DNA of 42,306 nt from Chloroflexota bacterium (GCA_012729455.1 JAAYDC010000021.1:1-42306), one strand, 5' to 3'; counted from the first letter of the stretch, positions 1 to 42,306 are shown. Translations and numbers: made by a program. The notes: generated by a model not told the origin, from the sequence alone.

Positions 1-1
1 G

Positions 2-322
2 CCCGAAATCGTCACTTGCGTGGTGGCTATGCGCCTGGGTGCCTACGACCTGGCGGTTGGCAACCTGCTTGGAAGCCTGAATTTCAACCTCTTTTCATTG
101 GGGATCACCGACTTTATCTATACCAAAGGGCAATTCTTGCTGGATATCGACCCCATCTTTGGGTTAGTGGGCGTACTGTCGCTTATCCTTGTCGGGATGG
201 TAACGATCTCGAACATCATCGCGCGCCGCCGCGGCCGTCCCGCTCATCTGGATGGTTTCCTGATCACCGTGACTTATATTCTCTCTATTTACTTTGTGTA
301 TCAACGCGGCCTGGGAGGCTGA
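2..322 (+). CDS. CaCA-family cation exchanger, C-terminal part
   Basis: This is the C-terminal ~106 residues of a membrane cation exchanger of the CaCA (Na+/Ca2+ or cation/proton antiporter) superfamily; the start lies outside the window. The reading frame opens with PEIVTCVVAMRLGAYDLA followed by VGNLLGSLNFNLF. This is the second alpha-repeat signature of the family: P-E, then A-R-x-G, then GN-x-x-GS-x-x-FN. Two further hydrophobic segments follow, separated by an RRRGR loop, and the protein stops at TGA 320-322. The ABC ATPase gene starts 3 bases later, so the two are very likely co-transcribed, which suggests a shared role in divalent metal homeostasis. The exact ion cannot be read from the sequence. 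Confidence 0.8.
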   Translation, partial: PEIVTCVVAMRLGAYDLAVGNLLGSLNFNLFSLGITDFIYTKGQFLLDIDPIFGLVGVLSLILVGMVTISNIIARRRGRPAHLDGFLITVTYILSIYFVYQRGLGG

Positions 323-325
323 CCG

Positions 326-1171
326 ATGCAGTTAAAAGTCCTGCCAAGCCCCGCACATGCCCACACGCTGGATACAAATCCGCCCATGGTAGAGCTCAGG
401 GATGTCACTGTAGCATATGCAGATAACGCAGTGCTGAACGATGTGACGCTCAGTATCCCACAGGGCGCGCATGTGGCTGTGGTGGGACCCAACGGAGCCG
501 GTAAATCGACGCTCTTCAAGGCGCTGGCAGGGCTGATTCCGCTGCAGCAGGGCAGCATCCTATGGCGGGGCAAGAGCTTGGGTGCCTCGGGGGTGCGCAT
601 CGCCTATATCCCGCAGCGCTGCGAGGTAGATTGGGAGTTTCCCGTGCTGGTGCGCGATGTGGTGCTGATGGGCCGCTACCGCCAGATCGGTTGGCTCCAC
701 CGCCCCAGCGCGCGCGACCAGGCAGCCACCATGGAAGCCCTCGCACAGCTGGGAATCGCCAACCTGGCCACCAGCCCCATCGGCGAGCTTTCCGGCGGGC
801 AGCAGCAACGCGCCTTTTTAGCGCGCTCTCTAGCACAGGAAGCAGAGCTGTTGCTGGCTGATGAGCCCTTTACCGGCGTGGATGCAAGCACCCAGGAAGT
901 GATCCTGCGGGTGTTTGAGGACTTGCGCGAGCGCGGTGTTACCGTACTGGTCTCGACCCACGACCTGAACATGGCCATTAATCGCTTTACAACCAGCATG
1001 TTACTGAACCAACGGCTGATAGCGTTCGGGCCGTCTGAAGAGGTCTTTACCAGCGACCTGGTGCGGCACACCTTTGACAGCCAGGTGTATGAGGTCGATG
1101 GAGGGTTGGTGATCGACCAGTGCTGCTCGCACGACGGTGAGTTTGATAATGCACACGAATTACAAGATTAA
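326..1171 (+). CDS. Mn/Zn-type ABC transporter ATP-binding protein
   Basis: ATPase subunit (281 aa) of a manganese/zinc/iron chelate-type ABC importer (MntB/ZnuC group). Walker A is GPNGAGKST near residue 54, the signature is LSGGQQQR, Walker B is LLLADEPF and the switch is STHD. The stretch PQRCEVDWEFPVLVRDVVL followed by MGRY is typical of the Mn/Zn branch of the family. The N terminus carries about 20 extra residues before the domain, and the tail has a short Cys/His/acidic run (CCSHDGE) that could touch metal, which is inference. It lies 3 bases after the exchanger and 26 bases before the permease. No substrate-binding protein is visible in the window; it could lie upstream of base 1. Confidence 0.9.
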   Translation: MQLKVLPSPAHAHTLDTNPPMVELRDVTVAYADNAVLNDVTLSIPQGAHVAVVGPNGAGKSTLFKALAGLIPLQQGSILWRGKSLGASGVRIAYIPQRCEVDWEFPVLVRDVVLMGRYRQIGWLHRPSARDQAATMEALAQLGIANLATSPIGELSGGQQQRAFLARSLAQEAELLLADEPFTGVDASTQEVILRVFEDLRERGVTVLVSTHDLNMAINRFTTSMLLNQRLIAFGPSEEVFTSDLVRHTFDSQVYEVDGGLVIDQCCSHDGEFDNAHELQD

Positions 1172-1197
1172 CGCATCCACTGCGAGGCTACCATACC

Positions 1198-2043
1198 ATG
1201 TTTGATGTGATCACCGCGCCGCTGATCTATGGCTTTATGCAACGCGGATTGGCAGCCGCCATATTGGTAGGCATAGTTTGCAGCGTCATCGGCTGTTATA
1301 TCGTGCTGCGGGGCATGGCTTTTCTGGGGGATGCCATGGCGCACGCTATTCTTCCGGGTGTGGCAGTGGCCTATCTCCTGCGCGGTAATCTTCTAGTCGG
1401 TGCGTTGGCAGCCGCGATCCTGGTGGCACTCGGTATCGGGACGCTCACGCGCGGTAGCTCAATCAAAGAAGATACCGCCATCGGCATCCTCTTTGCCGCC
1501 AGCCTGGCACTGGGTGTTGCCATGATCAGCTCGCTGCAGAGCTATGCTACCGATCTTTCGCATATCCTGTTTGGCAACATCCTGGGGGTCAGCAATCAGG
1601 ACCTCTTGCTCTGCGGTATTCTGGGTGCTGCTGTACTGGTCGTCGTGGTGATGCTGTACAAGGAATTCCTGCTGGTGGCGTTCGATCCGGTATTGGCTGC
1701 GACGCTGCGCTTGCCGGCCGGGGCTATCAACGCCCTCTTGCTGGTGCTGATCGCTGTTACCGTGGTGATCTCACTGCAGACCGTTGGCGTGGGGCTGGTC
1801 ACGGCCCTGCTGGTGACGCCAGCAGCAACTGCTAGGCTGATCACCCGCCGGCTGGGTACCATGATGCTGCTGAGCGCGGCGTTCGGAGTGATCTCAGCCG
1901 TCGTCGGGTTGTACTTTTCTTATTATGTCAATATTGCTTCGGGACCCGCCATCGTGCTGACGGCTACAGCCATCTTCTTGCTGGTGTTTCTATTTGCGCC
2001 TGCCAAAGGCGTTCTGCCCAGGATGCTGCGCCGTTTGCGCTAA
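1198..2043 (+). CDS. Mn/Zn-type ABC transporter permease
   Basis: Integral membrane permease (281 aa) of the MntC/ZnuB (ABC-3) family, partner of the ATPase just upstream. About eight hydrophobic segments are visible. The N-terminal half has the family hallmark GCYIVLRGMAFLGDAMAHAI followed by LPGVAVAYL, and later TVGVGLVTALLVTPAATARL, which matches the conserved cytoplasmic coupling region. Length is normal for the family. The gene ends 12 bases before the convergent GH15-like gene on the other strand, so this metal operon ends here. Whether it carries Mn, Zn or Fe cannot be decided from the permease sequence. Confidence 0.9.
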   Translation: MFDVITAPLIYGFMQRGLAAAILVGIVCSVIGCYIVLRGMAFLGDAMAHAILPGVAVAYLLRGNLLVGALAAAILVALGIGTLTRGSSIKEDTAIGILFAASLALGVAMISSLQSYATDLSHILFGNILGVSNQDLLLCGILGAAVLVVVVMLYKEFLLVAFDPVLAATLRLPAGAINALLLVLIAVTVVISLQTVGVGLVTALLVTPAATARLITRRLGTMMLLSAAFGVISAVVGLYFSYYVNIASGPAIVLTATAIFLLVFLFAPAKGVLPRMLRRLR

Positions 2044-2055
2044 CTCCCTGCTCTA

Positions 2056-3924
2056 CTATGCAGGTTTTTGCGCTCCCCAATAAGCCGACAGTGCGGCGAT
2101 GCTCACACCCGTTTCCCAGGTGCGTGCGCGGCAGCAGTACGGCTTTGGTTGGCCGTCGCGCTGGTAATACTCGACCCACACTCCAATGCTATCACGCTGC
2201 GCCATCATGCGCTGGTAAGCGGCTTGCGATTGTGGATGCGCCAGGTGAGTGAGTGTCAGACTTAGCAGAGCCGGATCGTAGCCGACAAAACCCTCGATGC
2301 CCGGTACCGAAGGAATCGTGCCGTCTTGGGCGGCCTGCGCCAGAATATGGTCGGCGATAGGTCGCAGTGCGGCTCTATCCAGCACAGGAGAGCCCAAATA
2401 CACCGGCAGCAGCGACACCGAGTTGACCTCGAGCTTGTTCAAAGGCGGTGAGGCTACCTCGCGAGTGTTGTAGCAAATTGGGCAGAGATACTGCCCGCTG
2501 GCGGAACGCTCGAGCCAGCCAAAGTTTTCGGTATAGCAGCCACCGCAGACACCGTGGCGAAAACGCGGAGGGTTCGTCAGGGCTTCACGTTCAGGGGCGT
2601 TGGCCCAGATGCGCGCGCCCTTCACAAAGTGCTGGCGATATGCCGCCTCAGCCTGCAGCACGACTTCACGGGCTGCCGAGGCGTGCTCATCTGACCACAG
2701 GCCCTCTTCGAGCGCCCAGCCGGCCAGCCAGCGTCCAGCCTCAATGAGCGCCAGGGTCGAATCAGCCGAGCCATGGTTGAGCCCGTGGCGCGGATAAAAG
2801 CCGCCCGCCACATAGGTTTCATCGCCGTTAAAGGGCAGCATCCCGCCCGCCAGATGTCGCAGCGGCGTCACCCAGCAGTGCTGCAGGAGCGGCCATAGCG
2901 TACGCACGTAGGTCCTATCACCACTGGCAGCCAGATAATCACGCGCCTGCAGGATGAAATACGAGGTCGTCTCGACCTCATCGTTTTCGTGTACGTGGCG
3001 GATCAGGTCATGCCCGAGGCTCTCGGCGGTCTGCAGTGTGCCATAGCGCTCGAACTTGTGGTAGCGGTAAGCCAGTGCGCGCCGCGCCTCGTCGAGCATC
3101 CCGAGCGCCACGAGTCCGCGGGAGGCTCCATACCCATCGCGCAGATACGCATAGCGAAAGGGCGGTCCGGCGATCAGCCCGCCATCGGCAGACTGGCTGG
3201 TTTTCAGCAGGATAGCAGCATCATCCATGGCCTGCTGCGCCTCTGCATCCGGCGGGATGACCGGTATGCGCGCCTGGCGCTCCGCCGAGAATGCCTCCCA
3301 CCAACGCCGAGTCTGGGAGAGCAGATCTCCAGCGTTACGCCCAGCGAGCGCTTCGGCGACCAGCTTGCCCTCACCCAGGCGCCAGGCCCCGATAACCTGC
3401 AATACCGAGTAGCCCGGCTTGACGACCAGGCACAGACTGTGGGCATCGATCGGCTCAAGGGCGGCTGCCCCTCGCACCGCTACCCAATGGTAGTGCCATA
3501 GCGGATCGCCATAGAACATGATGCGCTGCCCGGGCCGCAGCACACCGAGGTAGGTATCCGGCAGGTCACTGCAGGCTACAACCTGGCTGGCAGCGTTAAA
3601 GGTAATCAACCAAGCGAGCTCGCTGCCCTCTGCCTGAAAGATGCGCGTGTAGATGCTCTGGTCGGGCTGTATGAACTCCGTCATCGCGGCACGCCCGCCA
3701 TCGTAGGCAAGGGAGTGCTGCCAGATGGCAGTACCGGGTTCGCGCTGAGCCTCATCACACAGCTGGATACCCTCTTGCAGCCGTATGCTCAGCGAATCCG
3801 GCGAGCTAAAGGGCGGTCCCGCCAGGGCGGTTACCTCGGGGCCGCACGAAAAGGCGAACATGGCGCCATTACCAAAGGTGTGGATCCCGCCATCATCGGG
3901 AACACCGGTCTGCCAAACACGCAT
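2056..3924 (-). CDS. GH15-like (alpha/alpha)6 glycosidase with zinc ribbon, last gene of the B12 operon
   Basis: Cytosolic 622-aa protein without signal peptide. Residues 1-220 form a beta-rich N-terminal part and ~225-620 an alpha/alpha toroid resembling glucoamylase-like GH15 enzymes, with RYAYLRDGYGASRGLVALGM near 257-276 and HENDEVETTSYFILQARDY near 312-330. Inside the toroid (460-484) sits a CxxC-x17-CxxC cluster (C460, C463, C481, C484), which looks like a structural zinc ribbon and is not standard for GH15. The start at 3924 is chosen because AGGAGG lies about 8 bases upstream; a longer reading to 3990 would overlap the preceding gene. Only 16 bases separate it from that gene, so it should be expressed under the cobalamin riboswitch. 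The substrate is unknown, and a non-catalytic role is possible. Confidence 0.7.
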   Translation of the reverse strand: MRVWQTGVPDDGGIHTFGNGAMFAFSCGPEVTALAGPPFSSPDSLSIRLQEGIQLCDEAQREPGTAIWQHSLAYDGGRAAMTEFIQPDQSIYTRIFQAEGSELAWLITFNAASQVVACSDLPDTYLGVLRPGQRIMFYGDPLWHYHWVAVRGAAALEPIDAHSLCLVVKPGYSVLQVIGAWRLGEGKLVAEALAGRNAGDLLSQTRRWWEAFSAERQARIPVIPPDAEAQQAMDDAAILLKTSQSADGGLIAGPPFRYAYLRDGYGASRGLVALGMLDEARRALAYRYHKFERYGTLQTAESLGHDLIRHVHENDEVETTSYFILQARDYLAASGDRTYVRTLWPLLQHCWVTPLRHLAGGMLPFNGDETYVAGGFYPRHGLNHGSADSTLALIEAGRWLAGWALEEGLWSDEHASAAREVVLQAEAAYRQHFVKGARIWANAPEREALTNPPRFRHGVCGGCYTENFGWLERSASGQYLCPICYNTREVASPPLNKLEVNSVSLLPVYLGSPVLDRAALRPIADHILAQAAQDGTIPSVPGIEGFVGYDPALLSLTLTHLAHPQSQAAYQRMMAQRDSIGVWVEYYQRDGQPKPYCCRARTWETGVSIAALSAYWGAQKPA

Positions 3925-3940
3925 GTCAGATCCTCCTGGC

Positions 3941-4999
3941 TTAGTCGATGCGTCCCTGTCGTTCGCGCCGGCGCCGCAACACCAGCACATAGCCGATCGC
4001 CGTCAGCAGCAAGAGCGCCAGCCCGACAAACGCCCATAACGAACGGCGCTCTTCCGCTGCAGTATCGACGGCAGGCGTGCCGGTGAGTGCCGCATTCGTG
4101 GCTGATTCTGCGATGGCGGTAGCCGAGTGGTCGGGACCGTCGGTAGCCTGGGTCACGGGAACGGTAGCGCTTGGGGTGGCTTGTGCAGCCGCTGTGGCAG
4201 TACGAGCGTTACTCGGCAATGGCGTCAGCAGCCCGCGGGGAGTACGCGTTCCCATCTCAGAATCTGTGTCGGCAACGGACGGTGTATTCGTCGCAGCTTT
4301 TGCATCAGTGGGCTGTCCGCCGGCAGCCTCCGTTTGCGCTGGATAGGGGTCGTAGGTTGGTTCGGCATCTGCCGGGGGAGGTGGTGGCACCTCTGACGTG
4401 CTCGAGCCCGGATCCGGGTAAGGATACGTTTCCTGCGGTATGGTGGTAGGTGCTGTGATCGCTGCGGCTTCCTGTTTGGAGTCTGGCATGGCGCAACCGC
4501 CCAGGCTGGCTGGCGCAGACGGTTTGGTCTTGCCATCACCCCATACCCAGGCATTTACTGAGCCTGGCAGGACGACTTGCTGCGCGGCTCCGCGGCTGGC
4601 ATAGGTCCAGTCTGAGCCAGACCAGACCCAATAGCTCCAATACAGGCAATCCGCGCCCTGGCACTGGCAAAAACAGACCTCTTCTGGGTAAACACATCCG
4701 ACATGCTCGATCTTGCAAACCGTCATCCCCAAGCCGGGGGTCTGCTGCGAGACCATCTGTATGCCCGACCTGACCAGTAACTGTTCACCCGTCAGTTGGG
4801 CTTCGTTAAACTCAACGCAGCGTACCAGGGGAGCGCCGCTGTCGAACAGGATGATCAGGGTCGCCTGGTTGGGCGCTTCTGCATGGCTGGCTGCCCCCGG
4901 CACGCCCAAGAGCATCAACATCAGGATGGTTGTTACAAGGCAGCTGCGTAACTGCGTGGATCTACTCACTGACACCTCTGATGTACAAGATGCAGGCAT
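3941..4999 (-). CDS. Membrane-anchored transcobalamin-like (DUF4430-like) surface protein
   Basis: Exported 352-aa protein. Residues ~15-40 form a signal sequence. Residues ~45-165 form a small beta domain with the pattern LTGEQLLVRSGI, VCKIEHVGC, a Cys-rich CFCQCQGADC, YWSYWVW, W-TYASRGA and NAWVWGDG. This resembles the DUF4430 / transcobalamin-like C-terminal family. Residues ~170-315 are a Pro/Thr/Ala-rich linker, ~320-342 a membrane helix and RRRRERQGR a cytoplasmic anchor. So the beta domain should be displayed outside the cell on a stalk. The start is supported by GGAGG 7 bases upstream. It follows the toroid gene by 29 bases. Assignment to the transcobalamin-like fold is from motif pattern only; ligand binding is inferred from the riboswitch context. 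Confidence 0.72.
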   Translation of the reverse strand: MPASCTSEVSVSRSTQLRSCLVTTILMLMLLGVPGAASHAEAPNQATLIILFDSGAPLVRCVEFNEAQLTGEQLLVRSGIQMVSQQTPGLGMTVCKIEHVGCVYPEEVCFCQCQGADCLYWSYWVWSGSDWTYASRGAAQQVVLPGSVNAWVWGDGKTKPSAPASLGGCAMPDSKQEAAAITAPTTIPQETYPYPDPGSSTSEVPPPPPADAEPTYDPYPAQTEAAGGQPTDAKAATNTPSVADTDSEMGTRTPRGLLTPLPSNARTATAAAQATPSATVPVTQATDGPDHSATAIAESATNAALTGTPAVDTAAEERRSLWAFVGLALLLLTAIGYVLVLRRRRERQGRID

Positions 5000-5028
5000 G
5001 AAGTTGCCTCCATGCCTGCTTGCTTAGA

Positions 5029-7146
5029 TTAGTGTACAGAGAGTGTATAGCTCGCTGCCAGATCGGGCAAGTAGTTGTATACCTGGATCAACACCGTCTC
5101 TCCAGGCACCACTGTCACCTCGGCACTGGCAGAGCCGTCAGATGCGCCGGCTTCGGCTAACGTGCCTGTCTGGTCGTACAGATTAACGCCCAGCGCACGC
5201 GAGACCAGCTTGTCGCCCGGCAGGCCCTCAAGCTCCACTTGCACACTGGAGACACCCTCGGGCACCACCAGGATATAGTAGCGATAGGCGCCTGCGTTCG
5301 AACCGTACAGGGTTGCCGATTGCACCGCATCGAGCGTGATGCTGCTGGCGTACTGAGGAACCACACCGACAGCTATAGGGAAGATAGCGCCGGAAAGCGC
5401 CGGGATCACCTGAGCGGTCGACAGCAGATCACCACCGGTACCTGCTTGCCATTCGAATGAGCCGTCGCTTGTCTGGAAGCCAGCAAGGCATTCAAGCGGG
5501 GTAACGGGCGTCACATCGCCGCGGATCCACTCGTCGGAGCCCTCTGTATCGATGCCCAACGCCGTTAGTGAAGAGATCACCAGTGCCGTCGAGTTGCTAT
5601 CTGAACTAGTCGAGACCGCAAGATCAAATGGAAAACCACTATCGGCGTTCTGCTGGCCGCGCAGGTAGGCAATAGCCGCGTCCACAACCTCGTCACCGCC
5701 TCGCCGGCTGGTAGCTGCCAAAGTCTGCAAGACAATGGCCGTCGAGTTGGTATCGCTAGCTTCCCCAGCGGCCCATCCCCAGCCGCCATCGCTGTTTTGT
5801 TGGCTGATCAGCCAATCCACCGCAGGCTGCGGCAGCGTGGCACCGGTCGCCAGCACACCCCAGATCGCCAGCGACTGGTTCCATATACTCTGGTAACTGT
5901 CGTACAGGCCGGTTGAGGGATCATAGGCTTGTGCGAACATCTCCGCCAGCAACGGATTTACGCTGAGCGGGTTGATCCCTGCCAGACTTAGCCCGGCTGC
6001 AAGACGGCCAGCGGTGCCCACATCCTGGGGGGCAGCAGCAGGCGAGGCCAGGTAATCGAGCAGCGAATCTCCTGCCGCATTGCGCCACTCAGCCGGGTTA
6101 CGGCCAGCAGCTGCAACCGCCAGCAGGACCTGCGAGCTGGGCCCCAGACTGCCAAAGGAGCCGGCATAGCTGCCATCCGGCTGCTGCATGGCCTGCAGGG
6201 CTGCCAGAGCTCTATCACGTGACGCGGCAACATTGGTATAAACGAGGCTACGGCCCAATAAAGCCGGGATGGCCTGTGCCGTCGCCAGCAGGTTGGCATC
6301 GGTATCGGCCTGCCAGACAAAGGCGCCATTTTCGAGCTGGAACCCCAGCAGCGCCTCTGCGGGTGTAAGGCCATTAGAAAACAGAGAAGCATCGTCTCCA
6401 GCCACGCCCAGTGCGAGCAGGGCTTGCAGCGAGGTGGCCGTTGAGTTGGCATCCGCATCAGTGCCCCAGTCGCTCGAGAAGGTAAACCCGCCCTGCGGGC
6501 TCAGCTGCGTTACCAGATAGTTGCTGCCGCGCGTGAGCACGGCCTTTTCAACACGGGCTGCCAGGAGTGCCTGCAGCACGAACGCCGTGGTGTTGGAATC
6601 GGTACCATAGCCCGGGCCCCATTCCCAGCCACCATTGGTTTGCTGCAGGTCAACCAGGCTCTTAACGAGCTTGGCCGGCAAGGCTTCGCCAGCAGCGCGT
6701 AAACCCAACAAGCTCCAGGCTGCTGCAATGGCGGTCATCTCTTCCGGGGGCGTATCCGCGAGCTGCCCGTTAAGATGCTCCACCAGGTTCATACTGCCGA
6801 ACGCCCGTGGGTCTGCCCCAGCCATCGAGACGGCGGTGAGCAGTTTGCCGGTAGCGCCCGCGTCGGTGGTATAGCCCTCTGCCTGTTCAGCCAGATAGCC
6901 GAGAGCGGCAGAGACATCCCGCCGGGCGGCAGTCTGCGCCAAAACGGCTTCGATCGTCATTGAGGCGCTGTCGCCATAAGAGCCATCGGGGGCCTGCTGC
7001 GAGGCAAGCCAGCCGAGAGCGCGCTCGACTGCATTCGCGTGCGCTGGCGCCTGCCCGAGCGCTACGCCCGGGAACGCAGCCAACAGAAGAGAAACGACCA
7101 GCAGCCAAACGACGATGCGCCGGCTGCGCAATGATACTGTGTGCAT
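5029..7146 (-). CDS. Secreted tandem alpha/alpha-toroid protein (prenyltransferase/intrinsic-factor-like repeats)
   Basis: Exported 705-aa protein with a signal peptide (residues 1-31, RRIVVWLLVVSLLLAAFPG). Residues ~38-300 and ~305-575 are two similar alpha/alpha toroids built of repeats such as QTNGGWEWGPGYGTDSNTTA and QNSDGGWGWAAGEASDTNST. Each half ends in a matching unit (LLGFQLENGAFVWQADTDAN and LAGFQTSDGSFEWQAGTGGD), so the protein arose by internal duplication. Residues ~590-705 form a beta-sandwich-like C-terminal domain. Pfam would probably call the repeats prenyltransferase/squalene oxidase, but no DxDD cyclase motif is present and the protein is secreted. The same fold forms the B12-binding alpha domain of intrinsic factor and transcobalamin. 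Start: AAGGAGG, 4 bases, ATG. It is the first gene behind the cobalamin riboswitch. Confidence 0.78.
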   Translation of the reverse strand: MHTVSLRSRRIVVWLLVVSLLLAAFPGVALGQAPAHANAVERALGWLASQQAPDGSYGDSASMTIEAVLAQTAARRDVSAALGYLAEQAEGYTTDAGATGKLLTAVSMAGADPRAFGSMNLVEHLNGQLADTPPEEMTAIAAAWSLLGLRAAGEALPAKLVKSLVDLQQTNGGWEWGPGYGTDSNTTAFVLQALLAARVEKAVLTRGSNYLVTQLSPQGGFTFSSDWGTDADANSTATSLQALLALGVAGDDASLFSNGLTPAEALLGFQLENGAFVWQADTDANLLATAQAIPALLGRSLVYTNVAASRDRALAALQAMQQPDGSYAGSFGSLGPSSQVLLAVAAAGRNPAEWRNAAGDSLLDYLASPAAAPQDVGTAGRLAAGLSLAGINPLSVNPLLAEMFAQAYDPSTGLYDSYQSIWNQSLAIWGVLATGATLPQPAVDWLISQQNSDGGWGWAAGEASDTNSTAIVLQTLAATSRRGGDEVVDAAIAYLRGQQNADSGFPFDLAVSTSSDSNSTALVISSLTALGIDTEGSDEWIRGDVTPVTPLECLAGFQTSDGSFEWQAGTGGDLLSTAQVIPALSGAIFPIAVGVVPQYASSITLDAVQSATLYGSNAGAYRYYILVVPEGVSSVQVELEGLPGDKLVSRALGVNLYDQTGTLAEAGASDGSASAEVTVVPGETVLIQVYNYLPDLAASYTLSVH

Positions 7147-7230
7147 GGTACCTCCTTATATGTAATGAATTGGTAACAACACGGACCCAGTTTGTGCGAT
7201 AGCTGCTCCTTCCCTCGTCGGCCGGGCAAC

Positions 7231-7252
7231 AAAACCCCCCCGCGAAGGGGGG
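7231..7252 (-). terminator. Intrinsic terminator of the cobalamin riboswitch
   Basis: On the minus strand a C6 / G6 stem with a TTCGC loop is followed directly by TTTTG. It lies between the riboswitch core and the first gene (7146), the usual place of a transcription-attenuation expression platform. Just upstream, GGGTA-AAGC-TACCC (about 7264-7250) can form an alternative hairpin that uses the C bases of the terminator stem, so it is a candidate antiterminator. Confidence 0.8.
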
Positions 7253-7300
7253 TAGCTTTACCCATCCCGCCGCCTTTGACTCGAAGGCCGAGGTTGTATA

Positions 7301-7412
7301 GTCGTCAGGCTGGGACCTGGCTCGTCTTGCGACTTACAGTTGCGGCACAGCGCCGGACTCGCACCGGCTTCACCATCGCGCTCGCGGCATCCGGGCCAAC
7401 GAGCACCTGACC
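7301..7412 (-). promoter_or_regulatory. Cobalamin riboswitch
   Basis: Read on the minus strand, the leader holds GAAGCCGGTGCGAGTCCGGC then GCTGTGCCGCAACTGTAA (7371-7332), which closely matches the conserved B12-box core of cobalamin riboswitches. It continues with AGCCAGGTCCCAGCCTGAC. The first bases GTCAGG (near 7411) pair with CCTGAC (near 7304), closing the outer stem. It sits directly after a strong promoter and before an intrinsic terminator and the toroid gene. In known members of this RNA class adenosyl- or methylcobalamin binding lowers expression, so the operon 7146-2056 should be induced when B12 is scarce. Confidence 0.92.
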
Positions 7413-7418
7413 ATATTT

Positions 7419-7447
7419 ATCATAAACTAGCACCCGGCCGCTGTCAA
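7419..7447 (-). promoter_or_regulatory. Sigma70 promoter of the B12 operon
   Basis: On the minus strand, TTGACA (7447-7442), a 17-base spacer and TATGAT (7424-7419): a perfect -35 and a 5/6 -10. The expected start of transcription, around 7412, coincides with the first base-paired segment of the riboswitch. Confidence 0.82.
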
Positions 7448-7457
7448 GCGCAAGAGA

Positions 7458-7486
7458 TTGCGGGGCATGTGGGGCACCGTTATACT
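7458..7486 (+). promoter_or_regulatory. Promoter of the GH116 gene
   Basis: TTGCGG (7458-7463), a 17-base spacer and TATACT (7481-7486), upstream of the AGGAGG-ATG of the GH116 gene. It diverges from the riboswitch promoter, with 10 bases between the two -35 boxes. The same two hexamers with the same spacing recur at 14608-14636. Confidence 0.6.
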
Positions 7487-7521
7487 TGCTCCAAACGTGC
7501 GGCAATACTAGGAGGTGCCCG

Positions 7522-10029
7522 ATGCAGCCAACACCGACGACTTACCCGGTCCTTAGAACCTATGAGGGCGCGTATCTCGCGCGCGTGGCCCTGCCGTTGG
7601 GCGGTATCGGCACAGGCACCGTCTCGCTGGGCGGTCGCGGCCAGCTTCAGGATTGGGAAATCTACGACCAGCCAGCAAAAGGCTTTGACGGCCAGTCGGT
7701 GGTGATCCTGTACGCCAGGCCAGAAGGCCATCCAGCCGTATGCCGCGTATTAGAAGGTGTGCTGCGGCCACCCTACGAGGGCGCCATGGGGGCACGCGCT
7801 CCCTATCACGGCCTGCCGCGCATGCGCAGCTGCCGTTATGGCACGGCATACCCGTTCGCACAGGTCGACCTGGCTGATCCCGATGTACCGCTCGAGGTGA
7901 GCCTGCAGGCATTCAACCCGTTTATCCCAGCAGATGCCGACCGCAGCGGTTTGCCGGTCGCCTGTCTGCGCTATATTCTGCGCAACCCCGGCGTACGAGC
8001 AGTGGACGCCACCATCAGCTTTAGCCTGCGCAACTTTATCGGCAATCGCGACGGCGCCGCCAAAGGGCATGGCAACCGCAACCAGTGGATACGCACTGGC
8101 ACTCTGCAAGGGCTTTGTCTGACTGCCTCCGAGCTAGACCCTCATGACCCTTGCTGGGGCAGCCTGGCGCTGGCCACCAGTCATGCCGATGTGACCTACA
8201 AACTATCGTGGGGGCAGGAATCCTGGGGCTGGGGCGGGCTGCTCCTGCACCACTGGGACGACCTGCTTGAGGATGGCCGACTGGATGCCCAGGACTCGAT
8301 GGGCCTCAACCCGATCGGATCGCTGGCGGCCAGCTGCCGCCTGGGGCCCGGCGAATTGGTCGAGATCCCCTTTTACCTGGCGTGGCACATGCCCAATCGC
8401 ATGACTTGGACACCGCTTACTCCCGACAAAGCGCCATCTGAGGGCTGCGGTTGCCAGTCGGAGGACTGTGTGGGCAACTATTACACCACCTGTTTCGCGA
8501 ATGCCTGGGATGCGCTCGTGCAGACGGCAGAGCATGCCAGCGAGCTCGAGCATAAAACGCTGCAGTTCACCACAACGTTCCTGGCGTCCGACCTGCCCGA
8601 AACCGTCAAGGAAGCCGCTCTGTTTAACCTTTCGACCCTGCGCTGCCAGACTAGCTTTCGCACCGCCGACGGCACCTTTTGTGGTTGGGAGGGTTGCGGA
8701 GACAACTACGGCAGCTGCCACGGTTCCTGCACGCATGTCTGGAACTATGAACAGGCGATTGCCTTTCTTTTTGGCAGCCTTTCCTGGAGCATGCGCACCG
8801 TCGAGTTCAACGACATGCTCCAGCCCAACGGTCTGATGAACTTTCGCGTGCCGCTCCCGCGCGCACGTGCCCCGCGCTACCTGCTGGCCGCTGCCGATGG
8901 CCAGATGGGCTGCCTGATGAAACTCTACCGCGACTGGCAGCTTTCGGGCGATACGTCCGCCCTACAAGCCCTGTGGCCGGCCGCAAAAAAGGCGCTCGCA
9001 TTTGCCTGGCTGCCGGGCGGTTGGGATGCCGACCAAGACGGCGTGATGGAGGGCTGCCAGCACAACACCCTCGATGTCGAGTACTATGGGCCCAACCCGC
9101 TTATGGCCGGCTGGTATCTGGGGGCACTGCGTGCCGGGGCGCAGATAGCCGAATTCCTTGGTGACGACGATTTTGCTGTGCACTGCCGGTCGCTGGCTGA
9201 GCAAGGGGCGGCTTGGGTGGATGCCAACCTCTTTAACGGCGACTATTACGAGCAGCATATCCAACCGCCGGATTCGGCCGAGGCGATCCTGCCGGGACTG
9301 CGCTCCGACATGGGCGCGGTAGACCTGGCTGACCCGGATTACCAGCTCGGTGCCGGATGCCTGGTCGATCAGCTCGTGGGGCAGCTGCTGGCGCACGTCT
9401 GCGGTCTGGGGTATCTGCTGGATGAGGAGCACGTCAAGCAAACCCTGCAAAGCATCTGGCGCTATAACCACCACGATAATCTATATGGACACTTTAACCA
9501 CCTACGCACCTTTGCGCTGAATGACGAACGCGCCATGCTGATGGTCAGTTACCCGCGCGGCAGACGCCCGCACACGCCGGTGCCCTACTTTAACGAGGTC
9601 ATGACCGGTTTTGAGTATTCGGCAGCGGTACACATGCTCTACGAGGGATTGACCGATCAGGGCCTGCAGGCGATTGCCGATATCCGCGCGCGTTACGACG
9701 GCCAGCGCCGCAACCCCTACAACGAAGCCGAATGCGGCCACCACTATGCGCGCGCGATGTGCTCATGGGCAGCGGTCCTGGCGCTTTCTGGTTTTCGTTA
9801 CAACGCCATCGATGCCGAAATGCGCTTTGGCGGACACGCCGGCAGGCACTTTTGGTCGACCGGATACGCCTGGGGGAGCTGCCTTATCACGAAGGCGGAT
9901 GACGGCCGGCACACCGAGCTGCAGGTGCTGGGCGGCGAGGTACGGATCGCGCAGCTCGTCATCGGCGAACATCCGCACAGACTGCCTGAAGCGCGCGTGC
10001 TGCGTGAGGGCGACCAGCTCACGGTATAA
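7522..10029 (+). CDS. GH116 glycosidase (beta-glucosidase / glucosylceramidase-like)
   Basis: Cytosolic 835-aa enzyme of the GH116 family (GBA2-like, inverting fold with beta N-terminal domain and (alpha/alpha)6 catalytic domain). The N terminus carries VALPLGGIGTGTVSLGGRGQ, typical of the family's N-terminal domain. The likely nucleophile E410 is in THVWNYEQAIAFLF, and the likely acid/base D518 is in QHNTLDVEYYGPNPLMAGWY; both motifs match characterised bacterial GH116 enzymes. The downstream RRPHTPVPYFNEVMTGFEYS is also characteristic. The start is set at 7522 because AGGAGG lies 7 bases upstream; an in-frame ATG at 7486 overlaps the promoter. No signal peptide, so it acts on imported beta-glucosides or xylosides. 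It stands alone between a divergent and a convergent gene. Confidence 0.92.
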   Translation: MQPTPTTYPVLRTYEGAYLARVALPLGGIGTGTVSLGGRGQLQDWEIYDQPAKGFDGQSVVILYARPEGHPAVCRVLEGVLRPPYEGAMGARAPYHGLPRMRSCRYGTAYPFAQVDLADPDVPLEVSLQAFNPFIPADADRSGLPVACLRYILRNPGVRAVDATISFSLRNFIGNRDGAAKGHGNRNQWIRTGTLQGLCLTASELDPHDPCWGSLALATSHADVTYKLSWGQESWGWGGLLLHHWDDLLEDGRLDAQDSMGLNPIGSLAASCRLGPGELVEIPFYLAWHMPNRMTWTPLTPDKAPSEGCGCQSEDCVGNYYTTCFANAWDALVQTAEHASELEHKTLQFTTTFLASDLPETVKEAALFNLSTLRCQTSFRTADGTFCGWEGCGDNYGSCHGSCTHVWNYEQAIAFLFGSLSWSMRTVEFNDMLQPNGLMNFRVPLPRARAPRYLLAAADGQMGCLMKLYRDWQLSGDTSALQALWPAAKKALAFAWLPGGWDADQDGVMEGCQHNTLDVEYYGPNPLMAGWYLGALRAGAQIAEFLGDDDFAVHCRSLAEQGAAWVDANLFNGDYYEQHIQPPDSAEAILPGLRSDMGAVDLADPDYQLGAGCLVDQLVGQLLAHVCGLGYLLDEEHVKQTLQSIWRYNHHDNLYGHFNHLRTFALNDERAMLMVSYPRGRRPHTPVPYFNEVMTGFEYSAAVHMLYEGLTDQGLQAIADIRARYDGQRRNPYNEAECGHHYARAMCSWAAVLALSGFRYNAIDAEMRFGGHAGRHFWSTGYAWGSCLITKADDGRHTELQVLGGEVRIAQLVIGEHPHRLPEARVLREGDQLTV

Positions 10030-10058
10030 AAAGAGTGGAGGGGAACCCCCTCCGCTCT
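10028..10058 (-). terminator. Intrinsic terminator between convergent genes
   Basis: AGAGTGGAGGGG-AA-CCCCCTCCGCTCT hairpin. The minus-strand reading ends in CTCTTTTTATA, so it terminates the isomerase operon. It overlaps the stop codon of the GH116 gene and probably also helps stop plus-strand transcription, though without a T tract. Confidence 0.75.
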
Positions 10059-10074
10059 GACACGACGCGCTGGT

Positions 10075-10896
10075 TTACGCCAGCCACCCCTCGAGAAGCT
10101 CTTTGGCGCGGAGGATATCCGTCTTTTGCTGCGGACCGCTGATCTCGCGTTCGATGATCCAGGCTCCCTGATAGTCGAACGCCTTGAGCCGCGGAATCAG
10201 CAACGGGAAGTTGACCAGGCCTTCGCCCACTGGTGTCTCGTGGCCCAACTCACGGCCATTGGTAGGATACTGGCCATCCTTCACATGCACGCCGCGAATC
10301 CACGGCCCCAGGACGCCCACGGCATCGACCGGGTTGCCCTTGCCGTACAGCAGCAGGTTGGCCGGGTCGAGGTTGATCCCCAGATTGCCCGTGCCGACGT
10401 CCTCGATGATGCGCAAGAGCGTGGTTGGCGTTTCCTGGCCGGTCTCAAAGTTGAACCATAAGCCGCGCGCCTTGGCATAGCGCGCTAGCTCGCCCACCGC
10501 CGCCACCACTTCGCGGTATTCGGTGGTGGAGGGATTCTCGGGGATAAAGCCCATATGGGTGGTCACGTCAGTCAGGCCCAGCATCACAGCAAAATCCATA
10601 CCGTGCTTGAGAGCGTCCATGCGCTGATAACGGTAGCAGCTCGGCACGATGCCCAAGGTGGCAGGCCCGTCGATGAAATTCCACACCGCTGGCGGCGGCC
10701 AGCCCGCCCACAGGCTCGAGATGTGCACCTTGTCGCCTAGGATCTCTTTCACGCGCTGGGCGTTTTCGGGAGTATCCAGTTTAGGGTCCCAGCTGTTGAG
10801 CTGGATCCAGGAGAGGCCCATCTCGAGCAGCTCGCCGATCCCTTTATCCAGAATACTCTGCAGGCCGATGATCACGCCGATCTTGAGATCACGCAT
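10075..10896 (-). CDS. Sugar phosphate isomerase/epimerase (xylose isomerase-like TIM barrel)
   Basis: 273-aa cytosolic TIM-barrel protein of the AP-endonuclease-2/xylose isomerase-like family. Probable metal ligands are Glu in WFNFETGQE, Asp in GINLDPANLL, His in GVHVKDG and Glu in WIIEREI, the usual E-D-H-E set. The start at 10896 follows AGGAGG-CAAC-ATG. A longer reading to 10995 would run into the upstream gene and is not supported. The gene begins 8 bases after the NagB-like gene, so both are one operon. The substrate (ketose, inosose or phosphorylated sugar) cannot be told. Confidence 0.88.
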   Translation of the reverse strand: MRDLKIGVIIGLQSILDKGIGELLEMGLSWIQLNSWDPKLDTPENAQRVKEILGDKVHISSLWAGWPPPAVWNFIDGPATLGIVPSCYRYQRMDALKHGMDFAVMLGLTDVTTHMGFIPENPSTTEYREVVAAVGELARYAKARGLWFNFETGQETPTTLLRIIEDVGTGNLGINLDPANLLLYGKGNPVDAVGVLGPWIRGVHVKDGQYPTNGRELGHETPVGEGLVNFPLLIPRLKAFDYQGAWIIEREISGPQQKTDILRAKELLEGWLA

Positions 10897-10904
10897 GTTG
10901 CCTC

Positions 10905-11858
10905 CTAATTCGCATCCGGCACAAGCGGACCGGCCAGTTCCCGCATGAAAAAGAGCTTGCCCGGCAGGGTGGGCATAAAGCTGGATGGCACCCACTTATC
11001 GGGCCCGTAGCGCAGCGTAACCCACAACGAAAGTCCCTGCCACTGCATGCCGCGCCCCAGCACGCCGTCACATCCGCCGATGATGCGGTCGGACCCCATA
11101 AAGACGCCCGGACCGATGGTGTTGGCGAAGCAGGGCACCAGCGTGTAGCGGCTCTTGAAGCTGGTGAGGGCGTTTTGTTCGATGGTGAGCGGATGCAGCT
11201 TGGCGCCCAGCCGGTGGGTAGGCTTTTTCCACTCCTCGACGCTGGTGTATTCGGCGGCAAAGTGCGGCTCCCAGAAGGCAATGTGAAAGACCCTGCCGAC
11301 GCCGAACACCAGCACCTGGCGGGCCCCCTCGGCTTTGAGCGCGGCAATCTTGTCGCCATAGGAGGGCAAAACCTCACGGGTGGCAAAGTTGCGCTGGCAC
11401 TCTGGCACACCCAGCTCGCTCAGCGGGCCGTAAAAGGCATCCTGCATGGCATTCTGGAAGGAGGCTTTGTCGCTGCCGGGCACAGTGTTGCCATCCGCGT
11501 CGGACCACTCGTCCATATTAAAGCCATAGACGTGGCTGGCGGATACTTGCCAGCTTTTGAGAAAGAACACCACCCAGCGGTACATGCCCATAGGGCCAAC
11601 CGGCAGGATCATGATCAGCTTGCGGCCCTCATCGCGGGTACGCTTGATCTCCAAAGCGATCTCGTGGCCCATCAGCATGGCGAAATCATCCAACGACTCG
11701 CACGCCACCGGCTCGAAATCAGCATGCCAGTGCGCCTGACGCTGGGTGATCGTTTCAGGTACGTGCGAGCAACACGCATCGATCTTGGCCAGGTCCCAAC
11801 CCGAAGGGTAGATCTTTTCGAGGAGCGACCCGCGTATCGTGCTGAGCATGTTAATCAT
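10905..11858 (-). CDS. NagB/RpiA-fold glucosamine-6-phosphate deaminase-like protein, altered active site
   Basis: 317-aa member of the glucosamine-6-phosphate isomerase/deaminase family. It keeps the FNMDEW motif (catalytic Asp72 region of E. coli NagB) and HIAFWEP (His143/Glu148 region). The family motif G-x-G-x-D-G-H is here GVGRVFH, so the Asp that matches NagB Asp141 is replaced by Val. It is also longer than NagB (~266 aa). The sequence therefore suggests a related but changed activity, not standard deamination. Start at 11858: GGAGGG lies about 7 bases upstream; an extended reading to 11915 would cover the promoter. First gene of the operon with the isomerase at 10075, and divergent from the D-aminopeptidase operon. 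Confidence 0.75.
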
Positions 11859-11886
11859 AACCGCCCTCCGACTAGATGATATTGTC

Positions 11887-11915
11887 ATTATGGCTGATCC
11901 TGACTGCCTTGACAA
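11887..11915 (-). promoter_or_regulatory. Promoter of the NagB-like operon
   Basis: Minus strand: TTGTCA (11915-11910), 17-base spacer, CATAAT (11892-11887). Its -35 box overlaps that of the divergent plus-strand promoter. Confidence 0.6.
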
Positions 11916-11937
11916 GCGTCTTGCGCCCGGCTAGATT
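11909..11937 (+). promoter_or_regulatory. Promoter of the D-aminopeptidase operon
   Basis: TTGACA (11909-11914), 17-base spacer, TAGATT (11932-11937). The -35 is perfect and overlaps the -35 of the minus-strand promoter on the other strand. Confidence 0.65.
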
Positions 11938-11969
11938 AGCCGCAGATCTGTGTGAGGAGGCTATGTGCC

Positions 11970-12761
11970 ATGCGCGTGATCGTCGAAACCGACCTGGAAG
12001 GCATCAGCGGGGTGGTATCCTGGGAGCAGACCCGCGAGATGTCGAGCGCCATGTATCAGTCGGCACGCGACCTGCTGATGGGGGATGTCAACGCCCTGGT
12101 GGAAGGTTTGATCGCTGGTGGTGCTGACGACATCATCGTGTTGGATGGCCACGGCGGCGGCTTTAACTTTATACCGGAGCGCATGCACCCCGGGGCACGC
12201 TATTTCACAGGGCGCAACCGTCGGCCTTTTCTAGGCTGGGAGGAATTATACCAGGGCGCCGATGCTGGCATCCTGCTAGGGTATCATGCTATGGCAGGCA
12301 CGCCCGATGGTATGCTGCGTCATACCCAATCGTCGATGCAGGGCAACCGCTACTGGTACAACGAGTGTGAAAGCGGTGAGATTGCCCAGGATGCGCTGGT
12401 TTTTGGCCACTATGATATCCCTGTCATACTGGTCAGCGGTGACCACGCTGCCTGCCGTGAGGCGCGTGCCTTACTGGGCGATGGCCTCACTACGGTTGAG
12501 GTTAAGCGCGGTTATGGCGAGGAATTCGGTCTTCTGTTGGCTCCCGAGGCAGCCCACGACAGGTTGCGCGAGGGCGCTCGGCAGGCGCTTGGCCGTACCA
12601 GCCAATGCCGGCCATATCGCCTCGAGCTGCCCATCCGCGGACGGCTCAGGTTCCCTGATAAATCGGTGGCTGATCGTTTCGTACCCGCGCGCGCAACACG
12701 CGTGGATGACTATACCTATGATGCCAGTTTCGACTCGGCACGTGACATCTATTTCTTTTAG
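11970..12761 (+). CDS. M55 family D-aminopeptidase (DppA-like)
   Basis: 263-aa zinc peptidase of family M55, which releases N-terminal D-amino acids from short peptides. The expected ligands are visible: D8 and E10 in VETDLEGISG, H61 in LDGHGGG, H106 in LLGYHAMAG and E137 in CESGEIAQD. H118 in MLRHTQSS matches the catalytic His region of DppA. The start at 11970 is chosen over an upstream ATG at 11952 because GGAGG ends 9 bases before it and family proteins begin with M-x-x-x-x-x-x-D-x-E. It is the first gene of an operon with the enolase-superfamily and HAD genes. Peptidoglycan peptide salvage is a natural role, by inference. Confidence 0.9.
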   Translation: MRVIVETDLEGISGVVSWEQTREMSSAMYQSARDLLMGDVNALVEGLIAGGADDIIVLDGHGGGFNFIPERMHPGARYFTGRNRRPFLGWEELYQGADAGILLGYHAMAGTPDGMLRHTQSSMQGNRYWYNECESGEIAQDALVFGHYDIPVILVSGDHAACREARALLGDGLTTVEVKRGYGEEFGLLLAPEAAHDRLREGARQALGRTSQCRPYRLELPIRGRLRFPDKSVADRFVPARATRVDDYTYDASFDSARDIYFF

Positions 12762-12770
12762 GGAGGCAGT

Positions 12771-13904
12771 ATGCGCATTGCAGATATCCAGGTGATCCGC
12801 TTCCGTACCACATCACGGACTTATCCGACCAAGTACGGCTACTATTACTGGGGCGACGAGCATCCCGTGGTAAGTTCGATCACCAAGATTATCACCGATG
12901 ACGGCCTGGAGGGCTATAATCTGGGCGGCGATCCGGCGGTGATTGAGCATGTCGTCAAGCCGCTCCTGGTGGGCGAAAACCCGCTCAATCGCGAAAAGCT
13001 GTGGCACTGGATGGCTCAACATCCTGGGTTCAGTGAAGGGTTAGCGGGCTTTATCGACTGCGCCCTGTGGGATCTATACGGCCGCATGGTCGATCTGCCA
13101 GTGCACAAGGCCCTGGGCGGCTGCCGCGACCGCATCAAAGCCTATGCCAGCACCTGGCCCAACATGGGCAAACCCGAGGATTACGCCGCGCACGCTGTGG
13201 CGATGAAGGCCAAGGGCTACAAGGCCTACAAGGTACACGCCTATATCTATTTTAACCCCTATACCTGGGAGCACGCTCCGCAGCTGCCGGGCTTTCCCAA
13301 AGCTGATGTAGAGGTCTGCCGCGCGGTGCGCGAGGCGGTCGGCCCCGATATGGTCCTCATGCTCGATCCCTTTGGCGTCTATACCCTGCAGGAATCGATC
13401 TGGGTGGGCCACGAGCTCGAGAAACTGGGCTTTTACTGGCTCGAGCATCCCATGATCGAGACGCGCACAGAAGCCTATCGCCGGCTGTGCGATGAGCTGG
13501 ATATCGCCATCTGCTCGCCCGAGCACGTGCACGGCGGGATTTTCTCACGCGCCGAATGGGTGCTGCAGGGGGCTTCGGATATGAGCCGCATCGACGTGGG
13601 TTACGGCGGCATCACCGGCTCGTACAAGCACGCCATGCTGTGCCAGGCTTATGGCATCCAGTGCGAGATGCACGGCGGTCACTGGACCAATTCGCACATC
13701 CTGGGCGCTACTCCCGAATCAACCTGCGAGTATTTCGAGCACGGCTTGCTGCGCCCCGATCTGGATTACGATGTGCCGCCGCCCTACCTGAAGGCCATTC
13801 CCGACCCGCTGGATGACGATGGCAATGTGATTCTGACGACCAAACCCGGCCTGGGGATGGAGTTTATCTGGGACTATATCAACGATAACCTGGTCACTGC
13901 ATAA
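12771..13904 (+). CDS. Enolase-superfamily protein (mandelate racemase/muconate lactonizing type)
   Basis: 377-aa enolase-superfamily enzyme with capping domain (1-~120) and TIM barrel. The Mg2+ ligands appear to be D199 (LMLDPFG), E225 (WLEHPM) and E251 (CSPEHVHGG). The second strand carries K154-V-H156, and H301 in EMHGGHW is a candidate acid/base on the other face. The pattern suits an acid-sugar dehydratase or racemase, but the exact substrate cannot be assigned. Start: GGGAGG, 4 bases, ATG. It lies 9 bases after the aminopeptidase and 9 before the HAD gene. A second, more distant enolase-superfamily gene is at 18782. Confidence 0.88.
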   Translation: MRIADIQVIRFRTTSRTYPTKYGYYYWGDEHPVVSSITKIITDDGLEGYNLGGDPAVIEHVVKPLLVGENPLNREKLWHWMAQHPGFSEGLAGFIDCALWDLYGRMVDLPVHKALGGCRDRIKAYASTWPNMGKPEDYAAHAVAMKAKGYKAYKVHAYIYFNPYTWEHAPQLPGFPKADVEVCRAVREAVGPDMVLMLDPFGVYTLQESIWVGHELEKLGFYWLEHPMIETRTEAYRRLCDELDIAICSPEHVHGGIFSRAEWVLQGASDMSRIDVGYGGITGSYKHAMLCQAYGIQCEMHGGHWTNSHILGATPESTCEYFEHGLLRPDLDYDVPPPYLKAIPDPLDDDGNVILTTKPGLGMEFIWDYINDNLVTA

Positions 13905-13913
13905 ACAGGCGCA

Positions 13914-14591
13914 GTGTATCTGTTTTTTGATATCGACGACACGCTGCTGGATAGCTCGCGCGCCGAGCATCTGGCAGCGTGTGATTGGGCAGAACGTCAC
14001 CCTGAGGTATTCGGTGACGACCCGCGTGCCTTTGCGGCCGCGTGGCGCAGCATCTCGGTGGATTACTACCGCCGCTGGGTGCGCGGAGAGCTTTCCTTTA
14101 TTGAGCAGCGACGCGCGCGCATTCGGTATTATTGGCCAACCGCCGATGACGCCCAAGCGGACGCACATTTTGCCGAATACCTGGCGCATTATCGTCAACA
14201 CTGGTCGCTATTTGCAGATACCCAGCCTGCCCTCGGGCTGCTCGCAGATTACTGCAAGGGCGTAATTACCAACGGCGAGCCGAGCCAACAATCTGACAAG
14301 CTGCGCACTTTCGGTTTGGGTCGTTTTTTTCGCTGGCTTGTAACACCCGCCAGCGCCGGCTACCGCAAACCGCAGGCGGGCATCTTTGATGTTGCTGCGG
14401 CCCTTGCTGGCGCAAAGGCAACCGATTGCTGCTATGTGGGCGACCTTCCTAACGACGACGCACGGGCGGCGCGCAATGCCGGCTGGCGCAGCATCTGGCT
14501 CAATCGCCGCGGCGATCCCCCTGCTAAAGACATCGAGACGATCACGACCCTCGTAGAGTTGCCGGCGCTGCTGGGTGTACGCGCAAGGTAG
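13914..14591 (+). CDS. HAD-family hydrolase (YjjG-like phosphatase)
   Basis: 225-aa haloacid dehalogenase-type phosphatase. Motif I is FFDIDDTLLDSS at the N terminus, motif II ITNG near residue 120, motif III Lys in GYRKPQAGIF and motif IV YVGDLPNDDA. A helical cap lies between motifs I and II, as in YjjG-type nucleotidases and sugar phosphatases. The start is GTG at 13914, which places motif I at residue 6 as expected; the ribosome site is weak, suggesting translation coupled to the enolase-superfamily gene 9 bases upstream. Probable substrate is a small phosphorylated sugar or nucleotide. Confidence 0.85.
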   Translation: MYLFFDIDDTLLDSSRAEHLAACDWAERHPEVFGDDPRAFAAAWRSISVDYYRRWVRGELSFIEQRRARIRYYWPTADDAQADAHFAEYLAHYRQHWSLFADTQPALGLLADYCKGVITNGEPSQQSDKLRTFGLGRFFRWLVTPASAGYRKPQAGIFDVAAALAGAKATDCCYVGDLPNDDARAARNAGWRSIWLNRRGDPPAKDIETITTLVELPALLGVRAR

Positions 14592-14607
14592 CCCCAGCGC
14601 AGGATGG

Positions 14608-14636
14608 TTGCGGGGGGCAGCTGCATCACTTATACT
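14608..14636 (+). promoter_or_regulatory. Promoter of the GH42 operon
   Basis: TTGCGG (14608-14613), 17-base spacer, TATACT (14631-14636), in the 110-base gap before the FAD oxidoreductase. Same hexamers and spacing as the GH116 promoter. Confidence 0.6.
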
Positions 14637-14701
14637 GGCCGCGTAATCCGGTTTCAGGCGGATGCCGGCCCTATGCAGCCGCCAATTCATGGGAGGCTAG
14701 T

Positions 14702-16081
14702 ATGGCTAGTTATTATGAACCCGCACGCAAGTTGCCGGTGCGTACAGCAGTGGATGTGCTGGTAGTTGGCGGGGGCTCCGCCGGCGTTATCGCCGCTATC
14801 GCGGCAGCCCGCACGGGCGCACGCACGTTATTGGTCGAGCGCTATGGCTTCCTGGGCGGTTTGGTACCCGGCGGACCTACCGGCATGCACTCTTTCTTTA
14901 ACTGCTATCATGACGCCAACGGTACTCCTGATGTGCCCCCCGAGAGCAAGAAACAAATCATCAAGGGTATCCCGCAGGATCTGGTTGACCGCTTGGTAGC
15001 CGCCGGCGGCTGCCCGGGGCATATCGAGCTTGAAAAGGCGGCGCGCTTTATCAGCGTACTGACCCCCGTCGACCCAGAGATCTATAAATGGGTAGCCCTC
15101 GAGATGGTGCTGGAGGCCAGCGCTGAGGTGCTCTTTTACACCCAGGTAGCCGATGTAGTGATGAGCGACAACCGCGTGGCCGGCGTGGTGATCGAATCCA
15201 AGTCGGGGCGAGAGGTGGTCCTGGCTAAAGCGATCGTGGATGCCTCCGGCGATGCCGATGTGGTCGGCCGCAGCGGCGCGCCTTTTACCTTTGTCGAGCA
15301 ATTTGGTGTGAGCATGAACCTGCGCATGCAGGGCGTGGATATCGAGACTTTTGCCGATGAAGTATTAAAGCGCGATCTGGTCTACCACTATGCGCGTGCC
15401 GTCAAGCTGGGCACCACCGAAAAGAGCACCATGCGCCTGAGCACGCGCCTGACGCCCTGGAAGGAACTGATTGACAAATACGATGCGCGCATCGGTGCAG
15501 TGATCAACACATCGCTTCGCGAGGGCGACCTGACCTATATGAACTGCACGGGTGTGCTGGCCAACGGCGTGGATGTAGCCGATATGAGCCGCGCCTCGAT
15601 CTACCTGCAGCGTCAGATCCACAACATTGTGGCATTCTTTACCAACTGCATGCCCGGCTTTGAGCACGCCTACCTGGCAGCCACTGGCCCGCTCCTGGGC
15701 GTGCGCCGTACACGCCTGATGCAGGCGGTCTATGATATGCCGCGCGCGCATGTGATGGAGGGCTGGGGCGTGCCCGACGAGATTGGGCGTTTCAGCTTTA
15801 TCGACCTGCCCGAGTTCGCCGTCACCGATGGGCATACCTATGGGGTCAGCTACCGTTCGCTCTTGCCGCGCGAGGTTGAGGGCGTGCTGATGTGCGGGCG
15901 CATGATCTCGACCGACCACGTGGTGCACCACTCGACGCGCAACGTGGGCTGCTGCATGGTTACCGGGCAGGCAGCCGGCGCCGCCGCAGGACTTTCAGCC
16001 CAGCAGGGTATCCTGCCCTCACAGCTGGATGCCAATGAACTGCGCGGAGTGCTGGCTGACCAGGGTGCGTACTTCGAATAA
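14702..16081 (+). CDS. FAD-dependent oxidoreductase (FAD_oxidored family)
   Basis: 459-aa flavoprotein. The Rossmann dinucleotide motif is VLVVGGGSAGVIAAIAAART near residues 19-38, followed by LLVERYGFLGG. The middle contains VDASGDADVVGRSGAPF and the C terminus GVLMCGRMISTDHVVHHSTR and MVTGQAAGAAAG, which closes the FAD site. This layout is the FAD_oxidored type common next to sugar catabolic genes in Chloroflexota, Planctomycetes and Bacteroidota; its reaction is unknown, presumably oxidation of a sugar hydroxyl. GGGAGG lies 6 bases before the ATG. First gene of an operon with GH42 (gap 15 bases). Confidence 0.87.
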   Translation: MASYYEPARKLPVRTAVDVLVVGGGSAGVIAAIAAARTGARTLLVERYGFLGGLVPGGPTGMHSFFNCYHDANGTPDVPPESKKQIIKGIPQDLVDRLVAAGGCPGHIELEKAARFISVLTPVDPEIYKWVALEMVLEASAEVLFYTQVADVVMSDNRVAGVVIESKSGREVVLAKAIVDASGDADVVGRSGAPFTFVEQFGVSMNLRMQGVDIETFADEVLKRDLVYHYARAVKLGTTEKSTMRLSTRLTPWKELIDKYDARIGAVINTSLREGDLTYMNCTGVLANGVDVADMSRASIYLQRQIHNIVAFFTNCMPGFEHAYLAATGPLLGVRRTRLMQAVYDMPRAHVMEGWGVPDEIGRFSFIDLPEFAVTDGHTYGVSYRSLLPREVEGVLMCGRMISTDHVVHHSTRNVGCCMVTGQAAGAAAGLSAQQGILPSQLDANELRGVLADQGAYFE

Positions 16082-16096
16082 AAACAGGAGTCTGTC

Positions 16097-18235
16097 ATGC
16101 TAAACAAGCTGCGTCATCCGCTGATCATGGGCTCGCAATACTATCGCGCCCCCACCCCGGCGCGCGCCGAGTGGCGTCGCGACCTGCAGGGCCTTGCCGA
16201 CCAGGGCCTCAACACGATCAAGATCTGGGCACAGTGGCGCTGGAACACGCCCGCCCCTGGCGAATACCATTTCGACGACATTCTCGAACTGCTCGATATC
16301 TCAGAGGAGGTCGGCATCCAGGTGATCATCAACACCATCACCGATGTGGCGCCGGCCTGGATCGACCAGCAGTATCCGGATTGCCGTATGCTCACCCTTG
16401 GCGGGCGCACGCTGGGGCCGCAGACGAATGGTCCGCGCCCGATTAACGGCGCCCCCAGCCCCTGTTATCATCATCAGGCGGTCATGCAGCACTCGTACGA
16501 TTTCCTGCGCGCGTGTGTGCAAGCTTGTGCAGATAAACCCGCCCTGGCGGTTTGGGACGTGTGGAACGAGCCCGAGCTGACGGAAGCGATCGCCCGCGAG
16601 CCGATCCTTGAAAACCTGGTGTGCTATTGCCCGCACTCGCGCGCCGCCTTCCTGGTGTGGCTGCGTGCCAAATACGGCGATTCGCTGGATGCTCTCAACA
16701 ATGCCTGGTCGCGCAACTATCGCCACTGGGAAGAGCTAGAGCTTCCGCGCTCGTATGAGACGTTCAAGGATATGATCGACTGGCGGCGCTTTTTCGTTGA
16801 TACCATCACCGAAGAGTTCCGCACGCGGGTGCACATCGTGCGCGAGCTTGATCCCAATCACCTCGTCATGACCCACACGGTGCCCTTCCCGATCTTTAAC
16901 CTGATCACGTGTGCCTCGGACGACTTTGCCATGGCTGAGGATTGCGACCTGTTCGGCAACTCGGCCGGCTCGAGCCCCAACGCGGCCGACCTGCTGGCAT
17001 CCGCGGCCCAGGGGCGCCCGGTGATCAATGCCGAGATCCACGCCATGGGCGGCTCGACCTTTCACCAAAACCGCCCCTTGAGCGATCTGGCGACCGACCG
17101 CTACATCCTGCCGCAGCTGGCTCATGACATCAAAGGCTTTGTCTTTTGGCAATACCGCCCCGAGCTGTTGGGCAACGAATCGCCCAACTGGGGCCTCACC
17201 GACCCGGCCGGTAACCCGACCCCTTGGCTGGCTCGCTTATCGGTACTCAACCATGCCCTGCAGGAACGCCGCGATTTTCTCCTGGCAGCCCGCAATCGTG
17301 AGCCCGAGGTGGGCATCCTGATCGACCCTGAGAACGAGATTTTCCAGTGGTGCATCGCCCACAACACCAACTATTACGCCAACGACGTGGTGGGCATCTA
17401 CAATGCCTTGTATAATGCCGGATACCGCGTGCAGTTTATGCATCCCACGCATGTGCCCGCCGCCCAGGATCTGCCGGTACTGTTTTGCCCTGCGCCCTAC
17501 TGGCTGCAGAGCGGCACCCTCGCCGCCCTTGATGGTTATGTCAAGAGTGGCGGCATTCTGGTGGCGGAGCCCAGCTTTGCGGGAATGAACCCTGCCAACG
17601 GCTGGCACACCCAGCTGCGCCCCGGCAACGGCTGGGAGGAGGCTTTTGGCTGCACCCAAGGATTTGTGCTGCAGCCCAATGCTTCCGAGTTTGATTCGTA
17701 TGTGGCTGCTTCGGGCACTGCGCAGGCTGCAGGCGCCCAGCTGAACGTCGAGCTGGATGGCCAACACTACAGCCTGAGCGCCTACCACCAGGTGTTTGAG
17801 CTCCTGCCGAACCGTGCCGAGGTGCTGGGGCGCTTTTCCAACGGCTGGGCAGGATTGGTTAGGGCACAGTATGGTGCCGGCACGCTCTATCTGGCGGGCA
17901 CCTATCTGGGCGGTGCTGCTGGCCAGCATCTGCCGGGCGCTGCAGAGCTGATCGCCGCCCTCGCTGAAACCCCGCAGGCGGCAGATCGCCCGCGTTCAGA
18001 GGGCGACCGCGTGCGTGTGGATGTGCTCACCGACGGCTCCAGCCAGCTGGTGATCGCCAACAGCCTCGTGGCCAGCGCGGGCAGTGCGGTGCTGCGCATT
18101 CCCGGTCTGCGCGCGCAGAAACTGGCGGATATCATCAGCGGTGAGAGCTGGCCGGTAACTTTCGTGAATGGAAGCGCACGCGTGGAGCTGCCTTTTGAAG
18201 CGTCGCAGGTGCGTGTACTCGAACTCACCGATTAG
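16097..18235 (+). CDS. GH42 beta-galactosidase
   Basis: 712-aa cytosolic glycosidase of family GH42. Residues 1-~390 form the TIM barrel with acid/base E158 in WDVWNEPE and candidate nucleophile E313 in INAEIHAMGG. Residues ~400-600 form the trimerisation domain (VGILIDPENEIFQW, then VLFCPAPYWLQSG and GGILVAEPSF), and the rest is a small beta domain. Residue positions agree well with A4 beta-galactosidase (E141/E312). Cys-containing YCPHSRAAFLVWLRAKYG is a normal GH42 element. AGGAG precedes the ATG. Operon partners suggest that released galactose, arabinose or uronic acid derivatives are oxidised by the flavoprotein and dehydrated by the enolase-superfamily protein. Confidence 0.9.
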   Translation: MLNKLRHPLIMGSQYYRAPTPARAEWRRDLQGLADQGLNTIKIWAQWRWNTPAPGEYHFDDILELLDISEEVGIQVIINTITDVAPAWIDQQYPDCRMLTLGGRTLGPQTNGPRPINGAPSPCYHHQAVMQHSYDFLRACVQACADKPALAVWDVWNEPELTEAIAREPILENLVCYCPHSRAAFLVWLRAKYGDSLDALNNAWSRNYRHWEELELPRSYETFKDMIDWRRFFVDTITEEFRTRVHIVRELDPNHLVMTHTVPFPIFNLITCASDDFAMAEDCDLFGNSAGSSPNAADLLASAAQGRPVINAEIHAMGGSTFHQNRPLSDLATDRYILPQLAHDIKGFVFWQYRPELLGNESPNWGLTDPAGNPTPWLARLSVLNHALQERRDFLLAARNREPEVGILIDPENEIFQWCIAHNTNYYANDVVGIYNALYNAGYRVQFMHPTHVPAAQDLPVLFCPAPYWLQSGTLAALDGYVKSGGILVAEPSFAGMNPANGWHTQLRPGNGWEEAFGCTQGFVLQPNASEFDSYVAASGTAQAAGAQLNVELDGQHYSLSAYHQVFELLPNRAEVLGRFSNGWAGLVRAQYGAGTLYLAGTYLGGAAGQHLPGAAELIAALAETPQAADRPRSEGDRVRVDVLTDGSSQLVIANSLVASAGSAVLRIPGLRAQKLADIISGESWPVTFVNGSARVELPFEASQVRVLELTD

Positions 18236-18244
18236 GGAGGTACT

Positions 18245-18769
18245 ATGGCATTCAACGTCAAAAAGCGCGGCCGCCTGACCTATTACTACAATGGCGACCA
18301 TCCTACCCTCTCTGCCCTGGTGACAGAAGATCTCGGCGGCGGAGTGTTAAAGTGCTACCTGGCTGGCCTAACGGGCGGCTACTCGGCCAAGGGGGTGCTG
18401 GAACTTGAAGAGCTCGTCAGCATGGACCCCGAACGCGAGATTCCGCTCGTTTTTCGCTGCTGGGAGCTATGGCTGCAGGAAGCCGGCGTCTGTGAGGATA
18501 TCAGCCAGGTCGATTTTATCGAGGTGCACGCCTTTGGCTGCCTGCCCAAAGCACCTAATCCGGTGCTGGATCCGGCCGGCTATGCCGCCGAGTGTGAACG
18601 TCTGCGCCGCGAGTACGCCAAGGCATACTCGGGCTTTTTCGCTGAACGCTGCCCAGAGTGCGGCGTGCCGGCGCGCTTTACCGTGCATGTCGTGGATGTG
18701 CCCGATACTGCCGCCTCGTACGAGTTTTACGGTGTGGCGCTCTACCAGCCCGAGCTGCACACAACCTGA
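18245..18769 (+). CDS. Unknown protein in the GH42 operon
   Basis: 174-aa soluble protein that I do not recognise. It begins with a basic stretch (MAFNVKKRGRLTYYYNG), has a mixed alpha/beta composition, and carries one CPECG motif near residue 137 followed by a beta-rich end (ARFTVHVVDVPD). One CxxC alone could bind metal in a dimer or be redox active. GGGAGG-TACT-ATG supports the start. It sits 9 bases after the GH42 gene and 12 before the enolase-superfamily gene, so its product most likely serves the same pathway. Confidence 0.75.
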   Translation: MAFNVKKRGRLTYYYNGDHPTLSALVTEDLGGGVLKCYLAGLTGGYSAKGVLELEELVSMDPEREIPLVFRCWELWLQEAGVCEDISQVDFIEVHAFGCLPKAPNPVLDPAGYAAECERLRREYAKAYSGFFAERCPECGVPARFTVHVVDVPDTAASYEFYGVALYQPELHTT

Positions 18770-18781
18770 AAGGGGCTTGTC

Positions 18782-20155
18782 ATGACCCAGAATGCTGACG
18801 CACCGCTCGTTCTGGAAGGCTCGTTCAAGCGCGCCTCGGCGCCCTCGCAGCTGCGCATCACTGATATCCGGATTGCGCACGTGACGGGCGCCCCCATGCG
18901 CTGCCCGTTGATCAAGATGACCACCAACCAGGGCATCGAGGGCTACGGCGAGGTGCGCGATGCCGCGAGCCCGCAATATGCCGCCATGCTGCGCCGCCAC
19001 CTGATCGGCGAGAACCCCTGCGATGTCGACCGTCTTTTTCGGCGCATCAAGCAGTTTGGCGGACACGCGCGCCAGGGCGGCGGAGTCTCAGGCATCGAGG
19101 TAGCCCTCATGGATCTGGCCGGCAAGGCCTATGGGGTGCCCTGTTACCAGCTGATGGGAGGCAAGTTCCGCGACTGCATCCGCATCTATTGTGATACCGA
19201 TACCCACGGGCGCCCCGACGGCCGGGCTATGGGCGAAGCCCTGTGCAAGCGCATGCAGCGCGGCTTTACCTTTTTAAAGATGGATCTGGGCATCAGCCAG
19301 CTGGCTGGCACGACCGGCACGATCAGCGCCCCGCTGGGCTACCTGGAATCGATCGCCAAGCTGCAGCGCCAGACGCGCGAGGCCGCCGATGAGGCTGCGC
19401 CTGCCGAGGCTCGCCGGCGCCTGTACGACGCCAACAATGTGCCGCATCCCTTTACCGGCATCCACCTGACCGAAAAGGGGCTGGATGCCCTGGAGGCCTA
19501 TGTGGCGGAGGTGCGCAGCGTCATCGGCGATGAGGTGCCCCTGGCGGTCGACCATCTGGGGCACATCGCGGTCGAGGATGTAATCAACCTGGCGCGCCGT
19601 GTCGAAAAGTATCACCTCGCCTGGCTGGAGGATGCCATACCTTGGCAGTATACCGACCAGTACCTGCGCCTGAGCCAGTCGACTACCGTGCCGATCTGCA
19701 CCGGCGAGGATATCTACCTGAAGGAGGGCTTTCGGCCGCTCCTCGAGGCGCGCGCAGTCTCGGTCATCCACCCCGACCTGCTGACTGCCGGCGGGATGCT
19801 GGAGACGAAAAAGATCTCGGACCTCGCGCTTGAGCACGGGGTGGCGATGGCCATGCACATGGCTGAATCGCCCATCGGCGCGCTGGCTGCCGTGCACACT
19901 GCGGCTGCCTGCGAAAACTTTTATGTGCTCGAATACCATTCGGCGGATGTTGACTGGTGGGATGACCTGGTGTTGGGCGCCGCCAAACCGCTGGTGCAGC
20001 AGGGTTTTATCACCGTTCCTGAGCAGCCCGGACTGGGGATTGAATCGCTTAATGACGAGTTGATTGCGCAGCATATAGATCCGACCAGCCCTGAAGTATG
20101 GACGCCCACCGATGAGTGGGATAGCGACTGGTCGCACGACCGCCTGTGGAGTTAA
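18782..20155 (+). CDS. Enolase-superfamily dehydratase-like protein (mandelate racemase type)
   Basis: 457-aa enolase-superfamily protein, related to galactonate/mannonate-type dehydratases. The Mg2+ ligands are D257 (AVDHLGH), E283 (WLEDAIP) and E309 (CTGEDIY); K166-M-D168 lies on the second strand and H359 is in AMHMAESPIG. About 60 residues (169-228, with TGTISAPLGYLESIAK) are inserted between the second and third barrel strands, which accounts for its greater length compared with the 12771 protein. The N terminus has about 25 residues before the capping domain. Last gene of the four-gene operon; an intrinsic terminator follows at 20223. Exact substrate unknown. Confidence 0.87.
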   Translation: MTQNADAPLVLEGSFKRASAPSQLRITDIRIAHVTGAPMRCPLIKMTTNQGIEGYGEVRDAASPQYAAMLRRHLIGENPCDVDRLFRRIKQFGGHARQGGGVSGIEVALMDLAGKAYGVPCYQLMGGKFRDCIRIYCDTDTHGRPDGRAMGEALCKRMQRGFTFLKMDLGISQLAGTTGTISAPLGYLESIAKLQRQTREAADEAAPAEARRRLYDANNVPHPFTGIHLTEKGLDALEAYVAEVRSVIGDEVPLAVDHLGHIAVEDVINLARRVEKYHLAWLEDAIPWQYTDQYLRLSQSTTVPICTGEDIYLKEGFRPLLEARAVSVIHPDLLTAGGMLETKKISDLALEHGVAMAMHMAESPIGALAAVHTAAACENFYVLEYHSADVDWWDDLVLGAAKPLVQQGFITVPEQPGLGIESLNDELIAQHIDPTSPEVWTPTDEWDSDWSHDRLWS

Positions 20156-20222
20156 CGCACGACGGAGCCTGAAATCGGCAAGGTTCACACACGCCGATTC
20201 AAGTCTTTGCAAATCAAGTACT

Positions 20223-20255
20223 AAAAAGCAGAGGGTGCAAATAGCCTCTGCTTTT
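20223..20255 (+). terminator. Intrinsic terminator of the GH42 operon
   Basis: AAAAAGCAGAGG - loop of about 10 bases - CCTCTGCTTTT. Long A/T-flanked perfect stem, symmetrical, so it may work in both directions. It lies 68 bases after the enolase-superfamily stop codon. Confidence 0.85.
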
Positions 20256-20435
20256 AGTATATTTGAGTTTTCTCCAAAGACGCTTTACGCCCATACAGAG
20301 ACATTAGTAGAAAGCCATCGTTTCTACCTGTGTTTTTAATTGCTTTGCAGGTGTTCTTGAGGGTAGAAACCGTCCTTCTATCACCTTTTATTCTGAGCTA
20401 TTATTACGACAAGAGTAGTATGGCTTTTTTGTAAT
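20256..20435. other. AT-rich gene-free stretch
   Basis: Nothing recognisable: no good reading frame, promoter or tRNA. Base composition is clearly lower in G+C than the flanking operons, and the stretch continues into the pyridoxamine-phosphate-oxidase-like gene, so it probably arrived with it. Confidence 0.5.
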
Positions 20436-20468
20436 AGGGCGCGTACTTTAGGCACGCACGAACGCCCT
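20436..20468 (-). terminator. Possible terminator hairpin
   Basis: AGGGCG ... CGCCCT inverted repeat with further imperfect pairing inside (CGTGCG / ACGC), 12 bases past the stop of the minus-strand gene at 20480. There is no T tract directly after it on that strand, so function is uncertain. Confidence 0.4.
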
Positions 20469-20479
20469 GTTCATCACTT

Positions 20480-20884
20480 TTAAAAACTATATACTATCGG
20501 ATCTGTACCAAAAGAAGATATGACGGCTTTGGCATTTTTCAAGTAAAGAACTTCGCAATTTCCGTCATCTGCGGCGTAAAGGTCCTTTAATGTCGGGTTT
20601 TCGTCGAGCATGTGTTGTCTCGCTTCTGACCTGTCATCTTGAACGACTTCTGCCTCTATCCTAATCCAGGTGCCGTCACCTCTGCTGGCACAGATTTCAA
20701 TCTTGGGATTAGCTTTCATCTGCTTGAATACTGGCTTTATATTGCCGGTTTGGATATAAAACTTGTCCTCAAAATAACTTGTCGCCCCAAAGGGGCGAAC
20801 TCTGGGGCGATCGCCGTCCACAGTTGCAAGGAAAAACATGGGACAAAACTTTAGATAATCGATCGTTTCTCTAATATCATTCAT
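20480..20884 (-). CDS. Pyridoxamine 5'-phosphate oxidase-like FMN-binding protein
   Basis: 134-aa split-barrel flavin-binding protein. It has MFFLATVDGDRPRVRPFGA near residues 16-34, then KFYIQTGNIKPVFKQMKANP and ICASRGDGTWIRIEAEVV, a pattern of small PPOX-class proteins that are abundant in Clostridia. Start at 20884: AAGGAG lies about 9 bases upstream; an in-frame ATG at 20914 precedes the ribosome site and is not used. Its codon use and G+C differ strongly from its neighbours (26 G/C in the 60 bases from 20521), and it sits in an AT-rich island, so recent transfer is likely. It follows the glycyl radical enzyme gene by 109 bases in the same direction. Function is probably reduction or binding of a flavin or nitro compound; not certain. 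Confidence 0.85.
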   Translation of the reverse strand: MNDIRETIDYLKFCPMFFLATVDGDRPRVRPFGATSYFEDKFYIQTGNIKPVFKQMKANPKIEICASRGDGTWIRIEAEVVQDDRSEARQHMLDENPTLKDLYAADDGNCEVLYLKNAKAVISSFGTDPIVYSF

Positions 20885-20993
20885 TTCAGGAGTCTCCTTA
20901 TATTTCGACAACAAGCATTACATTACACACACTCTTTGATAGAGGGTTTGATGTATCAATTACTGAGGCCTAAAGCACCACCACCCTCTAACG

Positions 20994-23165
20994 CTATACC
21001 AGATATTCGGTGCGCTCCAGCACGGTGCGGCGCAGGGCGTCTGTGAGGTTGCGCCAGTATTCGGAATACCCGCCCACGCGCACAATCAGGTCGCCGTACT
21101 TTTCGGGTTCGGCCAGCGCGGCGCGCAGGGTCTCCTGGTCCACCACGGTGATCTGCATCTGCATGCCGCCCATGGCGAAATAGCTGCGCATCAGGTCGAG
21201 CATACGTTCGCGGTTTTCACCCACAAACATGCCCTTGTTGACGCGCATGTTCATCACCAGCGTGCCAGCCGCCTGCTCCTGTGGAATGCTGGCCACCGAG
21301 CGCAGCATAGCAGTGGGGCCATGCCGGTCGCGTCCGGCCACCGGACCGATCGAATCGGCGATCGCCTCACCGGCACGGCGTCCGTCTGGAGTGGCCATCA
21401 CGCGGGCACCGGCATCGGTATAGGTCACAAACAACAGGCAGGAGGGCAAAAAGCGCCCACCGCGCCAAGGGGTGTAGCGCTTGAACTCGCCGAACAACCC
21501 CTCCGTCAAACGCACGGCGATCTCGTCGGCAGCAGGCTGGTCGTTGCCGTAGCGCGGACACAGCGCGATGCGCAGCGCCAGCTCGCCATAGCCCTCGAAG
21601 TTGGCCTGCAGGGCACGCCACAGTTCCGGAGCTGTGATGTAACCGCTCTCAAAGACCAGCTCGCGGATGGCAGCCAGCGAATCGGTGACTGTCGCCAAGC
21701 CGCCGACATTGACCACACTCCAGTTGTAGCGCGCGCCGCCGGCATTAAACTCGCGTGCAACCTCCAGGCAGTCGTCGATCAGCAGGCTGCGCAGCGGATT
21801 CGGCTGCCATTCGGCGTGCAGTTCCTGGGCGCGGCTCACTCCGCTTGCCATGCGCGCCACCGCCGCGGCCATATCCGCCTGGAAGGCGTCTTCGAGCTCA
21901 CTATAGCTCGTCGCAGTGCTCAGGTGGCTCTCAAGGGTCTGTGAAAGGATCAGGGGCAGGTTGAGCCCGGCATCCAGAGAGCCGACATTGGAGCATCCAT
22001 GCACCATCGTCTCGGTGCAGCCGCCGAATGCCAGGCTGGGCAGGTCTTCCGGACGAATACCCAGCCCTGCCGCCTCCACAGCGCGGTAATAGGCCGCCTC
22101 GTTATAGAGCGCCGGGATGCCGCTGCCCGAGGCGATCGCGTCCAGGGCGGCCTCCAGCACCTCGGCGGGGGCGTCGTGCGTGACCCGCAGCGCCAGATTG
22201 GGCCGGCGATGCCCCGGCACGGCGCGCAAACACGCAAGTGTAAGAGCGTTGGCAGCCGAACGGCCGTTGATATCGCTGCCGCCGATGGCAGTGTTCCAGC
22301 CGTCGTTGGCGTCGACATTGCTCCACATCAGGCTCATCAGCTCGGTGCCCTGATCCTCGCTGAGCAGGCCGGCAGCCAGATCGCGCTCATAGAGGACGCC
22401 CAGATCCTGGTCGAGGCGGCCAAGGTTGTCGCAGCCATCCAGATAGTAGAGCCAGTTGGTCGCCACCAACCCCTCGTAAAAGGTCTCCGCCGGCTGCCAG
22501 GGCACCTTGCGCAGAGCATTCACCAGGCGCGCCAGACTGGCGCGGTCGCTCGGGTCGCGCGGATTCAGGCCCTCCAGATAGGCCAGCGTGCGAGCATGCA
22601 TGACGCGGATACCCTCAAGCGTATCCGCCATGGCACGATAGAACGCGCCGGCTTCGCTGTCGCCGTCCGCTTCAGCCTGTGCCAAACCTGCCTGCACGCG
22701 CTCCTCATAGCGGACGAGCCCTTTACGCAACACCCGCCCATAGTTGATGATCGAGTGCGTATAGTTGGCTCCGCCGAGGGTCAGGTCGCTGTCGATAGCC
22801 GCTGACGGCACCGGATAGACGCCCAGGCTATCGCGCAGGGCGGCGTATACGGCCGACTCCTCGGCACGCTTGTTGAGCGTGCTGCGATTGACCGTCATCG
22901 ATGACGAATAATGAAACTGGATCGCGCTGCCCTGGCTAAAGTAGCTCCTGCGCCCCGCAGGATAGAGCGCCTCGCCATGCCAGGCGGGGAGCTCGCAATG
23001 CTCGATTTGCATCCGCCAGCCGCGTGCCATGCGCTCGGTGACATTGCCATCGCACGCCAGAAAACCAGCTGCGAGGTATTCCCCCGCCTCGATCAGTGCA
23101 TCAACCGCAGTTGGTTCCCAGGCTTCGGGCAGGTGGAAGGCAGTTGGTTCAGGATTGTTCATCAT
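20994..23165 (-). CDS. Glycyl radical enzyme (pyruvate formate-lyase-like), unknown substrate
   Basis: 723-aa member of the glycyl radical enzyme family. The C-terminal radical site is VRVGGYSEYW with G699. The thiyl Cys/general base pair is C383-T-E385 in FGGCTETMVHGC. Both positions are those of dehydratase/lyase-type glycyl radical enzymes (GCxE), not of PFL with its Cys-Cys pair. The protein is shorter than CutC, PFL or glycerol dehydratase (760-850 aa). No radical-SAM activating enzyme is next to it or elsewhere in the window. The start codon is ATG 23165 or the adjacent ATG 23162; the Shine-Dalgarno (AAGG) is weak. Divergent from an Old Yellow Enzyme gene over a 53-base promoter/operator region. 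Confidence 0.88.
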   Translation of the reverse strand: MMNNPEPTAFHLPEAWEPTAVDALIEAGEYLAAGFLACDGNVTERMARGWRMQIEHCELPAWHGEALYPAGRRSYFSQGSAIQFHYSSSMTVNRSTLNKRAEESAVYAALRDSLGVYPVPSAAIDSDLTLGGANYTHSIINYGRVLRKGLVRYEERVQAGLAQAEADGDSEAGAFYRAMADTLEGIRVMHARTLAYLEGLNPRDPSDRASLARLVNALRKVPWQPAETFYEGLVATNWLYYLDGCDNLGRLDQDLGVLYERDLAAGLLSEDQGTELMSLMWSNVDANDGWNTAIGGSDINGRSAANALTLACLRAVPGHRRPNLALRVTHDAPAEVLEAALDAIASGSGIPALYNEAAYYRAVEAAGLGIRPEDLPSLAFGGCTETMVHGCSNVGSLDAGLNLPLILSQTLESHLSTATSYSELEDAFQADMAAAVARMASGVSRAQELHAEWQPNPLRSLLIDDCLEVAREFNAGGARYNWSVVNVGGLATVTDSLAAIRELVFESGYITAPELWRALQANFEGYGELALRIALCPRYGNDQPAADEIAVRLTEGLFGEFKRYTPWRGGRFLPSCLLFVTYTDAGARVMATPDGRRAGEAIADSIGPVAGRDRHGPTAMLRSVASIPQEQAAGTLVMNMRVNKGMFVGENRERMLDLMRSYFAMGGMQMQITVVDQETLRAALAEPEKYGDLIVRVGGYSEYWRNLTDALRRTVLERTEYLV

Positions 23166-23170
23166 GCACC

Positions 23171-23199
23171 TTGTCAGGATAGGCTGTTCTGGCTAGTAT
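23171..23199 (+). promoter_or_regulatory. Promoter of the Old Yellow Enzyme gene
   Basis: TTGTCA (23171-23176), 17-base spacer, TAGTAT (23194-23199). Expected transcription start near 23206 would give a leader of only about 13 bases to ATG 23219 or 25 to ATG 23231. Confidence 0.55.
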
Positions 23200-23214
23200 T
23201 CTGGCACAATACTA
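23194..23214. repeat. Perfect inverted repeat, candidate operator
   Basis: TAGTATT-CTGGCAC-AATACTA: two perfect 7-base arms with a 7-base centre, covering the -10 box of the plus-strand promoter between two divergent redox genes. Size and position suit a dimeric repressor site; the regulator is not in the window. Confidence 0.5.
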
Positions 23215-23218
23215 CAAG

Positions 23219-24346
23219 ATGTGCAACCACATGGACAACAACACCTTGCTATTTCGCCCGCTGCTGGTCGGCAGCCTGCAGCTGCCCAACCGTCTGGTGC
23301 GTTCTGCCACCGCAGAGCGGTTGGTGCTGGATACCACAGACACGCCCTCGCCGCGGCTGGCGGCTATGTACGAAGCCATCGCGCGCGGCGGTACGGGCAC
23401 GATCATCACCGGACATGTCTACGTGACCAGCTCCGGACAGTGCCACAACGAGATGTGTTCGCTGGCTGACGATGCCATGATCGACCACTGGCGCGCCATC
23501 ATCGCGCCCTCACAAGCTGCTGGTGCCCGGGTGATCGCGCAGATCAACCACGGCGGGGCCAGCTGCGACCAGAAACTCCATTCCGTCAGGGTATCGCCCT
23601 CGGGCGTAGCGACCAACCAGGAAGGCCGCTCACGCGCACTGACATCCGGCGAGATTGATGCCACCATTGCGGCATTTGGTGCCGCGGCACGGCGCGCACG
23701 CGAGGCCGGGTTCGATGGCGTACAGCTGCATGGCGCGCATGGCTACCTGGTGAGCCAGTTTCTGATGCAGGCCACCAACAGACGCGACGATGCCTGGGGC
23801 GGAGACGCAACCCGCCGGCGGGCCTTTTTGCTGGCGATCATCGCCGAGGCACGGACGCAGGTCGGGCCAGATTATCCGTTATGGCTCAAACTGGGGGTAG
23901 CCGGTACGCCCAGCAACGGGCTGCCGATCGAAGAGGGCGCTGCCGCGGCAGCCGCTAGTTTTGCTGCCGGAGTCGACTGCATCGAGATCTCGCACGCCCT
24001 GGGGATGCCAAACAACGTGAACCCCACCGAGCCATTGTTGTTGCCGCAGGCGCAGGCGGTGCGCGCTGCCTGCGGGCTAGACGCGCCCCTCGCGCTGGTG
24101 AATGGATTCCGCACACGTGTCGCGATGGAAGCGGTGCTCGCGTCCGGCGTGGCGCAACTGGTCTCGCTAAGCCGCCCGCTGATCGCAGAGCCCGCCCTGG
24201 GGTTGAACCTGCAACAGGGCGCCGAACGCCTGTTATGCACGCGCTGCGGGCGCTGCTGGCCAACCGGGCTGGGGGCCGGGATAGCCTGTAATAACCCATC
24301 GGTCCAGAAAAAGGTGCGTGCGCGTACTCGCACGCTTGGCGCTTAA
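23219..24346 (+). CDS. Old Yellow Enzyme family NADH:flavin oxidoreductase
   Basis: 375-aa FMN TIM-barrel oxidoreductase. N-terminal LLVGSLQLPNRLVRSATAER, then QINHGGA, the HGAHGYLVSQFL substrate-site motif, NRRDDAWGG and the C-terminal phosphate-binding part VNGFRTRVAMEAVL and LSRPLIAEP. The end holds C-x2-C-x2-C-x10-C (CTRCGRCW ... GIACNNPS), like the [4Fe-4S] site of the dienoyl-CoA reductase/TMADH branch, but the protein stops there without the FAD/NAD domains of that branch. Two starts are possible (23219 and 23231); neither has a clear Shine-Dalgarno sequence. Probably reduces an activated alkene; substrate unknown. Confidence 0.87.
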   Translation: MCNHMDNNTLLFRPLLVGSLQLPNRLVRSATAERLVLDTTDTPSPRLAAMYEAIARGGTGTIITGHVYVTSSGQCHNEMCSLADDAMIDHWRAIIAPSQAAGARVIAQINHGGASCDQKLHSVRVSPSGVATNQEGRSRALTSGEIDATIAAFGAAARRAREAGFDGVQLHGAHGYLVSQFLMQATNRRDDAWGGDATRRRAFLLAIIAEARTQVGPDYPLWLKLGVAGTPSNGLPIEEGAAAAAASFAAGVDCIEISHALGMPNNVNPTEPLLLPQAQAVRAACGLDAPLALVNGFRTRVAMEAVLASGVAQLVSLSRPLIAEPALGLNLQQGAERLLCTRCGRCWPTGLGAGIACNNPSVQKKVRARTRTLGA

Positions 24347-24394
24347 CGCAGAATCGGTTAAGCTGTTACTATCACCAAATACAGAGGTTGCTCT

Positions 24395-25201
24395 ATGATC
24401 AAGATCAGTTTTATGACCTTTGCCTGCCCCGATTACTCGTTTGACCAGGTTGTCGATCTGGCCGTGCGCCACAGCTACCAGGGGATCGAGTTTCGCACCG
24501 ATTCCGGGCATGCCCACGGTGTGGAAGTGAGTGCCGATGCTGCCACGCGCGTCCAGATGCGCCATAAAATGGCGGATGCTGGCATCGAAGCGTGCTGCCT
24601 GGCCACCAGCCTGCAGTTTGTCAACGAGCAAGCCGTAGAACAGGCCCCCGCGCTGATCGACCTGGCTGCCGAGTTACTCATTCCTGGATTGCGCGTTTTT
24701 TGCGGACCGCTGCCGGAAGGTGTCTCCCTCAAAGATGCCATCAAACGTGCGGCAGCGAACATCGCCAAGGTGGCCGACCGCGCCCAGGCGGCCGGCGTGC
24801 AGCTGTGGCTGGAAACCCACGATTCGGTCTCGCTGGCGGTTGACGCCGGTCAAATCGTCCGGCTGGCCGATCATCCGGCTGTGGCGATCAACTGGGATAA
24901 CATGCATCCATATCGCAACGGCGAGTCACTCGAAACCACCTGGGAAGCCATCAGCCCTTATATCCAGCACACGCACTTTCATGATTCGGTCAACGAACCT
25001 GGCGCGCCGATCATCACCCCCTTTGGCCAAGGAGGGTTGCCCGTGCAGAAGATGTTTGACCTGCTGCAGTCGGTCCATTACATAGGTTATTACTCCGGCG
25101 AGTGGTTTGGCGAGCAGATGGGCGCCGATGCCGACACCTCGCTAGCAGCCCATCGTGATGGGCTGCTGGCACTTGAAGCCGCTTATCATAACAAGCAATA
25201 G
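24395..25201 (+). CDS. Sugar phosphate isomerase/epimerase (xylose isomerase-like TIM barrel)
   Basis: 268-aa TIM-barrel protein of the same broad family as the 10075 gene but not a close copy. Candidate metal ligands: Glu in LWLETHDS, Asp in INWDNMHP, His in THFHDS and Glu in GEWFGEQ. Length is normal. GAGG lies about 8 bases before the ATG. It starts 48 bases after the Old Yellow Enzyme gene and probably shares its transcript, although a weak TTAACG-18-TACTAT lies in the gap. Substrate not assignable. Confidence 0.87.
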   Translation: MIKISFMTFACPDYSFDQVVDLAVRHSYQGIEFRTDSGHAHGVEVSADAATRVQMRHKMADAGIEACCLATSLQFVNEQAVEQAPALIDLAAELLIPGLRVFCGPLPEGVSLKDAIKRAAANIAKVADRAQAAGVQLWLETHDSVSLAVDAGQIVRLADHPAVAINWDNMHPYRNGESLETTWEAISPYIQHTHFHDSVNEPGAPIITPFGQGGLPVQKMFDLLQSVHYIGYYSGEWFGEQMGADADTSLAAHRDGLLALEAAYHNKQ

Positions 25202-25210
25202 CACGGTTTG

Positions 25211-25242
25211 GCAGCCGGAGGGTCGTGCAGCCCTCCAGCTGT
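25211..25242 (+). terminator. Terminator-like hairpin
   Basis: GCAGC-C-GGAGGG, 8-base loop, CCCTCC-A-GCTGT, 9 bases after the isomerase stop codon. The stem is strong with one internal mismatch, but no T tract follows, so termination may be partial. Confidence 0.45.
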
Positions 25243-25248
25243 GCGCGT

Positions 25249-25276
25249 TTGACATTCGCATACTATATGGTATCTT
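25249..25276 (+). promoter_or_regulatory. Candidate promoter of the ABC exporter operon
   Basis: TTGACA (25249-25254), 16-base spacer, TATCTT (25271-25276). It leaves a leader of about 155 bases before ATG 25440, in which I see no known regulatory RNA. Confidence 0.5.
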
Positions 25277-25439
25277 GGGTCAACCTCAACCAAGAAGGTC
25301 GATAACCCATGTGTGTACGGAACCTCTTCCTCGGCTAAACTCCGCTCCTGTCAAACCCTGCCCCGTACCCGGAGTCTGTGCCGGGCTAGCACTTCGTTAA
25401 TCACCAGTTATTTGCGCGTGCCGCGCAAAGGAGAGTCGG

Positions 25440-27218
25440 ATGGCGGTTTTACGCCGGATGAGCAAGTATTTGCGGCCATATTATCGGCTTCTGGCCTTTT
25501 TGTTACTGTGCATGTTCGCCGGTTTGGCGGGCGACGTGTTCGGGCCGAGGCTGCTCACTTTTGTGATCGACCGCGGTATTATGCTTCGTTCAATGCCCAA
25601 CGTGCTCAAGTACTCGGCACTGCTGGTGGTCATCGCACTGGTGCGTGCCGCCTTGCGCTACGGCCAGATGCTTTCGCAGGAGCGCCTCGGCCAGGAGACC
25701 GTCCGCCAGCTGCGCCACGACCTGTATGTCCGGTTACAACGGTTATCGTTCTCGTTCTACACCGCCAACAACACCGGCGATCTCATGTCGCGCCTCACCA
25801 ACGACGTCTCAGCCATCATGGATTTCTTTGGCTTTGGCATCGCCGAGATGGTCTCTGCCTCGCTGATGTTTACCTTTACTCTGATTATGCTGCTGGTGCT
25901 GGATTGGCGCCTGACGCTAGTGGTTTGCGTGCCGATCCCCTTCCTTATCTTTTTTGCCTTTCGCTTTTCGGGCATCGTCGGTCCGGCCTGGGAAAAGATC
26001 CGGGTGCAGATGGGCAAGCTCTCCACCACGCTGCAGGAAAACGTCTCTGGGGTGCGTGTGGTCAAGTCCTATGGCCGCGAGCATCATGAGATTGACAAGT
26101 TCTCTGCGCGCAACGAGTCAACTCTGAAGGCCAACGTCGACCGCGCCGATATCGAAGCGCGCACCTTTCCGCTGATGAGCCTGATCACCGGTATGTGCTT
26201 TTTACTGCTATATTGGTATGGCGGGCGGCGGGTGATCGATGGCCAGCTCAGTCTGGGCACTTTTTTCTCGTTTAACTGGTATATCTGGAGCCTGATCTGG
26301 CCGATCCGCTTCCTCGGCTTTTTGATCAGCATCGCGCAAAAGGCGATCGCCTCGGGCCCGCGTGTGTTTGAAATCCTTGACTCGCCCCTGGAGATCCCCG
26401 ACACTGCCCCTGAACGCGAGATGTCGCCCATCAAGGGATTGGTGCGCTTTGAGGATGTGCACTTTGCGTTCACCGACAAAACCGTAACGCCCGTGTTGCA
26501 GGGCCTAGACCTGGAGATCCAGCCCGGCCAGGTGGTGGCGGTGTTGGGCGGCACCGGCTCAGGCAAGTCATCGCTGATCAATCTGATCCCGCGTTTTTAT
26601 GATCCGCAGCAGGGCTGCATCACCATCGATGGCATCGACCTGCGCGACGTCTCGCTGGCGAGCCTGCGCCGCCAGATCGGCATCGTCCCGCAGGAGACCT
26701 ATCTGTTTTCGGATACGGTGCGTAACAATATCGCCTTTGGCCGCCCGGACACGTCGGACGAGGTCATCCTGGAAGCCGCTGAGGCTGCCCAGGCTGCCGA
26801 GTTTATCCGCGAGCTGCCCAACGGGTTGGATACCAGGGTCGGCGAACGCGGCTTGGGGCTTTCTGGCGGACAAAAGCAGCGCATCGCCATTGCGCGTGCT
26901 CTGGTGACGGATCCGCGCATCCTGATTCTGGATGAGGCTACCTCGAGCGTGGATGCCGAGACCGAGTATCTGCTGCAGGTGGCGCTCGACCGCGTGATGC
27001 GCAACCGTACCTGCATCGTTATCGCTCAGCGCCTCTCGACAGTGCAAAATGCCGACCAGGTGCTGGTGCTCAAGGACGGGCGCGTGGCCGAACGCGGCAC
27101 GCATGCCGAGTTACTGGCGTTGGGTGGCGAGTATACCCGCATCTATAACCTGCAGCTCAAAGCCCAGGAAACCCTGCTGGAAGATGAATGCCCGGCTACT
27201 GGAGGGGCAACCGCATGA
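25440..27218 (+). CDS. ABC exporter half-transporter, subunit A (MsbA/LmrA type)
   Basis: 592-aa fused membrane-ATPase half transporter: six membrane helices in residues ~1-310, nucleotide-binding domain ~340-580. Walker A is GGTGSGKSS (K376), signature LSGGQKQR, Walker B ILILDEATSSVD. The switch position, normally His in IAHRLST, is Gln (Q530, IAQRLST). With the altered signature of the partner this marks the degenerate nucleotide site of a heterodimer. AAGGAG lies about 8 bases before the ATG. The last bases overlap the start of the next gene (ATGA), so the two subunits are translationally coupled. Substrate (lipid, peptide or drug) cannot be told. Confidence 0.92.
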   Translation: MAVLRRMSKYLRPYYRLLAFLLLCMFAGLAGDVFGPRLLTFVIDRGIMLRSMPNVLKYSALLVVIALVRAALRYGQMLSQERLGQETVRQLRHDLYVRLQRLSFSFYTANNTGDLMSRLTNDVSAIMDFFGFGIAEMVSASLMFTFTLIMLLVLDWRLTLVVCVPIPFLIFFAFRFSGIVGPAWEKIRVQMGKLSTTLQENVSGVRVVKSYGREHHEIDKFSARNESTLKANVDRADIEARTFPLMSLITGMCFLLLYWYGGRRVIDGQLSLGTFFSFNWYIWSLIWPIRFLGFLISIAQKAIASGPRVFEILDSPLEIPDTAPEREMSPIKGLVRFEDVHFAFTDKTVTPVLQGLDLEIQPGQVVAVLGGTGSGKSSLINLIPRFYDPQQGCITIDGIDLRDVSLASLRRQIGIVPQETYLFSDTVRNNIAFGRPDTSDEVILEAAEAAQAAEFIRELPNGLDTRVGERGLGLSGGQKQRIAIARALVTDPRILILDEATSSVDAETEYLLQVALDRVMRNRTCIVIAQRLSTVQNADQVLVLKDGRVAERGTHAELLALGGEYTRIYNLQLKAQETLLEDECPATGGATA

Positions 27219-29059
27219 GTGACGGACAATACGAGGAACTGCAAGAGGTAGATAAAAGGCCCTTTGACTATGGCCTTCTAAAGCGCATGCTGCGCTATAC
27301 CAGGCCGTATCGTAAAGAGCTGACGCTCGCGACCGTGGTGATCGCCATCGGCAGCGTACTCCGGTTGGCCGAGCCTTATCTGCTGCGCACCGCCATCGAC
27401 CTGGGTATCACGCCCGGCAACATGCAGGTGGTCAACCGCGTCGCTGGCATCTGGCTGGCATTTCAGATCATCGGTGCGATAACCGAGTACATTCGCATCC
27501 ACATCCTGAACCGCACCGGGCAAAACCTGCTCTATGACATGCGCCAGGAGCTTTTTGATCACCTGCAGTGGCTCTCGCTGCGCTTTTATGATGCGCGCCC
27601 TGTCGGGCGCATCATGGCGCGCGTCACCAATGATGTCGAGACGATCAACGACCTGATCAACTCTGGCCTGGTAACGATCATCGCCCAATCGATCAGCCTG
27701 GTAGGCATCGTAGTGGTGATGTTTGTAATCAACGTGCGCTTGGCTATGATGGCCTTTGTGGTTTTGCCCCTTATGGTCTTTGCCATCGCGCGCCTGCGTC
27801 CCGCCATAGAGACCGGCTGGCGTAATGTACGCAAGGCCAACAGCAACATCAACGCCAACCTCAACGAGTCGATCACCGGCATCCGTGTGACGCAGGCTTT
27901 TGGCCGCGAGGGTGAGAATGTGCGCCGCTTCCAGCTGTTGAACAACGCCTACTTTGGTGCTTTTATGAGCGCCATCCGCGCTGAGGTGTTGATCTGGCCG
28001 CTTGTGGACTTGTTGGGCATCACCGGCTCAGCGCTGGTGCTGTGGTATGGCGCCAGGCTGGTGCTGGCGGACGAACTCACCATCGGCTATGTGCTGGCTT
28101 TTACCGACTATTTGTTCCGCTTCTGGGAGCCGATCAATGCCATCAGCCGTGTCTACTCGCGTGTGCTCTCGGCTATGGCTTCCGCGGAACGTATCTTTGA
28201 GTACCTCGATACTCAACCCGAGATCGTCGATATCCCCGATGCCGAGCCGCTCAGGGGGATCAGCGGACGTGTCGAGTTTGAGAATGTGTCGTTCCGCTAC
28301 AAGGACGACGACCGCTGGGTGCTGCAGAACATTAACTTTACCATCGAGCCGGGCCAGACGGTGGCGCTTGTTGGCCCGACCGGTGCCGGCAAGACGAGCA
28401 TTATCAACCTGCTGATGCGCTTTTACGACCCGCAAGAGGGGCGCGTACTCGTCGATGGCTATGACATCGCACGCGTCCAGTTGCCTACCTTGCGCGATCA
28501 GCTGGCATTGGTGCTGCAGGAGTCGTTCCTTTTCTCCGGCTCGATCGCCGACAACATCCGTTATAGCCGGCTGGACGCTACCATGGAAGAGGTCGAGCGT
28601 GCCGCGGCAGCCGTACACGCCGATGGCTTTATCTCGCGCTATGAGGACGGCTACGAACATGAGGTGGGCGAGCGCGGTGCCAGCATTTCGGTGGGACAGC
28701 GCCAGCTGCTTTCGTTTGCGCGCGCGCTGTTGGCCAACCCACGCATACTGATCCTGGACGAGGCTACCTCCAGCGTCGACAGCCAGACCGAGCGTGCCAT
28801 CCAGGATGGTATGCGCCAGCTGTTGGAAGGCCGCACCACCTTTATCATCGCTCATCGCCTCAGTACGATCCAGCGCGCCGACTGCATCATGGTGATCGAG
28901 AATGGCCGCATCGTCGAGACCGGCACTCACGACGAGCTGCTCATCCTTCCGGAAGGCCACTATGCGCATCTGTATGCGCGCCAGTTCGCCGTCTGGGAGG
29001 CAGGCCGGCTGGCAGCCTGCGACGATGCCGATCATCCGGCTGAGGGAGCTACATCTTAG
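27215..29059 (+). CDS. ABC exporter half-transporter, subunit B
   Basis: 614-aa partner of the preceding half transporter with the same layout: six membrane helices, then ATPase domain. Walker A GPTGAGKTS, Walker B ILILDEATSSVD and the switch His (IIAHRLST) are intact. The signature reads ISVGQRQ (residues 491-497) in place of LSGGQRQ, with the first Gly replaced by Val493. The start at 27215 is preferred over ATG 27188 because GGAGGGG precedes it and it overlaps the upstream stop codon as ATGA. The N terminus has about 25 extra charged residues, often seen in the B subunit of heterodimeric exporters. Confidence 0.92.
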   Translation: MSDGQYEELQEVDKRPFDYGLLKRMLRYTRPYRKELTLATVVIAIGSVLRLAEPYLLRTAIDLGITPGNMQVVNRVAGIWLAFQIIGAITEYIRIHILNRTGQNLLYDMRQELFDHLQWLSLRFYDARPVGRIMARVTNDVETINDLINSGLVTIIAQSISLVGIVVVMFVINVRLAMMAFVVLPLMVFAIARLRPAIETGWRNVRKANSNINANLNESITGIRVTQAFGREGENVRRFQLLNNAYFGAFMSAIRAEVLIWPLVDLLGITGSALVLWYGARLVLADELTIGYVLAFTDYLFRFWEPINAISRVYSRVLSAMASAERIFEYLDTQPEIVDIPDAEPLRGISGRVEFENVSFRYKDDDRWVLQNINFTIEPGQTVALVGPTGAGKTSIINLLMRFYDPQEGRVLVDGYDIARVQLPTLRDQLALVLQESFLFSGSIADNIRYSRLDATMEEVERAAAAVHADGFISRYEDGYEHEVGERGASISVGQRQLLSFARALLANPRILILDEATSSVDSQTERAIQDGMRQLLEGRTTFIIAHRLSTIQRADCIMVIENGRIVETGTHDELLILPEGHYAHLYARQFAVWEAGRLAACDDADHPAEGATS

Positions 29060-29092
29060 GCTTTGCGCACCGCCGGCGCGCTACTCGGCCTG

Positions 29093-29275
29093 TCAACGAC
29101 GCTTCAGGGCAGGCTCGGTGCGTTCTGGAAGAGGCGTTAAGGTCGCCCGGACAGCCGTAGCAGCGGGTGCTGTGCCCGGCTGGCCGGTAGCCGGTGGGGG
29201 CGGACTGCAGCGCAGTAAACTGGCTGCCAATACCAGGCCGCACATGATAGCCAATAGGCGCGTGTGCATCAGCAT
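29093..29275 (-). CDS. Possible short lipoprotein or lipoprotein remnant
   Basis: A 60-aa reading frame opposite an otherwise empty 280-base gap. It begins MLMHTRLLAIMCGLVLAASL and continues LRCSPPPPATGQP, with a Pro/Thr-rich end, much like the start of Chloroflexota lipoproteins. The lipobox is poor (Arg before the Cys), there is no good Shine-Dalgarno sequence and the protein ends right after the linker. It may be a remnant of a larger secreted protein or chance. Confidence 0.25.
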   Translation of the reverse strand: MLMHTRLLAIMCGLVLAASLLRCSPPPPATGQPGTAPAATAVRATLTPLPERTEPALKRR

Positions 29276-29339
29276 CGCCCAGTGTCTTGAAGATAGGCTG
29301 GCGTACGGTATAGCACGGGTTATCTGCTTGGAGGTGATC

Positions 29340-30539
29340 ATGCTCGACATCCGCCGTAAAACTGGTGCCTTTACCCCGCCGCTGACATCGCGTGAGCGCT
29401 TTGTGCGCACCATGCACTATCAGCAGGTCGATTATATCTCACATCTCGAGTTTGGCTACTGGGACGAGCTCAAAGAGGATTGGATGCAGCAGGGCCATCT
29501 GCCCCAGAGCATGCGCCAGGCGGATGGCTCAATCCCCGACCACCTGGTTGAACAGTACTTTGGCTGCGAGCAGTTGGCGGGTGTGGGGGCACGCATCGGT
29601 GCGCAGCCTCTGCGCGCCAACGTCATCATCACCGAGACGGCCGACCGGCGCATCTTCCGTGACGGCCTGGGGGTGCTCAGCGAGGTGCAGACTGCCGGCA
29701 CCCACACCATCCCGCACTTTCTCGAGTTCCCGATTCGCGACCGCGCCACCTGGCAGGCCTTTCGGGACGAATTCCTCGACCCGGCGCATCCCAGCCGCGT
29801 GCTTGGCGAGACAGAGCTGCAGCACATGGAAGACCTGGCGCGTACCTCTGAGCAGCCCGTGCAGGTCTGGATAGGCTCGTTCATCGGCTTTATCCGCGAC
29901 TGGTGCGGCTTTGAGCAGTTGGCGCTCCTGTCGATGGACGACCCCGACCTGGTCGAAGAGATGGTCGAGCACCTCGTGAACATGAGCGTCACCCTCACCG
30001 AGCAAGTACTTGAGCGCTGCCCGGCCGACCTGGGAGCTGGCTGGGAGGATATCTGTTTTAACTCGGGACCGATCCTCAGCCCGCGCTTTTTTGCAGAGCG
30101 CATCACCCCGCATGTGGCGCGTGTTACCAGGATGCTGCGTCAGCACGGCGTGGATGTGATCTATACCGATTGCGACGGCAACATCCTCACGCTCATCCCC
30201 CAGTGGCTATCGATCGGCCAGAACGCCGTCTTTCCACTGGAGGTCAACCCCGGCAACGACCCCGTTGCGCTCAAGCGCGAGTATGGGCGCGATCTGCTGA
30301 TCCGCGGCGGTTTTAACAAGTTCGCCCTGCACGAGGGGCGCGAGGGCGTGCTGAAAGAGTTAAAACGCATCGAGCCGGCGGTATTGGAGGGAGGTTTTAT
30401 CCCGGGCGTTGACCATCGCTGCCCCGGCGAGGTGCCATGGGACACCTATTGCTACTATATTTGGACCAAATGCCACATGTTGGGCTGGCCGGAAGCCGTC
30501 ATCCGCGAGTTCCCGGCTTTCCGCGACTGGCGTCCCTAG
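29340..30539 (+). CDS. Uroporphyrinogen decarboxylase-like (UroD/MtaA fold) protein
   Basis: 399-aa TIM-barrel protein of the UroD superfamily. It has the N-terminal TSRERFVRTMHYQQVDYISH typical of the catabolic UroD-like proteins of Anaerolineae, then WEDICFNSGPILSPRFF, DVIYTDCDGNILTLIP and a C-terminal FIPGVDHRCPGEVPWDTY. True UroD residues for tetrapyrrole decarboxylation are not evident, so a methyltransferase or lyase role on a small substrate, as in MtaA-type proteins, is more likely. GGAGG lies 5 bases before ATG 29340; the frame stays open upstream over the end of the ABC gene but that part is not coding. It overlaps the convergent MFS gene by 4 bases. Confidence 0.8.
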   Translation: MLDIRRKTGAFTPPLTSRERFVRTMHYQQVDYISHLEFGYWDELKEDWMQQGHLPQSMRQADGSIPDHLVEQYFGCEQLAGVGARIGAQPLRANVIITETADRRIFRDGLGVLSEVQTAGTHTIPHFLEFPIRDRATWQAFRDEFLDPAHPSRVLGETELQHMEDLARTSEQPVQVWIGSFIGFIRDWCGFEQLALLSMDDPDLVEEMVEHLVNMSVTLTEQVLERCPADLGAGWEDICFNSGPILSPRFFAERITPHVARVTRMLRQHGVDVIYTDCDGNILTLIPQWLSIGQNAVFPLEVNPGNDPVALKREYGRDLLIRGGFNKFALHEGREGVLKELKRIEPAVLEGGFIPGVDHRCPGEVPWDTYCYYIWTKCHMLGWPEAVIREFPAFRDWRP

Positions 30540-31768
30540 ATCTCGGGCGAGGGTTCCTTGGCATAGCGGCTCAGGTTGGGTTTTACAAAGATCTGAAGCA
30601 CGGTCGCGAGGATAGCAAAGATCACCGCCGTCAGGTAAAAGCCACTCGTCAGTCCCCACAGGCTGGCCACGCCTGCCCCTATAATGGGCCCGAGGGCGTT
30701 TCCGCCCGATTGCATGCTGGTCGTCAGCCCAAAGATGGTGCCGCGGTGTTCTTGCGGTGTCGACACAGCCAGCAGGGCGTTGGCTGTCGGTAGGATGCCT
30801 CCTACAAACACTCCCTGTACAATGCGCAGCATGATCAGCTGGGTCGGATTATCGACCAGAGCTTGCGGTACAAAGGTGGCAGCCACCCCGACGACACACG
30901 CCACCAGCACGCGTTTTAGCCCGATGCGATCAGCCAGGCGTCCGATCACCATCGCCGAAATGGCGGTGCTGATTGCACTTACTGAGGCTATCAGGCCGGC
31001 TGTAGTCGCCAGGCGGTCAGAGTCAGTCACCAGTACCTGAATATACAGCGGAATGATCGGCACCAGCACCGCCATGGCAAAACTGGTCGAAGCGAGCGCG
31101 CCGATCAGCAGCATCGTAGTACCCGAGACAATGCCGCGGATACGGATAGCCGATCTAATTGTCACTTTGGGTTTATCCTCTTTCACGGCCTGCTTTGGCT
31201 TGCGCACCTCGCGCACGCCCAAGATGATCGCCAGAAGGCCGCTACCGATAAAGGCCGCCGCCATCGGAAAGACGGAGCGATAATTAGTAGCATCTGCTAG
31301 AAAGCCGCCGATCATCGGTCCAATCGCCATGCCTACATATTGGGTGGTCTGCAGCGCCCCCAGGCTGGAAGCCAGATTGCGCTCGGGAGTGCCGGTGGCT
31401 ACCAGAGTCATAGCCGCCCCCATCGTACCGCATAGCGCTCCTTGCGCGATGCGGATCACGATCAATTGGGCCGGGTCCGTCACCAGCGACATCAGCGCTG
31501 CAAGCACTGTGCCAGCGGCAGTAGCGCGCACCAGCATTAACTTGCGGCCATGCAGGTCAGCCAGTCTCCCCCAGATCGGCGCGGCGATCATCATCGCCGT
31601 GCTGGCGCCGCTGTTAAAGGCGGCCGTCCACGCCAGAGCCGCCTCGTACGAGTCCACGCCCAGCTCCTGCAGGTAATAGGGGATAAACGAGCCATATGTC
31701 GAAAAACCGACCATGGTGGCGAGTTGAGCCAGACAAATGAACAGAAGGTTGCGTTTCCAAGGCTGCAT
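30536..31768 (-). CDS. MFS transporter (drug efflux type)
   Basis: About 410-aa major facilitator protein with 12 predicted membrane helices. Motif A appears twice, WGRLADLHGRKLML in the first half and IGRLADRIGLKRVL in the second, the sign of the internal 6+6 duplication. GTPERNLASSLGALQTTQYV and STPQEHRGTIFGLTTSMQSG are the matching motif-C-like regions. Probably a proton-driven exporter of a small molecule. Start: ATG 31768 has GGAG at a long distance, and TTG 31786 is an in-frame alternative without a clear site. Its stop codon shares the sequence CTAG with the stop of the convergent UroD-like gene. Confidence 0.87.
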   Translation of the reverse strand: MQPWKRNLLFICLAQLATMVGFSTYGSFIPYYLQELGVDSYEAALAWTAAFNSGASTAMMIAAPIWGRLADLHGRKLMLVRATAAGTVLAALMSLVTDPAQLIVIRIAQGALCGTMGAAMTLVATGTPERNLASSLGALQTTQYVGMAIGPMIGGFLADATNYRSVFPMAAAFIGSGLLAIILGVREVRKPKQAVKEDKPKVTIRSAIRIRGIVSGTTMLLIGALASTSFAMAVLVPIIPLYIQVLVTDSDRLATTAGLIASVSAISTAISAMVIGRLADRIGLKRVLVACVVGVAATFVPQALVDNPTQLIMLRIVQGVFVGGILPTANALLAVSTPQEHRGTIFGLTTSMQSGGNALGPIIGAGVASLWGLTSGFYLTAVIFAILATVLQIFVKPNLSRYAKEPSPEI

Positions 31769-31809
31769 CAGGCGGCGAGGCTCCAATCTGTTAAGAACAT
31801 TTTAAGGAT

Positions 31810-31837
31810 ATGATAGCCCCTTGGCGGCAGAAGGCAA
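31810..31837 (-). promoter_or_regulatory. Candidate promoter of the MFS gene
   Basis: Minus strand: TTGCCT (31837-31832), 16-base spacer, TATCAT (31815-31810), 24 bases upstream of the TTG start and 42 upstream of the ATG start. Confidence 0.45.
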
Positions 31838-31854
31838 ACGCTTGCCGAATGCCG

Positions 31855-31884
31855 TTCGACACCTCAGCGGGCATGTGCTAGACT
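31855..31884 (+). promoter_or_regulatory. Weak candidate promoter of the DegT operon
   Basis: TTCGAC (31855-31860), 18-base spacer, TAGACT (31879-31884), just before the AGGAGG-ATG of the aminotransferase gene. Moderate match only. Confidence 0.35.
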
Positions 31885-31910
31885 GCCCGTAACGACATAG
31901 GAGGCCACAC

Positions 31911-33152
31911 ATGGCAAAACTGGCAATCGAAGGCGGTACTCCGCTGCGCAGCAGTCCCTTCCCGAGGCGTATCCTGGTGGGTGAAGAAGAGATTGATGCC
32001 GTCACCGCTCTGATGCAGAAGGAACGCACCAACGGCGGTGGTTTTGACCGCTACGGCGGCGAACATGTCGATGCTTACGAACGCGAGTTCGCCGAGTTTC
32101 ATGGCATGCGCTATGCCACGGCGGTGTCATCCGGCACGGCAGCCATCCACACTGCCCTGGGCGCGCTGCGCCTCGACATCGCACAGGAGGTGATCTCCTC
32201 GCCGATCACTGACCCGGGCGGAGTTGCGCCGATTCTGTGGAACAACTGCATCCCCATATTTGCTGATACTGTCCCCGAAACCATGAACATGGCGCCTGCG
32301 TCACTCGAGGCGCGCATCACGCCTCGCACCAAAGCGATCATCGTCACCCATCTGACGGGCCAGCCGGCTCAGATCGACCAGCTGTCGGAGATCGCGCGTG
32401 CGCATGGTATCCCGCTGATCGAGGACTGCGCCCAAGCGCACGGAGCTCGTTTTGGAGGCCAGCTGGTGGGCTCTTTTGGCGATCTCTCGGCGTTCAGCCT
32501 GATGGGCGGCAAGCACCACACCGCCGGCGGACAGGGCGGCATGGTCCTGACCAATGATGAAGAACTGTACTGGAACGCCAAGCGCTTTGCGGATCGTGGC
32601 AAACCCTTTAATTCGACAGCCATCAAGAACCTATTTTTGGGCAACAATTATCGTATGACCGAGCTGGAAGCTGTCATCGGGCGTGTCCAGCTGAAAAAGC
32701 TGCCCCAGGTAGCGGCCAAACGGCGCGCCTTGGCGAGCAAACTGCAGGAGGGCATCCGCGACCTGCAGGCGGTGCGCATGCAGCATGTCATCGAGGGCGT
32801 CGAACCAACCTACTGGCTGATGCTGTTGCACATCGACCCGCAGCGGCTGCGAACCAGCAAAGCCGATTTCGTGGCCGCCTGTAACGCAGAGGGCATGCCG
32901 ATCGACCTGCACTATGACTGTATCGCCTATGAATCGCCCTGGTTCCGCGAACGCGCTAACTATGGCTCCAGCGAATGCCCCTGGTCTTGCCCCTTTTACG
33001 GGCATCAGGTTCAGTACGAAGGTAGTTGCCCCGACGCACGCCGTGCCATCGAAGCGCACTTTGTGCTGCCCTGGCACGAGGGCTATAGTGAGCGCGAGGT
33101 TGAGGATATCGCTGCAATCCTGAGCAAGGTTGAAGCCGCTTACTTGCGTTAA
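31911..33152 (+). CDS. DegT/DnrJ/EryC1 family PLP-dependent aminotransferase
   Basis: 413-aa sugar aminotransferase-type protein. Visible family features: RTNGGGFDRYGGEHVDAYER and YATAVSSGTAAIHTALGAL at the N terminus, VTHLTGQPAQIDQLSEIA, then LIEDCAQAHGA with the Asp that binds the PLP ring nitrogen. The PLP Lys is K201 in SLMGGKHHTAGGQGG, and GNNYRMTELEAVIGRVQL follows. Family members aminate keto sugars, some act as dehydratases or as sensors. AGGAGG-CCACAC-ATG supports the start. Lead gene of an operon with an unknown TIM-barrel-like protein and a flavin reductase, which points to catabolism or modification of a keto sugar, not to a cell-wall cluster. Confidence 0.9.
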   Translation: MAKLAIEGGTPLRSSPFPRRILVGEEEIDAVTALMQKERTNGGGFDRYGGEHVDAYEREFAEFHGMRYATAVSSGTAAIHTALGALRLDIAQEVISSPITDPGGVAPILWNNCIPIFADTVPETMNMAPASLEARITPRTKAIIVTHLTGQPAQIDQLSEIARAHGIPLIEDCAQAHGARFGGQLVGSFGDLSAFSLMGGKHHTAGGQGGMVLTNDEELYWNAKRFADRGKPFNSTAIKNLFLGNNYRMTELEAVIGRVQLKKLPQVAAKRRALASKLQEGIRDLQAVRMQHVIEGVEPTYWLMLLHIDPQRLRTSKADFVAACNAEGMPIDLHYDCIAYESPWFRERANYGSSECPWSCPFYGHQVQYEGSCPDARRAIEAHFVLPWHEGYSEREVEDIAAILSKVEAAYLR

Positions 33153-33164
33153 GGAGAGAGGATT

Positions 33165-33983
33165 ATGGATTCGTTTCCGATGACTGCCATCGGCGGGGAG
33201 CCGATCTCGCGCATGATCGCCGGCTCGAACTGGTTCCGCGGATACTCGCATTATTCGTCCGCCAAGGACAAGTGGATCCGCGAGTACATGACTCTTGAGC
33301 TCATCACCGAGGTGTTGTGCGTGTTTGCGTGCAACGGCATCAACGCTTACATCGCCATGCCGGATGACCAAACAAAAGAAGTGCTGCGCCGTGTCAAGGA
33401 AGAGACCGGCGTGACAATGCACCTGATCGCCACCCCAAGCGGTGAGCACATCGACGACCTGCTGCCCGGCATCGAAGCCAGCGCCGAAGCAGGCGCGCGC
33501 TTTTGCCTACCGCACCAGCACTGGACGGACGGCAACCTGGTAGCCAACGAGCAGCGCATAATCGGCATTGAACAGGCTACCCGCCGCATCCGCGAGTTGG
33601 GCATGATCCCGGGCCTCTCCACCCATCGCCCTGAGACGGTGGTGATATGCGACAAGGCCGGTTATGACGTCGAAACTTATATACAGATTTATAACGCCAT
33701 CGGTTTCTTGTGCCAGGTGGAGACGGACTGGATCGAGCGCGTGATCAATAATTCACCCAAGCCGATCATCTGCATCAAGCCTCTGGCAGGCGGACGCATC
33801 CTGCCGCCTACCGGTTTATCGTTCGTGTATCACTCAATCAAGCCGATCGACACCATCTGCATCGGCACGCTCAGCGTGGGCGAGGCCGAAGACGATATCC
33901 GCATCGCGCGCGGCCTCCTGGCTGGCTCGGCCGTGCAGGCGCGCGAGCTGCAATACTCGCGCAGCAAGAAATCACTTACCTGA
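33165..33983 (+). CDS. Unknown TIM-barrel-like protein
   Basis: 272-aa soluble protein that I cannot name. Alternating strands and helices with PGLSTHRPETVVICDKAGYD, then KPIICIKPLAGGRILPPTGL and a final IDTICIGTLSVGEAEDDIRI resemble the last strands of a (beta/alpha)8 barrel; the GTLS/GEAED part may bind phosphate. It starts with the conserved-looking IGGEPISRMIAGSNWFRGYS, a form also seen at the start of aldo/keto reductase-like proteins (goal: a fixed-start catalytic barrel), but the catalytic Tyr/Lys set is not clear. AAGGAG precedes the ATG by about 9 bases. Gaps of 12 and 10 bases tie it to its neighbours. Confidence 0.75.
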   Translation: MDSFPMTAIGGEPISRMIAGSNWFRGYSHYSSAKDKWIREYMTLELITEVLCVFACNGINAYIAMPDDQTKEVLRRVKEETGVTMHLIATPSGEHIDDLLPGIEASAEAGARFCLPHQHWTDGNLVANEQRIIGIEQATRRIRELGMIPGLSTHRPETVVICDKAGYDVETYIQIYNAIGFLCQVETDWIERVINNSPKPIICIKPLAGGRILPPTGLSFVYHSIKPIDTICIGTLSVGEAEDDIRIARGLLAGSAVQARELQYSRSKKSLT

Positions 33984-33993
33984 GGAGGCTGAC

Positions 33994-34506
33994 ATGCAGC
34001 GTCAATCTGTACCTTATGATTACCAGCTCGTTGAAAACCTCAAACTGTTGATGAACCCAGGGTTGTTGCTGGTCTCGAGCAAGCCTGACGGCACGTCGAA
34101 TGTGATGACGATCGGCTGGGCGACAGTGGGGATCATCTGGGGCAAGCCGATCTTTCAGGCCTGGGTGCGGCCCTCGCGGTACACCTACCAATTCATCGAA
34201 GCCTCGCAGGTTTTTACCGTCAACGTGCCGTCGCCCAAGCTGCGCAAGTGGACGGCGATCTGCGGCACCAAGAGCGGTCGCGATATCGACAAGTTCAAGG
34301 ATTACAACATTGCCACATCGCCGGCCCTGCACGTACCGACGATCACGATCGACCAGTGCCCGATGGTCTACGAGTGCCGCGTGGTGCACCATAACGACGT
34401 CATCCCAGCGCACCTCTCGGACGAAATCGAAACCAGCGCCTACGGTGGTAATGACTATCACCGCATCTATTTCGGCGAGATCCTCGGCACCTACGCTGCC
34501 CAATAG
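33994..34506 (+). CDS. Flavin reductase-like FMN-binding split-barrel protein
   Basis: 170-aa protein of the flavin reductase domain family: PGLLLVSSKPDGTSNVMTIG and WATVGIIWGKPIFQAWVRPS, followed by the typical TVNVPS and CGTKSGRDIDKF segments and a C-terminal ECRVVHHNDV and YHRIYFGEIL. Such proteins bind FMN and reduce free flavin or act directly on small substrates. GAGGAGG lies about 6 bases before the ATG. Last gene of the DegT operon; a strong bidirectional terminator follows. Confidence 0.9.
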   Translation: MQRQSVPYDYQLVENLKLLMNPGLLLVSSKPDGTSNVMTIGWATVGIIWGKPIFQAWVRPSRYTYQFIEASQVFTVNVPSPKLRKWTAICGTKSGRDIDKFKDYNIATSPALHVPTITIDQCPMVYECRVVHHNDVIPAHLSDEIETSAYGGNDYHRIYFGEILGTYAAQ

Positions 34507-34526
34507 CACCAACCCTCGCATTACAG

Positions 34527-34560
34527 AAAACGGCAGGCCCGTAGGGGGCCTGCCGTTTTT
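34527..34560. terminator. Bidirectional intrinsic terminator
   Basis: AAAACGGCAGGCCC, short GTAG loop, GGGGCCTGCCGTTTTT. The plus strand ends in TTTTTAT and the minus strand in TTTTC, so it stops both the DegT operon (+) and the glycosidase-like operon (-). Confidence 0.9.
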
Positions 34561-34576
34561 ATATGCCTCGAGGGGC

Positions 34577-35761
34577 TTACTTGCTCAGGCGCATCAGGCG
34601 GCCATCAGCAGGGGCCAGCCAAAAGGCGACCGTCATGCCATCTTCGTAGCGCTTGAAGGCATCCACACCCTGGTCACGCGCGATGGCGCGCAGTTCGCCC
34701 GTGGAGCGGGCGACTTCGTGCAGGCTTCCTAGCTGGGTACGCAGTTTCAGCGTGACCCAGACCGCGCGCTCGCGGCATTTGTTCACCACCATAAGCCAGG
34801 GGTTGCCCTCTTCATCGGCAAACTCGCCCAGCAACAGGTTGTTGTTCGAGTTGCCCACTTCGGCCACCAGCCCGCAGCCGCAAAAGGCCTCGGTGCCGGC
34901 TGGCGCGCAGCCGGTGTGCTGCACGCTGGTGCTTTTCAAGCCGACCAACCACTTGCCCAAAGCCTGGACTTCCAGGTTGATCTGACGAATGATGTCGTAT
35001 TTCGGCGTCTTGATGCCATAGATGCTGATCGGCCCGTTGCGATAGTTCTCGACATCCGGCGTCACATAGGTAAAGTAAGCGATCGCCTTGGCGCCATAGG
35101 CCAGGCTGGTATAAGCCTGCCAGCGCATATCCGCTGCAGATGGGTCGCGGTAGCTAAAGTGCGGTGTCGCCAAGAAGATGTTCATAAAGGGCACATCGGC
35201 CTTGAGCGCCGCCGCCCGGATCGACTCCAGGTTCGGGAAATACTGCGGTCGGTCTCCATCTTCCATCAGAGAATAGTTATCGTAGGAGAGCAACTCGGGC
35301 TTGACGATCTCGAGGTAGGTCTCAAGGTGGCGGTCGTAACTGATTGTCCCGAGCTGGTCGGCCGCAGCATAGTTGGGAAACAGGTTGATGTAGGCGATAT
35401 GTGCCGGGTCAGCCACCTTGAATGCTGCCACGATCTCTCCAAGCGCCTCAAAGCGGTCCAGGCCAGGCTCGTCAGTGATGAAATACCCCCACAGTGCAGG
35501 ATGATCCTTGTAGGCCGCGGTGATGTCCGCTACCACATCCTTCCAACCGGCTTTGGCCGTCATCGACCAGTTTACTTTGGAGTTGAGCACCATGCCCTGA
35601 ATGCCCAGCTCAGCCATCCAATCCAGCACCTGGCGGCCCTCTTCGACACTCTCAGCACTGAAAGGCGCCACCGTATAGCCACCCTCCGCGACTTCTTTCC
35701 AGGCTTCGTACGTGTTTTTAGGTTGCACCCAAAAGCTGATCGGGAAGCGTTCCAGTTTCAT
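34577..35761 (-). CDS. TIM-barrel glycoside hydrolase-like protein
   Basis: 394-aa protein. Residues 1-~300 form a TIM barrel with a probable acid/base Glu (E98) in WGYFITDEPG, after which YINLFPNYAAADQLG and YFTYVTPD are other barrel-strand motifs; ~310-394 form a small beta domain. The layout recalls the GH42/clan-A type but the protein is much shorter than GH42 and has no signal peptide. Family and substrate cannot be given. GGAGA lies 6 bases before the ATG. It is a tandem paralogue of the next gene upstream (16-base gap), with clearly shared motifs over the whole length. Last gene of a minus-strand operon. Confidence 0.8.
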   Translation of the reverse strand: MKLERFPISFWVQPKNTYEAWKEVAEGGYTVAPFSAESVEEGRQVLDWMAELGIQGMVLNSKVNWSMTAKAGWKDVVADITAAYKDHPALWGYFITDEPGLDRFEALGEIVAAFKVADPAHIAYINLFPNYAAADQLGTISYDRHLETYLEIVKPELLSYDNYSLMEDGDRPQYFPNLESIRAAALKADVPFMNIFLATPHFSYRDPSAADMRWQAYTSLAYGAKAIAYFTYVTPDVENYRNGPISIYGIKTPKYDIIRQINLEVQALGKWLVGLKSTSVQHTGCAPAGTEAFCGCGLVAEVGNSNNNLLLGEFADEEGNPWLMVVNKCRERAVWVTLKLRTQLGSLHEVARSTGELRAIARDQGVDAFKRYEDGMTVAFWLAPADGRLMRLSK

Positions 35762-35777
35762 ATTCTCTCCTTTATGT

Positions 35778-36948
35778 CTAATATAGCCGCATCAGGCGCC
35801 CATCGGCTGGCGCCAGCCAAAAGCGCACAACCATGCCATCTTCATAGCCAAACGCCGCATTGACACCCTGGTCGCGCGCGATCGGGCGCAGCTGACCGCT
35901 CGAACGAGACACCTCGGCGATCTGTTTATACGGCGTACGCAGTCTGAGGGTGATAAAAGCCGAGGCGCTGCGGTCGGTGTTGGCCACCATGACCCACGGC
36001 TCGCCATCCTGGCTCTCGAACTCACCCACTACCACACTGCCGCCAGATACCTCCGCCACAATGCCCTCGCCATCCAACAGTCTGGCACCGATAGGAGCTT
36101 CCGGCCAGTGCGCCACCCGGGTAGAGGTGAGCTTGTTCAACCACGGTCCAAGAGCCTGCATCTCCAGGTTGAGCTGCTGGATCACCTTGAACATGGGTGT
36201 GCGCGCGCCATATTTATCGATCGGCCCCTCGCGGAACGAGGCATCGTCGTGGGTCCAATAGGTATAGTAGGCCAATGCCTGGCCGCCGTAGGCGAGCGTG
36301 GTATAAACGCCATAACGCAGATCGGCCAGTGTCGGGTCACGATAGTTGAACAGCGCGCATGAGAGGATGATCTGCCAGAAAGGAATTCCCGCGCGCAACG
36401 CTTCTTCACGAACGATCTCGAGGTTTTCGAAATAGATCGGGAACTCGTGGGTCTCGAAAAAAGGCATAGTGGTCATAGCTGAGATAGACCGATTTGACCA
36501 CTTCGCAGAAGCGGCGCACATGCCGGCGGTATTCCACGGTGCCCAGCCGATCGTTGCTGGCATAGTTCGGGAATAGGTTGATGTAGGGCACCGAACTCGG
36601 ATCCTGCTCCAGCAACAGGGCATGGATCGCTCCGAGCTGCTCAAAAAGCGGATAGCCGGGCTCATCGGTGATGTAATAGCCCCACAGAGCCGGGTGTCCG
36701 CGGTAGTCTGCCACAGCCGCCTTGACCTCATCCTGCCAGCCGTCGTGGGCATCCACCGCGCCCGTGATGCGCGGATCAATCAGCATGGCCTTGAGGCCAG
36801 TCTGAGCGCATAGATCGAGCACTGCCATCCCCTCGGTAGCCGTTTGAGCCTCGGAGGCAGCCAGCGTAAAGTCGCATTCGGCCAGCTCCTGGTAGCGCTC
36901 GAGTGTGGCGGGCGGATCGTGCCAGAAACTGATGATAAAGGGTTCCAT
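35778..36948 (-). pseudogene. Paralogous TIM-barrel glycosidase-like gene with one frameshift
   Basis: The paralogue of the 34577 gene, split into two frames. The first part (36948 to about 36460) encodes HPALWGYYITDEPG and YINLFPNYASNDRLG; the second continues with ETHEFPIYFENLEIVREEAL to the normal end DGRLMRLY at 35778. The break lies in a run of six A (36457-36462, T6 on the coding strand): removing one base gives AFFETHEFP, in line with the paralogue, and a product of 389 aa. Both parts are otherwise intact, so this is a recent mutation, a sequencing error in the homopolymer, or slippage. AGGAGG-CAAGC-ATG supports the start, 9 bases after the lyase gene. Confidence 0.8.
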
Positions 36949-36957
36949 GCTTGCCTC

Positions 36958-37905
36958 CTAGGCCAGCCGTCCGCGCATCGGGTCACCGGCAGGGCCATGC
37001 TTAGCTTTGCGCTGCACCAGCTCAAACAAACCGGCGGCTTCCAGCTGAACGCGCAGGTCTTCGGCGGCATCGCCCTCGATACGCGGTAAGGGCGGCATGC
37101 AAAAGCCAACCTCATAGCCCAGCCAGTGCAGCAGCACCTTGGTCGCGGCGATTGCCCCGGGCGGCAGCAGGCGGTGGATCAGCTGTGTGGCAGCCCACTG
37201 CAATTTGCGTGCCTGCTCGACCTCGCCGACGCGGTACGATTCGTAGATATCGATATACAGCCGCGGCATAAAGTTATAGGTCGTGCCAATGGCGCCATCA
37301 GCCCCTAATGCCAGGCACGGCAAAAAGAGCTCGTCGGGGCCAGAGAAGACGTTGACGCGCTCCGGGTCGCGCATCGCCATCAGCCTGGTAAACGAATACA
37401 AGTCCTGCGAGGTGTACTTGAATCCGGCCACCCCATCCATGGCGCATAGCTCGAGCAGCTGCTCGGGAGCCATCGGTGTGCCGGTAGCGCCGGGGATATA
37501 GTAGATATAGAGCGGAACGCTGGCAGCATCGGTAATCGCCTGGTAATGGGCTTTTACGGCGCTAAAGGGCACGCTATAGTAAAAGGGCGGCACTGCACTG
37601 ATGGCATCCGCGCCGATCAGGCTGGCATGCTGGGCCAGACCGACCGCCTGGTCGGTGTTGACCGCCCCAACGTGTACGATCACGGGCACGCGCCCGGCTA
37701 CCACACCCAGAGCGACCTCGGTCATGGTGCGGCGCACTTCAGGCAGCAAGATCACACCCTCACCTGTCCCGCCACAAACATACAGGCCGCTGATACCGCT
37801 GGCGATCAGATCATTGATCAGTTTAGCGGTGGCTGCTTCATTCACCTGGTGTTCGTCTGTCAAGGGTGTGACAAGGGCCGGCCAGATTCCGGTATAGTGG
37901 GGCAT
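36958..37905 (-). CDS. Dihydrodipicolinate synthase / N-acetylneuraminate lyase family aldolase
   Basis: 315-aa class I aldolase-type lyase. Key features: GGTGEG near residues 45-50, the Tyr of YIYYIPGATG (Y135/Y136) and the Schiff-base K163 in AGFKYTS, followed by SGPDELFLPCLALGADGAIG. The wording YYIPGATG is closer to N-acetylneuraminate or keto-sugar-acid lyases than to true DHDPS (YNVPGRT), and the neighbours are glycosidase-like, so cleavage of a 2-keto-3-deoxy acid or sialic acid is more likely than lysine synthesis. AAAAGGAG lies 6 bases before the ATG. First gene of an operon with the two paralogous glycosidase-like genes. Confidence 0.9.
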   Translation of the reverse strand: MPHYTGIWPALVTPLTDEHQVNEAATAKLINDLIASGISGLYVCGGTGEGVILLPEVRRTMTEVALGVVAGRVPVIVHVGAVNTDQAVGLAQHASLIGADAISAVPPFYYSVPFSAVKAHYQAITDAASVPLYIYYIPGATGTPMAPEQLLELCAMDGVAGFKYTSQDLYSFTRLMAMRDPERVNVFSGPDELFLPCLALGADGAIGTTYNFMPRLYIDIYESYRVGEVEQARKLQWAATQLIHRLLPPGAIAATKVLLHWLGYEVGFCMPPLPRIEGDAAEDLRVQLEAAGLFELVQRKAKHGPAGDPMRGRLA

Positions 37906-37934
37906 GTAAAACTCCTTTTAAGTAAACTGTTCTC

Positions 37935-37962
37935 ATCTTAACCGCGATAGGGTGAGTGTCAA
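37935..37962 (-). promoter_or_regulatory. Promoter of the lyase-glycosidase operon
   Basis: Minus strand: TTGACA (37962-37957), 16-base spacer, TAAGAT (37940-37935). The perfect -35 box and short leader to ATG 37905 make it a good candidate. Confidence 0.65.
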
Positions 37963-37986
37963 GCGCCTCGCGGAGCGCCGAGTAGC

Positions 37987-38015
37987 TTGCCGGTGGAGCC
38001 ACAGTACACTACAAT
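37987..38015 (+). promoter_or_regulatory. Promoter of the PPK2 operon
   Basis: TTGCCG (37987-37992), 17-base spacer, TACAAT (38010-38015), 26 bases before ATG 38042, divergent from the lyase operon promoter. Confidence 0.6.
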
Positions 38016-38041
38016 GCGTAGGATCACTGTAAAGGAGCAAT

Positions 38042-38845
38042 ATGAAAACAGAGTGGTATCTGGTAAAGCCTGGTAAAAAGATGAGTCTGGCTGATTATGA
38101 CGCCAACGATAACGGCAAACTCGAAAAAGACGAGACCAACGAAAAGCTGCTAAAGCTCAAGCAGGAGCTCAATCTGCTGCAGACGCAGCTATACGCCGAT
38201 AGATGCTATGCTCTGCTGATCATCCTGCAGGGAATGGACACCTCGGGTAAAGACGGCGTCTGTAAGCAGGTGGTCAGCGCCTTTAACCCGCAGGGCGTGC
38301 AGATCACGTCCTTTAAAGTGCCGACGGCAATCGAGATGGCTCACGACTTTACCTGGCGCGTGCACCGGGTGGTGCCGCCGCACGGGATGGTCGGCATCTT
38401 TAACCGCTCGCATTACGAGGATGTGCTGGTACAGCGCGTGGAGAATATCGTGCCCAAGGAAGTGTGGTCCAAGCGCTACCGCACGATCAACGACTTTGAA
38501 AAGATGCTCACCGACAACCGTGTGATCCTCTGCAAATTCTACCTGCACATCGACCAGGAGGAGCAACGCCTGAGACTGCAGGACCGTCTGGAAGACCCCA
38601 CCGAGCACTGGAAGTTTAACATTAGCGACCTGAAGGCGCGCGCCAAGTGGGACGAGTACCGCAAGGCTTACGAAGCTGCCCTGATGCGCTGCAGCACCGA
38701 CGAGGCCCCTTGGTACGTCATCCCAGCCAACCGTAAGTGGTTCCGCAACTATCTCATAGCTTCGATCTTGAAGGAACGCCTGCAGGCCCTCGACCTGCGC
38801 TGGCCGCCCCTCGAAGACGGCACCGTCGGTATCACCATCGAATAA
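38042..38845 (+). CDS. ppk2: Polyphosphate kinase 2 family protein
   Basis: 267-aa PPK2-family P-loop kinase, which transfers phosphate between polyphosphate and nucleotides. Walker A is QGMDTSGKDG near residues 63-72, Walker B NRSHYEDVL near 121-129, followed by the lid with RYRTINDFEKML and KFYLHIDQEEQ, and the C-terminal DEAPWYVIPANRKWFRN. Length is that of a one-domain PPK2. Residues 20-31 (DANDNGKLEKDE) match every key position of an EF-hand calcium loop. AAGGAG lies 5 bases before the ATG. It leads an operon with two sugar-enzyme genes (14- and 13-base gaps), so polyphosphate could supply nucleotide triphosphate for that pathway; this is inference. Confidence 0.92.
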   Translation: MKTEWYLVKPGKKMSLADYDANDNGKLEKDETNEKLLKLKQELNLLQTQLYADRCYALLIILQGMDTSGKDGVCKQVVSAFNPQGVQITSFKVPTAIEMAHDFTWRVHRVVPPHGMVGIFNRSHYEDVLVQRVENIVPKEVWSKRYRTINDFEKMLTDNRVILCKFYLHIDQEEQRLRLQDRLEDPTEHWKFNISDLKARAKWDEYRKAYEAALMRCSTDEAPWYVIPANRKWFRNYLIASILKERLQALDLRWPPLEDGTVGITIE

Positions 38846-38859
38846 CGAAAGGAATGACC

Positions 38860-40530
38860 ATGACGCTCAAATATCGTGTTGCAATTGTCGGAAGCCCCTC
38901 AGAACCGCACATGCCCTGGACGCCCGAGGTGCTCGAAAAGTTAAAAGCACTCGGCTTTAATGCGACACAGCTCAACATCGGCTGGGGTTGGCGCCCGGCT
39001 GACGAACCGCTCAATATGGAGGACGTCGTCGAGCTGTCCCCCGAAGACGCTGCTGCCTGGCCGGCACCAGTCCCGCCGAAATCCAACCAGGACCCCGCGC
39101 GCGTGGCAGAGCGCCATGCGCAGCTCAAAGAACGCATCAAAATGTGCCAGGATGCTGGCTTGCGCTCGATCTTTCACTTTGGAGCACCCTATAACAGCTA
39201 CTATGGTTATGCCGGTAAACCGCTGCCCAACTGTACGCTGGACGGGCTGACGATACCGCGCCAGATCGCGCTGATCAAGGCATTTGCCAAGGAATATCCT
39301 GGCGTCGATGACCTGTTCGTATATACCTTTGACCAGGACGCCTGGCTGTGCGACGAGTTCGGCAACTGTGCCAACTGCCGAGGTGTGCCGCTGCATCAGC
39401 GCGCGGCCGATTTCGTCAACCAGATCGCCGCTGCCTGGCACGCGATCAACCCGCAGGGGCGCCTATGGTGGGAGCCCTGGGAACTCTCGGCTGGGCAGGT
39501 CTACAAGGCCATCGAACTGCTCGACCCGAATACCGTGGGACTTTCGATCCACTCCAACGTGGCTGAGGTGATGGCGGCCCTTCCGGTCGACCGCTGGTTC
39601 AAGAACACTGCTTTCCTGGCCAGCGAACGCGGTATCCCCGTGCTGGGCGAGCACTGGCTGGGCGCCGGCAGCGAAGAGCTCGAGTTCTTCTTTCACCTGC
39701 AGTACCCGCTGGTAACCTGGCGTGCGCTTCAAGCCATGGCAGCCGTAAAGGGCATCCGCGGCATCAAGGAATACTATGGGCTCATGCCCAACCGTGAGGA
39801 CCCCAACCTGCGCGCCACGGGTCTCTTTTTCAACAATCCCGAGCTGAGCGAAGAGGCCATGCTTGAGGAGCTGGCAAAGCCGTATGGCGCCATGGCCGAC
39901 GAGATGATCCGCTACTGGCGCTTGTCATCCACTGCCATCGAGATGATCCCCTGGGATATTTCCTGGTTTATGCGAGAGATCCAGCGCTCCAACCCGGCAC
40001 ATACCCTTGACGCGGCCTTTACGCGCGGGCAGCAGGTGCGCACACCCAGTTGGGAATCCACCCGCCGCGCCATCTTTATGAAGACCGATTCCGAGCAGCC
40101 CGATCCCTACCTGCTGGAAGATATCCAGCTGCGCTGCGAGCTGGCGGCCGGCTATGTACTCCAGGCGCTGACAATCGGCAAGCGCATCGCGCCGGATATC
40201 CGCGAGGATTGGCGTCCGGTCTTTTACGCTGCGCTGGCTGAACAGGATGGCGTGCGCCGCCGCCTGTTGGCGTATGTCTACCATCTGCGCCAAACCAACC
40301 TGGCCGACATCATGCGCAAGTATCGCGCCGAGGGGCAAGAGGTGCCGTCAGTGTTGACCGATGAGCTGGTGGCACTCCTGCGCGCTGACCAGGTGAACCG
40401 CGCCGACGACGAACCGATCGCGACCGCGCTGGAGCTCCTGGGCCGCGATATTGATGCCTTCCTGGCCAAATACTATCAAGTAGTGCCCGACAATATCTCG
40501 TTGGGATACTTTACGCTCACCTCGCGCTGA
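38860..40530 (+). CDS. Unknown TIM-barrel (glycosidase-like) protein
   Basis: 556-aa soluble protein not assigned to a family with certainty. The N-terminal half reads like a TIM barrel: PEVLEKLKALGFNATQLNIG, HFGAPYNSYYGYAG, DLFVYTFDQDAWLCDEFG and GRLWWEPWELSAGQ. Acidic and aromatic residues at strand ends suggest sugar binding. A C-x6-C-x2-C motif (LCDEFGNCANCRG) follows the DQDAW strand, as in some GH67/GH20-like and DUF4838-type proteins. The C-terminal third is helical. Start at 38860 because AAAGGA lies 6 bases before it; the nearby ATG 38854 directly abuts that site. Between PPK2 and a GH43 gene in one operon. Confidence 0.75.
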   Translation: MTLKYRVAIVGSPSEPHMPWTPEVLEKLKALGFNATQLNIGWGWRPADEPLNMEDVVELSPEDAAAWPAPVPPKSNQDPARVAERHAQLKERIKMCQDAGLRSIFHFGAPYNSYYGYAGKPLPNCTLDGLTIPRQIALIKAFAKEYPGVDDLFVYTFDQDAWLCDEFGNCANCRGVPLHQRAADFVNQIAAAWHAINPQGRLWWEPWELSAGQVYKAIELLDPNTVGLSIHSNVAEVMAALPVDRWFKNTAFLASERGIPVLGEHWLGAGSEELEFFFHLQYPLVTWRALQAMAAVKGIRGIKEYYGLMPNREDPNLRATGLFFNNPELSEEAMLEELAKPYGAMADEMIRYWRLSSTAIEMIPWDISWFMREIQRSNPAHTLDAAFTRGQQVRTPSWESTRRAIFMKTDSEQPDPYLLEDIQLRCELAAGYVLQALTIGKRIAPDIREDWRPVFYAALAEQDGVRRRLLAYVYHLRQTNLADIMRKYRAEGQEVPSVLTDELVALLRADQVNRADDEPIATALELLGRDIDAFLAKYYQVVPDNISLGYFTLTSR

Positions 40531-40543
40531 GGAAAGGAGACCT

Positions 40544-41647
40544 GTGGCATACGATGCGATATATCCCGGCCGTCCATGGCTCGATACCAATGGCAGGCGC
40601 ATCCAGGCGCATGGCGGTTCGCTGTTTGCAGCTGGCGACACGGTGTACTGGTACGGCGAAAACAAAGAACGCAGCCTGCCCGGCAGCGGCATCTGGCACT
40701 GGGGCGTGCGCTGTTACAGTTCCAAGGACCTGTATAACTGGGAAGACCTAGGGCTGATCATCCCGCCCTTGCCAGATGAACCCGGCTCGCCGCTGCATCC
40801 GGCCAGCTTTTTAGACCGCCCGCATATCATTTACAACGAAAAGACGAGCAAATACGTGGCCTGGCTCAAGATCATGCAGCCCGATGGCGGTCAGAGCGAG
40901 ACAGTACTGACGGCTGACACGTTTACCGGACCCTACACCATCGTCAAGCGCGACCTGAAACCGCTCGGGATGAATGCTGGCGACCTGGACCTGGTGGTGG
41001 ACTGCGCTACTGGCAAGGCCTATTACTATTTCGAAAAGGTGCACACCGAGCTCATCTGCGCCGAGTTGACTGACGATTATACGGACGTCTCCGGGGTTTA
41101 CTCGTCGCACTTTCCGCTCGGGCAGCCGCCCTTTGTGCGCGAGGCGCCGGCACATTTTACCCGCGGCGGCAAGCACTATCTGTTCACCTCTGGCACGACC
41201 GGGTATCATCCTAACCCTACGATGGTGGCCATGGCGGATGACTGGCACGGTCCGTGGGTGGATCTGGGTGACCCGCATATCGACGACCCGAGCCGCACCT
41301 CGTTCAACACCCAGATCTCTTCGGTCTTTAAGGTGCCGTGGAAAAAGGACCTCTACATTACCATCGGGGATCGTTGGATCGCAGACCTGGCTGAAAGAGC
41401 AGGCGATGCCTATGGCAACGGCCGGCAGTACGAGCTGGTTGCAGAACTGTTTGAGCGTATGTTCAAGCCGGGCCCCAATACCGCGCACGGCCCTGCCGAC
41501 TTGTCCTATGAGATGAAGCGCGCCGCTTCGACACTGGAGAATATCAACACCTCGATCGCCGATTATGTTTGGCTGCCGGTCGAGTTCGAGGGCGACAAGC
41601 CCGTGCTGCGTTGGCAGGATAGCTGGCGGCTTGAGGATTACGAGTAA
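40544..41647 (+). CDS. GH43-family glycosidase (galactanase/arabinosidase-like)
   Basis: 367-aa five-bladed beta-propeller glycosidase of family GH43. The N-terminal PWLDTNGRRIQAHGGSLF followed by TVYWYGEN resembles the subfamilies that contain exo-beta-1,3-galactanases. The middle has RPHIIYNEKTSKYVAWLKI and NAGDLDLVVDCATGKAYYYF (pKa-modulating Asp blade), then REAPAHFTRGGKHYLFTSGT with the candidate acid Glu in REAP. The C-terminal blade holds TSFNTQISSVFKV. No signal peptide, so it acts inside the cell. The start is GTG 40544, with AAAGGAG 5 bases upstream. Last gene of the PPK2 operon; a strong hairpin follows. Confidence 0.85.
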   Translation: MAYDAIYPGRPWLDTNGRRIQAHGGSLFAAGDTVYWYGENKERSLPGSGIWHWGVRCYSSKDLYNWEDLGLIIPPLPDEPGSPLHPASFLDRPHIIYNEKTSKYVAWLKIMQPDGGQSETVLTADTFTGPYTIVKRDLKPLGMNAGDLDLVVDCATGKAYYYFEKVHTELICAELTDDYTDVSGVYSSHFPLGQPPFVREAPAHFTRGGKHYLFTSGTTGYHPNPTMVAMADDWHGPWVDLGDPHIDDPSRTSFNTQISSVFKVPWKKDLYITIGDRWIADLAERAGDAYGNGRQYELVAELFERMFKPGPNTAHGPADLSYEMKRAASTLENINTSIADYVWLPVEFEGDKPVLRWQDSWRLEDYE

Positions 41648-41662
41648 TCGCGTGGTGACACC

Positions 41663-41706
41663 GCCTGCCTCAGCACTTACGTGAATCGGGTTGAGCTGAG
41701 GCGGGC
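41663..41706 (+). terminator. Terminator-like hairpin
   Basis: Twelve-base-pair stem built on the perfect arms GCCTCAGC (41667-41674) and GCTGAGGC (41695-41702), 15 bases after the GH43 stop codon. The loop is 20 bases and only a short TTT follows, so strength is uncertain. Confidence 0.5.
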
Positions 41707-41747
41707 ACCCCCTTTCAGTCACCTTGGGTTGATGTATGGGGGATCCT

Positions 41748-42306
41748 ATGGATATCCTCTTGTACTTTCTGAACGCGCTGGTTCAGGTACTGGCCTTGAG
41801 TTTGGTTCCGTTGATCTGGTGGTTGGTAACAGCCCGAAAAAAGATCGGCTTCTTTTCGGGCTGGGTCTCAGACGGCCGGTCATCGCGCGCAAGGGACGGT
41901 TTATCGTCTTGTTCGTCGGATCCCTGGCTGCCTTTTGGGCGCTGGGGTTCGTGGTGTATCCGATGATAAGCGACCCATCCAGGCTGGCAGACGCCGAGTT
42001 TGTCCAACTCAACCTCGCTAACCTGATTGGCGCGTTGATCTATGCATTTATCCAGACCAGCCTCTCGGAAGAGATCTTTTTCCGCGGATTCCTGGGCAAA
42101 CGCCTGATCGCGAAACTTGGTTTTGGTTGGGGCAACCTGATTCAGGCAGCCGTGTTTGGCGCTCTGCATGCTGTGTTGATGTACAGAATGATCGGGGCAG
42201 TCAAAGCCGGGGTGATTATGCTCTATACCGGCACCATCGGCTGGATGATAGGCTACCTCAATGAACGCGAGGCAGAGGGCTCTATCTTGCCCGGCTGGCT
42301 GCTGCA
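41748..42306 (+). pseudogene. CPBP-family intramembrane metalloprotease, frameshifted and cut by the window end
   Basis: The first frame (from ATG 41748) reads MDILLYFLNALVQVLALSLV then PLIWWLVTARKKIGFF and soon leaves the family. From about 41850 a second frame continues with GLGLRRPVIARKGRFIVLFV, QTSLSEEIFFRGFLGKRL and the His motif VFGALHAVLM, which are the EExxxR and FxxxH motifs of CPBP (CAAX protease/bacteriocin-processing) proteins. One added base between the A6 run (41837-41842) and the T4 run (41853-41856) restores a continuous protein. So there is a one-base deletion in the genome or in the assembly. The C terminus is outside the window. Confidence 0.8.

Follow-up and report, generated by a model that had tools for sequence, protein, structure and literature searches.

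Does a bacterium that must import vitamin B12 possess a dedicated device for catching it outside the cell, and how would such a device pass its ligand on to a transporter? Import is required by most B12-needing bacteria. To our knowledge, ECF importers are held to bind their substrate through the membrane S component alone, and the capture of B12 outside the cell by monoderm-like and Chloroflexota bacteria is largely unknown. The question is raised by positions 2056-7447 of a stretch of 42,306 nucleotides from a Chloroflexota bacterium (GCA_012729455.1, JAAYDC010000021.1:1-42306), the whole of which is referred to here as the window. A preliminary description, made from the sequence alone, had proposed that this interval is a riboswitch-controlled operon encoding a split, transcobalamin-like surface system for B12 capture or storage. 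Upstream of the first gene, P0002, the following elements can be found:

7419-7447, minus strand: promoter-like site of the sigma-70 type for the P0002 operon, TTGACA-17-TATGAT (consensus match only, 11/12)
7291-7425, minus strand: cobalamin riboswitch aptamer, RF00174 (covariance model, 48.2 bits)
7234-7253, minus strand: intrinsic-terminator-like hairpin, 8-pair stem with a short T tail, between the aptamer and P0002

The riboswitch match is well over the gathering score of its model (31.5 bits) and covers model positions 1-189, i.e., the full length. The promoter-like site occurs once, with 0.2 occurrences expected in shuffles. On sequence grounds, the hairpin is likely the expression platform of the riboswitch; folding of the leader RNA gave a stability not above that of shuffles (z -0.7). 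The cobalamin riboswitch of the preliminary description is borne out by the covariance-model check, and a promoter-like and a terminator-like element accompany it as had been described.

The first gene behind this leader encodes a protein with two homologous halves:

5029-7146, minus strand: P0002, secreted tandem alpha/alpha-toroid protein, 705 aa (Pfam Prenyltrans/SQHop_cyclase; NCBIfam SCO2321_fam)
6232-7056, minus strand: first toroid of P0002, residues ~31-305
5377-6231, minus strand: second toroid of P0002, residues 306-590
5032-5376, minus strand: C-terminal domain of P0002, residues 591-705

As had been proposed, P0002 is a secreted tandem toroid protein, with a signal peptide-like segment at its N-terminus and toroid halves sharing 35% identity (97/279; aligned with a score of 348 vs 46 +/- 9 for shuffled sequences). 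It matches SCO2321_fam at 4.8e-39, under that family's cut-off, while its C-terminal domain alone matches other proteins of the class and a tblastn search with P0002 on plasmids gave no match. The fold was judged on a relative in which a beta domain and a toroid are fused (L044), so that the model (pLDDT 92, pTM 0.80) is that of the relative and not of P0002. The best fold match of its toroid is squalene-hopene cyclase (Z 26.1), followed by intrinsic factor at Z 20.5, and the domain order of this fusion is reversed with respect to transcobalamin. The likening of the toroid to B12 carriers is therefore upheld as regards an intrinsic factor-like fold but not as regards a specific kinship, the modelled toroid being by itself no nearer to transcobalamin than to terpene cyclases. 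Judging by this model, the toroid fold alone cannot decide between a carrier and an enzyme. Indeed, with its SQHop_cyclase matches and with cyclases as the nearest folds, P0002 could be taken for a secreted terpene cyclase, or another toroid enzyme acting on lipids, with incidental control by B12. However, the class II terpene cyclase motif DXDD is not found in P0002, and 43 related toroids are all devoid of DXDD[TS]A; for this reason a terpene cyclase identity was rejected. The export signal, the linkage or fusion of the toroid to a transcobalamin-type beta domain and its linkage to ECF genes also speak against an enzyme, a reading which we regard as extremely unlikely. Export and context favour P0002 as a carrier.

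The beta domain is provided by the second gene:

3941-4999, minus strand: P0001, 352 aa, secreted and anchored in the membrane, carrying a beta (SLBB) domain of the transcobalamin type (fold of AlphaFold2 model; SCO2322_fam)
4502-4885, minus strand: beta domain of P0001, residues 39-166 as modelled (50-sequence alignment, pLDDT 94, Z 11.1-12.5)
4046-4504, minus strand: Pro/Thr/Ser/Ala-rich stalk of P0001, residues 166-318
3971-4045, minus strand: membrane-spanning segment at the C-terminal end of P0001, residues 319-343 (mean hydropathy reaching 2.58)

P0001 begins with a signal peptide, and its small beta domain, placed at residues ~43-165 by the sequence anatomy, has a conserved Cys and Trp. 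The fixing of this protein to the membrane by a long stalk, as previously suggested, agrees with its anatomy, in which a stalk of about 155 residues (58% P/T/S/A) leads to the transmembrane segment and an Arg-rich basic tail. Its match to SCO2322_fam (7.7e-4) is under the cut-off. The beta domain of P0001 itself was modelled with AlphaFold2, the alignment containing sequences of relatives (n = 50), and the model (pTM 0.87) resembles the beta domains of the animal B12 carriers haptocorrin (Z 12.5), intrinsic factor (12.1) and transcobalamin (12.1), with matches to this group extending over 97-101 residues at 11-16% identity. Comparison with 3u7z, a bacterial DUF4430-type structure, gave Z 11.7, and every other fold stayed at Z <=6.0. 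The structure-prediction check against transcobalamin and intrinsic factor is thus positive for this domain. Pfam DUF4430 (PF14478), in contrast, gave no match at E<=1 to P0001 or to any other reading frame in the genome, although control genomes did match, and a profile of the 50 beta-domain sequences found no transcobalamin among the PDB sequences. Hence the kinship of the beta domain with transcobalamin rests on structure, and the DUF4430/transcobalamin-like assignment holds by fold and not by Pfam family.

Regarding the conservation of this pairing, 150 genomes of the class were surveyed, of which 74 contain relatives of P0001 and 78 relatives of P0002. Among the matches listed, a cobalamin riboswitch on the same strand precedes no fewer than 51 of the 73 toroid places by 1.6 kb or less, the median gap being 286 bases. 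Direct scanning of 10 of the 22 remaining places revealed a riboswitch in all 10, so that at least 61 of the 73 toroid places follow one. With 1-4 riboswitches per genome of 2-6 Mb, almost no such adjacency is expected by chance. Similarly, a toroid lies at most 3 kb away from 65 of the 74 beta-domain places, and the linkage of riboswitch, toroid and beta domain, for which a survey of genomes had been suggested, is accordingly confirmed. Among 80 named loci, nearly all from Chloroflexota, a toroid is present in 69 and EcfS in 51 (the window's own locus is excluded, the first two numbers being 81 and 70 with it; many loci end at contig edges). Most relatives' operons run on into ECF transporter genes: the riboswitch is typically followed by a toroid, by a beta-domain protein or two of them, and then by EcfT, EcfAA' and EcfS, with an ATP:corrinoid adenosyltransferase added in some (e.g., L035 and L062). 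This operon can also be found, together with cobalamin riboswitches, in Streptomyces and Embleya, the riboswitch at L192 being a partial match located on the opposite strand. In Streptomyces sp. SAT1 and related replicons, it comprises a beta domain-toroid fusion, a stalked anchored beta-domain protein, EcfT, an ATPase and EcfS. The split transcobalamin-like modules under a B12 riboswitch that had been recognized in the window are therefore supported by the covariance-model match, the beta-domain fold and the linkage in relatives.

One further gene follows P0001 after 16 nt:

2056-3924, minus strand: P0003, third gene, 622 aa, from a Shine-Dalgarno-preceded ATG at 3924

The start at 3924, with AGGAGG upstream, is likely, rather than 3990. 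Judging by this arrangement, P0003 is probably co-transcribed with P0001 and P0002. It matched no family in the searches made and has a homologue in one other of the 150 class genomes (2/150 in all), for which reason it was ruled out as a working part. P0003 is a lineage-specific passenger outside the conserved system, and the operon interval 2056-7447 stands for the riboswitch, toroid and beta-domain genes but not for this third gene. A next gene unrelated to transport, together with the long Pro/Thr/Ser/Ala-rich stalk and the membrane anchor, would also be in keeping with a surface adhesion or envelope operon, in which beta domain and toroid would be structural and cobalamin control a lifestyle switch. 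Such a role is very unlikely, given that P0001 has a beta domain of the B12-carrier type and that the pair recurs in operons with ECF and adenosyltransferase genes in both Chloroflexota and Actinomycetota. As to the surroundings, the plus strand carries an unrelated metal ABC transporter pair upstream and a GH116-type gene past the riboswitch.

The window itself contains no transporter for B12, and it had been supposed that uptake is completed elsewhere. This proved correct: another contig of the same genome (C30) carries a CobA-EcfT-EcfAA'-EcfS operon, CobA being an ATP:corrinoid adenosyltransferase, directly behind the only other cobalamin riboswitch of the genome, which explains the lack of a transporter in the window. 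The reading frames of this operon overlap or abut. EcfT matches PF02361, the two EcfA domains match TIGR04520/TIGR04521 over the cut-off, and the S component matches PF07155, Pfam's riboflavin-type S-component family, likewise over the cut-off. A profile of EcfS found no match in the PDB, the solved CbrT included, and the substrate of the S component is consequently assigned from the riboswitch and the adenosyltransferase. In G068, the closest relative, the genes are likewise divided between two loci, again with riboswitches. In three further members of the family (G036, G095 and G115), the ECF genes are also located separately, and no riboswitch was detectable in front of them. No match to a FecCD permease (BtuC) was obtained in the window's own genome at E<=0.01, and BtuFCD was ruled out as the partner importer on this basis. 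Corrinoid-binding proteins are present and CbiC was not found. This fits a B12 consumer which would be unable to make B12, the lack of synthesis being judged by one marker, CbiC.

It can be proposed, with good confidence, that the P0002/P0001 operon encodes that half of a B12 uptake system which captures cobamides outside the cell and which works with the ECF transporter on C30. At low intracellular cobalamin, the riboswitch would permit read-through of the terminator. The toroid protein P0002 would then be exported, as would the stalked P0001, which would be kept in the cytoplasmic membrane. The toroid of P0002 and the beta domain of P0001 may enclose the cobamide as two chains, in the manner of transcobalamin and intrinsic factor, after which the anchored beta domain would deliver the ligand to the ECF S component, the ECF ATPases would power import and the adenosyltransferase would convert the product to adenosylcobalamin. 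The hand-over is supported by two types of fusion which have the beta domain in common. Toroid and beta domain form one chain in L030, L037, L039, L040, L044 and other relatives, whereas the beta domain is fused to EcfS in five genomes of one family (L040, L042, L063, L090 and L091). In a tree of beta domains, the ten toroid-fused rows all fall within a single group of 18 rows, to which P0001 does not belong, and the five EcfS-fused rows fall within a different one; as deep support is weak (71/83), no orthology is claimed for the beta domains.

The riboswitch reports the intracellular product only, binders of the transcobalamin family are generally known to vary in corrinoid specificity, and the transporter sits in a separate operon in this genome. 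P0001 and P0002 might thus bind another corrinoid or a precursor, such as cobinamide or pseudocobalamin, or hold B12 as a surface store, with no direct hand-over to EcfS. This is possible but rather doubtful: toroid, beta domain and ECF transporter share one operon in relatives, and the five beta domain-EcfS fusions point to hand-over over storage. Of the two roles originally offered, capture or storage, capture for uptake fits better because in relatives transporter and capture genes share an operon, and storage as the main role was set aside. More generally, the system might represent an ECF transporter with an extracellular two-chain trap, made of a toroid and a tethered beta domain, which passes B12 to the S component, sometimes through a beta domain-S fusion. 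It would then parallel in bacteria the carrier-receptor relay of transcobalamin and might be where the modules of that relay come from, a generalization for which we see about as much chance of being wrong as of being right.

The animal carriers (transcobalamin, intrinsic factor and haptocorrin) share with P0002/P0001 the alpha/alpha toroid and the beta-grasp beta domain. They are, however, single chains, whereas two chains, a tandem toroid and a membrane-anchored beta domain are found here, and the modelled relative's toroid is not specifically closest to theirs. Among bacteria, a transcobalamin clade of SLBB domains was defined that includes toroid fusions, has an extracellular location and shares operons with genes resembling CbiO and CbiQ, and B12 scavenging was proposed for it (Burroughs et al., 2007; PMC1796856). 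The present system, with its secreted or anchored SLBB protein, toroids and, in relatives, CbiO/CbiQ-like neighbours, belongs to the kind of B12 scavenger predicted in that work, where the emphasis is on low-GC Gram-positives and planctomycetes and riboswitches are not mentioned. To this, the riboswitch-linked branch adds proteins from Chloroflexota and Actinomycetota that PF14478 fails to detect, together with control by riboswitches, a division into separate operons within one genome, and fusions of beta domain and EcfS. In the open-access literature, no description was found of this branch, of such fusions or of the two-operon form. ECF-CbrT from Lactobacillus delbrueckii is a proven B12 importer with the adenosyltransferase PduO in its gene cluster (PMC5997447), and thus resembles the predicted system in combining ECF-type cobalamin import with an adenosyltransferase. 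Unlike in the system predicted here, CbrT itself binds the substrate and there is no mention of a toroid or beta-domain protein outside the cell (PMC5997447); from the C30 S component, no sequence match leads to it. The surface B12 binders BtuG and BtuH of Bacteroidetes, proven as such and encoded in B12 transport loci, may be likened to P0002/P0001 in the role predicted for these, that of catchers serving a transporter, but they are lipoproteins working with the outer-membrane BtuB, and the accessible parts of their reports name no transcobalamin-type modules (PMC6143338, PMC8941943).

With regard to its wider bearing, the analysis links a family missed by PF14478 to B12 through riboswitches, adenosyltransferase and ECF genes in many Chloroflexota and some Actinomycetota genomes. 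It also bears on the proposal of a bacterial origin for the architecture of the animal B12 carriers, and the natural fusions make the hand-over from capture to transporter directly testable. The NCBIfam SCO2321 and SCO2322 families, matched by P0002 and P0001 under the NCBI cut-offs, are families without an assigned function, and the homologous operon is present on replicons of Streptomycetaceae.

The operon probably continues past the gene for the membrane-anchored beta-domain protein P0001 with a third gene, beside which a transporter pair is found:

2056-3924, minus strand: P0003, a 622-aa protein
326-2043, plus strand: metal (zinc/manganese-type) ABC transporter ATPase-permease pair

P0003 has no match in Pfam or NCBIfam and none clear in the PDB. 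Among the 150 class genomes, a homologue can be found in just one other, that of the closest relative (G068), where it likewise lies immediately 3' of the beta-domain gene. The metal ABC transporter pair is oriented convergently with the operon, and no substrate-binding protein gene adjoins it.

At L054, a locus from the same organism as L135, a single 1327-aa reading frame (7434-11417, plus strand) joins an ECF S component to EcfT and to a pair of ABC ATPase domains, apparently an entire ECF transporter as one polypeptide. Next to this frame, a beta domain is encoded twice, once fused to a toroid and once in a gene of its own. The 1412-aa frame of L158 (10230-14468, plus strand), holding both EcfS and EcfT matches, is a further fused ECF transporter. 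In one same-family genome, a strong FecCD-type permease match (1e-93; G134:C283:4849-5820, locus L076) suggests that a BtuCDF-type importer may be used in place of, or alongside, the ECF set.

Regarding other lineages, Polyangium (Myxococcota) encodes a lone small protein of the same beta-domain family as P0001 (L118, 8818-9390; L156, 8839-9390), with neither toroid nor ECF genes nearby. Linear replicons of Streptomycetaceae, listed as plasmids (L190, L191 and L192), carry a homologous operon together with cobalamin riboswitches; their fused protein is annotated solely as a prenyltransferase/squalene oxidase repeat protein.
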